Shown: piece after piece, positions 1 to 64,000 of the stretch | Numbering within the stretch: position 1 is the stretch's first letter | Layout of the letters: each line of letters begins with the position of its first letter | Assembly: GCA_905235745.1 (NCBI GenBank) | Contig: CAJOMN010000014.1 | Location: 1 to 64,000 of the forward strand | Source of the DNA: an uncultured Lachnospiraceae bacterium | GTDB lineage: Bacteria > Bacillota > Clostridia > Lachnospirales > Lachnospiraceae | Length of the DNA: 64,000 bases | Direction of reading: 5' to 3' | Translations under genes and position numbers: made by a program | The notes under the pieces: generated by a model | What the model was told of the DNA's origin: nothing | Seen by the model: the letters and a program-made list of their open reading frames with translations, nothing else | The model's database searches: none

Positions 1-612
1 GATAATGTCTTATCCGCTAACATTTCCTTAGCCCGGGTCATTCTCTTTTTCGTAATATAGATACTGAATGTGGTATCAAAGTGCTTTTTAAACAGCTGAC
101 AGATATAGTTTTTGCTAAAACCAAACTTTTCTGCGATCTGCTCCAAAGTAAGCTTTTCTGTAAAATGTTCGTCCAAGTATTTCAAGAGATCATTAAAAGT
201 CGGATTCTCCGTAACAGCCTGTAACCCCTCCTCCGGAAGCCTTGCACTGATCTTCACATACAGTTTTTCAAGAAGGATCCTGATCTCTTCATCGTTGATG
301 GGTTTTAAGATATAGTCATAACCGGATTGTTTGAAAAATGTACGCACATCGTCATATTCATCATATGCAGAAAGCATGACAAATTCACAGACGAGTCCCT
401 TTTCTTTGATCCTCCTGATCATCTCATTACCGTCCATTTCAGGCATCCTCAGGTCACAGATTAAGACATCGGGAAGAAGACTACCCACTTCCTCTATCGC
501 CTTCACCGGATCAGTGCAGCACCCTACGACACCCGTTTTCCATCCAGGGAACACGGCTCTCCAACTCCTCCAATATGATATTGTCATCATCCACAAGATA
601 TACCTTATACAT
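1..612 (-). CDS. Response regulator with AraC-type HTH domain, 3' end outside window, frameshifted
   Basis: Cytoplasmic two-component regulator of the YesN/AraC type. The receiver domain starts with VDDD acidic residues, has the phosphoacceptor region LICDLRMPEMDG, a conserved Lys in YILKP, and is followed by a linker and an AraC helix-turn-helix (LEQIAEKFGFSKNYICQLFKKHF is split here as LEQIAEKFGFSK / NYICQLFKKHF) that runs off the left edge. The start at 612 has GGTGG 5 bases upstream; an in-frame ATG at 633 overlaps the RlmD stop. The reading frame changes near 525-540: codons up to VPWM are in one frame and everything from VVGCCTDP onward is in another, beside an AAAA run. This is either a sequencing error or a real inactivation. 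The partner kinase is not in the window. Confidence 0.8.
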
Positions 613-629
613 TTCTGCCACCGTATTTG

Positions 630-2281
630 TCATATCATCTGAAAATGCCTCATGGCTTCTTCTATTGCCTTAATCTTTTCTTCCGGGCATCCGGGCTGAC
701 GACTGTCCGGGGATTTGGGCTTATTATAATTCTCTCTCTCAATAATCCCATACTTCTGCTTAACCTGAGCAATATTCAATCTTGTCACATTAAAACCATA
801 TTCTTCCTGCACCCATTCCCGGATTTCTTCGTAAGTTGCTTTCGCCTCTGCGCTGGTCAAATCCAACTCATCCATATCCACCTTAACCTCGATGTGATGC
901 TTTGCCTCAGAAAGTTTGGACAAACTGTCTCGACATGCACCGTCTGCGGAAACATATCGGCACACCTAACCCTTTTTACCTCATAGCCACGACCTGTCAG
1001 GTATTTAATATCCCTCGCAAGTGTTGCACTGTCGCAGCTTACATATACGATTCTGTCCGGTGCTACATCGGCTATGGCACGAAGTGCGGTTTCGTCCATT
1101 CCCTTCCGGGGAGGGTCGAGTACGATCACGTCTGCTGTTATCTCATCCTTATGTGCCGGAAGATAATCTTCCGCTGCGGCACATATATAATCCGCATTGT
1201 TTATTCCGTTTAACGTGGCATTCTTCTTTGCATCTTCTATTGCTTCGGGAACTATTTCCAGTCCGTGAACATATTTTGCCTTATCAGACATACACAAAGA
1301 GATCGTGCCTATTCCGCAGCATACATCCCAGACTTCTTCGCCCCCGGAAAGGTTGGCATACTCGATAGCGGTACCATACAGTTTCTCAACCTGAACGGGA
1401 TTTACCTGATAAAACGACAATGGCGATATCTCAAACTCCTTCCCGAGCAGAACGTCGTTAATCTTATCACTCCCGAACAGTGTGTGAATCTCATTCCCCA
1501 TTATCACATTCGTGTTTTCATTGTTGATGGATACACAGACCGAGGTCATTCCCCGAACTGAACATAGTTTCTCTATCAGCTCGGTCTGCCCGGAAATTAA
1601 TACATCTCTCTTTGTATTCCTTATTACCAGGCACACCATTATTTCCCCGGTCGTAAAACCTTTCCTGATCATCACATGCCGTATTATTCCGCTGCCGTTT
1701 GATTCATCATAGGCAGGTATTTTGTATGTGCGCATATGATCCAGTATTATCTTAAGTATCGTACTGTTTTCTTCCGGAGCAAGCCCGCAGTCCGTACAAG
1801 GTATTATGCTGTGTGTTCTTCCGGCATAGAATCCTGCGACCGGATTACCGTTTGAATCTTCTCCTACCGGATACTGTGATTTGTTACGATATCGCTTTGG
1901 CTCATCCATCCCTATGATCGGCTCGAATACTCCATTGATAACTTCTGCCGGGATGCCTCCTATCCGGGCAAGATCATTCCTGACCTTGTTCTCCTTGAAC
2001 TTAAGCTGCTCTTCATACGACAATGCCTGTATCTGGCAGCCTCCGCATCTTCTGTATTCTTCACAGAAAGGCTCCGTGCGCCTTGCGGAAGGCGTGATTA
2101 TCCTCTCGCACCGCGCGTATGCATAGTTCTTCTTGACCTTTGTGATCCTTGCCTCTGCAATATCTCCCGGTACCGCATCTTTAACAAAAAGGGTATAGCC
2201 TTCAAACCTGCCTATACCCTCTCCGTTTGTACCTATATCATCAATAGTGACCGTTAAGATCTGATTTTTATGATAATCCAT
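630..2281 (-). CDS. rlmD: 23S rRNA (uracil-C5)-methyltransferase RlmD, with C-terminal extension, frameshifted
   Basis: SAM-dependent m5U methyltransferase of 23S rRNA. In order: TRAM domain (residues 1-65), [4Fe-4S] cysteines in the CGGCQ region and in CTDCG, SAM-binding site VWDVCCGIGT, the DPPRKG motif and the catalytic Cys in YVSCDSATLA. The first 474-codon frame ends at 857, but the family continuation (SLSKLSEAKHH, then about 90 more residues to 630) lies in another frame; one base missing from a T run near 927 explains it. The tail, with DMDELDLTSAEAKATYEEI and IIERENYNKP, is a known add-on of Lachnospiraceae RlmD-type proteins. The ATG has AAGGGAA upstream. The gene follows yhaM by 30 bases. 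Confidence 0.9.
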
Positions 2282-2311
2282 ATATTCCCTTCAACGTTTC
2301 GAATGCCGCTG

Positions 2312-3250
2312 TCAATCCGATGTTTTCCGGATGTTGGAATCAACCAGTCTGTTGTATCCCAGCCATCCGTCATCTGTCGTGGAATTGAATATCTCCTTCA
2401 TCGTCTCCATCTTGGCATCCGTATTATCGGCAAAGTGAAGCGCTACCGCTTCCATAAGCGCCGGCTTCTTCGGAGAGCCGAATTCATATTCTCCGTGATG
2501 CGCCAGAATGCAGTGGGTGACCTCCGAGTACAGCTTCTGCGGAAATCCTTCTATCGAATCCATCTTCTCCATCGCCATATGGGCACCTATAACTATATGT
2601 CCCATAAGCTGTCCCTCGTCAGTGTAATCATTCTGCGGAAAATCAGACAGCTCGCGTATCTTGCCTATGTCGTGAAGCATTGCTACAGTAAGCAGCAGAT
2701 CCCTGTGAAGCATCGGATACGCCTTGGTATAATAATTGCACAGATTCGTTACAGAAAGAGTATGTTCGAGAAGACCCCCGACAAATCCGTGATGAACCGC
2801 CTTTGCCGCAGAACTCTTTTTAAATTTCTTTGCAAAATCATCATCGCCAAAGAACGCATCCAGAAGCTGTTTGAGGTATTTATTCTCAACGCTGTTTACA
2901 TACGCCATCAGCTCATTCCACATATCATCCGTATTGCGCTCCGAGACAGGAAGGTAATCCGCCGGATCGTATTCTCCCTCGCTGCACTTCCTGACCCGCT
3001 TGATATTGAGCTGGTTGGCTCCCTGATAATTGTTTACGACGGCATTAACGCATATGTAATCAAGCACATCATAATCATCTATTCCGGGGGAAGCCGGATC
3101 CCATATCATGGCATCGACATTTCCGGTCTTGTCCGCAAGAACAAGCTTATCATATGGCTTGCCTGTTTTGGTGATGTCGGATTTCCTGGATTTGACGAGA
3201 TATATATCGTTTATCCCCTCTCCTTCTTTGAAGCTGTCTATGTATTTCAT
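2312..3250 (-). CDS. yhaM: 3'-5' exoribonuclease YhaM family (OB fold plus HD domain)
   Basis: A 312-residue protein of normal YhaM length. It has an N-terminal OB-fold nucleic-acid-binding region (about 1-95) and a C-terminal HD phosphohydrolase-type domain with the metal-binding AMLHDIGKIREL and downstream ILAHHGEYEFG histidines. Members of this family trim RNA and single-stranded DNA from the 3' end in the cytoplasm. Its ATG overlaps the stop of the upstream PDZ protein gene (ATGA), so the two are probably translationally coupled. The family assignment is firm; substrate here is inferred. Confidence 0.88.
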   Translation of the reverse strand: MKYIDSFKEGEGINDIYLVKSRKSDITKTGKPYDKLVLADKTGNVDAMIWDPASPGIDDYDVLDYICVNAVVNNYQGANQLNIKRVRKCSEGEYDPADYLPVSERNTDDMWNELMAYVNSVENKYLKQLLDAFFGDDDFAKKFKKSSAAKAVHHGFVGGLLEHTLSVTNLCNYYTKAYPMLHRDLLLTVAMLHDIGKIRELSDFPQNDYTDEGQLMGHIVIGAHMAMEKMDSIEGFPQKLYSEVTHCILAHHGEYEFGSPKKPALMEAVALHFADNTDAKMETMKEIFNSTTDDGWLGYNRLVDSNIRKTSD

Positions 3251-4713
3251 CTGAGTTCCTCCAAAGTCACCTCATATGTAAGTTCCGTATACTCCTCACG
3301 TCCCGGACGTTCGAGTGTTACGGTAACAACATCCTGGGGCTGGTACTTCAGTATTGCTTTCTTGTAATCATCAAACGTCCCTATTTCGTCCGTTCCGATC
3401 TTAACTATTACATCACCGTTTCTGATCCCTACATTCATGGCGGGAGAATCGGCAACAACCTCTTTGATAAAGGCTCCGAAAGGAACGCCCTTGTCCGCAT
3501 TTGCTTCTTCTGTAACATCCGTTCCTATAATTCCGAGGGTCGCAAGCGCCTGGCCGTTTGATATCTTTTCGATGCAGTCCGAAATATCCGATACCGAGTA
3601 TGCTCTGAGCAGATTGGGCATATTCCCCGACATTTCCTCATGACAGATTATTCCGACTACACGACCGCTGTAGTTGACGAGTACTCCGCTTGCAGCCGTG
3701 CTTGCGTAGATATCCGTCAGAATAATGTGTACATTGGAATCCTCTTTATCAAGAACAACCGAATTGGATGTTATCTGTCCCATCCCGACAGAACCTGCCG
3801 TTCCGTACGGGGCACCTACGGCTACTACCGGAACTCCGACCGCGGATGATGCAAGACCACCGAACTGCACCTTTTCCACCTGTTCAAGCGTCTCCTCTTC
3901 CATATGCACAAGATCTACCGCCACGATACACAGACCGGTATTGATATCTGAGTTCTTGACGCGCGCCGCATAGGTGTTTCCATCGAAAAATGTCACCCTG
4001 ACATTTCTGGCATTATGCAGAATATTCGATGGAGATACCATAAGCAGTTCTTTCCCGTTGTCTGCTACTATGATCCCGGTTGTGGAATAGTTGTTCTCGT
4101 ATGAATTGTTGAACCAGTCGGTATTCGGACTGATGCCGGATACAGTGACAAGGCTCTTTTGCGTGGTCTCCGCAATTGCCGATATTTTTCGAAGAAGCGT
4201 TCTGTAATCTTCAGGTTCGAGTTCCTTTTCGATCGTCTCTACAATATTATTGACTACAATATTATTCTCTTTTTCCTGATCAGGCTCTTCAGGCAGACTG
4301 TCACTCTCCGGCCCGGTCTCACTGCTGCCTGACGCATCCTCATCACCGCTCCTGCCTGCCTCTTCAGTCTCAGTCCCGGTCTCTGCGGTTTCAGGGGTTC
4401 CGTCACTTTCCGGAGGCACAAAGGGCTCCACCGGCTCTTCTTCTCCCGGTGTTTCGTCGACCGGAAGCAGGACCGGTCTCGTATCATTCGCCGGATATAT
4501 ATAATCCTGCAGTCTGGGAAAGCTCAGCAGTACCGCGACTGATGCGCACAGCCCGAACAGGATCCCCAGAACGATGGTCAGCAGTATCTTTCTAAACAGC
4601 TTGCGTTTGTTGACCTTCGGTTTTTTTATCGTTTCCGTAATAAACTCATAATTGTCTCCGCTCTGTCCGGAGACCTTGTTTTCATCGGCTATATTCTGTT
4701 CTCTGTCGTCCAT
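3247..4713 (-). CDS. HtrA/DegP-like PDZ protein with lost catalytic triad (pseudoprotease)
   Basis: Membrane-anchored protein of about 488 residues: Lys/Arg-rich cytoplasmic tail, one membrane segment (about 42-64), a Pro/Glu/Thr-rich linker (about 75-150), a chymotrypsin-fold domain (about 180-375) and a C-terminal PDZ domain (about 395-488). Aligning by motif, the HtrA His (NNHVV) is Asn in PSNIL, the Asp (KTDLA) is Gly in NTGLC, and the Ser (GNSGG) is Ala in TAASG, so all three catalytic residues are replaced. It is probably a binding or scaffold protein at the cell surface. The ATG at 4713 has CAGGTG 7 bases upstream and is preferred to an upstream TTG. It is divergent from trpE and coupled to yhaM. 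Confidence 0.8.
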   Translation of the reverse strand: MDDREQNIADENKVSGQSGDNYEFITETIKKPKVNKRKLFRKILLTIVLGILFGLCASVAVLLSFPRLQDYIYPANDTRPVLLPVDETPGEEEPVEPFVPPESDGTPETAETGTETEEAGRSGDEDASGSSETGPESDSLPEEPDQEKENNIVVNNIVETIEKELEPEDYRTLLRKISAIAETTQKSLVTVSGISPNTDWFNNSYENNYSTTGIIVADNGKELLMVSPSNILHNARNVRVTFFDGNTYAARVKNSDINTGLCIVAVDLVHMEEETLEQVEKVQFGGLASSAVGVPVVAVGAPYGTAGSVGMGQITSNSVVLDKEDSNVHIILTDIYASTAASGVLVNYSGRVVGIICHEEMSGNMPNLLRAYSVSDISDCIEKISNGQALATLGIIGTDVTEEANADKGVPFGAFIKEVVADSPAMNVGIRNGDVIVKIGTDEIGTFDDYKKAILKYQPQDVVTVTLERPGREEYTELTYEVTLEELR

Positions 4714-4746
4714 TTGTTCACCTGATGACAATATTCGCAAAAACAG

Positions 4747-4775
4747 TTAAAATCTTGTCTGAGATATTTTATAAT
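4747..4775 (+). promoter_or_regulatory. Possible sigma-A promoter for trpE operon
   Basis: A perfect TATAAT at 4770-4775 lies about 50 bases before the trpE start, with only a weak TTAAAA at the -35 position (17-base spacer). No Trp-rich leader peptide, T-box or terminator hairpin is visible in the 112 bases between the divergent genes. Confidence 0.35.
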
Positions 4776-4825
4776 TATACAGAATTACAATTAAAACCAC
4801 AACTTATTTGGAGGATTATGAACCG

Positions 4826-6352
4826 ATGGGCAGATACGAACCTCTTTTGGACGAAGCGTACAAATACGCCGGAACCTACAATTACCTACCGGTAAAAAGA
4901 GAGATCTTTTCCGACATATGTACTCCCATACAGGCTATCAGAAAGCTCAGAGCCGTCAGTGACCACGTATTTATGCTGGAGAGCGTTGAGGGGCAGGAGA
5001 ACTGGGGCAGATATACATTTCTCGGATTCAATCCGAGGCTGTGCATTACATGTCTTGACGGCCACCTTACCGCCACAAAGGACGACGGTTCAATAATCGA
5101 AGATATCATGATCCGGCACCCCGGTGATTACATCAGAAATATAGTGAAGCAGTACAAGAGTCCGTCACTGGACGATTTTCCTCCATTTACGGGTGGTCTT
5201 GTCGGATATTTCGCTTATGATTATATCAAGTACAGCGAACCTTCTCTTAACCTTGACGCGAATGACGAAGAGAACTTCAAGGATGTTGATCTGATGCTGT
5301 TTGACAAAGTCATTGCCTTTGATAATGTCAAACAGAAGATCATAATAATTGCCAATATGAAGATATCGGATCCGGAAGCGGTCTATATCAAAGGAACTGA
5401 CGGCAAGTACGTCGACGAGCAGATGATACACGATAATTATGATAAGGCGGTCCGTGACATAGATTATATTGCCGGCATTATCACAAGCGGAAAGGAAGCA
5501 TATATAGAGCCCGGCAGGATCACATCCGGCTACAGGACGCTGTTTGACAAGGACGCGTTCTGCAAAATGGTGGAAAAGGGAAAGGAATATATATATGAAG
5601 GGGATATCTTCCAGGTTGTTCTCAGCAACCGTCTCGATGCCGACTTTGAGGGCAGCCTGTTCGATACGTACAGAACACTCAGGACGATCAATCCGTCCCC
5701 TTATATGTTCTATTTTTCGGGAGATGACGTGGAAGTGGCAGGTGCTTCGCCCGAGACTCTTGTCAAGCTGTATGACGGATATGTCCATACCTATCCTCTT
5801 GCCGGCACAAGGCGGCGCGGTGCAACCGAGAAGGAGGATAAAGAGCTTGAAGCAGAGCTATTGTCCAACGAGAAGGAGTGTGCCGAGCACAATATGCTTG
5901 TGGATCTCGGGCGTAATGATATAGGCAGGATAAGTGAATTCGGCTCCGTAGAGGTTGAAAAATATATGCAGATAGAGCGGTTTTCACATGTAATGCATAT
6001 AGGCTCGACCGTTAAGGGTAAGCTGCGATCCGGCCTCGACCAGCTCGATGCGGTGGACTCTATCCTGCCGGCGGGCACTCTTTCCGGTGCTCCCAAGATA
6101 AGGGCATGCGAGATCATCAATGAGCTTGAAAACAACAAGCGCGGGATATACGGCGGCGCCATAGGCTATATTGACTTTACGGGCAATCTCGATACATGCA
6201 TAGCGATCAGGATAGCCTACAAGAAGAACGGCAAGGTATTTGTCAGGAGCGGAGCCGGAATAGTCGCGGACTCCGATCCGGAAGCGGAATACGAGGAATG
6301 TTACAACAAGGCCAAAGCTGTTATGACGGCAATTGAGCTTGCGGGAGATTGA
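4826..6352 (+). CDS. trpE: Anthranilate synthase component I
   Basis: Converts chorismate and ammonia (supplied by TrpG) to anthranilate, the first committed step of tryptophan synthesis. The 508-residue length is normal. The N-terminal LESVEGQENWGRYTF region matches the Trp feedback site, and the chorismate-binding core includes YPLAGTRRRG, DLGRNDIGRI and PAGTLSGAPKIRA. The ATG at 4826 has GGAGG 10 bases upstream; a TTG further up overlaps that ribosome site and is rejected. trpG follows with overlapping ends. The other trp genes are not in this window. PabB is less likely because of the Trp-type N terminus. Confidence 0.92.
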   Translation: MGRYEPLLDEAYKYAGTYNYLPVKREIFSDICTPIQAIRKLRAVSDHVFMLESVEGQENWGRYTFLGFNPRLCITCLDGHLTATKDDGSIIEDIMIRHPGDYIRNIVKQYKSPSLDDFPPFTGGLVGYFAYDYIKYSEPSLNLDANDEENFKDVDLMLFDKVIAFDNVKQKIIIIANMKISDPEAVYIKGTDGKYVDEQMIHDNYDKAVRDIDYIAGIITSGKEAYIEPGRITSGYRTLFDKDAFCKMVEKGKEYIYEGDIFQVVLSNRLDADFEGSLFDTYRTLRTINPSPYMFYFSGDDVEVAGASPETLVKLYDGYVHTYPLAGTRRRGATEKEDKELEAELLSNEKECAEHNMLVDLGRNDIGRISEFGSVEVEKYMQIERFSHVMHIGSTVKGKLRSGLDQLDAVDSILPAGTLSGAPKIRACEIINELENNKRGIYGGAIGYIDFTGNLDTCIAIRIAYKKNGKVFVRSGAGIVADSDPEAEYEECYNKAKAVMTAIELAGD

Positions 6353-6357
6353 ATGAT

Positions 6358-6963
6358 ATGAATAATAAAATATTGCTGATAGATAACTACGACAGTTTTT
6401 CCTACAATCTGTACCAGTATATCGGACAGCTTTGCGAAGAATCCTCAACGCCCTATGATCTGAGGGTCATACGTAATGATGAGATGAGCATCGATGACAT
6501 CCGGGACTACTCCCCTTCAACGATCATAATATCACCCGGTCCCGGAAAACCGTCTGATGCCGGAATATGCGAAGACGTGATCCGATCCTTTCATAAGGAT
6601 GTTCCGATCCTTGGGGTATGTCTCGGACACCAGGCAATCTGCGAAGCATTCGGCGGCAGGATAATCCACGCGCCAAAGCTTATGCACGGCAAACAGTCCG
6701 AGGTGACGCTTGATACAGCCAGCCCCATCTTTAACGGATTAGACAGCAGAACAACCGTAGCACGTTATCATTCGCTTGCCGCGGACAGATCTTGCCTTCC
6801 CGAATGCCTTAACGTGATCGCCGAAACAGATGACGGCCAGGTTATGGCCATCGCGCATAACAACTACCCCGTATACGGATTGCAGTTTCATCCCGAATCG
6901 ATCCTCACCCCGCAGGGAATGAGTATTCTCGGGAATTTCCTCTCGATGTCGGGCGAATCCTGA
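6358..6963 (+). CDS. trpG: Anthranilate synthase component II (glutamine amidotransferase)
   Basis: Class I glutamine amidotransferase subunit of about 201 residues that hydrolyses glutamine and channels ammonia to TrpE. The oxyanion strand ISPGPGKP, the nucleophile Cys in GVCLGHQ, and the His-Glu pair in FHPES are all present. The ATG at 6358 has GGGAG 10 bases upstream, so it is preferred to a TTG at 6349 that lacks a site. It begins 5 bases after the trpE stop. In many bacteria the same subunit also serves PabB. Confidence 0.9.
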   Translation: MNNKILLIDNYDSFSYNLYQYIGQLCEESSTPYDLRVIRNDEMSIDDIRDYSPSTIIISPGPGKPSDAGICEDVIRSFHKDVPILGVCLGHQAICEAFGGRIIHAPKLMHGKQSEVTLDTASPIFNGLDSRTTVARYHSLAADRSCLPECLNVIAETDDGQVMAIAHNNYPVYGLQFHPESILTPQGMSILGNFLSMSGES

Positions 6964-6973
6964 ATAACCGGTT

Positions 6974-9340
6974 ATGAACAAAAAGAGTATACAGACACTT
7001 GAATTCAATAAAATAACCCAAATGCTCGCTGACAGAACAAGCACCGAACTTGGCAGAAAAAAAGCACTGTCTCTTGTGCCCAAGGATCGTCTGTTTGATA
7101 TAGATTTGCAGCAGCAAAACACTGAAGATGCACTAAAACGTATTCTTCGTGACGGGTCGATATCATTTACTGCTCGTCAGAGTATGTATGAATCCACAGA
7201 GCGCCTTCAAAAGGGAAGTTCACTTTCCGCACATGATCTTCTCGAGATCGCGCTTCTTCTCGAAAACGTCCTCCGGGTAAAATCATACGGCAGCACTGAC
7301 GAAGAAGCCTGTGACTCCCTTTCGGATTACTTTGATGTTCTGTCTCCTCTTTCTCCTTTGTGTAAGGAGATCAGAAGATGCATTTTGTCCGAGGACGAGA
7401 TAGCCGATGACGCAAGCAGCAATCTCCACAGCATCAGGCGAAAGAAGAAGAGCGTTAACGACAGGATACACACCCAGCTTTCCAAAATGGTATCCGATAC
7501 ATACCGCACCTATCTTCAGGATTCCGTGATCACGATGCGGAACGGCAGATACTGCATTCCAGTCAAGGCAGAATACAAGGGCAGCGTTCCCGGTATGATA
7601 CACGACCAGTCGGCAACGGCATCGACATTCTTTATCGAGCCTGCTGCAATAGTTAATTACAACAATGAACTTCATCAGCTTGACCTTGAAGAAGCCGCCG
7701 AAATAGAAGCAATCCTTGCCGGGCTTTCCGCAAGCTGCCGTGAGGATTCCGACAAGATCTCCGCCAATATTGACACGATCGCACAACTTGATTTTATATT
7801 TGCAAAGGGCTCCTTTGCGATCGATACGGGGGCAACCCGTCCCGTATTTAACGAAAAAGGTATTATCAATCTCAAGAAGGCACGGCATCCTCTCCTTGAT
7901 CCCGCAACAGCGGTACCCATTAATGTTACTCTCGGCGACAGCTATGACCTTCTCGTAGTCACCGGTCCCAATACGGGAGGCAAAACAGTTTCTCTCAAGA
8001 CAGTCGGACTTCTGTCTCTTATGGGACAGGCAGGTCTTCACATACCCGCAGCCGATAAGAGCGAACTATCCGTATTTGAGAATGTATTTGCTGATATAGG
8101 TGACGAACAAAGCATTGAGCAAAGTCTGTCCACATTCTCGTCGCATATGAAGAACATAGTTTATATTCTCAAAAAAGCGACTGCCGGATCATTATGCCTG
8201 TTTGACGAACTGGGAGCCGGAACCGATCCTACAGAGGGCGCGGCTCTTGCGATAGCTATTCTTGATACCCTTCACAAAAAGGGGATCCGTACAATGGCAA
8301 CAACACACTACAGCGAGCTCAAGATCTATGCGCTCAATACCCCCGGCGTGGAAAATGCCGGCTGTGAATTCGATGTTGAGTCCCTTCGTCCGACATACAG
8401 GCTTCTGACCGGCATTCCCGGAAAGAGCAACGCTTTTGCAATATCACAAAAGCTCGGGCTTCCCGATGACATTATTGACCTCGCCCGCGAACAGATCTCG
8501 GCCAACGATTCATCATTCGAGGATGTGATCGCCCGCCTTGAACAAGACCGGCTCACAATGGAGGAGAACAGGAACGAAATAGAAAGATACAAGCACGATA
8601 TAGAGGTTCTGAAGAACACATACGAACAGCGCCGCGAGAAGATAGACACATCAAAAGAGCGGATATTGAATGACGCACGGGAAGAAGCCCGCAGCATACT
8701 GAAGGAAGCCAAGGATCTTGCCGACTCCGTGATAAGAGATATCAATAAAGGCGGCAGCGGCGATATCAGAGAGCTTGAGAAGGACCGGGCGGCGCTTCGG
8801 AAGGCGATAGATGACAATCAGTCAACTGCATCAATCAGGCAGCCCGCAGGACATGCTACACACAAACCGTCTGATTTTACCGTAGGCAGCGATGTACGTA
8901 TAATATCCATGGATCTTACCGGCCACGTTCACACAAAACCCGATCAAAAGGGGAATCTTACCGTACAATGTGGTATTATGAATATTAACACGAATATATC
9001 GGATCTTGAGCTTATAGCCTCAGACGACGATATAAACGGAAAATCATTTGTCAAGCGATTCGGTGCATCCTCCGGTGGCCTGTCAAAATCCCGCGATATA
9101 TCTTCCGAGATAAACCTTATCGGCCTTAAGGTTGACGAGGCGATACCGAAGCTTGATAAATACCTTGATGATGCCTACCTTTCCCATCTGTCGACAGTAA
9201 GGATAGTCCACGGTAAAGGTACGGGGGCGCTTCGTTCCGCCGTCAGTTCGCATCTGAAAAAGGTCTCGTATGTCGCATCATACCGCGCCGGTGAATTCGG
9301 TGAGGGCGATGCGGGCGTAACCATAGTTGAATTCAAATAG
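6974..9340 (+). CDS. mutS2: DNA mismatch-repair-like ATPase/endonuclease MutS2
   Basis: A full-length 788-residue MutS2. It has a MutS core/clamp region (about 100-320), the ATPase with Walker A GPNTGGKT and the Walker B region CLFDELGAGTDPTEGAA, a charged coiled-coil clamp (about 510-620) and a C-terminal Smr nuclease domain with LIGLKVDEA and IVHGKGTGALR. MutS2 acts on branched DNA to suppress recombination and on collided ribosomes; it does not do mismatch repair. It begins 10 bases after trpG, without a clear Shine-Dalgarno sequence, so it may depend on coupling to the trp genes. Confidence 0.93.
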   Translation: MNKKSIQTLEFNKITQMLADRTSTELGRKKALSLVPKDRLFDIDLQQQNTEDALKRILRDGSISFTARQSMYESTERLQKGSSLSAHDLLEIALLLENVLRVKSYGSTDEEACDSLSDYFDVLSPLSPLCKEIRRCILSEDEIADDASSNLHSIRRKKKSVNDRIHTQLSKMVSDTYRTYLQDSVITMRNGRYCIPVKAEYKGSVPGMIHDQSATASTFFIEPAAIVNYNNELHQLDLEEAAEIEAILAGLSASCREDSDKISANIDTIAQLDFIFAKGSFAIDTGATRPVFNEKGIINLKKARHPLLDPATAVPINVTLGDSYDLLVVTGPNTGGKTVSLKTVGLLSLMGQAGLHIPAADKSELSVFENVFADIGDEQSIEQSLSTFSSHMKNIVYILKKATAGSLCLFDELGAGTDPTEGAALAIAILDTLHKKGIRTMATTHYSELKIYALNTPGVENAGCEFDVESLRPTYRLLTGIPGKSNAFAISQKLGLPDDIIDLAREQISANDSSFEDVIARLEQDRLTMEENRNEIERYKHDIEVLKNTYEQRREKIDTSKERILNDAREEARSILKEAKDLADSVIRDINKGGSGDIRELEKDRAALRKAIDDNQSTASIRQPAGHATHKPSDFTVGSDVRIISMDLTGHVHTKPDQKGNLTVQCGIMNINTNISDLELIASDDDINGKSFVKRFGASSGGLSKSRDISSEINLIGLKVDEAIPKLDKYLDDAYLSHLSTVRIVHGKGTGALRSAVSSHLKKVSYVASYRAGEFGEGDAGVTIVEFK

Positions 9341-9360
9341 CCCTACAAAGGAGTAACACG

Positions 9361-10065
9361 ATGGCAGGTAAACAGAAGATACTGATAGTTGACGATGACG
9401 AAAATATTGCCGAACTGATAGAACTGTATCTGACCAAGGAATGTTTTGACACCAGGATAGTTAACGACGGCGAATCGGCTCTGTCCGTGTACGAATCGTA
9501 CGAACCGGATCTTATCCTTCTGGATCTGATGCTTCCCGGTATAGACGGCTATCAGGTCTGCAGAGAGATAAGATCCAAAAATCCCACCCCGATCATCATG
9601 CTTTCCGCCAAGGGCGAAGTATTCGACAAAGTACTGGGACTGGAACTCGGTGCGGATGATTACATGGAAAAACCCTTTGACTCCAAGGAACTGGTTGCGA
9701 GGGTAAAGGCCGTACTGCGCAGATGTACAAGATCCAACACTCCGGCTCCCACATCCGATACCAAGGTCGTCGAATATCCGGATCTGGTCATCAGTCTCAA
9801 CGACTATTCCGTAATGTATAACGGCAAATATCTTGATATGCCTCCCAAAGAGATAGAGCTGCTGTTCTTCCTAGCTTCACAGCCCAATCAGGTGTTTACG
9901 AGGGAGCAGCTTCTCGATCATATATGGGGCTATGAGTACGCCGGAGATACACGAACCGTCGACGTTCATATCAAACGTCTCCGTGAAAAGATAAACGATC
10001 ATGAGCAGTGGCGGCTTCACACCGTATGGGGCGTCGGTTACAAGTTTGAGGCCCGCTCGATATGA
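9361..10065 (+). CDS. OmpR/PhoB-type response regulator
   Basis: Two-component regulator of 234 residues. The receiver domain has the acidic pair in VDDDEN, phosphoacceptor Asp in LILLDLMLPG, Thr/Ser in MLSAKG and Lys in EKPF; the C-terminal winged helix has the DHIWGYEYAGDTRTVDVHI signature. AAAGGAG sits 8 bases before the ATG. It overlaps the following sensor kinase by ATGA, so the two form a cognate pair. Target genes cannot be read from the sequence. Confidence 0.92.
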   Translation: MAGKQKILIVDDDENIAELIELYLTKECFDTRIVNDGESALSVYESYEPDLILLDLMLPGIDGYQVCREIRSKNPTPIIMLSAKGEVFDKVLGLELGADDYMEKPFDSKELVARVKAVLRRCTRSNTPAPTSDTKVVEYPDLVISLNDYSVMYNGKYLDMPPKEIELLFFLASQPNQVFTREQLLDHIWGYEYAGDTRTVDVHIKRLREKINDHEQWRLHTVWGVGYKFEARSI

Positions 10066-11492
10066 AGAAAAACCGCAAGTTATACTATAAATTCATACTT
10101 GCGTACATATTCTTTGCGGCTCTTTGCGTGATGGTAGTCCTCGTAATCACCTCACCGATAATGTACAATTTCCTTTTAAAACAAAAAGCGTCTGAACTGT
10201 ACAGATCCGCTAACGAGATTTCGGCCACATATGCCGATTATTTCTACGATGACACGCTTTCCACGGATGATGTAAGGAACCAGCTTCGGGCGGCGGGTGA
10301 TTTTTCCTCCCTCACTATCTGGATAATTAATACCGACGGCAAGGTTATATACAATTCCGCCACAACAGATGACAGCGGTACCGATTTTGTCATCGACGGA
10401 TTCATTGAGGAAGATACGGAAAGAAGCTTCTACAGGGAAGGCACCTTCTACAACTATTTCAATGAAGAGATGCTGTCCGTCCTGTCTCCGATAACGTACA
10501 ATTATAATCTGAAAGGCTATGTCGTTGTTCACTCTCCCCTTGCAAGGATACGTGAACAGCAAAACGATCTGATTCTCATCATTCTTGCAACGGTCGCGGT
10601 CATATTTGTATTGTCATCGATCATTCTCATTGTATTTACTGACATTGTGTATATTCCGCTCAAGAAGATAACCAAGGCGACCGAAGCATACGCCGAGGGT
10701 GATTTTACATATCCGATAGACGTTGAGAAGAATGATGAGATCGGATATCTTGCTGCATCGCTTACATATATGGCTGACAAGCTGTCTCACCTTGAAGAGG
10801 ATCAAAAGAAGTTCATTGCAAACGTATCCCATGATTTTCGCTCTCCGCTGACCTCTATGAAAGGCTATCTTGAGGCAATGGAAGACGGGACTATCCCGCC
10901 AGAGCAGCACGAGAAATACCTGAATATCGTCAAGAACGAAACGGAACGACTGACCAAGCTTACGAACAATCTTCTGACTCTGAACAACCTGAATATTACG
11001 GGAATGAGCCTTGATATTTCCGACTTTGATATCAACAAAACTATCAAGAACTCGGTCGCAACATTTGAAGGGATATGCAAGAACAAGCACATTTCGTTTA
11101 ACCTTGTCCTTCTCGGGGAACAGCTCTTCGTGTCTGCGGACAAGGGAAAGATAGAACAGGTTCTGTACAATCTCATTGATAACGCGATCAAGTTCAGCAG
11201 ATCCGATTCTTCTATCAGGATTGAGACAAGTGAAAAGAACGAAACCGTATTTGTATCGGTCAAGGATTCGGGAATAGGCATTCCCAAAGAAAGCCAGAAG
11301 CTGATATTTGACAGATTCTACAAGACCGACAATTCACGCGGCAGGGACAAGAAAGGTACCGGTCTCGGATTGTCGATAGTCAGGGAAATATTAAATGCGC
11401 ATCACGAAAACATCAATGTGATATCGACCGTGGATGTCGGAACCGAGTTCATATTCACTCTTCCCAAATCCAAAATAGAGGAGGACGACTAA
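10062..11492 (+). CDS. Membrane sensor histidine kinase
   Basis: Partner of the preceding regulator, 476 residues. It has two membrane segments (about 10-35 and 168-192) flanking an extracellular sensor of about 130 residues, then HAMP, a dimerization/phosphoacceptor domain with His in NVSHDFRSPLTS, and an HATPase domain with N box NLIDNAIKF, G1 DSGIGIP and G2 GTGLGLSIV. The architecture is of the PhoR/WalK-like class without a PAS domain. The 3' end overlaps the convergent aminotransferase gene by 4 bases, with no terminator between them. Confidence 0.92.
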   Translation: MKKNRKLYYKFILAYIFFAALCVMVVLVITSPIMYNFLLKQKASELYRSANEISATYADYFYDDTLSTDDVRNQLRAAGDFSSLTIWIINTDGKVIYNSATTDDSGTDFVIDGFIEEDTERSFYREGTFYNYFNEEMLSVLSPITYNYNLKGYVVVHSPLARIREQQNDLILIILATVAVIFVLSSIILIVFTDIVYIPLKKITKATEAYAEGDFTYPIDVEKNDEIGYLAASLTYMADKLSHLEEDQKKFIANVSHDFRSPLTSMKGYLEAMEDGTIPPEQHEKYLNIVKNETERLTKLTNNLLTLNNLNITGMSLDISDFDINKTIKNSVATFEGICKNKHISFNLVLLGEQLFVSADKGKIEQVLYNLIDNAIKFSRSDSSIRIETSEKNETVFVSVKDSGIGIPKESQKLIFDRFYKTDNSRGRDKKGTGLGLSIVREILNAHHENINVISTVDVGTEFIFTLPKSKIEEDD

Positions 11493-12652
11493 CTTCTCAG
11501 ATCGTTGACGAACAGTGCGATCCTGTCCATTGCCGTCCGAAGCTGTTCTATCGAATACGCATAAGATATCCGGAGGAATCCTTCGCCGCAGTCTCCGAAC
11601 GCGGTGCCTGGAACGACAGCGACATTCTGCGCATCAAGAAGCGCAAACGCAAATTCCTCACTTGTCATATTGAACTCCCTTATATCGGGAAATGCATAGA
11701 AAGCGCCGAAAGGCTCAAAACACGGAAGCCCCATATCACGGAATGCCTTCATAAGGTAATTCCTTCTCTGGTTGTATGATGTCTTCATTTCCCTGACATC
11801 ATCATCCCCGTTCCTGAGCGCTTCGATCGCCGCGTACTGGCTCGTCGTGGGAGCGCACATTATCGCAAACTGATGAACCTTGGTCATCTGCGCGATTATC
11901 TCTTTCGGTCCGAGCGCATAGCCAAGTCTCCACCCGGTCATTGCATACGCTTTGGAAAATCCGTTTATTACGATCGTTCTTTCCTTCATCCCCGGGAATG
12001 AAGCGATCGAAATATGGTCGTTCTTGTATGTCAATTCGGCATATATCTCATCAGACAGAACAAAAATATCCTTGTCTACACATATCTTCGCGATCTTCTC
12101 AAGGTCTTCCTTTTCCATGATCGCGCCTGTCGGATTGTTCGGAAACGGCAGAACCAGTATCTTGGTCTTATCCGTGATCGCCGTTTCAAGCTCCTCCGCC
12201 GTAAGGCGAAAATCATCCTCGTTCTTCAACTCGATGATAACGGCTCTTGCACCGGCAAGTATCGCGCACGGCTCATAGGATACAAAGCTCGGCTGAGGCA
12301 CAATGACCTCGTCACCCGGATCTATCATGGCACGCATGGCAATATCTATCGCCTCTGATCCGCCGACCGTTATTACTGTCTCTGTCTTCGGATCATATGA
12401 TATGTCAAATCTTCTGCTGTAATAATTGCAGATCTCCTCTCTAAGCTCCATAAGCCCGGAATTGGATGTATAGAAGGTTCTACCCTTTTCAAGAGAGTAT
12501 ATGCCTTCGTCCCTTATATGCCACGGAGTATCAAAATCAGGCTCTCCGACGCCAAGTGAGATAGTATCCTTTCTCTCGCTGGCTATATCGAAGAACTTCC
12601 TGATACCCGAAGGTTTGATCTCCGTTATTGTCTGTGACAGAGGATTTCTCAT
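11489..12652 (-). CDS. Class I/II PLP-dependent aminotransferase
   Basis: A 387-residue fold-type I aminotransferase of the aspartate/aromatic/PatA group. Visible are VGEPDFDTP near the N terminus, PNNPTGA for cofactor binding, SDEIYAEL, and the PLP lysine in INGFSKAYAMTGWRLGY. It overlaps the upstream AsnC-type regulator by 4 bases, a pairing that recurs in clostridia and suggests the regulator senses an amino acid handled by this enzyme. The precise substrate (aromatic, aspartate or N-acetyl-diaminopimelate) cannot be decided. Confidence 0.85.
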   Translation of the reverse strand: MRNPLSQTITEIKPSGIRKFFDIASERKDTISLGVGEPDFDTPWHIRDEGIYSLEKGRTFYTSNSGLMELREEICNYYSRRFDISYDPKTETVITVGGSEAIDIAMRAMIDPGDEVIVPQPSFVSYEPCAILAGARAVIIELKNEDDFRLTAEELETAITDKTKILVLPFPNNPTGAIMEKEDLEKIAKICVDKDIFVLSDEIYAELTYKNDHISIASFPGMKERTIVINGFSKAYAMTGWRLGYALGPKEIIAQMTKVHQFAIMCAPTTSQYAAIEALRNGDDDVREMKTSYNQRRNYLMKAFRDMGLPCFEPFGAFYAFPDIREFNMTSEEFAFALLDAQNVAVVPGTAFGDCGEGFLRISYAYSIEQLRTAMDRIALFVNDLRS

Positions 12653-13131
12653 GGTGTCACTATTATCCTTTCATCTTCGCCTTTGTTGTTGAGGATGATC
12701 CCGTGATCCTTGTATTTGCGCAGAACAAAATGCGTAGTCGTACTCAGGATGAAATCCATCGTTGACAGCTTCTCGTACACAAAAGAAGATATCTCCTTGA
12801 GAGTCTTGCCCTCCATGAACACAAGCAGATCAAAACCACCGCTTATAAGGTACGTTGCCTGAACCTCAGGATAATTGTATATACGCTCCGCTATCTCATC
12901 AAATCCTTTGTTCCGCTGCGGAGTGACGCGTACTTCTATAAGAGCATGTATCCTCTCTTCAGTAACCTTGTCCCAGTCGATGAGGGTGTAATACCCGCAT
13001 ATGATGCCTTCGCTCTCCATCGCGGCAAGCTCGTTGGCTACCTCGATCTGTGTTGTATTAAGGCAGGCGGCAACCTCATTGAGATCAATCCGGCTGTTCT
13101 TCTCGATCAGTTTAAGTATCTCTTCTCTCAT
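12649..13131 (-). CDS. Lrp/AsnC family transcriptional regulator
   Basis: A 160-residue DNA-binding protein: an N-terminal winged helix (about 1-55, with NSRIDLNEVAACLNTTQIEV) and a C-terminal RAM/AsnC ligand-binding domain containing YLISGGFDLLVFMEGKTL. Such proteins sense amino acids as octamers. AAAGGG stands upstream of the ATG. A 25-bp palindrome lies 22-46 bases upstream of the start and may be an operator. It is co-transcribed with the aminotransferase. Confidence 0.87.
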   Translation of the reverse strand: MREEILKLIEKNSRIDLNEVAACLNTTQIEVANELAAMESEGIICGYYTLIDWDKVTEERIHALIEVRVTPQRNKGFDEIAERIYNYPEVQATYLISGGFDLLVFMEGKTLKEISSFVYEKLSTMDFILSTTTHFVLRKYKDHGIILNNKGEDERIIVTP

Positions 13132-13152
13132 ATCAGTCCCTTTCTGTCATAT

Positions 13153-13177
13153 AGTGACCGGATCTGATCCGTTCACT
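13153..13177. promoter_or_regulatory. Palindrome copy 1: 25-bp candidate operator before the AsnC gene
   Basis: Two 12-base arms (AGTGACCGGATC and GATCCGTTCACT) around one central base, with one mismatch. It overlaps the stop codon of the upstream gene and lies in the 41-base gap ahead of the AsnC regulator. It has no T run, so it is not a normal terminator. It matches three other sites (24582, 39322, 63113). Confidence 0.55.
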
Positions 13178-14159
13178 GTACTTTATAGAGTTCGTCGGAT
13201 CCGGGCGGCTCCAGAAATCTCTTTTCATCGCCGAGAAGCAGGATCCGGTCATTACCTTCCACAACCTTTCCGACAACGGCAGCGTTGATCCCTTCCCTGT
13301 TCAATGCCCTTACAACATCTGAACCTTTAGGGGTTGTAATAAGCATCGATCCGCTTGATATAAGCTCATAGGGGTTAAGCCCGAATACTTCGCATATCTC
13401 CACCGTCTCCTGCCTGACCGGAATATCAAGAAGCTCTATCTCGAGTCCGCACCCGCTGCTTTCGGCAATTTCCCACAATGCTCCGAATATCCCTCCTTCG
13501 GTAACATCATGCATCGCCGATACTCCGACTGCTGCGGCAATTTCCGCATCCCTTACAACGGACAGGCAGTCGGAAAATCCGATCGCCGTATCAATAAACG
13601 ACGGAGCAAAACGCTCCGTAAGATACTCTTTCTTTTCTTTTGCGATTATGCTTGTACCCTCAAGACCTATCCACTTGGTAACTACCACGTCGTCTCCCGG
13701 TCTGGCTCCGGATGTCTGTATAAACCTGTCTTTCCTGACCTTGCCTATTCCCGTGGCAGTTACTATTGCCTGATTGACTGCTTTCGTGACCTCCGTGTGT
13801 CCGCCCACTATCTGGATATTAAGCTTGGCACACACTTCCTCGGCCTGCCGCATTATAGTCTTAAGCTCATCTTCCTCCGTTCCTTCGGGAAGCAGAACGG
13901 AAAGCATGATACCGATAACCTCGGCTCCGGAAGACGCTATATCATTGGCCGTAACATGTACTGCCAATGCCCCTATATCGTGACTGGTTCCGGTAATTGG
14001 ATCGGTTGAAGTAACAAAGATCTCATCATCCGCAAGCCCGATAGCCGCACAGTCCTCACCGACTCCGGCACCTGTGACTATCTCGCTGCGCTTTGTCCTG
14101 ATCTGTCTTATTATTGACCTTTTAAGTACACTTTCCGGTACTTTGCCTGTCTTTAACAT
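13173..14159 (-). CDS. AIR-synthase-related protein (HypE/ThiL/SelD-like fold)
   Basis: A 328-residue member of the PurM/HypE superfamily of ATP-binding proteins. GAGVGEDCAAIGL and the HVTANDIASSGAEV region are the nucleotide/metal-binding parts; VGGHTEV and MHDVTEGGI are the further conserved blocks. The C-terminal cysteine motif of true HypE is absent and no other hydrogenase maturation genes are near, so a HypE role is unlikely. Stand-alone clostridial relatives are annotated only as AIR-synthase-related. It precedes the AsnC-aminotransferase pair, so it may share their pathway. Confidence 0.75.
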   Translation of the reverse strand: MLKTGKVPESVLKRSIIRQIRTKRSEIVTGAGVGEDCAAIGLADDEIFVTSTDPITGTSHDIGALAVHVTANDIASSGAEVIGIMLSVLLPEGTEEDELKTIMRQAEEVCAKLNIQIVGGHTEVTKAVNQAIVTATGIGKVRKDRFIQTSGARPGDDVVVTKWIGLEGTSIIAKEKKEYLTERFAPSFIDTAIGFSDCLSVVRDAEIAAAVGVSAMHDVTEGGIFGALWEIAESSGCGLEIELLDIPVRQETVEICEVFGLNPYELISSGSMLITTPKGSDVVRALNREGINAAVVGKVVEGNDRILLLGDEKRFLEPPGSDELYKVQ

Positions 14160-14177
14160 TTATTGCCCCGCAGAGTA

Positions 14178-15803
14178 TCACAACCCGAATGCCGCCGCAG
14201 CTTCAGCCGCTGCCGCCGCAGCATTGTTAAGTTCTCCGATCGTTGCCTTTACGGCATCAATGCTTCCCGTATCTATCGCAGACTGAAGCATTGCCAGTGC
14301 CGCCGGATTATCCGTGGCGGTACCTACAGTGGCTGTTCTCGGAGTGGGCAGATATGTACTCCTGTTTACTTCGGTTCGTTCAACCTCTTTACCGTCAACG
14401 GTAACTATCTTCCACAATTTTCCGGTATAGCCCGTGTGTGCCGACTGGGTCGAAATCGATCCGAGCGGAGCCGAAGGATCGACTATGATCTTATCACCCT
14501 CGGGTACAGTCTCCGAAAGCTGCTCGCTCTCATATGTAACCGTTCTGTTGGAGGGTCTTGTTTCTACTCCGTATAACGTGAATACTATCTGCTTGTCTTC
14601 CGTTGTGATCCCTTCTATATATACAGGATAATCCGTATTATTGGTGAACTTGAAGTCCTTGCTCGTTCCCGATATGGCAGCATCACCTGACAGATCCACA
14701 TATGATACTATCATCGAATGATTGTGTCTCTCGGTCACCTCAAGCTCCGCACGAAGCACCGCATTATACAGCGTCGTACTTACCTGGCATATGCCGCCGC
14801 CGAGACTCTCCACAACCATACCGTTCAGATACGATCCGGCAAGATAATATCCGTTCTCCTCGGTAAATGGACTAACCGCCTCGTACATCGAAAACGTATC
14901 TCCCGGAAGCAGCACCGTTCCGTTTACAAGCCTTGTGCCGTTTCTGACATTACCGGATCTGTCGGCATTTGAAGTCTTAAAGCTTGTCCTGAACGTTCCT
15001 ATAACATCATGGATCTTCTCGAGATCTTCTTCGGTCGCTTTCGGGATATCCTCCACAACGACAAGATCTATCGCAATATCCTCTCCGGTAAAGCTGTCAA
15101 GCTCCGACATTATCCGTGATACGGATGCATTTGTATCTATCTTCTCTCCCTTTGTTCCCGGGGTTATGACAAAGTCTCCGTCTGCTTTCGATAATGTGGC
15201 ATTGACAGCCTCCACATTATACAGGTCGCCCTGCTCTTTGACTATGGATTCGATTATGCTTCTGTCAAACCGGACATTGATCGGATACACTTTTCTGTCA
15301 TGTTCTATGTCCTTGCGCTCTTTGTATCTTTCGACGATATTGCCGCTTCTGCCCGCATAAAGGGCATCCGTAACAAGACTGGTGTCATCCCATTCAAGAC
15401 CAAGCTCATGTGCGGTTACGCTTACGCGTCCTTCTCCGATGGAATTGAACGTTATCTGCGCATCTCCCATTGACTGCACCTTGTCCCTGATAAGCTTAAC
15501 AGCTTCATCATATGTCTTGCCTGACATACTGATGTCGTCAAAATAGATGCCGTTCATTATCGTTCCGGAAAGATCCTTTTCCACCGTGGGTTCTATATCG
15601 ATGTTCAGCGTAGTACCCAGATCTTCCCCGCCTGTCCCGTTTTGAACCTTCTCATAGGCGTCCTTGACAAGTCCCGTTGCCCCGGCAAAGAAATTGTCAC
15701 CCGAAAAAGCCTTAACGCTCTTATTGTCCGCAGCAAACACAAATATCGACGCAAGAAGCGCCAATATCATATATCTGACGATCCGACCGTTATTGTGTTT
15801 CAT
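14178..15803 (-). CDS. VanW family protein with peptidoglycan-binding-like domain
   Basis: Surface protein of about 541 residues. A short N-terminal membrane anchor or signal (about 8-26) is followed by a YoaR-type putative peptidoglycan-binding domain (about 80-240, GKTYDEAVKLI), the VanW domain (about 290-420, with LLPGDTFSMYEAV and GGGICQVSTTLYNA), a short G5-like strand region, and an Ala-rich C-terminal tail. Function is unknown beyond cell-wall association. The ATG at 15803 lies 11 bases after AAAAGGGG; an upstream GTG overlaps that site. Confidence 0.85.
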   Translation of the reverse strand: MKHNNGRIVRYMILALLASIFVFAADNKSVKAFSGDNFFAGATGLVKDAYEKVQNGTGGEDLGTTLNIDIEPTVEKDLSGTIMNGIYFDDISMSGKTYDEAVKLIRDKVQSMGDAQITFNSIGEGRVSVTAHELGLEWDDTSLVTDALYAGRSGNIVERYKERKDIEHDRKVYPINVRFDRSIIESIVKEQGDLYNVEAVNATLSKADGDFVITPGTKGEKIDTNASVSRIMSELDSFTGEDIAIDLVVVEDIPKATEEDLEKIHDVIGTFRTSFKTSNADRSGNVRNGTRLVNGTVLLPGDTFSMYEAVSPFTEENGYYLAGSYLNGMVVESLGGGICQVSTTLYNAVLRAELEVTERHNHSMIVSYVDLSGDAAISGTSKDFKFTNNTDYPVYIEGITTEDKQIVFTLYGVETRPSNRTVTYESEQLSETVPEGDKIIVDPSAPLGSISTQSAHTGYTGKLWKIVTVDGKEVERTEVNRSTYLPTPRTATVGTATDNPAALAMLQSAIDTGSIDAVKATIGELNNAAAAAAEAAAAFGL

Positions 15804-15830
15804 CTCAATTGACACCCCTTTTCATTTTGA

Positions 15831-15938
15831 TTATGATATTAGATACAGCAGAGAAGGTACTATCATTGCAAGTACCAGTATTATGATGATAATCGCCGAT
15901 ATTGTCTGCTTTGTTTTTTTGTTATGAAAATTCATCAT
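15831..15938 (-). CDS. Small single-span membrane protein, 35 residues
   Basis: A short open frame beginning ATGATG with GAGGAC 7 bases upstream. The protein has a basic N terminus (NKKTKQT) and one hydrophobic helix rich in Ile/Leu (ISAIIIIILVLAMIVP), ending soon after. It lies 28 bases upstream of the VanW gene on the same strand, so they are probably co-transcribed. Similar tiny K-rich one-helix proteins are common in Lachnospiraceae genomes, but I know no function. Confidence 0.6.
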   Translation of the reverse strand: MMNFHNKKTKQTISAIIIIILVLAMIVPSLLYLIS

Positions 15939-15968
15939 TTGTTTGTCCTCATTGTTAGGTAATTATAT

Positions 15969-16709
15969 ATGATATCTCCGCTATTTACAACCATTGTGGC
16001 AGTTGCCGCATTCATTTTCATCTTCATGAAAATTACATCCGAAAAATCGGAAGACGGCGTCAAAACCTTTCATGAAAGAGAGCGCCGTGCCGACAGCACT
16101 CTTAAACAGCCTCTTGATGATCTTGATTTCATACACTTTCCTCTTGAAGACATACCGGCTCCCGAACCTGCGGTCAACGAAAAATGTGCCGCAATTATCG
16201 AAGAACTTAAGGATCTGTCAGGCAGGAAGATCGTCAATCTGACCGGTATAACAAACACAGATCTCAAGCTTACATACGGTGCTCCCAATCTACCGATACT
16301 GACCGAATACGATCAGAACTATACCACCCTTTGCAGGGATCTGTATGAACTCGGCAACGAATACATGAACACCGGTCATGAAGATGAAGCGATCGCAACC
16401 TTCAATGTCGCCGTCAATATCGGGACGGATATTTCCGCAACCTATACGACTCTTGCCGAAATGTACGCAGAAAGAGGACTGTATGTTGAGATCCAGCGTC
16501 TTATCAACTGTGCCGGCAATATCCGCTCACTTACAAGAAACTCCACGATAAACAAGCTTCAGAAGATCCTTGATGATCACACATCTGCGGTTATCAAGCT
16601 TTCCGGGGACGAAGAACCTTCTTCCGGTTCTGATCCCGGCAATATCCTGCCAGCGGACATTCTTGACATTTTGGAGACTGTGCCTTACAAATCGTCCGAC
16701 CAAAAGTAA
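15969..16709 (+). CDS. Membrane-anchored TPR-like protein of unknown function
   Basis: A 246-residue protein with an N-terminal membrane anchor (about 4-20), a charged linker, and TPR-like helices at about 120-200 (LGNEYMNTGHEDEAIATFNVAV). It starts 30 bases from the divergent small membrane protein gene and has a TTAGGT site. Its last 116 bases (16594-16709) are antisense to the end of nth, including codons for the Nth iron-sulfur cysteines. Function unknown; a protein-protein scaffold is likely. Confidence 0.7.
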   Translation: MISPLFTTIVAVAAFIFIFMKITSEKSEDGVKTFHERERRADSTLKQPLDDLDFIHFPLEDIPAPEPAVNEKCAAIIEELKDLSGRKIVNLTGITNTDLKLTYGAPNLPILTEYDQNYTTLCRDLYELGNEYMNTGHEDEAIATFNVAVNIGTDISATYTTLAEMYAERGLYVEIQRLINCAGNIRSLTRNSTINKLQKILDDHTSAVIKLSGDEEPSSGSDPGNILPADILDILETVPYKSSDQK

Positions 16710-17250
16710 TAAACCATATATTGATAAGTATCCAGTATTCTTTCGGTACGACCTTCATAAGATCGTATTCTATCTTCTCGGGATCCTCTTCATCAGTCAG
16801 CCGGAGTCTGCGCGAAATACGCTTTACATGTGTGTCTACAACTATACTGTCGATCCCGTAGATATTGCCGCGTATGACATTTGCCGTTTTCCTGCCCACT
16901 CCCGGAAGCCTTGTCAGTTCATCTATGTCGCTCGGAACCTTACCGTCATATTCGGTCAATATCATTTGAGCGCTTCCTATTATATTCTTTGCTTTATTAT
17001 GGTAAAATCCCGCCTGCCTTATATCCTGTTCAAGTTCTGCCGGATCAGCATTTGCGTAATCCGATACCGTCCGGTACTTTTCAAACAGATCCTTCGTAAT
17101 TATATTTACTCTTGCATCGGTACACTGTGCGCTCAGTATTGTTGCAACCAGCAGCTGCCATGCATCCGAATGGTTAAGGTAGCACCTGACATCATCGGAG
17201 TACATGCTTTTGAATATATCCATTATCTCCAGTGTACGTTTGGATGCCAT
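16594..17250 (-). CDS. nth: Endonuclease III
   Basis: DNA glycosylase/AP lyase for oxidized pyrimidines in base-excision repair, 218 residues. The helix-hairpin-helix LPGVGRKTANVI with the catalytic Lys, the catalytic Asp in VDTHVKRIS and the [4Fe-4S] cysteines in CKAQSPKCQECPLAGYC are intact. The ATG at 17250 follows the DUF5662 stop by 4 bases, with GGAAG upstream. The 3' end overlaps the convergent TPR gene by 116 bases, yet the cluster cysteines encoded there are conserved. Confidence 0.93.
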   Translation of the reverse strand: MASKRTLEIMDIFKSMYSDDVRCYLNHSDAWQLLVATILSAQCTDARVNIITKDLFEKYRTVSDYANADPAELEQDIRQAGFYHNKAKNIIGSAQMILTEYDGKVPSDIDELTRLPGVGRKTANVIRGNIYGIDSIVVDTHVKRISRRLRLTDEEDPEKIEYDLMKVVPKEYWILINIWFITFGRTICKAQSPKCQECPLAGYCRDQNRKKVLRPRKA

Positions 17251-17254
17251 ATCT

Positions 17255-17842
17255 TTACTTCTTCCGGTTGTGTAACAGCTCTGCCAGCTTTGCACCGGGA
17301 TATTTCTTCAGATATACATTTCTGATATAACTCTCGGTGACTTCGGGACCGTTCGACGCAAGCATCTTGAGAAGCTTCTCAAGATCGGCTCTTGTATGCT
17401 CTTCCATAAGAAGCGTGTAATCGCCCTTTTGATAGTATTTCAGCGGCATATCGCATGTATAATGACCCTTATTGTATATGGCGGATGCAGCAACCCTGTC
17501 CACATACATTTCCACCAGATACCTCTTGGGCATCCTGACGGGTATGATCAGATGCTCCTGCCTTCCCGGGCTTGCTTTGTAGTCGGTCCAGTATTCATAA
17601 TGATGCTTGTTCCTCCCCTTATGGTGGATCCAGGCTTCCGAATAGCCCTTTTTCTCGCGCTCGGCATTATTGGGGCTTCTGTATCCCTGATAATATTTTG
17701 CCCCGACAAGGAATTCGGAAGGGCTGTATTTGCTAAGATCATGTGTCAGGCCCTGATAATACAGACCTACCCTGAAGCACCCCTGCCTTACCATTCGTCT
17801 GTGTTCATTGATTGTTCTTAAATGTTTCAGGATTTTAAACAC
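17255..17842 (-). CDS. DUF5662 family protein
   Basis: A 195-residue protein matching the DUF5662 family: HLRTINEHRRMVRQGCF near the start, then LTHDLSKYSPSEF, YYQGYRSPNNAER, and WIHHKGRNKHHYEYW, a set of conserved His/Asp residues that suggests a metal site. Function is unknown. A GTG at 17842 has GGAGG 6 bases upstream, better than the GTG-ATG at 17857-17860, and gives the usual family N terminus. It overlaps the end of the Na/Pi transporter gene by 8 bases. Confidence 0.82.
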   Translation of the reverse strand: MFKILKHLRTINEHRRMVRQGCFRVGLYYQGLTHDLSKYSPSEFLVGAKYYQGYRSPNNAEREKKGYSEAWIHHKGRNKHHYEYWTDYKASPGRQEHLIIPVRMPKRYLVEMYVDRVAASAIYNKGHYTCDMPLKYYQKGDYTLLMEEHTRADLEKLLKMLASNGPEVTESYIRNVYLKKYPGAKLAELLHNRKK

Positions 17843-19655
17843 TTGCTGCCTCCGCATCACTTTCTACCGCAGATAACTCGCCGAAATACTCCTTCTGAAC
17901 CCGGTCGTATTCCTGATTGTATGTCTCGTTAACACCCTGCCGTATCGAAGCCGTGTACGAATGTGCGTGATTGTCCACTTCCGTACTGACTCTGGCTATC
18001 GTTGCAATTCCGATATTTGAACACGTCTTTGCTATCCTCTCGATATTTGTCAGTATATCGGAAAAGATCACGCCGCCCCGTACCGTACACAGACCTTCCC
18101 TGAGCCTTCTGAGATGATTGTCATGTATTGTTGAGACCATATCCTGGAGCACATTGACACACGGCTCTATGTGATATGCCGCATTGACATCTCTCTTTTC
18201 GAATGCCTTACCCGAATAATCCAATATCTCTTCGATAAGCTTTTGTGTCACTGTGATCTCGTCCAGCGCCTCCTTTGAGAGTGAAATATTCTCTTCCCGA
18301 AGCGTAGTAACCGCATCTGCCATCTTATCGGCATAATCTCCGAGATGCTCGAATTCGGATACAAGCTTATGGTACTGTTTCAGTATTCTTAAGTGAAGAT
18401 CCTCACTCACATAAGGAGCCAGTTGTATCAGATATTTATCGACACAATCGGTCAGATAATCAATATTCTCTTCCTCTTCATGTATTACCTGTATAGTTAC
18501 GGCATCATACTTTTCTATTGCCGAATACGCCCTGGAGATATTCTCTCTGGCACTGTTGAACATAACGTTCAGAACATCGTAACAGCTTCCAAAGGCGATG
18601 GCGGGTGTTCTGAAGAATACCGGGTTGAGCGCGGTAACCTTGTCCGCATATTTGCCCATTGCCCTGACATCGTCCCTGATCATCGTATTCGCAGCCTTCT
18701 TGATCAGCGATCTGAAGGGAAGGATTACAACCGCGCATGCCAGATTAAAGATGGTGTTTGCGTTGGCTATATCGCCCGATCTCATAGTCCTGGTCCACAG
18801 AGCATCTATGACCCCTGTATGCCTTAGCACCGTAACCGCAGCAAGTACGAGTACTGATTTTGCCAGATTATATAATATATTCATGAGGCCGACCCTCTTT
18901 GAGTCGGCGTTGGCGCCTATCGAACATACGATTCCCGTTGTAACGCAGTCGCCAAGATAAATACCTACGATCACAACATATACGACATTAAAGGGAATGG
19001 TTCCTGCCTGGGAGAATGCCTGCAGCATACCGACCGTTGCCGATGAGCTTTGAAGAACAAATGCCACACCGGCACCCGTCAGGTATCCGATAACCGGATT
19101 CCGGCCCATATTCTCAAACAGCACATCTATTATCCCGCTTTCAGAAAATGCGCTTACCGCACTTGTCATGTTCATAAGACCGGTAAACAGTATTCCGAAG
19201 CCTATCGCTATATTCCCTATATTGTCGGCTCTCTTGAATTGGAATCCCATCAGGAGCACTATTCCGATTATAAGTGCAATGGGTGCCAGTGTTGACGGCT
19301 GGAAGAACCGCAGAAACACGCTGCCTTCGGCATTTATGTCCATTAACCGGATTATCTGACCCGTTATTGTTGTTCCGACGTTTGCGCCTACAATTATTCC
19401 GAACGACTGGTCGAGAGAAACAACTCCGGCTGCAACAAGACCTGATGTGATGACTATAGTTGCCGTGGAAGACTGGATCAGCGCCGTCATTATCATTCCG
19501 GCAAAGAATGCTTTGACCGCGTTATCGGTAAGCCTTCCTATAACGACCTTCAGGGTGCCCGATGAACTTTCCCTAAGGTTATTTCCCATCAGCTTCATTC
19601 CGTACAGGAACAGAGCCAGTCCGCCAAACAAAGAGATGGCGCTGAATATATTCAT
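17835..19655 (-). CDS. Na/Pi cotransporter family protein with PhoU-like domain
   Basis: A 606-residue NptA/YjbB-type transporter. The N-terminal half has two inverted repeats of membrane helices with the QSSTATIVITSGLV and QSSSATVGMLQAF signatures typical of the family; the C-terminal third (about 350-570) is soluble and helical, like PhoU. Sodium-driven phosphate movement across the cytoplasmic membrane is the known family role. It begins the likely operon with DUF5662 and nth. Confidence 0.9.
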   Translation of the reverse strand: MNIFSAISLFGGLALFLYGMKLMGNNLRESSSGTLKVVIGRLTDNAVKAFFAGMIMTALIQSSTATIVITSGLVAAGVVSLDQSFGIIVGANVGTTITGQIIRLMDINAEGSVFLRFFQPSTLAPIALIIGIVLLMGFQFKRADNIGNIAIGFGILFTGLMNMTSAVSAFSESGIIDVLFENMGRNPVIGYLTGAGVAFVLQSSSATVGMLQAFSQAGTIPFNVVYVVIVGIYLGDCVTTGIVCSIGANADSKRVGLMNILYNLAKSVLVLAAVTVLRHTGVIDALWTRTMRSGDIANANTIFNLACAVVILPFRSLIKKAANTMIRDDVRAMGKYADKVTALNPVFFRTPAIAFGSCYDVLNVMFNSARENISRAYSAIEKYDAVTIQVIHEEEENIDYLTDCVDKYLIQLAPYVSEDLHLRILKQYHKLVSEFEHLGDYADKMADAVTTLREENISLSKEALDEITVTQKLIEEILDYSGKAFEKRDVNAAYHIEPCVNVLQDMVSTIHDNHLRRLREGLCTVRGGVIFSDILTNIERIAKTCSNIGIATIARVSTEVDNHAHSYTASIRQGVNETYNQEYDRVQKEYFGELSAVESDAEAASV

Positions 19656-19718
19656 ATTCCGATCCTCATTTGAACATTCATCTTACATATTAATATCTGT
19701 CGTTTACGTTAAGTATAG

Positions 19719-19748
19719 CAAAAAAACCGCCAAATAATACGCGGTTTT
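19719..19748 (-). terminator. Rho-independent terminator after the YfhO-family gene
   Basis: On the minus strand an 8-bp stem AAAACCGC/GCGGTTTT with a 10-base loop is followed by a run of T. It ends the transcript coming from 19816. Confidence 0.8.
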
Positions 19749-19815
19749 GGCATTTTTGATATTTTTGACCTTTTCAACAATTTTTAGGGGCAACAGGCCT
19801 TTTCCTTTGTCAATA

Positions 19816-22371
19816 TTAATATGAGGATCGATCCCTCTTCTTCGCAAAGTATATTATCTCTCCGATAAACAGTATCAGCCCTGTCACGCTCACTGCGATA
19901 CCGGATGCCGTTCCTTTCGGAATATATTTCATTTCTATGATATGCCTGCCCGCCGGGACCGTAATTCCCATCAGCTGCTCCATGACCGGCACGGATACCG
20001 TTTCTCTGCCGTCACAGGTGATCTTCCATGCGTCGTCATAGGGAATTGACATTACAACCGTCTCTTCATCCTCCGTATCTGTGGGGAAGATCAGATTGGA
20101 GCTTGTTATCTTGGTCACTTCTCCTATCTGTTCATTAAGCTTTCCTGCCGCCTGCGACCACTCCCTGAGGGCGCCGGGATCTTCATAATAGAAGCAGCTT
20201 TCGGTTATCTCAAGCTCATCATCGTATATCTGCATCATGATCTCGACGGTCTCGCCGGGGTCATATACACCGGCGCAGAGAGTGTTCCAATGATTAACGC
20301 TGAAATATACATCTCTTGATTCCCCGTTTACGAATACTTCGGCATTTTGCCGCCCGGGCGCATAGAAGTACATATATAACGGCATCTTTTCCGTTATCGT
20401 AATATCATAGACTATATATCCCTCATCATCCGTCCGGATATACCTGTTTGCATCCTCTTTGGCTCCGACGAGCGTTACATCGGGAAAGGCTTTAATGAAT
20501 ATCGGTCTGTCGTTCCAGTATGATGCGATCGAATTCTGTTTCTCGAACGTATTTCCCGTGCTTATATCGTATTCCTCCAATCCATGCGGGGCGATAAATG
20601 CCATCGGAAGGGCATCTTCATTTCTGTATGCGTAATACTTACCGCTGTATGACATGCTCTCGTATGGTTTGTCAACAGAATCAAACCTTGAAATATAATA
20701 TCTGATCCCGAACAGATCATCTGTGAATGCGGTGCTTCCGCCGTTATAGTAAGTGTAATAAACTGTCTTGCAGAATCCGAAATTTACCAGCCAGTCAAGT
20801 ATTTCGTCCTTCTCGCATGAACTGTCATGCGACATGCCGATGTAATCAAACATCGACGGATCATTCACTGCCCTGTCAAAATCCTTCTCTATTCTGTAGA
20901 ATCCGTCATCCTGTGATTTTACGTAAGATATGACATCATCAATATTGTGATAGTCATCCTTAAAATCAGCCATTCGGGGAAGCTCTCCTCCCTCGGCGTT
21001 AAGACATATGTATGCTGTACGGGAATTATACATCATATCCCCCGCCGATATGAGCACAAGAAGTGCGGATGCCGCTACGCATAATCCTGTATTTCTGATC
21101 AGTACGCTCATTAACGCAACAGACGCTACAAGAACCAGATTGAGTACGAGTCTCGTCCGGTCAAGATACGGATTGTGCATAAGTGTCAGCCATCCCATAT
21201 ATGCAACAAGTATCAGTGCGGCGATGATCACGTATCTTATCTGCGAATTATCTTCATCAGACACATATGATATGAATCCCCTGTATCCCATGATCACAAC
21301 CATAATGCTGATGTAGTACGCATATCTCCAGTAGAATCCTTCCGGATTGTTGAACCCGTGCCACACGGCATCAAGACTGTTTATCCACATACTGACCGCA
21401 ACGGCCGCTATTACGAAGATATCGGCAATCTTTTCCCTTAATGCGATCTTTCTTTGCAGGAGATAGACGATTGCAAAAAAGAAGGCGGCAACCGAAGCAT
21501 ATATGAGGGGACGGAGATCATTTCTCGCACATCCCGAGAACATCCCGGCAAAAAGCTGGTTCATCGGAAATCGTCTGTACAGTCCGTAGTCCGCACCTTC
21601 GGTTGTCTTCTCTCCCAGGAGCGACAATCCTGTCCTGATAAGGAAAAATCCGTCCATCAGAAGAACGGTTATTCCTGACAGCGCCAGCGGCAGTATTCTC
21701 CGTATATAGGAAGGGTATGCGATGATCCTGGAAATATACAGTATCACAAGGAAGATGACGAGCATAAATCCCATGTGATAATTGACAAATATAAAATAAG
21801 CGGCCGTGACAGTAAATCCGATAAAGCTTTTTCCGTCATCAAGATATTTGAGGAAATAATATATCACAAGCGGAAGGATTGACAGGGCTCCGAAATAGAT
21901 GGTCAGAACAAGATATCCGAAAAAGAATGACGAAAATGCGTAGGCAGTCGAAAACAGAAGGGACATCCATGATCTCTTGTACCTTCCGTTCAGAAGAACA
22001 GCGGTCGACAGTCCCGCTATTGATATCTGCAGGGAAAAGACAAGTTCAATACCGACGGCTATATTGTCTCCCGGAAACAGGAGCAGAAGGAAGAGGAGCG
22101 GATCATGAAGCTGAAATGCCGCAAGTCCCGGAAAATCACCGCCGAGAGTCTTGGTCAGCATATATGTCCAGTCATTGCTGGTCTTCAGGGTGTTGATAAA
22201 ATATGAGTAAAAATTAACAAACTCAATATCCATGTCTCCCGTGAGTATTGAGTGTTCACCGAACGGATATACACCGCAAAGTGCCCAGAAGATCATCATC
22301 ATGACAAACGGGATAATGAATGAACATATATATATGGCGGTTTTGCTCTCTTTAATCTTACCGATCCTCAT
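19816..22371 (-). CDS. YfhO family membrane protein
   Basis: A large polytopic membrane protein (about 851 residues) with at least ten hydrophobic segments in the first 450 residues, followed by an extracytoplasmic beta-rich domain and one final helix. The GDMDIEFVNFYSYF loop and the C-terminal PYDDAWKITCDG segment are typical of YfhO, a GT-C-like family that in Bacillus takes part in glycosylating lipoteichoic acid. The ATG at 22371 starts a basic MRIGKIKESK leader; an earlier GTG has no ribosome site. It is just downstream of the DAHP synthase. Confidence 0.83.
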   Translation of the reverse strand: MRIGKIKESKTAIYICSFIIPFVMMMIFWALCGVYPFGEHSILTGDMDIEFVNFYSYFINTLKTSNDWTYMLTKTLGGDFPGLAAFQLHDPLLFLLLLFPGDNIAVGIELVFSLQISIAGLSTAVLLNGRYKRSWMSLLFSTAYAFSSFFFGYLVLTIYFGALSILPLVIYYFLKYLDDGKSFIGFTVTAAYFIFVNYHMGFMLVIFLVILYISRIIAYPSYIRRILPLALSGITVLLMDGFFLIRTGLSLLGEKTTEGADYGLYRRFPMNQLFAGMFSGCARNDLRPLIYASVAAFFFAIVYLLQRKIALREKIADIFVIAAVAVSMWINSLDAVWHGFNNPEGFYWRYAYYISIMVVIMGYRGFISYVSDEDNSQIRYVIIAALILVAYMGWLTLMHNPYLDRTRLVLNLVLVASVALMSVLIRNTGLCVAASALLVLISAGDMMYNSRTAYICLNAEGGELPRMADFKDDYHNIDDVISYVKSQDDGFYRIEKDFDRAVNDPSMFDYIGMSHDSSCEKDEILDWLVNFGFCKTVYYTYYNGGSTAFTDDLFGIRYYISRFDSVDKPYESMSYSGKYYAYRNEDALPMAFIAPHGLEEYDISTGNTFEKQNSIASYWNDRPIFIKAFPDVTLVGAKEDANRYIRTDDEGYIVYDITITEKMPLYMYFYAPGRQNAEVFVNGESRDVYFSVNHWNTLCAGVYDPGETVEIMMQIYDDELEITESCFYYEDPGALREWSQAAGKLNEQIGEVTKITSSNLIFPTDTEDEETVVMSIPYDDAWKITCDGRETVSVPVMEQLMGITVPAGRHIIEMKYIPKGTASGIAVSVTGLILFIGEIIYFAKKRDRSSY

Positions 22372-22435
22372 TGGATAAATATTACCTTTCTCATCCCTTG
22401 ATAACACAGATCAATTCTGTAGTCAACGACATCTC

Positions 22436-23464
22436 CTACAGAAGATCGGCTATTTCATATATGAGCTTCTCTGTCTTCTCCCATCCGAGGCACGGATCTG
22501 TGATGGACTTGCCGTAGCATCCGCCGCCGGGCTCCTGTGAACCGTCCTCTATATAGCTTTCCACCATGAAGCCTTTGAGTATAGCGGCAATGCGTTCATC
22601 GTGCCTTGCGGATTGAAGAACCTCCTTGATTATCCTGCGCTGCTCGAATGGATTCCTGTTGGAATTGCAGTGGTTCGTATCAACGATCAGGGCGGGATTG
22701 TTAAGTTTCATTTCGTCATAACAATCACACAGTCTGACAAGATCCTCATAATGGTAGTTGGGCTTCATGGAACCGTGCTGATCAGTGTATCCCCTCAGTA
22801 TCGCATGTGTGTGACTGTTTCCGTCGGAATGTACCTGCCATCCGCGGTATATGAACGTGTGGCTGTTCTGTGCGGCGGATATGGCATTCATCATGACCTG
22901 ATAATCGCCCGATGTGGGATTCTTCATCCCGACCGGCACGCTTATACCGCTCGAGGTCAGTCTGTGCTGCTGATCCTCGACTGAACGGGCGCCTACTGCA
23001 ACATATATCAGCAGGTCATCCAGATATCCGTAGTTTTCCGTATACAGCATCTCATCCGCACAGGCGAATCCTGTCTCCATCACGGCCCTCATATGCATAT
23101 GCCTTGTTGCTTCTATACCCTTGAACAGATTCGGTTTGCCGGTAGGATTGGGCTGATGAAGCATACCTTTATATCCTTCCGCGGTCGTTCTGGGTTTGTT
23201 CGTGTATATTCTCGGGACAATGAATATCTTGTCTTCCACCTTCTCCTGAACCATAACCAGTCTACCTATATAATCCATGACCGAATCCTCGTTATCCGCG
23301 GAACACGGTCCTATTATCAGGATAAGCTTATCGTCCCTTCCTTCAAATATAGCCTCGAGTCTGGCTCTCCTGTCCTGGATCGTGCTGTTCATCTTGGCGG
23401 TAAGCGGATACATTTCCTTTACCTCCGCCGGTATAGCAAGTTGTCTTTCATATACCATTCCCAT
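22436..23464 (-). CDS. 3-deoxy-7-phosphoheptulonate (DAHP) synthase, class I
   Basis: Condenses erythrose 4-phosphate with PEP in the first step of the shikimate pathway; 342 residues, similar in length to AroF/AroG/AroH. Motifs: IIGPCSADNEDSV, PRIYTNKPRTT, GMKNPTSGDYQ, DTNHCNSNRNP and MVESYIEDGSQ. GGAGACAGGAA precedes the ATG. It lies 39 bases downstream of pheA, so the Phe attenuator would control it too, suggesting this isozyme serves phenylalanine synthesis. Which of the three E. coli paralogues it best matches cannot be told. Confidence 0.92.
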   Translation of the reverse strand: MGMVYERQLAIPAEVKEMYPLTAKMNSTIQDRRARLEAIFEGRDDKLILIIGPCSADNEDSVMDYIGRLVMVQEKVEDKIFIVPRIYTNKPRTTAEGYKGMLHQPNPTGKPNLFKGIEATRHMHMRAVMETGFACADEMLYTENYGYLDDLLIYVAVGARSVEDQQHRLTSSGISVPVGMKNPTSGDYQVMMNAISAAQNSHTFIYRGWQVHSDGNSHTHAILRGYTDQHGSMKPNYHYEDLVRLCDCYDEMKLNNPALIVDTNHCNSNRNPFEQRRIIKEVLQSARHDERIAAILKGFMVESYIEDGSQEPGGGCYGKSITDPCLGWEKTEKLIYEIADLL

Positions 23465-23503
23465 TTCCTGTCTCCTTTTCCTATGAACATCTACTGTTCC
23501 TTG

Positions 23504-24346
23504 TCATGGATTATTATTGTCGTTCACTATATAATAGGGTCCCAGTGCCCGTGCGAAAGGACATACCTCTTCAAGCCTGCTCATCATGTTCTGTCCCCGG
23601 GGATCGGTCACATCCCCTTCTATCTCCACGTAAAAATAATACTCCCATCTTCGGCTCTTCAGAGGTCTTGAATGAAGAACTTTCATGTTGTATCCGTTAT
23701 CCGCAATGATCTGCAGCGGGACGAGCAGAGAGCCTGCCGTATTATTAACGGTAAACAAGACAATGAAGCTCTTCTCCTGCCCGGGTATATCTATGTGTCC
23801 GCAGTCACGCGATACAACAACAAATCTTGTGGTATTGTCATCTCTTTCGTTAATCTGTTCATCAAGTACCTTGAGACCGTATATCGCGGCTGTTTCGATG
23901 CTTGCGATCGCAGCCACGGATATATCCTCCATTTGGGCAACCTGTCTGGCGGCTACGGCAGTATTGGTTGCCTGCACGACTTCATATCCCCTGCTGCGTA
24001 TATATTCATCACACTGCTCCAGAGCTTTCGGCTGGCTGACGACCTTTTTGATGTCCTGTATCCTGCTTCCCCTGATGCCGAGCAGATTCTGGACAACCGG
24101 GAGGGCATAAAGAGCATTTACATACAGCCGTCCCTCAAAGAGAAGATCCATTACATCGTTTACTTCACCCGAATAACTGTTCTCGATCGGAAGAACAGCC
24201 ATATCGCATTCTTCGTTTTCAACCGCTTCATATGCTTTCTTAAAACTCCCGAATGAATAAAATGCTTCTCCGGGAAAGAGCTTCCTCGCAACAATATGTG
24301 CAAAAGCACCTTCTATTCCGGTATATGCGATCTTTAATCCGCTCAT
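23504..24346 (-). CDS. pheA: Prephenate dehydratase with ACT domain
   Basis: Converts prephenate to phenylpyruvate for phenylalanine synthesis; 280 residues, monofunctional (no chorismate mutase domain). The PDT domain (about 1-185) includes LPIENSYSGEV and the catalytic NTTRF; the ACT domain (about 195-275) with HSRP and YYFYVEIEG binds Phe for feedback inhibition. The start at 24346 follows GAGGAGG by 6 bases; an upstream in-frame start is poorer. It is preceded by a Phe leader peptide and terminator. Confidence 0.93.
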   Translation of the reverse strand: MSGLKIAYTGIEGAFAHIVARKLFPGEAFYSFGSFKKAYEAVENEECDMAVLPIENSYSGEVNDVMDLLFEGRLYVNALYALPVVQNLLGIRGSRIQDIKKVVSQPKALEQCDEYIRSRGYEVVQATNTAVAARQVAQMEDISVAAIASIETAAIYGLKVLDEQINERDDNTTRFVVVSRDCGHIDIPGQEKSFIVLFTVNNTAGSLLVPLQIIADNGYNMKVLHSRPLKSRRWEYYFYVEIEGDVTDPRGQNMMSRLEEVCPFARALGPYYIVNDNNNP

Positions 24347-24407
24347 TCTGACCTCCTCGTCTCCCGACGCCGCGACATCTGTTATCCGGCCGCTCACGAA
24401 TGTCCGC

Positions 24408-24440
24408 AAAAAAGCGGCCCGGCTGATTATCCGGACCGCT
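24408..24440 (-). terminator. pheA attenuator terminator hairpin
   Basis: A 10-bp stem AGCGGTCCGG/CCGGGCCGCT (one G-U pair), 8-base loop and six T follow. It lies between the Phe leader peptide and pheA. Bases 24432-24445 (CTTACAGCGGTCCG) can instead pair with 24477-24490 (CGGACCGATGTAAG), 13 of 14 positions, forming an antiterminator. Confidence 0.85.
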
Positions 24441-24464
24441 GTAAGTGCAATCTATGATCTGGCA

Positions 24465-24548
24465 TCACAAATCACCCTTACATCGGTCCGACGTAAAGGC
24501 AAAAAAGAAAAATGCAGATGCTGTCAAATCATGTACTGTGTTAATCAT
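24465..24548 (-). CDS. pheL: pheA leader peptide (27 residues, Phe-rich)
   Basis: A short open frame whose codons 13-18 read FFFFAF (24495-24512), closely resembling the E. coli PheL peptide with its Phe runs. GGAAG lies 10 bases before the ATG. Directly after the Phe codons comes the antiterminator strand 24477-24490, and the stop codon is 12 bases further. Ribosome stalling at Phe codons would free that strand to pair with 24432-24445 and block the terminator; completed translation would cover it. The gene name is by analogy. Confidence 0.82.
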   Translation of the reverse strand: MINTVHDLTASAFFFFAFTSDRCKGDL

Positions 24549-24581
24549 ACTCAATAAACTTCCGATCAAAACTGATACTAT

Positions 24582-24606
24582 CGTAAACGAAACAGATCCG
24601 TTCACT
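24582..24606. promoter_or_regulatory. Palindrome copy 2: candidate operator at the pheA transcription start
   Basis: Half-sites CGTAAACGAAAC and GATCCGTTCACT around one base; right arm matches the consensus fully and left arm at 10 of 12. It lies just after the pheA -10 box, the expected position of a repressor site. Confidence 0.5.
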
Positions 24607-24615
24607 ATATGCGAT

Positions 24616-24645
24616 AATATACCCTGTATAATATATCATTGTCAA
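24616..24645 (-). promoter_or_regulatory. Sigma-A promoter for pheL-pheA-DAHP synthase
   Basis: Consensus TTGACA at 24640-24645 and TATATT at 24616-24621 with an 18-base spacer, about 68 bases upstream of the leader peptide. The whole 362-base gap 24347-24708 is thereby accounted for: promoter, palindrome, leader peptide, antiterminator/terminator and pheA ribosome site. Confidence 0.75.
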
Positions 24646-24708
24646 GAAGATTATTATTGATCTTCGGGATCTTCTCAGCTATATTGACAAGACGTGGGGA
24701 AAATGACC

Positions 24709-25983
24709 TTACTTCGGTAAATTCGAGATAAAGAGGTAATCTCCGCCCTCGTCCTTAAATGTTACACAGTATTCCTCACCCCACTGACCATAATACGAGA
24801 TCGCATATTCCCCGTTTTCGTAATGCCCGCCCGTGACCGAAACAGTGATCTGATTGGTATCGCCGTGTTCCATTAAATAGAGATCGTAATCCTCAAGATA
24901 TGTCCACTCTAACTCTAAGGGGCATTTCATTTCGGAATAATCCATCCCCGAGGTCTTTTTGACATAATTCCTGACATCTTCGCCCTTCATCACGGTAAAA
25001 TCAGTATAGATCTCCTCTTCTCCGGTTGCTTTCAAATAGGCGTTCAGTATCTTTTCGGACGGATAATTCTGTGTAAACCCGGCTCCCACATAAAAGACTT
25101 CGTCCCAATCGATCCGGGACGGATCAAGGTATGTGCTTAAAAGGAACCCGTAATATCCAATGGAATTCAGCTTCTTTTCGACATCCTCCAGTTCCTCATC
25201 CGTCATATTATCGGGAAGGGATATTGCGTGAAATGCAGCATCCAGCTTTTCTTTCCATACCGCCGGGACCTCAATATCCGCTATACGCTCTCCTTCCTCA
25301 AGCGTAATGTATTCTTTATCCCCGGATTCTTCCTTTGTTTGCGACATAACATATTCACAGGTATCATCGTCATATTTGAACCATATATCGTTTGCACCGT
25401 TTACGCCATATGAAATTGATTCCACGAGAGTTCCGTCAGGATAAACTGTCGCGATCCCCCGGTACGGAGCGCCATAAGCATATACCGGAGCTTCTTCATC
25501 AGAATAGATATCGATCACATCCCCGTATGCATCCGTGATAAGCAGCTCCTCTTTTCCGTCCCCCGTAACGTCCAGGTACTGATACCATACTTCATTATTC
25601 ATATATTCACCGGGCCAGCCATATTCAATAAGCGCTGTCTGAAACCCCATCATCTCCATCTCTGAGTAATCCAGATCGCCATCCTGGATCGACTTATACA
25701 TATAAAGGATATCCCCGTAAGGCACTCCTGCAGACTCCATATTGGATTCGGTATCATCTTCCGTTTCTTCGGAATTATTTGTCTCATCATCGGAAATGTT
25801 TCGATCTTCCTCGTTTTCCTCCCCGGAAGCGTCTGCCTCTACCGTATTATCCGGCACTTGTGCAGTATCTTCTGTCGTTGCACCGGCATCCTCCGGCTTA
25901 ATATCTCCGCTTTTACCGCATCCGCACAGCATTCCGGATAAAGCCAGAATGAGTATTCCCGTAATAATTATTTTATTCTTCAT
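24709..25983 (-). CDS. Secreted lipoprotein of unknown function
   Basis: A 424-residue predicted lipoprotein: basic start MKNKII, hydrophobic core, and lipobox LCGC with the lipidated Cys near residue 21, followed by an acidic low-complexity linker (about 25-80, rich in E/D/T/S). The remainder is a globular region with FxGxG-repeat-like segments such as YLDVTGDGKEELLITDAYGD, a Ca2+-binding-like DxTGDGxxEL motif seen in FG-GAP/VCBS-type proteins. GAGG is 6 bases before the ATG. No neighbour suggests a role. Confidence 0.7.
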   Translation of the reverse strand: MKNKIIITGILILALSGMLCGCGKSGDIKPEDAGATTEDTAQVPDNTVEADASGEENEEDRNISDDETNNSEETEDDTESNMESAGVPYGDILYMYKSIQDGDLDYSEMEMMGFQTALIEYGWPGEYMNNEVWYQYLDVTGDGKEELLITDAYGDVIDIYSDEEAPVYAYGAPYRGIATVYPDGTLVESISYGVNGANDIWFKYDDDTCEYVMSQTKEESGDKEYITLEEGERIADIEVPAVWKEKLDAAFHAISLPDNMTDEELEDVEKKLNSIGYYGFLLSTYLDPSRIDWDEVFYVGAGFTQNYPSEKILNAYLKATGEEEIYTDFTVMKGEDVRNYVKKTSGMDYSEMKCPLELEWTYLEDYDLYLMEHGDTNQITVSVTGGHYENGEYAISYYGQWGEEYCVTFKDEGGDYLFISNLPK

Positions 25984-26147
25984 GATAAACCTCGTTTTCT
26001 TTTTCATTTCACCTGCCGGCCGCCCTTGCATTGGAAATTTGATAAAATCGTTGAGAATACTTTATCATTATTAAGATGTCTTAGTCAAATCCGATATCAA
26101 AACAAAATACCCCACCAGGTTGCGGCAGGATGTCTTCTGAGTCTTAA

Positions 26148-26297
26148 GCAAGAGCGCGAGACGGGTCAGCGGTATCGTCACGCCGTGGCTTCGCCAGCCG
26201 TGACAGGTCGTCCCGTCTCGATCCAGATGCTCTTTGCACGAAAAAAGAGACATCCTCTTAGGGATGTCTCTTCCTTCGTGCAAGAGCGCGAGACGGG
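26148..26297. repeat. 18-bp direct repeat of the tRNA-Gly 3' end bracketing nested hairpins
   Basis: GCAAGAGCGCGAGACGGG occurs at 26148-26165 and at 26280-26297, the second copy being the 3' end of tRNA-Gly. Between them are an inverted CGAGACGGG/CCCGTCTCG pair (26157/26212) closing an inner GC-rich hairpin, and the tRNA terminator. It resembles a scar of integration or duplication at a tRNA 3' end. Confidence 0.6.
26241..26271 (-). terminator. Rho-independent terminator after tRNA-Gly
   Basis: Minus strand stem AGAGACATCC/GGATGTCTCT with a 6-base loop and T run, inside an outer TTGCACGAA/TTCGTGCAA pairing. It ends the murG-rluA-tRNA transcript. Confidence 0.85.
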
Positions 26298-26357
26298 ACT
26301 CGAACCCGCGGCCTCGACCTTGGCAAGGTCGCGCTCCACCAACTGAGCCACTCGCGC
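26285..26357 (-). tRNA. tRNA-Gly (anticodon GCC)
   Basis: Folds as a cloverleaf: acceptor GCGCGAG/CTCGCGC, D arm GGCTCAGTTGGTGGAGC, anticodon stem CGACC/GGTCG with loop TTGCCAA (GCC), T loop GTTCGAGTC. CCA is not encoded. It starts 30 bases after the RluA-type gene with no promoter of its own, so it is probably processed from that transcript. Confidence 0.93.
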
Positions 26358-26387
26358 ATATATTATCTGTCTCGCGACTTGTATATG

Positions 26388-27059
26388 TTAACAAAGGGAA
26401 AAGGAAAAGTCAACGCTTTTTTCAACTTTTTCGCCCGAGTCGGGGTGAACGAATTCAAGCCTGTCTGCCACAAGAGCAATCCCCTGTTCATACGGAGTTT
26501 TGGCTCCGTACTTTTTGTCACCTGTGATCGGGTGTCCGATATGCGACAATTGCGCTCTTATCTGGTGAAACCTGCCTGTTATGAGCTTTACTGACAGGAT
26601 CGTACAGTTTCGTGATTCGATTATCCTGTCCGTATGATATATAAGGCGTGCTTCCTGCAGTTTAGGTGCTTTTGATTTTTCATCCGTTATAACTGCTTTG
26701 CTTGTTTGCGGATCTTTGTACATATAGTTGATTAGTTCCGTATCCTCAGGAGCATCTATGATTCCTTCAACCATGGCGAGATAATGTTTATTCATAATGT
26801 CACTGCGAACCTGTTCGGACAGGGAAGCGGCGGCTTTCTTTGTTTTGGCGAATACCAGAAGTCCCGCAACAGGCTGGTCCAGCCTGTGGATCACTCCGAC
26901 ATAAGGCTCTTCCCTGTTCCCGGGATTGTTCTTTTTGAGATGTTCCTTAATATAACTAACACAGTCGCTCTGTCTGACATCTGCGGACTGTGTGGCAACT
27001 CCGGCCGGTTTTTCGACTACGATTATGGAATTGTCTTCGTACAGGATATTGATCGACAC
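26388..27059 (-). CDS. RluA family pseudouridine synthase
   Basis: Converts specific uridines in rRNA or tRNA to pseudouridine; 223 residues, short and without an S4 domain. The catalytic Asp lies in the GVIHRLDQPVAG motif (HRLD) and the C-terminal conserved TGRFHQIRAQLSHIGHPI block is present. It follows murG after 1 base. The target position is not predictable; the length suits the RluA/YhcT-type small members. Confidence 0.88.
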   Translation of the reverse strand: MSINILYEDNSIIVVEKPAGVATQSADVRQSDCVSYIKEHLKKNNPGNREEPYVGVIHRLDQPVAGLLVFAKTKKAAASLSEQVRSDIMNKHYLAMVEGIIDAPEDTELINYMYKDPQTSKAVITDEKSKAPKLQEARLIYHTDRIIESRNCTILSVKLITGRFHQIRAQLSHIGHPITGDKKYGAKTPYEQGIALVADRLEFVHPDSGEKVEKSVDFSFSLC

Positions 27060-27060
27060 T

Positions 27061-28134
27061 TTATTGAATGCTGTATTCTTCTATCAGCCTGATTATTGTT
27101 GAGACGGCATTGGTCTGGTCGCTTTTCAGCATGGTCCTGCGGAATTCCTCACGCCTTTCATACAGTTCGCAGATCGTGTCATACAGCGAGTCCTCATTAA
27201 GATCCCTGTCTTCGTCGAGTACAAGTGAAAATCCCTGTTTCCTGAACGATTCGGCATTCAGAAGCTGGTCTCCTCTTGAGGCTGATGCGGGCAGGGGAAT
27301 AAGCAGGTTGGGCTTGTGAAGCGCCAGAAGCTCGCATATCGCATTAGCACCCGCACGCGATACAACTACCTCTGCGTAGGCAAACAGATCCTTCATCTCA
27401 TCTTTTGCATATTCGATCTGATAATAACCGGCAGTCCCCGCAAGCGATTCATCAAGCTTGCCCTTGCCGCACAGATGCATGACATTATACTTTTCGGTAA
27501 GCCGCGGGAGTATCTTTCGGATCATCGCATTGACCGAAGCAGCTCCGAGGCTGCCCCCGACCACCATAATAACCGGCTTATCGGGATCTTCGAAATTGCA
27601 TATCCTTTCCGCTACCGCGGCATCTCCGAGCATAAGCTCGGCTCTTATAGGGGATCCGGTAAGACATGCTTTTTCCCGGGGAAGCACTTCAAGCGTTTCC
27701 GGGAAATTGCAGCATATTTTCGTTGCGGCCGAAAAGCTCAGTTTGTTTGCAAGCCCGGGAGTCATATCGGACTCGTGGATTATCACAGGCACATGATTGA
27801 TCTTTGCCGCCCAGACAACCGGAACCGATACGAAGCCACCCTTTGAGAATACTATCGACGGTTTCAGTTTCCTGATCACTGAATTGGCTTCAAAGAACCC
27901 TTTTATTACTCTGAACGGATCCGTGAAATTCTTCAGGGAAAAATATCTGCGGAGCTTTCCGGTCGAAATACCATGATAAGGGATGGAATAGTCCTCTATC
28001 AGTGACCGTTCCATCCCTTCATATGAACCTATATAGTGAACATCATACTCATTCGTTATTAGCGCGGGAAGAAGTGCGATGTTCGGTGTAACATGTCCGG
28101 CCGTTCCTCCTCCGGTCAGTACAATGGTCTTCAT
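27061..28134 (-). CDS. murG: MurG, lipid II synthase
   Basis: GT-B glycosyltransferase that adds UDP-GlcNAc to lipid I at the inner face of the membrane in peptidoglycan synthesis; 357 residues. TGGGTAGHVTPN near the start is the first G loop, HESDMTPGLAN and GGSLGAASVN follow, and VSRAGANAICELLAL with DQLLNAESF is the donor site. Its ATG overlaps the pgi stop by one base (TAATG). It stands outside any dcw cluster here. Confidence 0.93.
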   Translation of the reverse strand: MKTIVLTGGGTAGHVTPNIALLPALITNEYDVHYIGSYEGMERSLIEDYSIPYHGISTGKLRRYFSLKNFTDPFRVIKGFFEANSVIRKLKPSIVFSKGGFVSVPVVWAAKINHVPVIIHESDMTPGLANKLSFSAATKICCNFPETLEVLPREKACLTGSPIRAELMLGDAAVAERICNFEDPDKPVIMVVGGSLGAASVNAMIRKILPRLTEKYNVMHLCGKGKLDESLAGTAGYYQIEYAKDEMKDLFAYAEVVVSRAGANAICELLALHKPNLLIPLPASASRGDQLLNAESFRKQGFSLVLDEDRDLNEDSLYDTICELYERREEFRRTMLKSDQTNAVSTIIRLIEEYSIQ

Positions 28135-29483
28135 TACAGTCTTGCCATGAGAGCCTCTCGCTGTTCCTCATATCCCGGCTTGCCGAGAAGTGCAAACATA
28201 TTCTTCTTGTAGCTTTCCACGCCGGGCTGATTGAAAGGATTAACGCCGAGCGTATATCCGCTTACTCCGCATGCAAACTCGAAGAAATAGAACAGCTGAC
28301 CGAGATAATATTCGTTTACTTCCGGCACATTGACGATCGTGTTCGGAACATTTCCGTCGGTATGGGCAAGAATTGTGCCGTTCATCGCGCTCTTGTTGAC
28401 AAAATCAACCGTCTTGCCGGCCAGATAATTGAGCCCGTCAAGATCCGTCGGCTCTTTCTCTATCGTAATAGACTCTCTTGAAACTTCTATATTGATAACG
28501 GTCTCGAATATATTTCTCGAACCATCCTGGATAAACTGACCCATCGAGTGAAGATCCGTTGTAAGATCAACGCTTGCGGGGAATATCCCCTTCTGATCCT
28601 TGCCTTCGGATTCACCGTACAACTGCTTCCACCATTCCGAAATATAATGCACCGACGGCTCGTAATTGGCCATGATCTCGATCTGCTTGCCCTTACGCAG
28701 GAGAATGTTACGGACTGCCGCATACTGCAGAGCGTCATTCTCTTCAAAAGGAGCGGTGAGCGCAATATCTCTTTCGTCCTTCGCGCCCTCCATGAGCTTA
28801 TTGATATCCGCGCCCGATACAGCTATCGGCAGAAGTCCCACTGCGGTAAGAACCGAGAATCTGCCTCCGACATCATCCGGAACCACAAAGCTCTCATAGC
28901 CTTCTTCGTTTGCAAGATTTTTAAGCGATCCTCTTGCCTTGTCGGTCGTTGCATATATCCTCTTGGCTGCCTCGGCTTTTCCGTATTTCTTCTCAAGCAT
29001 TTCCTTGAACACACGGAACGCGATGGCAGGCTCCGTTGTCGTTCCGGATTTGCTTATCATGTTTATCGAAAAATCACGGTCTCCGATAACATCTGTCAGA
29101 TGCTTGATATATGTGCTGCTGATACTGTTCCCCACAAAGTATATCTCGGGAGTCTTCCTGACTTCCTTGGGGATGATATTGTAGAAGCTGTGCCGCAGGA
29201 ACTCAATCGCCGCTCTTGCGCCCAGATACGATCCCCCGATCCCTATAACGAGCAGAACGTCCGAATCGCTCTTGATCTTCTCCGCCGCCGCGAGTATACG
29301 GTCGAATTCCTCTTTATCATAATCGATCGGAAGATCGATCCATCCGAGAAAATCATTCCCCGCGCCGCTCTTTGACACAAGAACATCTTTGGCATTTTCC
29401 ACGATCTCACACATTGAGGCGATCTCCTGCTCGCCTATAAACTGCATTGCCTTACTGTAATCATAAGTAACCTTTGAACTCAT
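28134..29483 (-). CDS. pgi: Glucose-6-phosphate isomerase
   Basis: Interconverts glucose 6-phosphate and fructose 6-phosphate in glycolysis. The 449 residues are the usual length of Firmicute Pgi. [15 protein letters not shown] and [14 protein letters not shown] bind the sugar phosphate, and [14 protein letters not shown] is the family signature. AGGAGA precedes the ATG by 11 bases. Confidence 0.94.
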
Positions 29484-29538
29484 TGCCTTTTGATTCTCCT
29501 TTTATATAAGTTTCTTGTTCCTTCCGTGTTGATCCCGT

Positions 29539-29949
29539 CTATGACAGTATCTGCTCCAGTACTTTCTCCAGTTCGCCTTCTCCGGGAGAGGTATGTGACA
29601 TGGCAATACTTGCTCCGTCACCTTCATATCTCGGTATCAGATGCGTATGAAAGTGAAATACGGTCTGTCCCGCCAATTCACCGTTATTCTGTACAACATT
29701 GAAGCCGTCCCATCCGAGCTTTTCCTTTAGCAGCTTCATCATTTTCCTTGCAAGCGGAAATACCTTTGACGCAACATCATCACTCAATTCCTCAAGATTA
29801 TCAAAGTGCTCCTTCGGAACGATCAGACAATGTCCCTTTGTAGCGGGTGACGAATCGAGAAATACCCGAAAATCGCTGTCCTCGTAAATGGTGTTCGTCG
29901 GAATGTCACCGTTTGCAAGCTTGCAAAAAATACAATCTTCCTTCTTCAT
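29539..29949 (-). CDS. HIT family protein (histidine triad hydrolase)
   Basis: A 136-residue cytoplasmic nucleotide hydrolase/transferase. The active-site motif HFHTHLIP is intact and CIFCKLANGDIP near the start provides a zinc-type Cys pair. Small HIT proteins act on nucleoside phosphoramidates. AGGAAGG precedes the ATG. Confidence 0.9.
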   Translation of the reverse strand: MKKEDCIFCKLANGDIPTNTIYEDSDFRVFLDSSPATKGHCLIVPKEHFDNLEELSDDVASKVFPLARKMMKLLKEKLGWDGFNVVQNNGELAGQTVFHFHTHLIPRYEGDGASIAMSHTSPGEGELEKVLEQILS

Positions 29950-29982
29950 ATGATCGCCCTTCCTGTATTGATACCGGTCTTA

Positions 29983-30987
29983 CTATTCATTGCCGTTTAG
30001 AAACGTAAATACCTGGTCGAGAAGCAGCAGTATCCGGAAATCACCCTTCACCTGCATATCGCCGGTCATAAACGCCCTTTGAAAGCTCATCTGTCCCATG
30101 ATTATCTGCTCAAGAACCTCCGGCTTTATCTTGCACAGTATATCCGGAGCATCGAAATTACCGTAATAGCATTTAAGTCTTGAATCAACGATTTCGACTA
30201 TCAGTGATTTTTTCCGGTCTTCGATCATGAACTTGTATGAAGCGTTGATCGTGCCCTCCGGAGCAAAATGATCTTCAAAATCCTTGATATACTGCTTGTT
30301 AACATCAACATCCTTCTTTTCGAGCATTCCCTTAAAGAGCGATGACAGTTCCTGAATATCCTCCTTTTGCTGCTGTACATACTGTTCGTCAGAAGCATAT
30401 TTGGATAGCTGCTCTGTTTCCTGAGGTGTCAGCGATATGTTCTTAGAGCCTCCGACTATCTGCTTTACCGCCTGATTGCTCGAAGGAAGCGAATGCATTT
30501 TCTGTGAGATCGTACGATACAGATTCTCCGTCTTCTTCTCGATGATCTTGATATACTCGGTGTTAAGCTCAAAGCTTGTCATATCCTCAACATATCCGCA
30601 CAGCCCGCTGCACGGAAGCCCGCCGAGTATTTCCCATGCCACCTGAAGATTGGTCTTGGCTTCTCTCTCTCCGCTTGACAGCGACATGACAACAGGGCAC
30701 ATATAGGTCTTGCTTATCTTTTCCTTGTTGCCATAGAGCCAGCATGCGTCAAGGAACTGCATCATCAGCCCTCCGACACCATACCATTCTACAGTGGTTG
30801 CCAGTACTATCCCGTCTGCTTCGTTGATCGACGCCGGAAGCGAAGTTATCTGATTTCTGAGTTCATATAGCGGAAAACGTTCGACATTTACGTTCAGTTC
30901 GGTCAGTACTTCGGTCATCTTGCCGATAACAAACAGTGTCGGATCGTCAAGTATGCCTCTTCCCCCATAATAAATGTTTATCTTCAT
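29983..30987 (-). CDS. Flavodoxin-like reductase fused to an SCP2-like domain
   Basis: A 334-residue two-domain protein. Residues 1-160 form a flavodoxin/NADPH-dependent FMN-reductase-like fold (IYYGGRGILDD, ATTVEWYGVGGLMMQFLDAC). After a helical linker, residues about 235-334 resemble an SCP2 sterol-carrier domain, ending with MGQMSFQRAFMTGDMQVKG. The SCP2 part suggests binding of a lipid or hydrophobic substrate. The gene overlaps the upstream rhomboid gene by 4 bases, so the two products may act together at the membrane. Substrate unknown. Confidence 0.72.
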   Translation of the reverse strand: MKINIYYGGRGILDDPTLFVIGKMTEVLTELNVNVERFPLYELRNQITSLPASINEADGIVLATTVEWYGVGGLMMQFLDACWLYGNKEKISKTYMCPVVMSLSSGEREAKTNLQVAWEILGGLPCSGLCGYVEDMTSFELNTEYIKIIEKKTENLYRTISQKMHSLPSSNQAVKQIVGGSKNISLTPQETEQLSKYASDEQYVQQQKEDIQELSSLFKGMLEKKDVDVNKQYIKDFEDHFAPEGTINASYKFMIEDRKKSLIVEIVDSRLKCYYGNFDAPDILCKIKPEVLEQIIMGQMSFQRAFMTGDMQVKGDFRILLLLDQVFTFLNGNE

Positions 30988-32060
30988 ACAGTCAAACTCC
31001 TATCATTCTTTCTGTACAATAATACGGCAATCACAAATCCGCCGACGAATCCGAACAGATGTGCTGCCATATCAACATTTTCCGAAGTAAATCCGTTATA
31101 GAGAGCGTATGCGATAAGAACGCACATCCTGAGCGTGGTCATATCCTCGAGTCGCCCCTTGTTGCGTATAACAAGCCACAGCAGGGCTCCGATCACCGCA
31201 AAGATCGCTCCCGATGCTCCTGCGGATACTATTCCCGGATTATATACGAATGCATATGTAAATGACCCTATGCTGCCGAACAATCCTCCCAGAAGATATA
31301 TCAGCAGATATTTGAACTTGCCGACGGTTCTTTCAACGTTGTCTCCGAGAAACAGTAATACAACCATGTTACCGGACAGATGCATAAATCCGAAATGTAT
31401 GAACATACATGTAACAAATCTGTATATCTGCCCGTCCTCAAGAACAGCGGGGACATACATTGCCCCGTGTTCAAGCATATACTCTATATCCTCGGTTGAA
31501 CCGGCAATTGACATTATTATGAAGACAAGAACGTTAAATATGACCATCGCCGTATTGACCGGGGTAAATTCCCCTGCAAACGACCTGGACTGTCGGGGCG
31601 CATTGTCATAATATCCCGTATACCCGCCTGATGCATTTCTATCATAGTATACTTCAGATTCCGGCACTTTAGCAATCATTTCCGACTCTAATAACCTGCG
31701 TAGTCCATAGAATTCATCGGGCTCATTGTCGTATACTATGACTGCCATTGTCTCTGAATTGACGATCCAGCAGCGGTCATCATTCAGAATGAACTTCTTA
31801 ACCTCATTCAGAAACGGGGTTACTACCAGTGTCAGAAAATCAATCGTTTCATATCCCCTGTCATTGATATGCTCCTTTGACTTCTTACAGAAGACCGAAT
31901 ACTGCTCGACAGTCAGCGGCACATCCGTTGTGCAGTCAATTATCTGGATCACCTTTGCGAAAGATGTATCATACTGAACATACAATTTGACAAACGGAAT
32001 ATTTGATTCGATCAGAAGATACCCTTGTTTCTCAAGAATCTCTTGTATTTTCCCAATCAT
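30984..32060 (-). CDS. Rhomboid family intramembrane serine protease
   Basis: A 358-residue protein with a cytoplasmic N-terminal domain of about 165 residues and six membrane helices. The catalytic Ser is in GASGAIFAVIGA, the catalytic His in DMAAHLFGFVGGF, and the HLSGNMVVLLFLG loop-helix is also typical. It cleaves membrane proteins within the bilayer. The gene lacks a Shine-Dalgarno sequence; a near-consensus promoter ends 6 bases before the ATG. Confidence 0.9.
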   Translation of the reverse strand: MIGKIQEILEKQGYLLIESNIPFVKLYVQYDTSFAKVIQIIDCTTDVPLTVEQYSVFCKKSKEHINDRGYETIDFLTLVVTPFLNEVKKFILNDDRCWIVNSETMAVIVYDNEPDEFYGLRRLLESEMIAKVPESEVYYDRNASGGYTGYYDNAPRQSRSFAGEFTPVNTAMVIFNVLVFIIMSIAGSTEDIEYMLEHGAMYVPAVLEDGQIYRFVTCMFIHFGFMHLSGNMVVLLFLGDNVERTVGKFKYLLIYLLGGLFGSIGSFTYAFVYNPGIVSAGASGAIFAVIGALLWLVIRNKGRLEDMTTLRMCVLIAYALYNGFTSENVDMAAHLFGFVGGFVIAVLLYRKNDRSLTV

Positions 32061-32066
32061 AGTGGG

Positions 32067-32095
32067 ATTATACCAAATCAGGCGGTTTCTGTTAA
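32067..32095 (-). promoter_or_regulatory. Sigma-A promoter of the rhomboid gene, possibly giving a leaderless mRNA
   Basis: TTAACA (32090-32095), 17-base spacer, TATAAT (32067-32072), then six bases and the ATG. The predicted transcription start is at or next to the A of the start codon. Confidence 0.65.
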
Positions 32096-32475
32096 TACTT
32101 TGGGCAAAAGTACCCGTATGCCGATGCGCTGTGAGTGTATGTTATGTTCAATACCGGGGGTGTTGCTTCGATATACGCCGTTACAACAGTCTCATCCGCG
32201 CTTGCATGCATATCCATGTCCCAGTTCAATATCAGACTGCTGCGTGTATTTAGCTCCATTATCCGTTCCGCCTCTTCTTCGGGATCCGAGCGGTCATACG
32301 CCGCTCTTGCGGACGCAGTCTGGCACGCATACTCAAGCACACATCTGTCATGAGCGAACATAGCAATATAAATAAACAGCACTATAACTCCCAATATCAT
32401 GGGCATTATAAGTGCTGCTTCCACGGTAAAGCTGCCTCTCTTTCTGATGTACAATATTCTGTCAATGCATTTCAT
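32092..32475 (-). CDS. TadE-like pilus assembly protein (small)
   Basis: A 127-residue protein with the TadE/TadG start: basic segment, then GSFTVEAALIMPMILGVIVLF, a single membrane helix with the Glu typical of prepilin-like processing. The rest is extracytoplasmic. It overlaps the prepilin peptidase gene by 14 bases and is the last gene of the Tad cluster. Such minor pseudopilins help assemble Flp pili. Confidence 0.75.
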   Translation of the reverse strand: MKCIDRILYIRKRGSFTVEAALIMPMILGVIVLFIYIAMFAHDRCVLEYACQTASARAAYDRSDPEEEAERIMELNTRSSLILNWDMDMHASADETVVTAYIEATPPVLNITYTHSASAYGYFCPKY

Positions 32476-32920
32476 ATATCAGTACTGCCATATATCCCGC
32501 AAGAACAAACGGCGCAAAGGGAATGAATATACGTTTGTGACGCCTGTTTCCGCTAATGAATACTGCCGCAAACAGCAAAGAAGCCATTATGCCTGCTGCA
32601 GCGGCGCATAACATGGATCTTAATCCGATCACCATCCCAAGAGACGCCACAAGATATCCGTCTCCGGCTCCGATGTGTTCCCTTGCCGCCTTGCTAAGCG
32701 CTATCAGTACGATACCGGCAGCCGCCGGGATGATCACTTCTCCTGTTACGACCCCGGCTGCCGACTCATCAGGACCGGACAGCGCATATATTACAGACAT
32801 TAAGGCTGCACCTGCCGCGGATATGATCATCGGGACAAGGTATATGTATTTCTCCCTGATATCCGTATATGAACTTATGGCAAGCATTGCCAGCGCAATG
32901 CACTCCCTTATCTGCCGCAT
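32462..32920 (-). CDS. Prepilin peptidase (TadV/CpaA-like, A24 family)
   Basis: A 152-residue polytopic membrane aspartyl protease that matures Flp-type pilins and TadE-like proteins. Both catalytic aspartates are visible: SYTDIREKYI and GAGDGYLVASLG (the GxGD motif). There is no methyltransferase domain, as usual for Tad systems. The ATG at 32920 follows AGGAGG by 11 bases. It overlaps the preceding TadE-like gene by 13 bases. Confidence 0.85.
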   Translation of the reverse strand: MRQIRECIALAMLAISSYTDIREKYIYLVPMIISAAGAALMSVIYALSGPDESAAGVVTGEVIIPAAAGIVLIALSKAAREHIGAGDGYLVASLGMVIGLRSMLCAAAAGIMASLLFAAVFISGNRRHKRIFIPFAPFVLAGYMAVLIYEMH

Positions 32921-33669
32921 CGGCTGCACGGCCTCCTGTCTCCTGTTTCACTGACAGGGATCGCACGGACCGTCCTCTTCAGCCCGCTGCATGTAATGCT
33001 GCCATGGTATCTGTCTCCCTCGGGCGTGATGTAAAGCTTTCCGTCCGAGAGACTCCCATGACATATCTCGCACGGTCTGTATTTGCCACCGCTGTTATTT
33101 CTAAGTGTACTTATCCCGTCCGGGCTGACCTCCCTGACTGTAAGCTTTAAATGGCTGCAGTCCCTGTCCAGGTGATATACTTCACTGTCTTTTGTAATAT
33201 AGACATAATCTTCATCCTGAAAGAATCCGTTCTCATATCCGCACCATATATGTGAGACGCATCTCCTCTTGTACGGTACTCCTAACAGTCCGAAGCGTTC
33301 TCCCATAAGCGGAACCAGATTACATTCAAGACACAGTTCGATGTATTCGGGGTCGTCGAGGCAAGATCCCGACATATCGACCGCTTCCATTCCCCCTTCT
33401 ATATACTTTTCATCTTCACGCGCCGCATTTCCTATAAGCTCATCCCTGACCGTCGAGATTGAAATATTATGTCCGTCAGCACATGATACCGCAAGCTCTT
33501 CTGCCGCTGTAAGGAGGGACGCCTGTATCCGCATGCCCGCAAGGTTCATGGGCAGAACGGATACAAGCGTAAACAGAGACACCATAAATATCGGAAGTAC
33601 AACGGCTGCTTCAACCGTAAGGCTCCCTCTTCTATATTTCCGAAAGATCGTACGAATATTCTCTCTCAA
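32908..33669 (-). CDS. TadE-like protein with two YH/Cys repeat modules
   Basis: A 253-residue membrane-anchored protein. The N terminus (GSLTVEAAVVLPIFMV) is TadE/TadG-like. The C-terminal half contains two related modules, YHLDRDCSHLKLTVRE...RPCEIC and YHGSITCSGLKRTVRA...RPCSRC, each with a His and three Cys that could bind a metal outside the cell. Translation probably starts at a TTG (33669) with GGGAG 9 bases upstream, inside the end of the preceding gene (38-base overlap). Confidence 0.72.
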   Translation of the reverse strand: MRENIRTIFRKYRRGSLTVEAAVVLPIFMVSLFTLVSVLPMNLAGMRIQASLLTAAEELAVSCADGHNISISTVRDELIGNAAREDEKYIEGGMEAVDMSGSCLDDPEYIELCLECNLVPLMGERFGLLGVPYKRRCVSHIWCGYENGFFQDEDYVYITKDSEVYHLDRDCSHLKLTVREVSPDGISTLRNNSGGKYRPCEICHGSLSDGKLYITPEGDRYHGSITCSGLKRTVRAIPVSETGDRRPCSRCGR

Positions 33670-34438
33670 CGCTGTACTCTCCCGTACCGCGGCCTTTCAG
33701 TATTGCCGTAAATGTGACTTTGTGATAACACTCGTCAAGATCAAATCCGGGACTTCCGTTTTGCTGCATATATTCCGATATAAGTTCCCCGAATCTTCGT
33801 CTTAATAACAATATTCCCTCTTCCTCCAGCCGGCTGCTCAGGTATTCATCATACGTCATACCTTCCGACTCCTCATAATCCTCTCCGGCAAGCCTGATGT
33901 TCTCGTCATCCGAGTCAAATCCGTACAGAAGATACTCGATCTCTCCTGTCCGGCATGAATTCTCCCGTATACTGTCACGGTTTCCGCATACGTCCCACAG
34001 ATACGCAAGAAAATATGCATCATCGCCGGTTCCTGAAAATCTGCCGTCGATATTACCGGTTTTTCTTGCGTAATCGACTCCTGCCTCATACAGGTACCCG
34101 TTATTGGATTCCGCAGCATTTTCTTCTTCCGATATCTGCGCACGGCACAGCTCGTTCTCACTGATCCCGTTTTCGAGATACATCGCAAAATGATCCTCTA
34201 TCCTGTCCTTCCCTTTTTCATATCCTTTGTAGGAGCTGTCGATCAGCAGGATATGGTATCTGTCATACAGTTCCCTGTTGTATTCCGCAAAGCATGACCG
34301 TACCGCGTTATCCATTGCATATACAGCTTCGCTCTTTGATATATACCTTCCGGATATGACGGCAAGAGTGATGATAAAAGCCGAAATGACCGACAGTATC
34401 AGTGTCAGGAATATCGTGATCCCTCCCCGCTTTTTCAT
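33632..34438 (-). CDS. DUF5702-like Tad-locus membrane protein
   Basis: A 268-residue protein with an N-terminal membrane helix preceded by KKRGGITIFLTLILSV, the start of DUF5702 proteins of Lachnospiraceae Tad loci, and an acidic extracytoplasmic region. It overlaps the Flp-like pilin gene by ATGA. Its role is presumably pilus assembly or a minor pilin (TadG-like), from position only. Confidence 0.65.
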   Translation of the reverse strand: MKKRGGITIFLTLILSVISAFIITLAVISGRYISKSEAVYAMDNAVRSCFAEYNRELYDRYHILLIDSSYKGYEKGKDRIEDHFAMYLENGISENELCRAQISEEENAAESNNGYLYEAGVDYARKTGNIDGRFSGTGDDAYFLAYLWDVCGNRDSIRENSCRTGEIEYLLYGFDSDDENIRLAGEDYEESEGMTYDEYLSSRLEEEGILLLRRRFGELISEYMQQNGSPGFDLDECYHKVTFTAILKGRGTGEYSVEREYSYDLSEI

Positions 34439-34641
34439 AGTGCATTGGCATCCTCCGCTATCCTTCCGAAAATGCTGTTCACGAGAGAAGTAAGCTGATC
34501 CCTGAATATCACAACAAGACCTATGAGCACCACTAATATCAGTATCACCTCCACGACTCCGATGCCACGCTCATCCTTACCGACAGCCGTAACTCTTTCC
34601 CTGATCCCCGACAGGATCGATTCGATTGTTCTAATGATCAT
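34435..34641 (-). CDS. Flp-type pilin-like protein
   Basis: A 68-codon protein with a cytoplasmic basic segment and a class III prepilin-like processing site: ERGIGVVEVILIL, with cleavage expected after Gly and Glu at mature position 5, then a hydrophobic helix. It is the probable major pilin subunit. AAAGGAGG precedes the ATG ideally, and its own promoter at 34752-34781 suggests higher expression than the ATPase/platform genes. Confidence 0.75.
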   Translation of the reverse strand: MIIRTIESILSGIRERVTAVGKDERGIGVVEVILILVVLIGLVVIFRDQLTSLVNSIFGRIAEDANAL

Positions 34642-34751
34642 TCAATTCCTCCTTTTCTAAACAAACAATAACAGCAAAGTAGTTTGAAATTATGCCGATA
34701 CGGCATGATCTGTTGTTTGAAAACCGCGACTGCGTTTTTCTGACAAGAATG

Positions 34752-34781
34752 ATTATAAGGTATGATTTTTGCCCCTGTAAA
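34752..34781 (-). promoter_or_regulatory. Sigma-A promoter for the pilin operon
   Basis: TTTACA (34776-34781), 18-base spacer, TATAAT (34752-34757), upstream of the Flp-like pilin gene. Confidence 0.65.
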
Positions 34782-34852
34782 TACCCTTTTTCAATATCGT
34801 GAATCTGTACAAAAACGAGGCATGGGCATAGTCTTTGAATCTGTTGAACATA

Positions 34853-34892
34853 CACAAAAAAATAACAGAACCTGTATGAAACAGGCTCTGTT
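34853..34892 (-). terminator. Rho-independent terminator after the AEC transporter gene
   Basis: Stem AACAGAGCCTG/CAGGTTCTGTT (G-U pair) with a 7-base loop, then a T run on the minus strand. It separates the pilus platform transcript from the pilin transcript. Confidence 0.8.
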
Positions 34893-34922
34893 TTTCTACT
34901 TCAGGTCTCTATCGTATACATT

Positions 34923-35864
34923 TTATAAGAAATACATCACAACAGGGATCGTGATGATCGACGCCAGGGTTGTCAGTATGATCCCCGCGGAGATCATATC
35001 TTCTTCCACTTTGTACTGTTTGGCCATCATAAGCGGAAGATTGCCGGAAGGCATTGCGGCCATAACGACAACGGTCCGCATTGTCAGTTCATCTGTTATA
35101 AACGGTCTTAATATATATATCAGCAGCACCGGCACAAGTATCTGTCTGACTGCAACAAACACATACAGTCTCCGGTTTGTGAATACCTTCTCCGGAATCA
35201 TCTGTGCAACAGACACTCCGAGTACGATCATTGACAGGAACGTCGTACAGTTTGCCATGTATCCGAGCGCTCCGGAGATCACATCCGGAACACTCAGATC
35301 CGTCAGATATACTATGATAGTAATGACCGCGAACACCATTCCGGAGTTTACCGCATTTTTCAGACTAAACCCGTCCGTCTGCTCACTTCCCGGATGCTGG
35401 ATCACGGCGGTTCTCTTAAGTGAAGCGACACCGTATGTATACATTAAGATGTTGTACGTAAGGCCGCATATTGATACATATATCAATGAAGACGGGCCGA
35501 GTACTGCCGATGATATGGGGATTCCGATGAAACCGACATTTCCGAATATCGAAAGCATATGATATGCGTAACGCCGGCCCTTATCAACCTTCAGTAGCAC
35601 GGGAATAAGGTATGAAACCGGGATCAGGATCGCATACAATGCAAAAAAATACAGAAAGGCCATGCCGATCTCTCCCGCTCCCACCTTCTGCTCTTCCGAA
35701 AGTGCCGCGCACAAAAGAGTTATCGGGTTGGTTATATTGACTATCAGCCACGATAACTGTCTGGAAGATTCGTTGGACAGGTGTTTTCTCTTATACAGAT
35801 AGACGCCTGTAAAGATCAATATGAATATGATGATCATCTGTTGTATTACGATCCGGACGCTCAT
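34923..35864 (-). CDS. AEC (auxin efflux carrier) family transporter
   Basis: A membrane carrier of about 313 residues with ten helices in two five-helix halves, each with the family's broken-helix crossover (NITNPITLLCAA in the first half; VVMAAMPSGNLPLMMAKQY in the second). Bacterial members export organic acids or amino acids. It sits between the TadC-like gene and the pilin gene, 65 bases after the former, with no known link to pili. An ATG at 35864 is preferred over a TTG ten codons upstream. Confidence 0.85.
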   Translation of the reverse strand: MSVRIVIQQMIIIFILIFTGVYLYKRKHLSNESSRQLSWLIVNITNPITLLCAALSEEQKVGAGEIGMAFLYFFALYAILIPVSYLIPVLLKVDKGRRYAYHMLSIFGNVGFIGIPISSAVLGPSSLIYVSICGLTYNILMYTYGVASLKRTAVIQHPGSEQTDGFSLKNAVNSGMVFAVITIIVYLTDLSVPDVISGALGYMANCTTFLSMIVLGVSVAQMIPEKVFTNRRLYVFVAVRQILVPVLLIYILRPFITDELTMRTVVVMAAMPSGNLPLMMAKQYKVEEDMISAGIILTTLASIITIPVVMYFL

Positions 35865-35929
35865 ATTACTGCATATAGTCTTCCTTTCCGACAATATCTT
35901 CTATATTTAATACCATTTTATGCATTATT

Positions 35930-37261
35930 TCAACCATTAAGTTCTATAAACGCCGGTATCATAACGATCGCGATCACTGTTATCAGTATCATGAACATCG
36001 GAAGCAACATCCTGGTCTCGGCTTCGGACGCCTGTGTTTTTATCATGTTATTCTTGTCTCTTTGCGCCTTATCCAATTCCTCCGCCAGCATTTCATCAAG
36101 ATCCCTGCTGCCTTTTATCACGCTTTGCTTGACAAGATTGATGAACGATCTGTACTTTATGCTCCGGCATCTTGCTGCGAATTCATCATATGCAGCCAGT
36201 TCCCCGCATCCTTCTTCCATCATCTTTCTTGTCGTCACCATTTCCTCATACGCATATCTCCTGTTCTTCCCCGCCGGGTCAAGTCCTTCCTCATATCTTG
36301 AACATATACCGAACCAGATTGCCCGGGGATTCATTCCCGCGGTGTGATAGAGCGCGTATTGATTGACTATGTTGGGGTAATCATTATCTATCTGTTTGCT
36401 TCGAATTCCCGCCTTCTCCTTAATCTTCCCGTCCGTCACCTTCATAAGCAGAAAAGCTGCCGCGATCCCCACGAACAGCACGATCCATCCCCTGTTTGAT
36501 GCCGCATCGTAAAATCTGATGCCTGTCCTTCCGGCATGATCCGGCAGTACCTGTTTGTCATCATTCTCGCTGCTTAGGTCCGACTCCCTGACCGAAGTAT
36601 CGATCATGTCATGTATGGATTCTTCGGCATTTTTCGAAGCGGTATGTACTATGACATAACCCTCCTTTTCTTCAGTATAATCCCGGTATCTGCATGTTGC
36701 ACACAGCATGATGCGCACGCCTTCGTTATCCGGATCCTCAGCTGCCAGCTTTTCCCTGTCAATGACCCCTCCCGGACTCATGATCTGCGGCCTGTCGGTT
36801 TTCCATGTTATATTAAACGGATAACCTTCTATACGGCGCACCAGTTCAAGATCGTCCGTTACATATGAGCCGTCCCGGTTGTCTCCGAGTATCCTTGTCC
36901 ATAATATATCGTCAAGCTTTTGCGAATAATCCTCCAGTTCCACCAAACTGTATACTCTTTCATTGACGTTTATCGTTATCCGGTCTTCGTATCCGTTGTC
37001 CGCCATGACATTTAATGTTACGGTCCTGGAACCTTTTCCTGATTCATTTCGCTCGATCTGCCGGACCGGTTTCTTCAGTTTAATGCTGTCGGTGGCAAAT
37101 ACCGGGACCGACAATATGACCGTTCCGGTGATCACTGCGGCAAAGAGCATCGCCTTTCTTCTGCCGTATCTGCGCACTTTTCTGTCGGCTTCGCATTTGG
37201 GATAGATCTGCCTGATCAATCCTTCCGCTCTTGCGGACACAAATATATCCGATAACCTCAT
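35930..37261 (-). CDS. TadC-like pilus platform protein with an Ig-like domain
   Basis: A 443-residue protein. The C-terminal part (about 290-443) is a type II secretion F-like platform domain with a final membrane helix (MLLPMFMILITVIAIV). Unusually, the N-terminal half has a membrane helix (about 38-55) and an extracytoplasmic region (about 60-240) with FNITWKTDRPQIMSPGGVI, which looks like an atrophied bacterial Ig domain. The start at 37261 overlaps the TadB stop by ATGA. Confidence 0.75.
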   Translation of the reverse strand: MRLSDIFVSARAEGLIRQIYPKCEADRKVRRYGRRKAMLFAAVITGTVILSVPVFATDSIKLKKPVRQIERNESGKGSRTVTLNVMADNGYEDRITINVNERVYSLVELEDYSQKLDDILWTRILGDNRDGSYVTDDLELVRRIEGYPFNITWKTDRPQIMSPGGVIDREKLAAEDPDNEGVRIMLCATCRYRDYTEEKEGYVIVHTASKNAEESIHDMIDTSVRESDLSSENDDKQVLPDHAGRTGIRFYDAASNRGWIVLFVGIAAAFLLMKVTDGKIKEKAGIRSKQIDNDYPNIVNQYALYHTAGMNPRAIWFGICSRYEEGLDPAGKNRRYAYEEMVTTRKMMEEGCGELAAYDEFAARCRSIKYRSFINLVKQSVIKGSRDLDEMLAEELDKAQRDKNNMIKTQASEAETRMLLPMFMILITVIAIVMIPAFIELNG

Positions 37262-37986
37262 AACCTCACATCTCCTATCTTTTCTGCCAGATAAACCGCA
37301 AGAACATATACAAAGAGGCACATGCTCATTATCATTATTCCGAGGGGATTATGATACAGAACATCTATGAATGATCCGGAGGATATACGCAGATATGCCA
37401 GTATACCCGGAAGAATGATACACATTACCCTCTGCTCATACTGCTTTGAACGGATAAGGACCCGTGCCTCCGTCTCAGCCTGCCTCTTTGCTTCCATTAT
37501 CCGGGTACAGTTCGATATGACAGAGGAACAGTCGGCTCCGTTTTCGGATGCAACGGAAAATACGACCGCAAAATCATATATTTCCGATATTCCCGTTCTC
37601 TTTGCAAAGTCAAACAGCGCGTCATTTAACCTTGTTCCCGTTCTTACCCGTGAATTGATCATATTAAGCTCATTTACGATGCGTGATTTTGCCCCGTACA
37701 TTTTCTCCATATCGGCTCCGGCCATAACAAATGCATTCTCCGCGGATATTCCCGCGGCAAGCGATGTCGATACGGAAGCAAGCGACCTTATAAACTCATC
37801 GGTAAGCTGCTCTTTCTTCCTGTTCGCAGCGTAGGATTTAACCGCTTTTATGAAGAGCAAAAAGAACGGCGCAAATGCCAGGCAGGCAGCCATCGAATCG
37901 TAGAACAGCCACGCGAACGATACCGAAATGATGATATAGGCGGCTGTACTTACCAGCCATTCTCTTGTTTCCATCTTATATTTCAT
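37258..37986 (-). CDS. TadB-like pilus platform protein
   Basis: About 243 residues with two N-terminal membrane helices (YIIISVSFAWLFYDSMAACLA), a cytoplasmic T2SSF-like helical domain (about 60-190, SVSTSLAAGISAENAF) and C-terminal helices. It forms the inner-membrane platform with TadC for the CpaF ATPase. The ATG at 37986 has GGAAGGA upstream and starts 20 bases after the ATPase stop. Confidence 0.82.
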   Translation of the reverse strand: MKYKMETREWLVSTAAYIIISVSFAWLFYDSMAACLAFAPFFLLFIKAVKSYAANRKKEQLTDEFIRSLASVSTSLAAGISAENAFVMAGADMEKMYGAKSRIVNELNMINSRVRTGTRLNDALFDFAKRTGISEIYDFAVVFSVASENGADCSSVISNCTRIMEAKRQAETEARVLIRSKQYEQRVMCIILPGILAYLRISSGSFIDVLYHNPLGIMIMSMCLFVYVLAVYLAEKIGDVRL

Positions 37987-38005
37987 ACACGATATTTCCT
38001 TCCGC

Positions 38006-39235
38006 TTATTTATGAAGAAACCGGTCCAGCTTGTCGGTGTATACAAGATCATTTTCCTTAACGAGCGTACCTCTGACCTCTTGAGGATTGCTGTCTTTAT
38101 CTTCCGCATATCCGAACAGTGTTATCGTATCGAGCCTGTTTGTATCCGATTTGACGACCTCTTTGATCTCCAGAACATGTCTGCTCTTGTCCCTTAACCT
38201 GCCCAGATGCACGATAATATCAATACCCGACATGATCTGCCTCCGAAGAGCCTCCATTGGTATTGCGGTTGACAGCATTACCATTGTTTCCAGTCTGGAC
38301 AGGGCGTCCCTCGCGCTGTTTGCATGAATTGTAGACAGCGACCCGTCCTGTCCGACGTTAAATGCCTGCAGCATGTCAATTGCCTCCTCTCCTCTTACCT
38401 CGCCGACGATTATCCTGTCGGGCCGCATCCTGAGTGCACATCGGATCAGATCCCTTATTGATATCTCACCGCTCCCGCTTACCGATGCATTTCTCGTCTC
38501 CAGCCTGACAAGATTCCTGATCCCCATTATCCGAAGTTCGGCACTGTCCTCTATAGTTATGATCCTCTCATCCGGAGGGATGAATCCCGACAGAACATTC
38601 AGAAGCGTTGTTTTTCCCGACCCGGTGGATCCGCTTATCAGAATGTTGTATTTGGCACTTACAAGCATCTTCAGAAAATCAAGAGCCTCCTGTGTTATGC
38701 TGTTCCTGCCGACAAGCGCCGCGGCATCTATCGGATATTTCGGGAACCTTCGGATAGTAAGCGACGGACCGTCGATCGACACAGGATCAAGAACCGCGTT
38801 TACCCGCGATCCGTCCTGCAGCCTTGCATCCAATATCGGGGACGACAGGTTGATAGTCCTGTTTACTCCGGATGCTATCTTGCCTATGATATCGAGTAAT
38901 CTGTCCCTCGATTCAAAACAGATGCCGGTTCCCGTGATCTTCCCTTCACGCTCCGCAAATATCTCCGACGTACCGTTAACCATTATCTCGGTAACGGTAT
39001 CATCATCCAAGAGATCCTGGAGCACATCCATTCTCTGTATCCTGTTGAAGAGTTCGTGACTCATCTGTCCGCGCTGTCTCGGAGTAAGGCCGTCCGCATC
39101 ATTATCTGCCATGATGCAATCCCTTACGGTCTTCATGACCTGCTCATCATCCGAAACGGTGTACTTTAATAATCTGTCGCAGACCGATGCGTAGACTCTT
39201 TCCTTAATATCAGTATATGATCTTCCTATAGTCAC
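38006..39235 (-). CDS. CpaF/TadA family pilus ATPase
   Basis: Cytoplasmic secretion ATPase of 409 residues powering Flp pilus extension. It has an N-terminal domain (about 1-120), Walker A GSTGSGKTTLLN, Asp box ITIEDSAELR, Walker B region MRPDRIIVGEVRGEEA and His box. It starts at GTG with GGGAGG 4 bases upstream. It opens the platform operon (ATPase-TadB-TadC). A TadZ/CpaE-like partner is not in the window. Confidence 0.92.
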   Translation of the reverse strand: MTIGRSYTDIKERVYASVCDRLLKYTVSDDEQVMKTVRDCIMADNDADGLTPRQRGQMSHELFNRIQRMDVLQDLLDDDTVTEIMVNGTSEIFAEREGKITGTGICFESRDRLLDIIGKIASGVNRTINLSSPILDARLQDGSRVNAVLDPVSIDGPSLTIRRFPKYPIDAAALVGRNSITQEALDFLKMLVSAKYNILISGSTGSGKTTLLNVLSGFIPPDERIITIEDSAELRIMGIRNLVRLETRNASVSGSGEISIRDLIRCALRMRPDRIIVGEVRGEEAIDMLQAFNVGQDGSLSTIHANSARDALSRLETMVMLSTAIPMEALRRQIMSGIDIIVHLGRLRDKSRHVLEIKEVVKSDTNRLDTITLFGYAEDKDSNPQEVRGTLVKENDLVYTDKLDRFLHK

Positions 39236-39321
39236 ATATCCTCCCTCTGACCGTATTGCATATGATAAGCAGTGCGTTTCTTTGAACCGACCGGTTCACG
39301 AAATGTCATTGACAATTCCAG

Positions 39322-39346
39322 AACGAACGGATTAAATCCGTTTACT
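39322..39346. promoter_or_regulatory. Palindrome copy 3: candidate operator before the Tad operon
   Basis: Arms AACGAACGGATT and AATCCGTTTACT around one base, located about 20 bases downstream of the -10 box of the Tad promoter. Same consensus as the sites at 13153, 24582 and 63113. Confidence 0.5.
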
Positions 39347-39365
39347 ATATGTTTTGTTATCGTAG

Positions 39366-39394
39366 ATTATATGATATGGATCATGAACTGTAAA
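39366..39394 (-). promoter_or_regulatory. Sigma-A promoter for the Tad platform operon
   Basis: TTTACA (39389-39394), 17-base spacer, TATAAT (39366-39371), reading toward the CpaF gene. Confidence 0.7.
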
Positions 39395-39431
39395 TGACCG
39401 GAGAAGCGAAAATCATTTTTCGTGATTATAC

Positions 39432-39475
39432 ACAAAAACAGGCCGGGGCTTGTTATGCCCTGACCTGTTTTTTGT
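39432..39475 (-). terminator. Rho-independent terminator after fliS
   Basis: Stem with AAACAGG and AGGGC paired to GCCCC and CCTGTTT, 7-base loop, then T run on the minus strand, 16 bases after the fliS stop. The outer arms are T-rich both ways, so it may work in both directions. Confidence 0.8.
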
Positions 39476-39490
39476 GCAATATATACAATG

Positions 39491-39961
39491 TCAGACTGTG
39501 TATCCTCTGTTATCGGAAGTCGTGCTCTCGTTCAGGGTACCCTTCCCGTATGTCAGTCCCGCATACACCGGCTGTGCATTACTCATTGCCGGTCCGGATT
39601 CATCCTGCGCAGCCAGCTGCTCAAACGACTCCTTCATTGAACCGAGCAGTCTCGCGCAGTTATCAAGCGTACTCCCGTCATCCTTTATCACAGCCATCGA
39701 TACTTCTTTTGAGATATATTCATATATCCGGTACAGAGGGAATGATATCTCATATGTAAAATCAAGCGATGTTATCAGGTCGCCGAGCACTCTTCCCGCA
39801 TTGGTACACTGAACCTTTGCGCCTTCATGATCGCCATTGTCAAAGCACTTTTGGGCTTCTGTGATATATTCGATCGCGAGATCATACATTATAACGATAA
39901 TGCCGGTTGGCGATGCGTTTGTGATCTTAAGGGTATATTCCTGTATACGCTCTTTTGTCAT
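39491..39961 (-). CDS. fliS: Flagellar export chaperone FliS
   Basis: A 156-residue helical cytoplasmic chaperone that binds the C terminus of flagellin and prevents early polymerization. The typical start (YTLKITNASPTGIIVIMYDLAIEYI) and the later LLGSMKESFEQL helix are present. The C-terminal 25 residues are polar and look disordered. It follows flagellin by 15 bases, in the expected order. Confidence 0.88.
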   Translation of the reverse strand: MTKERIQEYTLKITNASPTGIIVIMYDLAIEYITEAQKCFDNGDHEGAKVQCTNAGRVLGDLITSLDFTYEISFPLYRIYEYISKEVSMAVIKDDGSTLDNCARLLGSMKESFEQLAAQDESGPAMSNAQPVYAGLTYGKGTLNESTTSDNRGYTV

Positions 39962-39976
39962 ATAAGCCCCTCCTTC

Positions 39977-41065
39977 TTACTGCAATAACTGTAAAGCCTG
40001 CTGGGGCTGTTCGTTGGCCTGGGCGAGCATGCTTGTTCCCGCCTGTACGAGAACCTGCAGCTTCGTGTAATCCACCATCTCTTCGGCCATATCCACATCC
40101 TTGACGGTGGAATATGACTGTTCCAGATTCTCCGTCGTCTCCGCAAGTGAAGCAACCGTCGACTCAAGCCTGTTCTGATATGCACCGAGTCCCGAACGGG
40201 CGGATGAAACGTATTCTATTGCATCTCTTATATCCTCAAGAGACTTTCTCGCACCTTCCTCGGTTCTCATGTCGATATCCCCGATCCCGATCGTTACCGG
40301 ATCCATTTTGGGAATGACAACCTGTATCTCCTGTCCCGTCTTTGTGCCGACCTGGATCTTCATACCGCCTATTCCCGTTATATCTACTTTTATAGCTGCC
40401 GGATGATCGGCTCCATCATAGGAAAATGTGAGTTTTGATCCGTCATTTAATGTTGCAATGATCCTATTGTCATTTTCGGAAACTATACTCTTAAGATTCG
40501 GTACATCAACGCCGTCGATCATAAGTGTGGGCTTTTCATGATCTGAAAGATTAAGCGTGTACTCGCCTTTCGGGAAATCAACATCATAGTCCACAACCTT
40601 TATCTTATCCGTCAGACCGTTATCCATGATATATCCCTTCATCTGCTGCTCGCCGCCGAGAAGGTTCTGTGTGTTGTATTCACTGTCCTTCGCAATACGG
40701 TCGATCTCCTTGCGAAGAGCGTCCACTTCCTTCTGTATTGCCTCTCTGTCGGATGTCGTAAGTGTTCCGGTGGATGCCTTGACCCCGAGCTCATTCATTC
40801 GCTGAAGCATATTGTGTACTTCCGTAAGAGCTCCGTCCGCTGTCTGAACAACGTTCACTGCATTGCTTGCATTGTCCTTTGCCTTGTACAGACTCTTTAT
40901 CTGCGCGTTCATCCTGTTAGATACAGCCATTCCGGCCGGTGAATCCTTGGCATGGTTGATCTTGAATCCCGATGAAAGCTTCTCTGTCGAAGCGGCATTC
41001 TTTTCTTCATTGGTACGAAGTACGTTCTGTGCTATGAGTGCCTGCATGTTCGAATTGATCTTCAT
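39977..41065 (-). CDS. Flagellin
   Basis: Filament subunit of 362 residues. The conserved N-terminal D0/D1 region begins MKINSNMQALIAQNVLRTNE and the C-terminal coiled region ends with ANEQPQQALQLLQ. Between about 125 and 265 is an inserted D2-like beta domain with KVDITGIGGMKIQVGTKTGQ, exposed on the filament and likely variable. The ATG at 41065 follows GGAGA. FliS is directly downstream; the operon seems to begin at the sigma-D-like promoter 3 kb upstream. Confidence 0.93.
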   Translation of the reverse strand: MKINSNMQALIAQNVLRTNEEKNAASTEKLSSGFKINHAKDSPAGMAVSNRMNAQIKSLYKAKDNASNAVNVVQTADGALTEVHNMLQRMNELGVKASTGTLTTSDREAIQKEVDALRKEIDRIAKDSEYNTQNLLGGEQQMKGYIMDNGLTDKIKVVDYDVDFPKGEYTLNLSDHEKPTLMIDGVDVPNLKSIVSENDNRIIATLNDGSKLTFSYDGADHPAAIKVDITGIGGMKIQVGTKTGQEIQVVIPKMDPVTIGIGDIDMRTEEGARKSLEDIRDAIEYVSSARSGLGAYQNRLESTVASLAETTENLEQSYSTVKDVDMAEEMVDYTKLQVLVQAGTSMLAQANEQPQQALQLLQ

Positions 41066-41115
41066 ATTATGTCTCCTTCTCTTGAACACCGGCTCATTGG
41101 AACCGATAACTCATC

Positions 41116-43973
41116 TTACTGTATCGCGCCGATAAAAGCCTTGGCGATCCTGTACAATTCGCGGTCGGAAACATCTGATCCTTCAGATTCGGGTATGTAT
41201 CTGCTGTTACCGTTTGCAGAAAATACATACGACAGATTTGACACATCCATGTGTTCTTTCCTGAACCCCTCTATTATTTTATCGTCAATTGCCTTCAGAT
41301 TATCAACCCCTGCACGGGAATTCGATACGATAAATCCGTCTACGCCGTTTGATTTGCGCATGAACGAAGCTTCTACCCTGCCGTACTGCTCGCTCTCAAA
41401 AGCTGCCCTCACCCTGCCGGTCTCATCGCTGTTATGGATGATCGTCAGATGTACGGATGTCCATCCGTCTTCAAGGTATACCGGAACCTCATAATTCTCG
41501 CTTGATGCAAGGGATGCGGCAAACCCTACCTGCTTGTAGAGCATGGAATATGTTCTTACATCTTCATATGTTTCGGCAGCAAGCGTATCTTCCCTGACTA
41601 TCCTTTCGGCCTTATCGAGAAAGCTCTTATATGCCGCAGACGCGCTCTCTTTGTCATTCAGGCTGTCCACCAGTCTGTCAGCGTCTTCTTTGGTCATTAT
41701 CTCATCTTCCGGTCTCTTATCATCTTCCGTTGATCCGTTGCCGGAAAACATCTTCTTGTAGCCTTTTCCCATTCCTCCGGTCATAGCGCCCGCTGCCAGT
41801 ATGTTGTCTACCGTTACCGGCTCGGATATCACCGTCAGGATATCTGTGGCTTCCCTATCAGACCCGGCCGCCGATCTTATCTCGCGCTGCTTTTCCTTAA
41901 CATAGCTCTTGTCGGGTTGCGGATCCGAAAGCTCCGTAAAGGTTCTGGCAAGCTGCGCGGTTATAGATTCTCCCTTTTGAGTAAGCTCTTCCAGATATCC
42001 GAAATCATCATCTATGACATATTCTTCATTCGTCCTGCGGTTTGTTCTTGATGCCTCAAGCATATTTTCAAATGTCAGCTCGCGTCCCGAGGACAGAACG
42101 TTTCCAATGACTTTTCCGTCCTGCTTTTCAACCGCATTGAACAGCCTGTACATTCCGATATAGGTCTGCTTCTCGTCTTCCGTGATATTTCCGCTCCTCT
42201 CAAGCCTGAACAGAAATCTCGAATATTTCTCCTCCGATTCTTCAAACGTTTCCTCCGAAAGAGACTTCTCAAGGTCAAATATGTTCTCCGAGAGAGGATT
42301 GTGGCCTTCGCGTATCATTGAAAGCGTTTTGGCCGGTGTCATGAGCGATATGACTCTTTCGACGGAATGCGTCGCATTCCTTACGGTATCAATGGATTCC
42401 CTGTTTATCATCATTCCGGAATAACCGAGAGTCCTCACCGCCTTGCGGTTTGCCTCGTTAACATCCATATTCAGATCCGTAAGTATCTCATCCACATTTC
42501 TGAATGCCTTGCGGATACTGTCGCCCATATCGGCTCTCGGCGCGGTCATGAGCGCCTCGTATGTCTCTCCGGCCTTTTGATACGCCGATGCCAGAGCTGC
42601 GCCGTCACGTGCGATACCTCCAAGGTTAAAATCATCCGTTGATGATTTTTCGGCAATTATCCTTACCGGAACAGACGATATCCCGTTTAATACCGATACG
42701 GTCTGCTTGTACAGATCTATCTTATTATCAAGAACATTCTCCGCATTCCTGTCTGCGATCCCGTCCCCGTTATCCGTCGCATCTCCCAGAAGCGGCGCAT
42801 AGAACTGCCTTTCCGCTTCCTTTAGCTCCTCCACAAGCTGTTCTAACGACTCGGTCTCAACATTGATCCCTTTCCTGAGGAGTGTAAGGTTTGCCTCCTT
42901 TGTCATTACCAGCCTGACCTCTTCAAGCTGCCTGCGGCGGGTGATATCGGCAGGATCTTCCATATTCTTAAATGTATCGACTATATCCGCCGCCTTCTCA
43001 TACAGGCTCTTTGTCTGTGTGATATCGGCAGTTTTCGGACTTCTTCCATCTTCAATGGCAACGGTCATTGCCGCAATTAGGTCGGCAGGATCAACGGGAA
43101 CCTGCAGATCCTTTATCTCTTCGTATGCAGTAAGAGTATCCTTCGTCAACGGGATCTCATGCATGGCGATCCACTTTGCGTCTTCGATGGCAGTATCGGT
43201 ATCATCAAGACCGGCTTCTTTTATCACCTCTGCCGCCTGATCCTTGAGATCATCCCATTTTGACTGTGTATATTCCCCGCCGGCATAGGTCGCTGCGCCG
43301 TCATAATGAACCCCGCGTGAGGATAGTCCGGCGTTTGCCGCACAGTACTGTGCCCTGTACAGATTGTCCACTGTCGGAGCCATGTCTTCCTTTATCATGA
43401 AAGCCATTGCATCATCGGAAAGGGGCTTGAGATTATCCGCCATCATGACGGTCTCTTTGATCTGTGATATATTATCTCCCGTATCGGGAAGATCTGCGGC
43501 ATCAAGCGTGTCTGCTATGATCCTTCCTGCATTTATGGAATTGCCGTACACTGCCTTGATATCTTCCTCGGTCAGATCATCATTATAGCCGGCGATCGTA
43601 ACGCCGCTTTCAGCCATCTTGATCTTGATGCGGTCAAGATTCGTGACAGTCTCGCCCGCAGGTATGCTTGTCGGGTTGACACCGTCCTCCATAAGCTTTG
43701 CGAAATCCTCGTCAGACATAGAATTAGACATTACGGCCATGTAATCTCTTTGAACGTTAACGTCTGTCATACCGGCCATCTGCGCGATCTCCTCCGCAGA
43801 TTTCAGCTCTTCCTTACCGTATGCAGCGTTCTCCCTAACTTTGCCCGTAATGTCTAAGGAATATATCCCGTCTCCTGCGTTCTCATCCTTGATATGTCAG
43901 AAGAGGGCTTGCTATATGTAACTTCCATATCTGTCCGGTTCGCGTTATGATTATTAATCATTTCAATATTCAT
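41116..43973 (-). CDS. DUF6240-type large flagellar-associated protein, frameshifted near the start
   Basis: About 952 residues when one frameshift is bridged. Translation begins at ATG 43973 (GAGGTG 8 bases upstream, MNIEMINNH...) but that frame stops near 43855; the protein continues in another frame from GIYSLDITGKV onward. A single missing base in the GGG at about 43869 explains it. The body is helical and acidic; the last 120 residues (VHLTIIHNSDETGRV) resemble the FliK C-terminal domain, so hook-length control is possible. It lies directly upstream of flagellin. Family naming is from recognition of the QRDYMAVMSNSMSDEDF block. Confidence 0.75.
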
Positions 43974-43998
43974 AAACGTTGCACCTCATTCAATACAT

Positions 43999-44026
43999 AT
44001 TTCGGACACAACCGCAGAAAACTTTA
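43999..44026 (-). promoter_or_regulatory. Sigma-D (sigma-28)-like flagellar promoter
   Basis: TAAA (44023-44026), 16-base spacer, TCCGAAAT (43999-44006) against the Bacillus sigma-D consensus TAAA-N14-16-GCCGATAT, 6 of 8 matching in the -10 box, about 25 bases upstream of the DUF6240 start. Confidence 0.6.
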
Positions 44027-44037
44027 TACTATAGTAA

Positions 44038-44063
44038 ACCTCTTTCCGTTTCCGGAAAGAGGT
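44038..44063 (-). terminator. Hairpin after glgB (weak terminator)
   Basis: A perfect 11-bp stem ACCTCTTTCCG/CGGAAAGAGGT closed by a GAAA tetraloop, 6 bases after the glgB stop. Only a short T tract follows, so termination may be partial. Confidence 0.6.
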
Positions 44064-44069
44064 CATGCA

Positions 44070-45986
44070 TCAAAACTCGAATATTGCCGCACCGTATGCC
44101 GGAAGCGGATAACCTATCGAATAGTCCCTGCCGTCCCAGCTTATCTTTTGTGCTGTATAGACTCTCTTGCGCACCGATTCGGTATTACCGCCGAACCGTT
44201 TTTCGTCCGATGACAACAGCAGTCTGTACTTCCCGCTTTTGGGAACGCCAACCCGGTAGTCGCCCCGTTCAACAGGCGTAAAGTTCATCACAAACAACAG
44301 GCTCTTATTCTTTTGTCTGTCATAACGGACAAAAGAATAGATGCTCTTGTATGTATCGTCCGCATTTATCCACGAAAAGCCTTCATATTCATGGTCAAGC
44401 TCATACAGGCACGGATAACTGTTGTATATTTTCAGCAGTTCACGAACATAGCTTTGCATTCCGGAATGCAGGTCATCATCGAGAAGCGCCCAGTCGAGCT
44501 CTCTCTCCTCGCTCCATTCCGAATCCTGTGCGAACTCCTGCCCCATGAACAGCAGCTTTTTGCCGGAATGACCGAGCATATACGTATATCCCACGCGGAG
44601 GTTGGCAAACTTATCAACATAATACCCGGGCATCTTGTTCAGCATCGAACATTTCAGATGTACAACCTCATCATGAGACAGCACGAGGATATACTTCTCC
44701 GCCTGATTGTAGCTCATGGCAAAAGTCATTTTATAATGGTTATCTCTCCTGAATACCGGATCAAGCTTCATATAATCACAGAAGTCATGCATCCAGCCCA
44801 TATTCCACTTGAACGTAAATCCCAGACCGTCATTTTCGGGAGCATCGGTAACCTTGGGCCATGCCGTGGACTCCTCGGCTATCATCATAACGCCCGGGAA
44901 CACGCCTTTAATGTATGAATTCAGATGTTTAAAGAACTCTATGGCTTCAAGATTATGGTTGCCGCCGTATTTGTTGGGTATCCACTGTCCGTCCTTCTTG
45001 CCGTAATCAAGATAGAGCATCGATGCGACCGCATCAACCCTCAGCCCGTCTATATGGAATTCCTTCAGCCAGAAGATCGCGTTTGCAATGAGGAAGTTCT
45101 TGACTTCTGATTTTCCGTAGTCGAATATCTTCGTACCCCAGTCGGGATGCTCCCCCTTTTTCGGATCCGCATATTCAAAAAGCGCCTGCCCGTCAAAATC
45201 CGCCAGTCCGTGCGCATCCTTCGGAAAGTGCGCGGGAACCCAGTCAAGAATGACGCCTATGTTGTTCTTGTGGAACTTGTTGACCATATATGCAAAATCT
45301 TCGCTTGATCCGTAACGCGATGTCGGAGCATAATACCCCGTTACCTGATAACCCCATGACCCGTCATACGGATGCTCGGCAATCCCGATAAGCTCAATAT
45401 AGGTATAATGCATATCCAGAAGATAATCCGTCATTCTGTCCGCAAACTCACGATACGTATAGAATCCTTCGTCTTCACGCCCCGGATGCCTCATCCATGA
45501 GCCGATATGACATTCATAAACTGCAATGGGAGATTCATACAGATTTGCCGCAGCTCTTTTTTTCATCCAAACCGAATCTGCCCAGCGGATCTTCGAGATA
45601 TCCGTTGTAACACTTGCAGTTCCGGGACGAAGTTCAGCCTTATTGGCAAAAGGATCTGCCTTATAGAGCCTGCTGCCGCTCTTTGTCGTTATCAGATATT
45701 TGTACAGACAGTCAGGTCCCATACCCGGGATGAATATTTCATATATCCCCGCAGGTTCGAGCCTTGTCATCAGATACTCGTCTTCATTCCATCCGTTATA
45801 CTCGGTTATCAGATGGACTTCTGCCGCATTAGGCGCCCAGACGGCAAAGTATATTCCCTTCCTGCCGCCCTTTACGCACGGATGGGCACCGAGCTTTTTG
45901 TAGATGTCATAATGAGTACCCGTACCGAACAGGTACATATCCATATCCGAGATAAATGGTGTGATCTTTGTCTTAGCTTCCGCCAT
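44070..45986 (-). CDS. glgB: 1,4-alpha-glucan branching enzyme
   Basis: Makes alpha-1,6 branches in glycogen; about 638 residues. An N-terminal CBM48 domain (about 40-130) precedes a GH13 barrel with catalytic Asp in DGLRVDAVASMLYLD, Glu in MMIAEESTAWP and the transition-state Asp in LSHDEVVH, then a C-terminal beta domain. AGGGGG is 7 bases before the ATG at 45986. Other glycogen genes are not nearby. Confidence 0.93.
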   Translation of the reverse strand: MAEAKTKITPFISDMDMYLFGTGTHYDIYKKLGAHPCVKGGRKGIYFAVWAPNAAEVHLITEYNGWNEDEYLMTRLEPAGIYEIFIPGMGPDCLYKYLITTKSGSRLYKADPFANKAELRPGTASVTTDISKIRWADSVWMKKRAAANLYESPIAVYECHIGSWMRHPGREDEGFYTYREFADRMTDYLLDMHYTYIELIGIAEHPYDGSWGYQVTGYYAPTSRYGSSEDFAYMVNKFHKNNIGVILDWVPAHFPKDAHGLADFDGQALFEYADPKKGEHPDWGTKIFDYGKSEVKNFLIANAIFWLKEFHIDGLRVDAVASMLYLDYGKKDGQWIPNKYGGNHNLEAIEFFKHLNSYIKGVFPGVMMIAEESTAWPKVTDAPENDGLGFTFKWNMGWMHDFCDYMKLDPVFRRDNHYKMTFAMSYNQAEKYILVLSHDEVVHLKCSMLNKMPGYYVDKFANLRVGYTYMLGHSGKKLLFMGQEFAQDSEWSEERELDWALLDDDLHSGMQSYVRELLKIYNSYPCLYELDHEYEGFSWINADDTYKSIYSFVRYDRQKNKSLLFVMNFTPVERGDYRVGVPKSGKYRLLLSSDEKRFGGNTESVRKRVYTAQKISWDGRDYSIGYPLPAYGAAIFEF

Positions 45987-46011
45987 TATTACCCCCTTGA
46001 CAAACAATCAT

Positions 46012-49000
46012 CTAATTAAGAAAGTCCTTCTCCCGCAGTACGATATAATCATCATCGTCGTATCTTTTCGCAAGAAGAAAATCCATAAAATGAGCCATAT
46101 TTTTGCGGTCAACGTGATGTATCGCATTATCCACTATTTCTATGACTTCATCCACTGTTACAACGTGATCTATCGTCTGCAGATCACCGATCTTGTTATA
46201 CAGCGCAAGAGTACCCATATCATCGATACTGTATTCAAGCTCTCTTGCGTAACCTTTTGCATATGCAACAAGATCCGAATTCGAAAAATCATCTATGACG
46301 ATCCTGGCGTCGAATACCGTCTTGGTCTCTACGCATCCGTTAAGCAGCGGTTCAAGAGAATCTTTTTCGCCCTCGAACACGACAAGGATATAATCCACGT
46401 CATTTTGCAAAGTTTCCGTAATGGCATTAACGGTAATGGGAGACAGTCCTCCGGCATTTTCGACTATTAATGCTCCGTTACGCAGTTTTTGAAGCGTCAT
46501 GGGGATATTCTTTTTGTTTAACGCCTCTCCGGAGATCTTTGCGACCTTGCCGGAGAACGTGGAGTCTATTGTCTGGATCGCTTTGACTATGTCAATGGCA
46601 AGACTCTTTCGTCCGAAATACTCCGATCCCATGACTATGACATTACCGTGTGACGCTTCCATTTTCATGTCGTCCATAACATCCACGATCTGGGCTTTTA
46701 ACGACTCTATGCCTTCGAACCTGCCGAAGATCGCCATCTCGGTATCATCAAAATCGCGTCGGCTCGTAACATTCTCTTCGAGCTTCATCCACGGGGGATG
46801 ATACGCTTTCTGTGAAGAGTCTTCCTCGGAAGAATAATCATCTTCAATTCCCGCCTCATAACGCATCCTTGCCTCGATCTCTTCCTGCGGTATAGGGCGG
46901 GTCTTGATCATATCGTCAACCTCATCAGGCTGATCTATTGTCTCCAGCTCTTCAACCTCTCCCAGGTCATCCACATTGTAAGGATACTGTATGGGAGCCG
47001 TCAGTCCGTGGCGTACAACCTCCCCGTCGTTATTGATGGGTTTGGGCTCATTTACCTGTAACGGCGCAGATGCCGGTTCGGACTCAGGTTTATTCTCGGG
47101 TTCGGGCACAGGTTTCGGCTCCGGCTCGGGTACAGGTTCCGGTTCGGGTTCAGGTTCCGGCTGCACGATTTCATCTTCCGGAAGATCCGGCTGTTCGACC
47201 TCTTCTATCTCCTCAGTCTCACCGTAATCGACCGTTTCAGGTTCCGGCTCCGGCTTATTCTCCGGTTCCGGTTCTGTCGTTTCGGGAATCTCACCCGTCA
47301 TGCGTTTAACGAGTTCAACGTCTTCCTTTCTTATCTGGGCTATATTTCCTCCGTATTCTTCTTCAAGCGTCAGCTTTCTTCCGGAGGGAAGGACATCGCC
47401 GGTAAGCGGTACATCCGCATCGGGCAGAATATCCGGAATGCTTTCCGTAATGGATGTGGTCGCGGGGCCATTGATCTTCGCACCCGATTCCGTTCTCTTG
47501 ACACTTTCCCTTTCAAATACAGGCGAAGGTATTGTTGTTCTCGTAACAACACCCTTTTTATCATCTTTGATTATCTCTTCGGTAACCTTGTCGTCTTCCT
47601 TTACCGGCTCTGTATCTTCATTCGTGCTCTCTTGTGTTTCTTCTTCGGATGGCTGCCCGGACTGCACCGCATCCCCGATCCCGGGAATTACTCCGACAAG
47701 CTGTGCCATTATATCCTGTGTCTGTTCCTTGGTCTTGTTGAGGATCTGCTGTTTGCGCTGCTCTTCGCCGTTCTTCTTCTTTTCCTCCCAGTCTTTCATG
47801 AAGTCGCTCAGATCGATCTGACCCGGAACCTGTTCATCCTCCGGGTTTGCCGGCTCCTGTGTCTGCCGGGGCTCCTCAACGACGGCCGGCCGGGGCTCTT
47901 CATGAGCCGTCTCCTGATGCTGTTCATATGCCGGTTGCTCATATACAGGCTGTTCGTATGCAGGTTGTTCATATGCAGGCTGCTGATACGACGGCTGTTC
48001 GTATGCAGGCTGTTCATATACAGGCTGCTGATACGCAGGCTGTTCATATGCTGGCTGCTGATACACAGGCTGCTGATATGCAGGCTGTTCGTATGCAGGC
48101 TGCTGATACGACGGCTGTTCGTATACAGGCTGCTCATACACCGGACCTGCCTGATTGAGCTGCTGTATAAACTGTTCCTGGGACTGATCGTACAGCTGTG
48201 ATGTCACTCCGTAGTAAGGAGTCGGTACAACGTTCTGCTCCTTGGCATAGAATTCTTCCATATTCCTGGCAAGCTCTTCCTGGAGATTAATTGTTGAATA
48301 CTTGTCATTACTATATGGAGCGATCTCGATATCCGATGTCTGATTAAAACTGTCGCTTGCCGTCTGCGGAGTACTGGCAGGCATAGGATCGCCGGTTTCG
48401 GGAACGTTCCCTTTCGTATCCGGAAGAATACTACCCGTATCATCGCCCATGGGGGCTGTCTCGTAAGGACTTGCGCCTTTTGCATACATCGACATGGACT
48501 GCGTTTCATATATATGAACCGTCTCCTCGGTCTCGCCGGTCGGAATCTTCGGAGCATCATATACTCCGTCATATTTCTGCTGCTGTTCCTTCGTAAGCGG
48601 CGAATGCTGCATCTTCAGTTCAAGGGCTTTCCTGACATACGGTCCGTCCCCGAACCACAATGCAAGCTCGTCACAGGTTTCCACACATTTGGTCTCCTGA
48701 CCGTCCTTGTGATACAAAAGTGCCAGCTCATATGCCCATTTTTCGGTATATTCGGCACGCTTGAACTCCTCAAGAAGAGATATCTTCTCCTCAAGAGGCA
48801 CATCCTGGGCATCATAGATCTTATATAACAGAACATATCTGTTTGTATCGTGGGGTTTTAAGTGAACGTACTCCCTGTAGTAATCGATCGCATCCTGAAT
48901 CTCATCAAGCTTTATCGCAAGTTCACAGAGAGCGTATACGACATTTGCCCTGTCGGGATATCTTTCATAGGCCAGGAGCAGAATGTCTCTGGCTTCAGAA

Positions 49001-49167
49001 TAGTGCTTCGTAACTTTATATATTTCACTGACCGTACACAGCATGGAAAAACTTTTGACTCTTCTCCAGTCTATTGTATCGGCTATATCCATCGCTTCCT
49101 GGAAACGATGTTCTTTTATCAATGATTTTATCTGGTCGGCACAGACCTGATATTCGTACTTATCCAA
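46012..49167 (-). CDS. TPR protein with a 15-unit PxYxQ repeat and AAA-like C-terminal domain
   Basis: A 1051-residue mosaic. Residues 1-195 are TPR helices; about 342-416 is an array of fifteen 5-residue units (P-A/V/S-Y-E/Q-Q); about 610-720 is rich in E-P (including PEPEPEP); the last 270 residues look like an AAA/CbbX-type domain with a degenerate Walker A (GSEYFGRKS), a possible Walker B (ALIVENAGG) and sensor-like segments. No membrane helix. The function is unknown; a scaffold that binds a partner with its AAA-like domain is a guess. It has its own promoter and precedes glgB by 25 bases. Confidence 0.72.
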   Translation of the reverse strand: MDKYEYQVCADQIKSLIKEHRFQEAMDIADTIDWRRVKSFSMLCTVSEIYKVTKHYSEARDILLLAYERYPDRANVVYALCELAIKLDEIQDAIDYYREYVHLKPHDTNRYVLLYKIYDAQDVPLEEKISLLEEFKRAEYTEKWAYELALLYHKDGQETKCVETCDELALWFGDGPYVRKALELKMQHSPLTKEQQQKYDGVYDAPKIPTGETEETVHIYETQSMSMYAKGASPYETAPMGDDTGSILPDTKGNVPETGDPMPASTPQTASDSFNQTSDIEIAPYSNDKYSTINLQEELARNMEEFYAKEQNVVPTPYYGVTSQLYDQSQEQFIQQLNQAGPVYEQPVYEQPSYQQPAYEQPAYQQPVYQQPAYEQPAYQQPVYEQPAYEQPSYQQPAYEQPAYEQPVYEQPAYEQHQETAHEEPRPAVVEEPRQTQEPANPEDEQVPGQIDLSDFMKDWEEKKKNGEEQRKQQILNKTKEQTQDIMAQLVGVIPGIGDAVQSGQPSEEETQESTNEDTEPVKEDDKVTEEIIKDDKKGVVTRTTIPSPVFERESVKRTESGAKINGPATTSITESIPDILPDADVPLTGDVLPSGRKLTLEEEYGGNIAQIRKEDVELVKRMTGEIPETTEPEPENKPEPEPETVDYGETEEIEEVEQPDLPEDEIVQPEPEPEPEPVPEPEPKPVPEPENKPESEPASAPLQVNEPKPINNDGEVVRHGLTAPIQYPYNVDDLGEVEELETIDQPDEVDDMIKTRPIPQEEIEARMRYEAGIEDDYSSEEDSSQKAYHPPWMKLEENVTSRRDFDDTEMAIFGRFEGIESLKAQIVDVMDDMKMEASHGNVIVMGSEYFGRKSLAIDIVKAIQTIDSTFSGKVAKISGEALNKKNIPMTLQKLRNGALIVENAGGLSPITVNAITETLQNDVDYILVVFEGEKDSLEPLLNGCVETKTVFDARIVIDDFSNSDLVAYAKGYARELEYSIDDMGTLALYNKIGDLQTIDHVVTVDEVIEIVDNAIHHVDRKNMAHFMDFLLAKRYDDDDYIVLREKDFLN
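47920..48144. repeat. Coding tandem repeat, 15 units of 15 bp
   Basis: Exactly 225 bp of imperfect 15-bp units inside the TPR/AAA-like gene, encoding P-[AVS]-Y-[EQ]-Q. The unit length keeps the frame, so copy number can change by slippage without inactivating the gene. Confidence 0.9.
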
Positions 49168-49209
49168 AACAAAAACTCCCTAAGCACAACAAATGCCCAT
49201 TATTCCGCT

Positions 49210-49238
49210 ATTTTAACATAGAGATTGTGCTATGTCAA
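49210..49238 (-). promoter_or_regulatory. Sigma-A promoter of the TPR/AAA-like gene, with inverted repeat
   Basis: TTGACA (49233-49238), 17-base spacer, TAAAAT (49210-49215). Arms CTATGT and ACATAG form an inverted repeat across the spacer and both boxes, a possible repressor site. The -35 box abuts the ksgA stop codon. Confidence 0.7.
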
Positions 49239-50087
49239 AACATTGGAAAGGGCTGCAAATTGCTGTAAATTCAGGGCTTCTCCCCTGATCTTTTCGGAAA
49301 TATCAAGCCCGGCTAAGGCATTTTCAATATCTTCCCTGGAATAGTCAAGTCCATCATAGTTCGTGACCGCGTTTACAAGAGTCTTTCTCCTCTGATTGAA
49401 CGCGGCGCGTATGAGCGCAAACATAAGCTTTTCGTCTGCCACCTCCACATCGGGGCTTTTGCGGATAGACAGCCTTATGACCGATGATCCGACCTTGGGA
49501 CGCGGCATGAAGCAGTTCGGCGGAACATTTGCCGCCAGATAGATGTCGGCATAATACTGCACGGCAAGTGACAACGCTCCGTAATCCTTCCCTCCCGGCT
49601 GCGCCTGCATGCGCTGTGCGACCTCCTTCTGAACCATTATGGTGATAGCGGATACGGGAAGACGGCTCTCGAGAAGACTCATTACTATAGGCGTTGTAAT
49701 ATAATACGGGAGATTGGCGACTATCTTGACATCCATTCCCGTCAGTTCTTCCCTTATTATCTTCTCAAGATCCGTTTTCATCACATCCGCATTGATGATC
49801 TTAACATTGTCATATTCTGACAGTGTTTCGTCTAATATCGGGATCAGTTCCCTGTCTATCTCGATCGCGACAACCTTTGAAGCGGCCTCACACAGACGCT
49901 GCGTCATTGTTCCGATCCCCGGACCTATCTCGATAACGCCGTCGCTTTCTTCTATAAGCGCAGCATCGACTATCTTATCAAGGACATGTTCATCTACAAG
50001 AAAATTCTGTCCCAGTCTCTTATGAAAAGAAAATCCGTATTTATTGATAATATTTGCCGTGCTCTTGGCATTTCCCAGTTCCGCCAT
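49230..50087 (-). CDS. rsmA: 16S rRNA (adenine1518/1519-N6)-dimethyltransferase RsmA/KsgA
   Basis: Dimethylates two adjacent adenines in the 3' hairpin of 16S rRNA during small-subunit maturation; 285 residues. SAM motif VIEIGPGIGTMTQRL, catalytic NLPYYITTP and the C-terminal FNQRRKTLVNA block are present. Its ATG overlaps the tatD stop by one base (TAATG). Confidence 0.93.
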   Translation of the reverse strand: MAELGNAKSTANIINKYGFSFHKRLGQNFLVDEHVLDKIVDAALIEESDGVIEIGPGIGTMTQRLCEAASKVVAIEIDRELIPILDETLSEYDNVKIINADVMKTDLEKIIREELTGMDVKIVANLPYYITTPIVMSLLESRLPVSAITIMVQKEVAQRMQAQPGGKDYGALSLAVQYYADIYLAANVPPNCFMPRPKVGSSVIRLSIRKSPDVEVADEKLMFALIRAAFNQRRKTLVNAVTNYDGLDYSREDIENALAGLDISEKIRGEALNLQQFAALSNVLT

Positions 50088-50851
50088 TACTTTCCGAATA
50101 ACCTCACCGCATTATTATATGTAGCCTCTTCAACTTCCTCCGCCGAAATCCCCTTTATATCCGCGATCTGCCGGATAATATATGGGAGATATTCCGACGA
50201 GTTCCTCTTTCCCCTGTTCGGAACCGGCGCCATGTACGGGGAATCCGTTTCGGTCATGATCCGGTCAAGAGGTGTGTATTCCACCACCTCCTTGAGTCTG
50301 CGGCCGTTCTTGAACGTGACCACGCCTCCTACGCCTATATAAAACCCCATATCAAGAAACAAACGGGCTGTTTCGGTGCTGTATGAGAAGCAGTGAATGA
50401 TCCCTCCGACCCTGTCGGCGCATTCCGCCTTTGCGATATCATATGTATCCTTTGCCGCTTCCCGCGAATGTATGATCACGGGAAGACTGACATCAAGCGC
50501 AAGTTCTATCTGCCTGGCGAACCATTTCTTCTGAATATCACGCTCAGGTTCATTCCAATAATAGTCGAGTCCTATCTCACCGATCGCGACTACATCTTTA
50601 TCCTTCGTATATTCTTTAAGGCAATCCATATCTTCTTCCGTAAGATCCCTGCAGTCTTCCGGATGTACTCCGACGGCAGCCAGAAATTCGGGATACTTGT
50701 GTGCCAGTTCAACGCTTGTTCTGCTTGATTCCATTGACGCGCCTACATTCACAAAACGGGTCACGCCCGCTTCCATCGCGGACCGTATGGCATCTTCCCT
50801 GTCGGCATCAAACGCCTTATCATCAAAATGTGTATGTGTTTCGTAGATCAT
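50087..50851 (-). CDS. TatD family metal-dependent hydrolase
   Basis: A 254-residue amidohydrolase-fold nuclease. Metal ligands are visible in YETHTHFDDKAF (HxH), GEIGLDYY (Glu), IHSREA and HCFSYS (His) and ETDSPY (Asp). TatD acts as a 3'-5' exonuclease or DNase. It is commonly beside ksgA in Firmicutes, as here. Confidence 0.92.
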   Translation of the reverse strand: MIYETHTHFDDKAFDADREDAIRSAMEAGVTRFVNVGASMESSRTSVELAHKYPEFLAAVGVHPEDCRDLTEEDMDCLKEYTKDKDVVAIGEIGLDYYWNEPERDIQKKWFARQIELALDVSLPVIIHSREAAKDTYDIAKAECADRVGGIIHCFSYSTETARLFLDMGFYIGVGGVVTFKNGRRLKEVVEYTPLDRIMTETDSPYMAPVPNRGKRNSSEYLPYIIRQIADIKGISAEEVEEATYNNAVRLFGK

Positions 50852-50906
50852 TCATTTCTCCGGTCTTACAGAAATAATAATATGTTGATTTTCCGCTAAA
50901 AAGTCC

Positions 50907-50935
50907 TTGCATTTCAAAAAACATTATAATATAAT
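50907..50935 (+). promoter_or_regulatory. Sigma-A promoter for tRNA-Lys/tRNA-Pro
   Basis: TTGCAT (50907-50912), 17-base spacer, TATAAT (50930-50935), 23 bases before tRNA-Lys. Confidence 0.75.
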
Positions 50936-50958
50936 AGCACTTGCGTTACAATTCGGAT

Positions 50959-51031
50959 GCGCGCTTAGCTCAGTTGGTAGAGCACCTGACTCTTAATCAG
51001 GGTGTCCAGGGTTCGAGCCCCTGATCGCGCA
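50959..51031 (+). tRNA. tRNA-Lys (anticodon CTT)
   Basis: Cloverleaf with anticodon stem CCTGA/TCAGG, loop CTCTTAA (CTT), T arm CAGGGTTCGAGCCCCTG. The acceptor stem GCGCGCT/ATCGCGC has one C-U mismatch at pair 6-67. CCA is not encoded. Confidence 0.92.
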
Positions 51032-51091
51032 CTAAGGCCTCAGTTTTGCGATAGTGCGGAATTGGGGTTTTATTTGTCAGAATATATACAT

Positions 51092-51165
51092 CGGGGCGTG
51101 GCTCAGTTTGGTAGAGCGCCACGTTCGGGACGTGGAGGCCGCAGGTTCAAATCCTGTCGCCCCGA
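51092..51165 (+). tRNA. tRNA-Pro (anticodon CGG)
   Basis: Cloverleaf with acceptor CGGGGCG/CGCCCCG, anticodon stem CCACG/CGTGG, loop TTCGGGA (CGG), T loop TTCAAAT. CCA not encoded. It lies 60 bases after tRNA-Lys, probably in one transcript; no clear terminator follows. Confidence 0.93.
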
Positions 51166-51265
51166 TTCTTTTATCTCAGTTCTAACTATTTTCTAGCTTT
51201 TTCCGTTTATTGCCGTGTTAATCATTTTATCATGGAATATTTCTCATAAACCAATATATAAATAT

Positions 51266-51352
51266 ATGGTGGAATGGTATAAAGCATATTCACAGATGCA
51301 GTCTGAGTTTGAAATTGTCTCTCCGGATGGGGAAAGAAACGAGGAAATATAA
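51266..51352 (+). CDS. Possible 28-residue ORF or gene remnant coupled to the MATE gene
   Basis: An open frame, starting ATGGTGGAATGG and ending TAATG with the MATE start codon. An in-frame GTG at 51215 would extend it. There is no convincing ribosome site and no recognisable similarity, so it may be a leader peptide or the 3' remnant of a lost gene. Confidence 0.25.
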   Translation: MVEWYKAYSQMQSEFEIVSPDGERNEEI

Positions 51353-53109
51353 TGACAAACACAAAGGACAATACATGGTTAATAGTAAGAAAGGCCTATT
51401 TAAAGCTTCTCCCTGTTCAGATTCTGGGGATAGTAGTTGCTGCAATAAACGGATTTATTGATAGTCTTATTACAAGCAGATTCCTCGGAACCGATGCACT
51501 GGCTGCCATAGGCTTTTTTGGACCTGTTGCAACTATTATAGGGATTACATGGGTGCTGACCACGGGAATCCAGATTTTGTGTTCTCAGGCAATAGGAAGC
51601 GGCGATAAGGATAAGGTAATATCACTTTATTCAACGGGATTTTTTGTGCTGTCTGTCTTCAGTATTTTCGTAACGGTAATATGCCTCGTTTTTCATAATA
51701 ACCTCGCCTTTTTGCTTGGAGGACGGGGCGATGTTGCGGATATGCTCTCCCGGTACATCATGGGTTATGCTCCGGGTATTACAGGGCAGGTTTTATCGGG
51801 AGTTTTGATGGTGTTTTTACCGTTTAACAATGATACCAGACGCTCCTATATAGGAATAGGAACGCTGATAGTATCCAATCTTCTTATGGATTTACTGAAT
51901 GTGCTTGTCTTACAGTGGGGCTGTTTTGGAATGGGTCTTGCCACAACAGTAAGTTACCTTTTATCAAGTGCAGTAATGCTAACAGGCTTTATTGGCACAA
52001 ACAAAACAATACACTTAAGCTTTTCCGATCTCTCCTATGCTTTTATTCCTCATGCCGCATACCTGGGTCTTCCTAATCTTATGTTCGCACTTGGATGTAC
52101 GGCAAAGGGATATATTATCAACATCGCTCTTATGAAAAATGTAGGTGATGCAGCTGTTGCGGTAATGAACATACAAAATAATATTATAGCAATTCTTGGC
52201 GCCGTGCCGATGGGATGCGCAGGAGCACTTCTAACACTTGCAAGTCTTTACTATGGTGATGAGGACAGGAGGTCACTTGTAATAGTAACAAAGCTTGCAG
52301 GACGTATAGGACTTATCTTATCTGCAACAATATCTGTGCTCCTTATGCTTGGTGCATCTGTAATTCCCAGTCTGTTTTTCTCACATGGGGATGAGGCATG
52401 GGGCATTGCACAAAGAATGCTCATCCTTTTCCCAAACTGGCTGGTTCTGAATCTTTTGTTCAATATTATCATGAAGATATATCAGTGTCAGGAGAAGATG
52501 CTTCTCGTAAACGCTCTGACCTTTGCAGAAAATGTGGTGATTGCAATCATAGCCGCAACGCTTACTGTATATATTGGTGCAGATGGTGTTTGGATTTCCT
52601 TTTCACTTTGTGAAACATTATTCCTCATTGTGGTCATGATCTCTGTATTTATGAATTCTCATAAAGTCACGTTTTCGCTTGAAGACTGGATGAAGCTTTC
52701 GGATGATTTTGGAGCAGGGGAAAATGATTATATGGAGTTTTCGCTTCGTTCGATGGATGAAGTCATAAACATTTCCGAGCAGGTGGTTGAATTCTGCAAA
52801 GCAAAAGGACTTGATAAAAAGAGAAGTATGATGGCAGGGCTTGCCATTGAAGAAATGGCAGGTAATGTTGTGGAGCATGGATTTAATGACTCCAAAAAGC
52901 ATTCTATAGATGTACGAATTGTTACAGAAGATAATCTGACAATCCGCGTTCGGGATGACTGCCGGGAGTTTGATCCTCAAAAATATCTTGAACAATTTAG
53001 TCAGGAGGATCCGACTAAAAACATAGGACTTAAAATAATAACCAGCATGGCAAAGGAAGTCAGCTATCAGAATAATGCAGGGATTAACACACTACTTATA
53101 AAAGCCTAG
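51352..53109 (+). CDS. MATE-family transporter fused to a C-terminal HATPase (RsbW-like) domain
   Basis: A 585-residue protein. Residues 1-445 have twelve membrane helices of the MATE/MviN superfamily (NGFIDSLITSRFLGTDALAAIG). Residues about 455-585 are a GHKL ATPase of the anti-sigma/serine-kinase type, with N box LAIEEMAGNVVEHGF, G1 VRDDCREFDP and G2 NIGLKIITSM. GAGGAAATATA precedes the ATG. The gene is clearly more A+T-rich than its neighbours and is alone on the plus strand between minus operons, which suggests acquisition. The fusion implies transport linked to a phosphorelay or to a partner-switching signal; substrate unknown. Confidence 0.85.
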   Translation: MTNTKDNTWLIVRKAYLKLLPVQILGIVVAAINGFIDSLITSRFLGTDALAAIGFFGPVATIIGITWVLTTGIQILCSQAIGSGDKDKVISLYSTGFFVLSVFSIFVTVICLVFHNNLAFLLGGRGDVADMLSRYIMGYAPGITGQVLSGVLMVFLPFNNDTRRSYIGIGTLIVSNLLMDLLNVLVLQWGCFGMGLATTVSYLLSSAVMLTGFIGTNKTIHLSFSDLSYAFIPHAAYLGLPNLMFALGCTAKGYIINIALMKNVGDAAVAVMNIQNNIIAILGAVPMGCAGALLTLASLYYGDEDRRSLVIVTKLAGRIGLILSATISVLLMLGASVIPSLFFSHGDEAWGIAQRMLILFPNWLVLNLLFNIIMKIYQCQEKMLLVNALTFAENVVIAIIAATLTVYIGADGVWISFSLCETLFLIVVMISVFMNSHKVTFSLEDWMKLSDDFGAGENDYMEFSLRSMDEVINISEQVVEFCKAKGLDKKRSMMAGLAIEEMAGNVVEHGFNDSKKHSIDVRIVTEDNLTIRVRDDCREFDPQKYLEQFSQEDPTKNIGLKIITSMAKEVSYQNNAGINTLLIKA

Positions 53110-53126
53110 TCAATAAGGAGGCTATA

Positions 53127-53600
53127 TCAGTTCAAAATATATTCCATCTGAGTCTCTTTAGGTTTCATACCCATTGTTTTATAGAAAGCAAGCGCACCGT
53201 CATTTCCTTCCCACACATTAAGCGTCAGCTCATAACATCCGAGACGTTTTGCTTCGGATTTGACATGCTCAAACAATGCGGTCGCTATATGCTGTCCCCT
53301 TACCGCTTCATCGACGCATATATCGTCGATATACAGCAGCTTTCTCGGTATCATCGTACTTGTAAAAGGGGGGCTTTGTAACTGGCAGAACGCATAGCCC
53401 GTTACATGATCATCTTCGTCAACAGCAACGTATACCGGTCTTTCATCGTCAAGAAACATCTCTACCAGCTCTTCGCGGCTGTATTTAGTCGTACCGGATA
53501 TGAACAGATCGGGGCGGATCGCGGCATGGACTTCAAGCACCTGGGACAAGAGTCTCAGCACGTCCGGAATATCCTTATCAGCAGCTCTTCTGATATTCAT
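53127..53600 (-). CDS. GNAT family N-acetyltransferase
   Basis: A 157-residue single-domain acetyltransferase. The acetyl-CoA loop corresponds to YIDDICVDEAVRGQHIATALFEHV and the C-terminal GALAFYKTMGMKP motif. The substrate is unknown. Its ATG is 7 bases after the SDR gene stop, so it is the last gene of the ZorAB-like operon. Confidence 0.88.
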   Translation of the reverse strand: MNIRRAADKDIPDVLRLLSQVLEVHAAIRPDLFISGTTKYSREELVEMFLDDERPVYVAVDEDDHVTGYAFCQLQSPPFTSTMIPRKLLYIDDICVDEAVRGQHIATALFEHVKSEAKRLGCYELTLNVWEGNDGALAFYKTMGMKPKETQMEYILN

Positions 53601-53607
53601 GTCCGGA

Positions 53608-54627
53608 TTACCTTAGGCTGTCCTTTGCTTCTTCAAGAGCGTCTATTACCCTGTCGCAGAACAGATCAAACTCAGGATCCGGGATCTGACATTCCGGATG
53701 TGACAGACAGTAATCGACTGCCTTTCTTACACCCTGATCAAATCTTACCGTACACGAATATCCCGGAACGATCTTCTTGATCTTGCTGTTGTCAAATACC
53801 ACTGAATTGGATTTGTCCCCGAGAAGAGATCCGAAATAGTCATAATCACTGACAGATGCAAGAAACTCCGATGAAACATAATAAGGTATGTAATCGACTT
53901 CCAGGGCATCCGCGATCGCTTCATATATCTGATTCCATGTAAGCGTCTCATCACTTGTGATCTGGAAGCTCTCGCCTATTGCGTGGTGATTACCCATAAG
54001 TCCTGTGAATCCCTTTGCAAAATCCTCATTAAAAGTCATTGTCCAAAGCGATGTTCCGTCACCCTGAACTATAACGGGCTTACCCTCAAGCATCCTCTTT
54101 ACAACCTGCCAGCTCCCGTTCTTTCCGTGAACGCCGAGCGGAACGCTCCTTACGTCATACGTATGGCTGGGACGGACTATTGTAACCGGAAAGCCTTCCT
54201 TCTCGTACTTATCCATGAGGAAGCTCTCACAGTATATCTTGTTCCTCGAATATTCCCAGAACGGATTGGCAAGCGAGGTTCCTTCGGTGATCACATAGCT
54301 TCTGCATGGCTTGTTGTATGCCGATGCGGAACTGATGTATATGTACTGTCCGCATCTTGCGCGAAACAGACGATAATCCCTTTCTACCTGATCGGGGGTA
54401 AAACCTATAAACTCACATACACAGTCAAACCTGAGCCCGTCGATCAGCTCTTCTATCTTGTCTTCATCATTGATATCCGCATTGATGATCCTGACATTAT
54501 CCGGAACCTCGTCCGATCTGTTTCCGCGGTTGATAAGGTACAGTTCCCAATCAGGATCAAGTGCCACTAACCTTGTTATTGCCATCGAGATCGTCCCGGT
54601 GCCGCCTATAAACAGTGCTCTTTGCAT
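53608..54627 (-). CDS. NAD-dependent epimerase/dehydratase (SDR) family protein
   Basis: An extended SDR of 339 residues. The Rossmann motif FIGGTGTISMAITRL begins the protein and INADIND follows; the catalytic Tyr/Lys region is YSRNKIYCE, with upstream ISSASAYN. It is closest in look to sugar-nucleotide epimerase-like proteins also seen as chloroplast-type RNA-binding SDRs. GGAAAGGAAA is 5 bases before the ATG. It follows the ZorB-like gene by 28 bases. Confidence 0.85.
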   Translation of the reverse strand: MQRALFIGGTGTISMAITRLVALDPDWELYLINRGNRSDEVPDNVRIINADINDEDKIEELIDGLRFDCVCEFIGFTPDQVERDYRLFRARCGQYIYISSASAYNKPCRSYVITEGTSLANPFWEYSRNKIYCESFLMDKYEKEGFPVTIVRPSHTYDVRSVPLGVHGKNGSWQVVKRMLEGKPVIVQGDGTSLWTMTFNEDFAKGFTGLMGNHHAIGESFQITSDETLTWNQIYEAIADALEVDYIPYYVSSEFLASVSDYDYFGSLLGDKSNSVVFDNSKIKKIVPGYSCTVRFDQGVRKAVDYCLSHPECQIPDPEFDLFCDRVIDALEEAKDSLR

Positions 54628-54655
54628 GTAATTTCCTTTCCGCGATCATTCGCTC

Positions 54656-55573
54656 CTATCTCACCGATGATTCGTTCAGTATGTCCATCATCTCACGGAT
54701 CATCTCCTCATCCCTGAGCCTGAACAGGATCTCCACTCTTCTGGAAGCTGCGGCATTCACGCTTCCGTCGGCATTATATATCGGCTCGCTGTATGATTTT
54801 CCAACGGTCGACAGAACTTTTTCAAGCTCTTCCTTTTCCCTGTCGGTCAGAAAATCGCTGTTTGGCCGCGTACAATAATCGGCTACCGAATATGCCCTCT
54901 CCTGGGACAGTTCAAGATTCGACAGATAATCTCCGTCTGTATCCGTATGCCCTTCTATTACTATCTCTGAAATATATTTGCTGTATTTGGGGCTGAGAAG
55001 TATCTTCAGATACCTTGGCATGAACTCCCCGAGAAAATCCTTTCCGCCGGTCTTGAGGGCTGCTTTATTGTACTCGAAGAGAATATTCGAATCCATCGAG
55101 ATGGCGCCTGTCTTCTCGTCAACTGCGATGCTCAGCGATGAATTCTCGAATTCATTGCGAAGCGCCTCAATTAGCTCGCTCCTGATACCGATAATGTTAT
55201 CAAGCTTCGCCTGCTGCTCTCCCATGAGCTTTTCAAGATCCCTGAGAAGCTGCGACTGCTCTTCAAGCTTCCTCTGCTGGGCAAGCAGTTCACCTTCCTG
55301 CTCCGAAAGCTTCAGCTCCTGGGCATTGAGCTTCTCTCCCTGCTCTTCTATCGTAAGTCTCTCATTCTCCAGTTCTTCCGATTGAATGATGAGCTCCCTC
55401 TCTTTGCCGGCAAGCTCATTCTGCTTTTCGTCGTACTGAACCTTGGATCTGAGCATCGTAAAGGCAATTATCAGCACGAAGCAAAGCAACAGTCCCGCCA
55501 TCATATCCGAATACGACAGCCAGTATGTTATTTCCTCATCTCTTTTATGTGCTCTTATCCGTCTCATACGCAT
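54656..55573 (-). CDS. ZorB/MotB-like stator protein with OmpA domain
   Basis: A 305-residue protein: short cytoplasmic N terminus, one membrane helix (about 20-41) with the ion-binding Asp in SYSDMMAGLLLCF, a long coiled coil (about 48-125, QxxLxxxE heptads) and a C-terminal OmpA peptidoglycan-binding domain with IEGHTDTDGDYLSNLELSQERA and ASRRVEILF. It pairs with the ZorA/MotA-like protein encoded 7 bases upstream, as in the 5:2 ion-driven motors. The genes are far from the flagellar genes, so a flagellar stator role is not indicated. Confidence 0.82.
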   Translation of the reverse strand: MRMRRIRAHKRDEEITYWLSYSDMMAGLLLCFVLIIAFTMLRSKVQYDEKQNELAGKERELIIQSEELENERLTIEEQGEKLNAQELKLSEQEGELLAQQRKLEEQSQLLRDLEKLMGEQQAKLDNIIGIRSELIEALRNEFENSSLSIAVDEKTGAISMDSNILFEYNKAALKTGGKDFLGEFMPRYLKILLSPKYSKYISEIVIEGHTDTDGDYLSNLELSQERAYSVADYCTRPNSDFLTDREKEELEKVLSTVGKSYSEPIYNADGSVNAAASRRVEILFRLRDEEMIREMMDILNESSVR

Positions 55574-55580
55574 CTACCGC

Positions 55581-56975
55581 TCAATCATCCTGGTATTTCC
55601 TGTCAGTCAGTTTACGCATATAATCTATACCGTTGGTTATCTCCTCAAGCGCGTCGTTCATGTTCTCGTTCGTCTGGGCAGAATAATTCGCTATGTCGGT
55701 AACCGACTTCTTGAATTCCATGATCATATTACCCTGCTCAAGAAGCATGTTCTTCTCCTGCATGATAAGCTCTCTTACTGCCTTATCCTCTCCCGACAGT
55801 CCCGAAAGTGTTCTCTGAAGCTCATTCTGGATCGTCTGGATGCTTGCGGTATAACTGTTAAGAGTAGTAACAAGCTTCTCTGTTTCCTGATTAATGTTAT
55901 GAAGCGTATTCTCACTGCTTCCCGTCTTACCCAGCAGTTCCGTCATCAGATCCGCCGTTACCTTCTGTGACTTGTACTGTTCGTTCACGGATTCGCTTAA
56001 CTGATAGAAGCTGTTACTAAGTGACGCATTCATCTCCGTAATGAACGTGTCGACTATCTGCCTGACCGCCTCGGTCTCGTTTCTTACCATTATCGTTTCA
56101 TACTCGGACACTGCCCTGTTTAGCTTCTCAAACTCGGGTTCAATGATCCTGCCGAGTTCTTCGGCGATTCTTTCGTACATTCTGTCAGTAGCGGCGATCT
56201 GCTCGCTCTGGAGCATGATTATCTGGTTCATACCGTTGTTCTGCGTGTCAGGAAGTACATATTTTTTGAATGCGTTTGAAAAATCACTGACCGCGCATTC
56301 CGCTTCATAAATCTTTCTCTTATATATCGCGTTAAACGTAAGAGAAAATACCATTCCGAAAATAGATGTATGAAAAGCGACTTTTATACCATCCATAAGG
56401 TAGTCAATGCTTTCCGTCATGGTCTGAATACTTCCGGACGTGTTAAATTGCTGCAAACCTATCGAAAGACCGATAAAGGTACCCAATATCCCAAGACCCG
56501 TCAGCATTCCCGGAACCTGGTTCAGTTCGTTCCTGTGCAAGACTGTATCAACAAGATCCTCATTGATATAATCATCTATACTCGGGCGGTAATATGCGTT
56601 TTCCGCATCATCCTCCCTGTTAAGCTCAAAAATAAAATCAGTAAACAGGAGGCTTAATTGTTCATTCCTGAAAAGCTTAATGTTGTTCGACTGATAAGGT
56701 TCCCACAGATAAGAATGTGCGTTCATCGCATCGGCTCTTATCTTCCCGGTTGCATCTTTCAGATCCTTTATCATCGAGTTCATAGGAGCAAAGCTCCCAA
56801 AATCAGCCGCCAGAAATACGATGGCAACGATCAGGAATAGTATTGCATTTACCGCGATCGTGACATTATTGATCTGTCCGCCGAGGAACATTTCGCGATT
56901 CATAAATATACACAGGGCAACCATCACAATATATACAATTGTCAATAACCACTCATACCATTTTCTCTTAAACAT
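55581..56975 (-). CDS. ZorA/MotA/ExbB-like ion-channel protein with long cytoplasmic tail
   Basis: A 464-residue protein. There are two N-terminal membrane helices (about 8-25, 36-58), a cytoplasmic insert, then two helices forming the channel, with PGMLTGLGILGTFIGLSIGL and AFHTSIFGMVFSLTFNAIY as in ZorA/MotA. From about 225 to the end the protein is a long helical, coiled-coil tail, as in ZorA. The start overlaps the NhaC stop by 8 bases with GAGG upstream. ZorA of Zorya defence has a longer tail; this one is short. Confidence 0.82.
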   Translation of the reverse strand: MFKRKWYEWLLTIVYIVMVALCIFMNREMFLGGQINNVTIAVNAILFLIVAIVFLAADFGSFAPMNSMIKDLKDATGKIRADAMNAHSYLWEPYQSNNIKLFRNEQLSLLFTDFIFELNREDDAENAYYRPSIDDYINEDLVDTVLHRNELNQVPGMLTGLGILGTFIGLSIGLQQFNTSGSIQTMTESIDYLMDGIKVAFHTSIFGMVFSLTFNAIYKRKIYEAECAVSDFSNAFKKYVLPDTQNNGMNQIIMLQSEQIAATDRMYERIAEELGRIIEPEFEKLNRAVSEYETIMVRNETEAVRQIVDTFITEMNASLSNSFYQLSESVNEQYKSQKVTADLMTELLGKTGSSENTLHNINQETEKLVTTLNSYTASIQTIQNELQRTLSGLSGEDKAVRELIMQEKNMLLEQGNMIMEFKKSVTDIANYSAQTNENMNDALEEITNGIDYMRKLTDRKYQDD

Positions 56976-58581
56976 CCGTTGACCTCTTTTTCATAAAGAA
57001 CAGAAACGCTACAGTAAGTCCAATACCTATAGGCAGTGAAAGCCATGCTATGCCGGCCATATCAAACAGTCCGGTCAGTATATAACAGATAAATGAGATA
57101 CCCGCCACCGATAATGCATATGGCAGCTGTGTCTCAACATGATCGATATGATTACAGTGCGCACCTGCCGATGACATGATCGTTGTATCCGAAATCGGCG
57201 AGCAGTGATCGCCGCATACGGCTCCTGCAAGGCAGGCTGATATTCCTACAAAGAAGAGCGAACTTGTTTCCGGGAAGATAGCCGATACTATCGGAATAAG
57301 GATTCCGAAAGTTCCCCAGCTTGTTCCTGTTGCAAAGGAAACAACGCATGCTACAACAAATACTATTGCCGGCAGAGCCCACTGCAGATTCTGCGCACCT
57401 GCCATTGCGTTACCGACGAATTCCCGGGCACCGAGCATATTGGTCATGTTCTTGAGCGCCGTTGCGAGAGTAAGTATCGTGATGGCCGGAACCATTGCAC
57501 AGAACCCTTTCGGAACACATTCCATTGCCTCATTAAATGTCATCACCTTACGGACTACCATATATATTATTATTACGGCAAGTGCAAGAATGCTTCCCCA
57601 CGGAAGACCGACATATGCATCAGTTTCGGAAAATGCCTCGATAATACCGCCTTCTTCTATCGCAGAAAATCCGTTAAACAGAAGACCCCATACACACAAG
57701 ATTATAAGTATCAGAACCGGAATGATAAGATCTATGAGCTTTCCTTTGGGGATAACAGCCGGTCCGTCCTCTTTGAGCTTGTATTCATCATCTTCCGACA
57801 GATCCAATATTCCAAGTTCTCCTGTTGATTCGGCTCTGTCTTCAAATTTCTTCATCTTACCGTAGTCAAACTTCAGAAGTGTAATGGTGATAATGAATAC
57901 AAATGTAAGGATAGAATAGAAATTATACGGAATAGCCCTTACAAACAGTTCGATCCCCGAATATCTCTCGCTTGTAACGCATCCGCTGACTGCGGCAGCC
58001 CATGAAGAGATCGGAGCGATCATACATACCGGTGCCGCTGTGGCATCAATAAGATATGCAAGCTTTGCTCTCGAGATTTTCTTGGAATCTGTAATGGGAG
58101 ACATTACCGAACCAACCGTAAGGCAGTTAAAATAGTCGTCTATGAAGATAAGCACACCGAGCACGAATGTCGCAATGGACGCTCCGACTTTTGTTTTGAT
58201 GTGCGCTGACGCCCACTCTCCAAATGCTCTTGATGCTCCGGACTTGTTAATGAGCGCTACGATCGTACCCAGTACCACGAGGAATATAAGTATTCCCGCA
58301 TTTCCGGCAACGGCATCTGTTAACCCCTCTACCGTAACAATATTAAGAGTCCCTGTAAATGACACTCCGGATGCCATGACCGCTCCCAGAACAATTCCGA
58401 CAAACAGCGATGAATATGCCTCTTTTGTGATAAGGGCAAGTATTATCGCGACAAGCGGGGGAACAAGCGCCCAGAAAGTTGCCTCAAAGGCAGTAATTCC
58501 CGCGGCATTAACGATACCGATAATAACAACCATCACTACGAAGATGATGCCGGCAAGCAGTGCCGAATTTGACTTTTTCAT
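56968..58581 (-). CDS. NhaC family Na+/H+ antiporter
   Basis: A 537-residue polytopic membrane protein of the ion-transporter superfamily. Visible are GDHCSPISDTTIMSSAGAHC and ATGTSWGTFGILIPI, both characteristic of NhaC, and about twelve membrane helices. It exchanges Na+ for H+. It is cotranscribed with and overlaps the ZorA-like gene, which suggests it sets or uses the same ion gradient as the motor. AAAGGA precedes the ATG. Confidence 0.9.
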   Translation of the reverse strand: MKKSNSALLAGIIFVVMVVIIGIVNAAGITAFEATFWALVPPLVAIILALITKEAYSSLFVGIVLGAVMASGVSFTGTLNIVTVEGLTDAVAGNAGILIFLVVLGTIVALINKSGASRAFGEWASAHIKTKVGASIATFVLGVLIFIDDYFNCLTVGSVMSPITDSKKISRAKLAYLIDATAAPVCMIAPISSWAAAVSGCVTSERYSGIELFVRAIPYNFYSILTFVFIITITLLKFDYGKMKKFEDRAESTGELGILDLSEDDEYKLKEDGPAVIPKGKLIDLIIPVLILIILCVWGLLFNGFSAIEEGGIIEAFSETDAYVGLPWGSILALAVIIIYMVVRKVMTFNEAMECVPKGFCAMVPAITILTLATALKNMTNMLGAREFVGNAMAGAQNLQWALPAIVFVVACVVSFATGTSWGTFGILIPIVSAIFPETSSLFFVGISACLAGAVCGDHCSPISDTTIMSSAGAHCNHIDHVETQLPYALSVAGISFICYILTGLFDMAGIAWLSLPIGIGLTVAFLFFMKKRSTDV

Positions 58582-58603
58582 AATAATACCGATCCTTTCA
58601 GAT

Positions 58604-59080
58604 TTATTTTTCCTTCTTCTCGGGAAGTGCCACTTCCCGTATCATATTCACTACATAATCCCCGTCCCACAGCAGGATGTTCAGTTTGTCGGCAAATTCC
58701 CTGGCTGGCCTGGTGAAATCCTGATTGGTCATAACAACACCTATCATGGCATTATAATAATCTTTGCCGGCATATGCCTCCTGGATCGCTTTGATACCGA
58801 CAGGATCGGAATAGCACTTACACTGTATCGCATAGCTGATACCGTCTCTGTCGGCAAGAATATCTATTCCGTAATCATGACTTGCGGGAGTCATCTCTAT
58901 ATTATCATAACCCTTTGAGGCAAGAAGTTCGGAACAGTATTCTTCAAATTCCCGGCCTTCCATATCTTCAAATAACTGATCGCCGTTGCGGCCGGCTTTT
59001 CGCGTATACAGAAACCACACTGCCAGCAGGATCAGAACTATGACGCCTATTACGATTATGATCAGTGTAGTAATTTCCAC
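58604..59080 (-). CDS. Membrane-anchored Mrr-like restriction endonuclease
   Basis: About 158 residues: an N-terminal membrane helix (about 4-23), then a Mrr_cat PD-(D/E)xK nuclease domain with Glu in REFEEYCSELLASKGY, Asp in HDYGIDILADRDG and the QCK active-site motif in YAIQCKCYSDP. The nuclease would face the cytoplasm. The start is uncertain: GTG at 59080 has AGGAGG 16 bases upstream, and a TTG at 59110 would fall at the end of the SRP RNA. The operon continues with NhaC after 22 bases. Mrr-type domains cut modified or foreign DNA; no target is evident. Confidence 0.75.
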   Translation of the reverse strand: MEITTLIIIVIGVIVLILLAVWFLYTRKAGRNGDQLFEDMEGREFEEYCSELLASKGYDNIEMTPASHDYGIDILADRDGISYAIQCKCYSDPVGIKAIQEAYAGKDYYNAMIGVVMTNQDFTRPAREFADKLNILLWDGDYVVNMIREVALPEKKEK

Positions 59081-59113
59081 TTGTGCTTCGTGAGTTCCTC
59101 CTGTCTGCAATTA

Positions 59114-59256
59114 GTAGCCGGACACGCTGCGCTCAATTCAGGCACCCTTGCGGCACACAAGGACATCCGTTTAGTGCTGCTTCATTCCTGACCTGACACG
59201 ATTCGCGGCGCTATGTTGCGCAAGACCCGAATCTCAACACACAACCTGCCGGCTAC
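59114..59256 (-). ncRNA. ffs: Signal recognition particle RNA (small, Alu-less form)
   Basis: The ends pair (GTAGCCGG with CCGGCTAC), inner segments pair as a rod (GATTCGGG with CCTGAATT, TTGCG with CGCAA), and 59174-59197 is the domain IV hairpin: GTCAGGTCAGGAATGAAGCAGC, the SRP54-binding motif with the GGAA loop kept and the closing C-G pair replaced by A-U. No Alu domain is visible in the 143 bases. There is no terminator before the Mrr-like gene. Confidence 0.85.
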
Positions 59257-59264
59257 GCACTTGT

Positions 59265-59293
59265 AGTATACACATAAATTCTGCAATCTTCAA
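59265..59293 (-). promoter_or_regulatory. Sigma-A promoter of the SRP RNA gene
   Basis: TTGAAG (59288-59293), 17-base spacer, TATACT (59265-59270), 7 bases before the RNA 5' end. Because no terminator follows the RNA, this may also drive the downstream operon. Confidence 0.75.
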
Positions 59294-59350
59294 CGGTTTT
59301 CGTCTATTTTCCGACTTCATATTCAACGCTTATACGGTACTTGCTTATCA

Positions 59351-59359
59351 TGCTATAAT
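59351..59359 (+). promoter_or_regulatory. Extended -10 promoter of the HHGRC/radical SAM operon
   Basis: TGC-TATAAT at 59351-59359, with a weak TTATAC about 18 bases upstream, 45 bases before the first gene. Confidence 0.5.
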
Positions 59360-59404
59360 GATATAGATTAACCCGGTATAAGATAAATGATAACAGGAGA
59401 AGAT

Positions 59405-59596
59405 ATGGCAACGGACAGGGAGATCGAGGAAGTTATCAAAATGCTTGACAGTAAAACGGAAGAGGGAGTCAGCAGGATCGGTGTTCACAGGGTCGAGACC
59501 GAACGTGAAGACTTTGTAAGGGAAGTGCACCATCACGGAAGATGTGATGTGGGCAGTCCGTTTGCTGACGGAAGCGTTGGGAACTTCTGTGACTGA
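59405..59596 (+). CDS. Small NrdD-like HHGRC protein upstream of the activase
   Basis: About 63 residues with EVHHHGRCDVGSPFADG near the end, a segment recognised from short proteins annotated as anaerobic ribonucleotide reductase fragments in Lachnospiraceae. There is no glycyl-radical motif, so it is not the catalytic subunit. GGAGAAG is 3 bases before the ATG at 59405. The stop overlaps the start of the radical SAM gene (GTGACTGA), so they are coupled; function is a guess (partner or substrate of the activase). Confidence 0.6.
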   Translation: MATDREIEEVIKMLDSKTEEGVSRIGVHRVETEREDFVREVHHHGRCDVGSPFADGSVGNFCD

Positions 59597-60296
59597 CAAG
59601 ATGCTTAATATCCAGGGATTTCAAAAGACAACTCTGCTTGACTATCCGGAAAATGTCGCGGCAACCGTATTTCTCGCCGGCTGTAATATGCGCTGCCCTT
59701 TTTGCCATAATATGGACATAGTCGAAACATCATCCGGGCCGGTATACAGCGATGAGGATATACTTAAGTTTTTATCAACAAGACGCGGCATTCTCGATGG
59801 TGTATGCATTACCGGAGGAGAACCGACATTGTATGAACAGCTTCCTTCATTTATCGGACTTATTAAAAACCTCGGCTTAAAGGTTAAGCTTGACACTAAC
59901 GGAACCAATCCGGAAATGCTCCGCAGTCTCATCGAAGGCGGTCTTATAGATTATGCTGCAATGGATATCAAGTCATCTTTTCCGAATTACGGAAAAGCCT
60001 GCGGCATTGACAACATCCGCCTTGCTCCGATAAAAGACAGTATAGACATTCTGATAAACGGAAATATCGAATATGAATTCAGAACAACGGCCGTGGAAGA
60101 ATATTTATTTCCGGAGGCTGTCACCGACATCGGAACAATGCTCAGGGGCGCAAAACGTTATTACCTTCAGGGCTACGTGGAATCCGAATATGTTCCTGAC
60201 AAATCACTTCATGCCGTTCCCAAGGAAACACTTATGCAGTATGTGCGGGAATTGTCGCAATCCGTGGAAATGGTCGGACTCAGGGGAATCGATTAG
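59589..60296 (+). CDS. Radical SAM protein, NrdG/PFL-activating-enzyme-like
   Basis: A 235-residue radical SAM activase: CNMRCPFC cluster motif, ITGGEPT, and DTNGTNPEM. This family makes glycyl radicals, typically on NrdD or a pyruvate-formate-lyase-like enzyme. No such enzyme is nearby except the small partner above. A GTG at 59589 overlaps that gene's stop; an ATG at 59601 is the alternative. The 3' end overlaps the convergent CdaR-type gene by 4 bases. Confidence 0.82.
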   Translation: MTDKMLNIQGFQKTTLLDYPENVAATVFLAGCNMRCPFCHNMDIVETSSGPVYSDEDILKFLSTRRGILDGVCITGGEPTLYEQLPSFIGLIKNLGLKVKLDTNGTNPEMLRSLIEGGLIDYAAMDIKSSFPNYGKACGIDNIRLAPIKDSIDILINGNIEYEFRTTAVEEYLFPEAVTDIGTMLRGAKRYYLQGYVESEYVPDKSLHAVPKETLMQYVRELSQSVEMVGLRGID

Positions 60297-61375
60297 CTCG
60301 TTTCATCTAAATATTCCATGTAGTTTACTACCATAAGTGCTATCTTGAGTGTAAGCGCATCATCAAATACCCTGATATCAAGACCTGTTGCCTTTTGAAG
60401 CTTCTCGATCCTGTATAAGAGCGTATTACGGTGTATGTACAATTGTCTTGATGTCTCCGAGACATTCAGATTGTTCTCAAAGAACTTGTCAACCGTTGCA
60501 AGTATCTCGCCATCTATTTCTTCAGGCGTGTTGTCTCCGAATATTTCCTTAATGAATGTCCGGCACAGATCAACAGGCAGCTGGTATATGAGCCTTCCAA
60601 CTCCGAGAGTGCCGTAACTGATCGTTCTCATCATGGGATAGAAGATCTTTCCGACATCAAGTGCCATCTTTGCTTCCCTGAACGATTTCGAAACACCTTC
60701 TATATCTTCCGCGATCGTTCCGTAAGAAACCCTGACATCGCTCATGGCTTCCGATCCCGCCATATCAACAAGCATCCGTGCCGTCTCTTCAAGACTGTCC
60801 TGCCCGTCATCACCGGCAAGTGCTTTGATGACTACAACGCGATCATCATCTACAGCCGTAACATGATCGCCGGCTTCGGTATAGAACAGTTCCCTTATCA
60901 TTCCGATAAGATCATTTTTCCTGGGAGTTACCGGCTCAACCACAAAGACGCATCTTTGCTGCGCCGTGTCTATGTGCAGTCTTTTGGCACTGTTATATAT
61001 GTCAACAAGAAGCATATTATCAAGTAGCAGCGTCTGGAAGAATGAGTTCTTGTCCACTCTGTCCCATGAAGCAGCGATAATATTCTTCAGTTCAGATGCC
61101 GCAAGACGGGCAAACACTGCCGAATCATTACCGCTTCCGGCAACGACAACAAGAGAGGTGATACCGTCATTTGCCACTCGTACATATGTCCGGCCGCCTG
61201 TTTCCGATATCTCATCGTAACCGCCGATAAAATCATCCAGCAAATCCCGATCCGGTTCCGTCATCGACCCTGTCTTTGTAATTATCCTTCCTGCCTTATC
61301 GGTTACGAGAAGTTCGGTCCCCGAGATAGAGTATATTTCCTTAATGCAGTTATCGATCACCCGGTCATTGATCAT
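60293..61375 (-). CDS. CdaR/PucR family transcriptional regulator
   Basis: About 360 residues: an N-terminal ligand domain related to the sugar-diacid recognition type (TELLVTDKAGRII), a GGDEF-like middle region (about 130-250) and the C-terminal HTH_30 helix-turn-helix (NVSETSRQLYIHRNTLLYRIEKLQKATG, given here in parts: LNVSETSRQLYIHRN and TLLYRIEKLQKAT). The ATG at 61375 has GGTGGGG 9 bases upstream. The ligand is unknown; a sugar-related one would fit the MsmX-type ATPase further upstream. Confidence 0.8.
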   Translation of the reverse strand: MINDRVIDNCIKEIYSISGTELLVTDKAGRIITKTGSMTEPDRDLLDDFIGGYDEISETGGRTYVRVANDGITSLVVVAGSGNDSAVFARLAASELKNIIAASWDRVDKNSFFQTLLLDNMLLVDIYNSAKRLHIDTAQQRCVFVVEPVTPRKNDLIGMIRELFYTEAGDHVTAVDDDRVVVIKALAGDDGQDSLEETARMLVDMAGSEAMSDVRVSYGTIAEDIEGVSKSFREAKMALDVGKIFYPMMRTISYGTLGVGRLIYQLPVDLCRTFIKEIFGDNTPEEIDGEILATVDKFFENNLNVSETSRQLYIHRNTLLYRIEKLQKATGLDIRVFDDALTLKIALMVVNYMEYLDETS

Positions 61376-61376
61376 A

Positions 61377-61868
61377 TCATTCATCCCCACCTGTCTTCTC
61401 TGCTTTGTTTCTGACTCTCAATTCTTCAAAAAACTGTGTTAACATCCTGCTGCACTCATCAGACAGCACATCTTTTGTAATCTCTGTTTTATGATTGAAC
61501 CCGTCCATTTGAAGAAGGTTTATGACCGAACCGGCACATCCCGATTTCGGACTCATACAGCCGATCACTACTCTGTCGATCCTTGCCTGGACACACGCTC
61601 CCGCACACATCTGACATGGTTCAAGCGTCACATACATTGTACAGCCTTCCAGTCTCCAGTCCCCAAGCTGCCTGCTGGCTTTTCTGATAGCTGTGATCTC
61701 GGCATGACACAACGTATTCCTGTCGGTATTCCTTCTGTTATACCCGCGTCCGATCACCTTGCCGTCATATACTATCACGCAGCCTATCGGAACCTCTCCG
61801 AGTCTGTACGCCTTACGTGCCTGGGCAAGTGCCTGTCTCATATATTTTTCATCTTCACATGGATTCAT
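61377..61868 (-). CDS. tadA: tRNA(adenine34) deaminase TadA
   Basis: Deaminates A34 to inosine in tRNA-Arg(ACG). The zinc site is CHAEITAIRKA (His with catalytic Glu) and PCQMCAGACV. The chosen start at 61868 gives MNPCEDEKYMRQAL, the usual N terminus; an ATG at 61880 is possible and ribosome sites are weak. The stop is 1 base before the CdaR-type start. Confidence 0.9.
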   Translation of the reverse strand: MNPCEDEKYMRQALAQARKAYRLGEVPIGCVIVYDGKVIGRGYNRRNTDRNTLCHAEITAIRKASRQLGDWRLEGCTMYVTLEPCQMCAGACVQARIDRVVIGCMSPKSGCAGSVINLLQMDGFNHKTEITKDVLSDECSRMLTQFFEELRVRNKAEKTGGDE

Positions 61869-61931
61869 AGCTTTAATCATAGAAAACGATGTACTATCGC
61901 CGTATTTGCGACCGCTGCGATTACTATAACA

Positions 61932-61962
61932 AAAAATCCCCCACACGTAAATGTGGGGGATA
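61932..61962 (-). terminator. Rho-independent terminator after the MsmX-type gene
   Basis: Stem ATCCCCCACA/TGTGGGGGAT with a short loop, then six T on the minus strand, 17 bases after the stop. Confidence 0.88.
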
Positions 61963-61978
61963 GCTATGGTGAATGATT

Positions 61979-63091
61979 TTAATTTGTGATGACCATCTCG
62001 GTATCCTTGTCAAATACATGGATCTTTTCCACATCAAACGCAAACTTGACAATGTCACCGGGTCTTGCTGTTGTGCGGGGATCAACCCTTGCCGTGATCG
62101 GGAACTCCTCAAGATCAAAATACAGATAAACCTCGGCACCAAGAAGTTCGTATACCTTTACGGTAGATTCAAATACGCTCTGGGGAGATGATTCAATGTA
62201 CATCTGGGAATCATATACATCCTCAGGCCTGATACCGAATGTAACAACCTTTCCGTTATATCCGCCATCAATGAGCTTCTTGGACTTGGCAGGAGGAAGA
62301 GGTATCGACTTGCCCGCAAACTCAAGCTTTGCAACATCGCCTTCAACAGCAACCGTAGCATTGATGAAGTTCATCTGCGGAGATCCCATGAATCCTGCAA
62401 CGAACAGATTGCAAGGCTTGTCATACAGATTCTGCGGTGTATCGACCTGCTGAATGACTCCGTCCTTCATAACCACGATCCTCGTTCCGAGCGTCATAGC
62501 TTCCGTCTGGTCATGTGTAACATATATGATCGTTGTTCCGAGTCTCTGGTGGAGCTTCGCTATCTCGATCCTCATCTGAACACGAAGCTTTGCATCAAGA
62601 TTTGAAAGGGGCTCATCCATAAGGAATACCTTCGGATTACGAACGATCGCACGGCCCATGGCAACACGCTGCCGCTGCCCGCCCGAAAGAGCCTTGGGCT
62701 TACGATCAAGGAGCTGTGTAAGATCAAGTATCTTGGCTGCTTCCTTAACCATTTTGTCGATCTCATCCTTGGGAACCTTGCGTAGCTTTAATCCGAATGC
62801 CATATTATCATAAACCGACATATGCGGATACAGGGCATAGTTCTGGAAAACCATTGCTATATCTCTATCCTTCGGTTCCACATCATTTACTATGCGGTCT
62901 CCGATCTTTAGTTCGCCCGAAGTAATCTCTTCAAGTCCGGCTATCATACGGAGCGTGGTTGACTTGCCGCATCCGGAAGGACCGACAAAGATGATGAATT
63001 CCTGGTCTGCGATCTCAAGATTGAAATCTTTAACAGCCTGGAATCCGTTAGGATAGATCTTGTTAATGTTCTTAAGTGATAAACCTGCCAT
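61979..63091 (-). CDS. ABC transporter ATP-binding protein, MsmX/UgpC family
   Basis: A 370-residue sugar ABC ATPase: Walker A VGPSGCGKST, Q loop MVFQNYALYPHM, signature LSGGQRQRVAMGRA, Walker B VFLMDEPLSNLD, H loop TH, and a C-terminal TOBE/MalK-type regulatory region. No permease or binding protein is nearby, as with the shared MsmX/MsmK-type ATPases that serve several sugar transporters. GGAGG is 7 bases before ATG 63091, which is preferred over an upstream start. A palindrome lies just upstream. Confidence 0.93.
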   Translation of the reverse strand: MAGLSLKNINKIYPNGFQAVKDFNLEIADQEFIIFVGPSGCGKSTTLRMIAGLEEITSGELKIGDRIVNDVEPKDRDIAMVFQNYALYPHMSVYDNMAFGLKLRKVPKDEIDKMVKEAAKILDLTQLLDRKPKALSGGQRQRVAMGRAIVRNPKVFLMDEPLSNLDAKLRVQMRIEIAKLHQRLGTTIIYVTHDQTEAMTLGTRIVVMKDGVIQQVDTPQNLYDKPCNLFVAGFMGSPQMNFINATVAVEGDVAKLEFAGKSIPLPPAKSKKLIDGGYNGKVVTFGIRPEDVYDSQMYIESSPQSVFESTVKVYELLGAEVYLYFDLEEFPITARVDPRTTARPGDIVKFAFDVEKIHVFDKDTEMVITN

Positions 63092-63112
63092 TTTGTAACC
63101 TCCGATCATTAT

Positions 63113-63137
63113 AGTGAACGAATTTAATTCGTTTACA
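63113..63137. promoter_or_regulatory. Palindrome copy 4: candidate operator before the MsmX-type gene
   Basis: Arms AGTGAACGAATT and AATTCGTTTACA around one T, nearly perfect, 22 bases before the start codon and just before GGAGG. It is the best-symmetric of the four sites. A clear promoter is not visible, only a weak TATGCT further up. Confidence 0.55.
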
Positions 63138-63215
63138 ATCGTAACAAAACAGCATATAAGATGTGAATGACAATGTTGCCCAAAGAATTCGAAAAATACT
63201 ATACAGTTTGTACAT

Positions 63216-64000
63216 CTATTGTATACTCTGATCTATAGAATTGGGCTTGTCTGCTTTCTCCGCTCCAAGCTTATCCTCTTCGGTAGTTTCGGAGAAGAAT
63301 GCGAGCTGGTTCTTTCCTCTCTTTTTGGCTCTGTAAAGTGCCGTATCGGCTGCTTTGTACAGGCTTGCGTAATCCTCCCCGTCATGCGGATATATAGCCA
63401 CACCGATACTTGCGGTGGGTGAATACTTCGTATATGTACCTACGGTAAAATCCCTGAAGAAACCGGCTATTCTTCCCGATTCACGTTCGATCACGGATTC
63501 ATCCTTCAGATCCTTGAGGAATATTATGAATTCGTCTCCTCCGGTTCTGCCTATGATATCGGTAACACGGAATTCCGACCTGATCCTCTTGCCAAGTGTT
63601 GCCAGAACCTCATCTCCGAAGGCATGCCCCATAGTATCATTGATCTTCTTAAAGTTATCAATATCAAGAACACACATCATATTTGTCTTGTCCTGACCCT
63701 CACCGTCAAGATATTCTTTGATCTTGTTCTCTGTTGATATCTTGTTGAGAAGTTCGGTAAGAAGATCCGTCTGGGCTTTGTTCTGAAGTTCAATGCTTTC
63801 TTTTGTAAAGCTTACCCTGTTGATGATATAGATCACAATAACAACTGCAACGAAGATTCCGATCGAGACGATAACCTTCATGATCATGGATCTTGTATCC
63901 TTGTTTTCTTCCCTGATACTTCTGTTGATCTGACTGTCTCTTATGGCAACAAGTACACTGGCTCCCGTTTTTGCAACCGGTTCATAGCAGATATAACAAC
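63216..64000 (-). CDS. Diguanylate cyclase with Cache-like sensor domain, 5' end outside window
   Basis: The frame is open to the right edge. Visible are the end of an extracytoplasmic sensor (YEPVAKTGASVLVAI, like the last strand of a dCache domain), a membrane helix (about 63825-63895) and a full GGDEF domain. The active site is GRTGGDEF and the inhibitory I-site RVTD lies 5 residues before it, so c-di-GMP synthesis with product inhibition is expected. It is the only c-di-GMP gene here and may relate to the flagella and pili. Confidence 0.88.
   Translation of the reverse strand, partial: CYICYEPVAKTGASVLVAIRDSQINRSIREENKDTRSMIMKVIVSIGIFVAVVIVIYIINRVSFTKESIELQNKAQTDLLTELLNKISTENKIKEYLDGEGQDKTNMMCVLDIDNFKKINDTMGHAFGDEVLATLGKRIRSEFRVTDIIGRTGGDEFIIFLKDLKDESVIERESGRIAGFFRDFTVGTYTKYSPTASIGVAIYPHDGEDYASLYKAADTALYRAKKRGKNQLAFFSETTEEDKLGAEKADKPNSIDQSIQ

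Follow-up and report, generated by a model that had tools for sequence, protein, structure and literature searches.

How is the pheA-aroF operon of a Lachnospiraceae bacterium adjusted to the supply of phenylalanine, in a lineage of the Firmicutes, where T-boxes are the usual amino-acid sensing device? This question is raised by a 64,000-nucleotide stretch of contig CAJOMN010000014.1 from an uncultured member of this family (hereafter, the window), in which an earlier note, made from the letters alone, had proposed a pheL-like attenuator before pheA. The sequence features collected in Table 1 and their comparison among relatives indicate that the region is very probably a ribosome-mediated transcription attenuator, which would sense the supply of charged tRNA-Phe and control the pheA-aroF operon.

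The leader element extends from 24645 to 24407 on the minus strand and ends 60 nt 5' of pheA, which is followed by an aroF-type DAHP synthase gene, the same arrangement being observed at the relatives. The promoter, the ribosome site and the 27-codon ORF with its FFFFAF stretch, as described in the earlier note, could be read directly. The scan returned three promoter-like sites per 1 kb against 2.0 expected, so that the promoter site alone is little proof; among the 17 distinct copies of the element described below, 15 have a TTGAC box 5' of the start of the leader ORF. The fold of the 221-nt leader had a z of -4.1, and none of 200 dinucleotide shuffles was equally stable.

Table 1. Features of the leader and of the operon that follows it in the window, together with the loci that encode the short form of the dehydratase.
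Feature	Positions or loci	Strand	Evidence
Sigma-70-like promoter: TTGACA (-35, at 24645), 18-nt spacer, TATATT (-10, ending at 24616)	24616..24645	-	Motif scan, 11/12 consensus matches
Ribosome binding site GGAAG, 10 nt 5' of ATG	24559..24563	-	Sequence
Leader peptide ORF, 27 aa, MINTVHDLTASAFFFFAFTSDRCKGDL, stop TGA	24465..24548	-	ATG 24548, TGA 24465; open in 17/17 distinct copies
Control codons F13-F16 and F18 (FFFFAF)	24495..24512	-	Sequence
1:2 hairpin, 14 pairs including G-U	24472..24502	-	Folding; 94.3% of cells paired in 15 sequences
Antiterminator hairpin, basal 7+6 bp (24490-24477 x 24445-24432) and apical 12 bp (24475-24464 x 24458-24447)	24432..24490	-	Folding, covariation
Intrinsic terminator 3:4, 10-bp stem (24440-24413; 8 G-C, one G-U), then T5	24408..24440	-	97.6% of cells paired, 15 sequences
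pheA, prephenate dehydratase, 280 aa (P0001)	23504..24346	-	Pfam PF00800, E 2.2e-51
DAHP synthase, AroFGH type, 342 aa	22436..23464	-	TIGR00034, 256 bits (cut-off 173.2)
Short dehydratases, without the C-terminal part of the window's protein	L013-L020, L056, L063, L078, L081, L082, L085		

A protein search in relatives matched 31 of 41 genomes and gave 67 loci in the named genomes. A clade of 20 distinct loci was defined by a stand-alone dehydratase and a downstream DAHP synthase 83-100% identical to that of the window (the pairs L003/L033, L014/L077, L019/L088 and L020/L093 having the same leaders). The full leader was present in 15 of these 20 loci, whereas L015 conserves only its terminator end, on the reverse strand, and L003, L013, L056 and L078 have no element at all; these four same-operon loci without the element, and the one with a remnant, count against the attenuator reading. 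With L109 and L110, two more distinct copies that both lie 5' of pheA and aroF, the total comes to 17, every one of which precedes pheA-aroF. The covariance model R1 reached at least 112 bits in 12 of 37 genomes of the genus and, when 392 genomes of the order were scanned, only in the genome of the window and in G041 of the same genus, so that the element is limited to a subset of a single genus.

Within the genome of the window, the R1 search returned this coding-strand copy only (118.4 bits), with three weak matches at 18.8-20.4 bits, one of which is the same site on the opposite strand. As to other biosynthetic genes, trpE (at about 4808 of the window) is separated from the divergent gene by roughly 67 nt, and no His-rich leader or terminator was seen by eye in the 336 nt 5' of the ORF matching HisG. 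A small bacterial SRP RNA (69 bits) lies at 59133-59232 on the minus strand. Outside the genus, R1 matches at 27-36 bits occurred in 11 genomes, a count from which the search filters lose some weak ones. Eight of these 11 were read: six had no Phe-rich frame within 200 nt, and in L126 such a frame was located at or behind the terminator. In L118, from another family of the order, the nine-residue MKNFQFIFT stands before the terminator at the R1 match, with no Shine-Dalgarno sequence and no long frame behind seen. Two more weak matches were set aside: L114 (30.6 bits, within the genus) has a terminator before a gene reading by eye as an asparagine synthase, and L115 (29.8 bits) is the remnant of L015.

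In the comparison of the 17 distinct copies, in which start codons were chosen by a script, the leader frame was intact in all of them with four to six Phe per leader, so that each appears to carry a short ORF rich in codons for the amino acid of the pathway. Across the 17 leaders both types of Phe codon are used (62 TTT and 24 TTC), and the order, length and spacing of the Phe run vary among copies, a variation in order and spacing that would be expected of codon counting. The stop codon lies 9 nt past segment 2 in 16 copies and 6 nt past it in the remaining one.

The leader RNA can adopt the 1:2 hairpin together with the 3:4 terminator or, alternatively, an antiterminator that unites segments 2 and 3. 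The terminator, located between the leader and the first gene, has two pairs with double changes in 15 sequences; the earlier note had called it perfect, and its 10-bp stem and T5 stand, the stem being perfect only if G-U is counted. For the 1:2 hairpin, tested against shuffles in the same number of sequences, no covariation beyond that of the shuffles was detected. The basal antiterminator pairing proposed in the earlier note, 13 of 14 positions, was confirmed, and its two strands proved to be joined by an apical stem into a single hairpin of -33.2 kcal/mol in the window, with the leader UGA stop placed in the 5' strand of this apical stem. In the alignment of 17 sequences, which was fitted to 1:2 and 3:4 and not to the antiterminator helix, 98.6% of the basal cells were paired (shuffles as high, 1 of 500), five cells were changed on both sides (reached by 0 of 500 shuffles), three pairs had both sides changed (8 of 500), and the covariation score was attained by none of the 500 shuffles. 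Slid versions of the helix were 16-46% paired, and the 15-sequence alignment gave 99.0% of cells paired for the antiterminator. The apical stem was 90.9% paired, with a covariation score reached by 1 of 500 shuffles and three pairs bearing double changes (11 of 500). When RNAalifold was run without constraints on 14 of the 17 sequences, it returned a 21-pair hairpin made up of 13 basal and 8 apical pairs, with double changes in six pairs. The single-hairpin fold was observed in all 17 distinct sequences, with basal pairs of 7+6 or nearly so and small mismatches of the apical stem in some of them. The leader therefore has a mutually exclusive antiterminator with covariation support, and the composite antiterminator, with a covarying apical stem around the leader stop codon, is new in this analysis. 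The apical stem can explain the conserved block TTTGTGATG, and its position suggests that nucleation of the antiterminator would be blocked by a ribosome resting on the stop codon.

The end of the peptide, TSDRCKGDL, is strongly conserved among the copies, a feature that would also suit an arrest peptide, in which the nascent leader peptide stalls the ribosome upon free Phe or another ligand. Yet the same stretch encodes segments 1 and 2, and in L034 and L036 the peptide changes too where the RNA changes in a compensated way, TSDRC being altered to TPGRR (TPGRRKGDL); the Phe run, moreover, is of varying order and length between copies. We consider an arrest peptide very unlikely.

Read as an attenuator, the parts observed, with their conservation, covariation and spacing, point to the following course of events, from leader translation to the response to Phe. 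With ample Phe, the ribosome would read the whole leader and halt at the UGA inside the apical stem of the antiterminator, where it would cover this stem and much of segment 2, so that segment 3 would be free for segment 4 and transcription would end. With charged tRNA-Phe in short supply, the ribosome would wait on the Phe run, masking segment 1 but not segment 2; the long antiterminator, with its 13 basal bp and its apical stem, would then form before segment 4 is made, and the polymerase would proceed into pheA.

Folding energies place a restriction on this scheme. Across the 17 sequences, the antiterminator ranged from -25.1 to -33.8 kcal/mol and the 1:2 and 3:4 hairpins together from -30.5 to -36.5 kcal/mol, the latter being lower in every sequence, by 0.8 to 7.8 kcal/mol. 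We modeled the ribosome as 30 nt kept unpaired. In RNAs truncated behind segment 3, pairing of that segment with the GTAAG half of segment 2 was 0.60-1.00 for the tested last-Phe-codon stalls (15 of 15 leaders) and 0.00 with the ribosome at the stop (again 15 of 15), a value that is partly given by construction, since the ribosome at the stop covers this half. By this measure, the control codons are predicted in all 15 leaders to be placed such that a stalled ribosome would mask segment 1 and free segment 2, while a second measure, which scores pairing of the terminator 5' arm with anything upstream, was less clear. It gave 0.28-0.91 at the stop versus 0.49-0.88 at the other stalls, excluding the last Phe, and thus separated the stop state poorly from the Phe stalls; for the last Phe codon it gave 0.20-0.52, in conflict with the 0.79-0.99 obtained by the 2:3 pairing measure, and would make this codon unproductive. 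In a shuffled-middle control, the mean was 0.56 with 1 of 200 above 0.95, a threshold that tells nothing as the real leader itself reaches only 0.82. In full-length equilibrium folds, the terminator was favored in every ribosome state, Phe stalls included (15/15), with an antiterminator maximum of 0.24 in the window, 0.40 in L085 and lower values in the other 13; switching with ribosome position was not found at full-length equilibrium in the 15 leaders. Equilibrium switching is not strictly a defining feature, as attenuators act during transcription. Since the terminator is favored at full-length equilibrium, antitermination must rest on the order of folding, and in these models the dependence on the antiterminator forming first is the weakest link of the explanation.

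In the truncated RNA, the 2:3 pairing was preferred without any ribosome in 13 of 15 leaders, which makes an intrinsic switch thinkable, that is, one acting independently of translation as a T-box, a riboswitch or a protein-bound antiterminator; T-boxes are, in addition, present in the genus, with zero to three matches per genome and 35 of 37 genomes matched. At the leader, no Rfam family was detected at the gathering threshold, and the four matches obtained at E up to 10 were far below their cut-offs; no match of the T-box riboswitch (RF00230) was found there, as the earlier note had held. The single T-box match of the own genome (92.4 bits, cut-off 93) is on another contig (L001, 1501-1744), before an ORF reading by eye as an ABC-type lipoprotein (MNKIMKKAAVLL...). 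The Rfam search of 19 whole clade loci, 14 with the element and five without, likewise gave no T-box, a tRNA being the sole match. A translation-independent switch would also leave the conserved Phe ORF unexplained, and we accord it hardly any probability.

Phe-rich leaders were also observed before pheA beyond the genus. Class B comprises eight loci from other Lachnospiraceae (L045-L049, L051, L053 and L054), which encode an FFFFF(I/M)NAMDFKL leader of the FFFFFINAMDFKL type with a strong terminator, roughly 140-260 nt 5' of the start of the pheA match; the DAHP synthase encoded behind their pheA shares 65-67% identity with that of the window. Seven loci of Treponema/Spirochaetia (class C: L037-L039, L042-L044 and L098) have Phe-rich leaders, mostly with FFSFEAFSF, and dehydratases extended at the N-terminus by a stretch the size of a chorismate mutase; L043 and L044 are alike, and L041 showed no such leader. 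The class C antiterminator pairs CGATAAAG with CTTTATCG in L037, L039 and L042 and is varied in L038, L043 and L098. Occlusion of five class C loci gave mostly 0.67-0.86 on Phe and 0.19-0.56 at the stop, with lower values at F18 and F23 of L038 and at F3 and F8 of L042, while class B showed no clear switch. An Rfam search of 19 loci with other Phe leaders returned no match. As judged from their sequences, the Phe-rich leaders of the other Lachnospiraceae and of Treponema appear unrelated to that of the window. Further Phe/Tyr-rich short ORFs were noticed 5' of longer Clostridia dehydratase genes, at L052 (2460-2606), L067/L070, L068/L097 and L004.

The prevalence of such leaders was also assessed with a detector of ORF plus terminator 5' of pheA, which was applied to 97 loci, redundant ones among them. 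With 3 of 8 residues required, Phe was called in 20 of these loci, 3 of the 20 calls lying on a frame other than that of the leader, and the next residue, Leu, in 9; with 4 of 8 required, there were 17 Phe calls against at most 1. Phe calls numbered 0-1 in ten dinucleotide shuffles. In a sample of the order comprising 73 of 79 dehydratase matches (the own genome and five already included elsewhere being left out), a Phe/Tyr leader with terminator was found in at least 1 of 73 loci (L202; shuffles 0-1), a lower bound because most leaders of class B and every one of class C escape the detector. These counts bear on a rival reading, according to which the hairpin is the ordinary terminator of the upstream gene (24709-26031, same strand) and the Phe-rich ORF is due to chance. 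Apart from that same-strand gene, this reading would be favored by the L015 remnant, where the terminator end lies about 100 nt 5' of pheA, close behind the stop of another frame, while the leader and segment 2 are absent, owing either to a deletion or to an assembly join. It is opposed by the promoter-like site between the upstream gene and the leader, by the homologue comparison outlined in the earlier note, in which all 17 copies proved to retain the Phe ORF in frame and, with compensatory changes, the antiterminator pairing, and by the excess of Phe calls over shuffles; we regard it as extremely unlikely.

If the attenuator reading is adopted, the enzyme itself raises a further point. Counted from the match start, 14 of the 20 distinct clade dehydratases end at 177-188 residues and the other six at 271-280; 10 of the short forms and five of the long forms are accompanied by the full attenuator, and L109 and L110, which were found through the element, are also of the short kind, with the match ending at residue 180 and the DAHP synthase next. 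Residues 193-260 of the window's protein gave a weak match (23 bits, far below the cut-off) to the N-terminal part of a Phe hydroxylase model, a stretch that we take to be an ACT domain. It is conceivable, though doubtful, that Phe-tRNA attenuators of pheA have multiple origins among gut Clostridia and Treponema, their leaders sharing no sequence, and that in the genus of the window they largely replaced Phe feedback via the C-terminal (ACT-like) part. That the enzyme has lost its C-terminal part in many of these operons prompts the question whether transcript control can replace allosteric control, and the 17 natural copies, which show covariation and have the stop codon within the antiterminator, offer a good model of leader evolution.

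Ribosome-mediated attenuation is of a long-known kind, and the E. coli pheL-pheA system resembles the window in its Phe-rich leader and in the competing antiterminator and terminator before pheA. The E. coli design invoked by the earlier note is thus shared in principle, but the geometry of the ORF differs and the full-length equilibrium switch is missing. The pheL ORF stops 5' of segment 2 (segments assigned by eye), whereas that of the window runs on through segments 1 and 2 and has its stop within the antiterminator. E. coli pheL switches clearly both in the full-length sum (0.75-0.83 at five of seven Phe positions, 0.00 at the last two) and in the second measure, unlike the window leader at full-length equilibrium, and its truncated RNA without a ribosome gives 0.05, in contrast to the preference for 2:3 in 13 of 15 leaders here. 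The E. coli pheA is, by annotation, fused to chorismate mutase, while the dehydratase of the window stands alone with the DAHP synthase next to it. Scored by R1, E. coli pheL-pheA reached 19.7 bits (E 0.007 over 166 kb), a value that does not demonstrate kinship in sequence.

Within the Firmicutes, two papers describe His leader peptides before hisZ/hisS in bacilli (PMC2965389) and attenuators of the his operon in members of the B. cereus group and in some Eubacteriales and Erysipelotrichales (PMC9413887); these, too, are cases of leader-peptide attenuation, which differ from ours in amino acid, gene and sequence. The ilv-leu attenuator of S. aureus, for which PMC5794164 gives genetic evidence of leader-peptide attenuation, likewise serves a Firmicute amino acid operon, but with a Leu-rich leader and branched-chain genes. 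For Acholeplasma aroF, attenuation has been suggested through the uORFC-13-1 motif (PMC8632094), in which a candidate uORF containing one or more Phe codons precedes a terminator and the gene of a DAHP synthase; it differs from our leader in lineage and gene order. In the open-licence literature we found no account of a Phe leader preceding pheA in either Lachnospiraceae or Treponema; an earlier mention elsewhere is possible, and the novelty is provisional because the search was confined to such papers. On this provisional footing, the window leader would add to known ribosome-mediated attenuation a pheA case with a geometry of its own and, if true, Phe and pheA-aroF would join the ribosome-mediated attenuators of the Firmicutes, in a lineage where a T-box would be expected.
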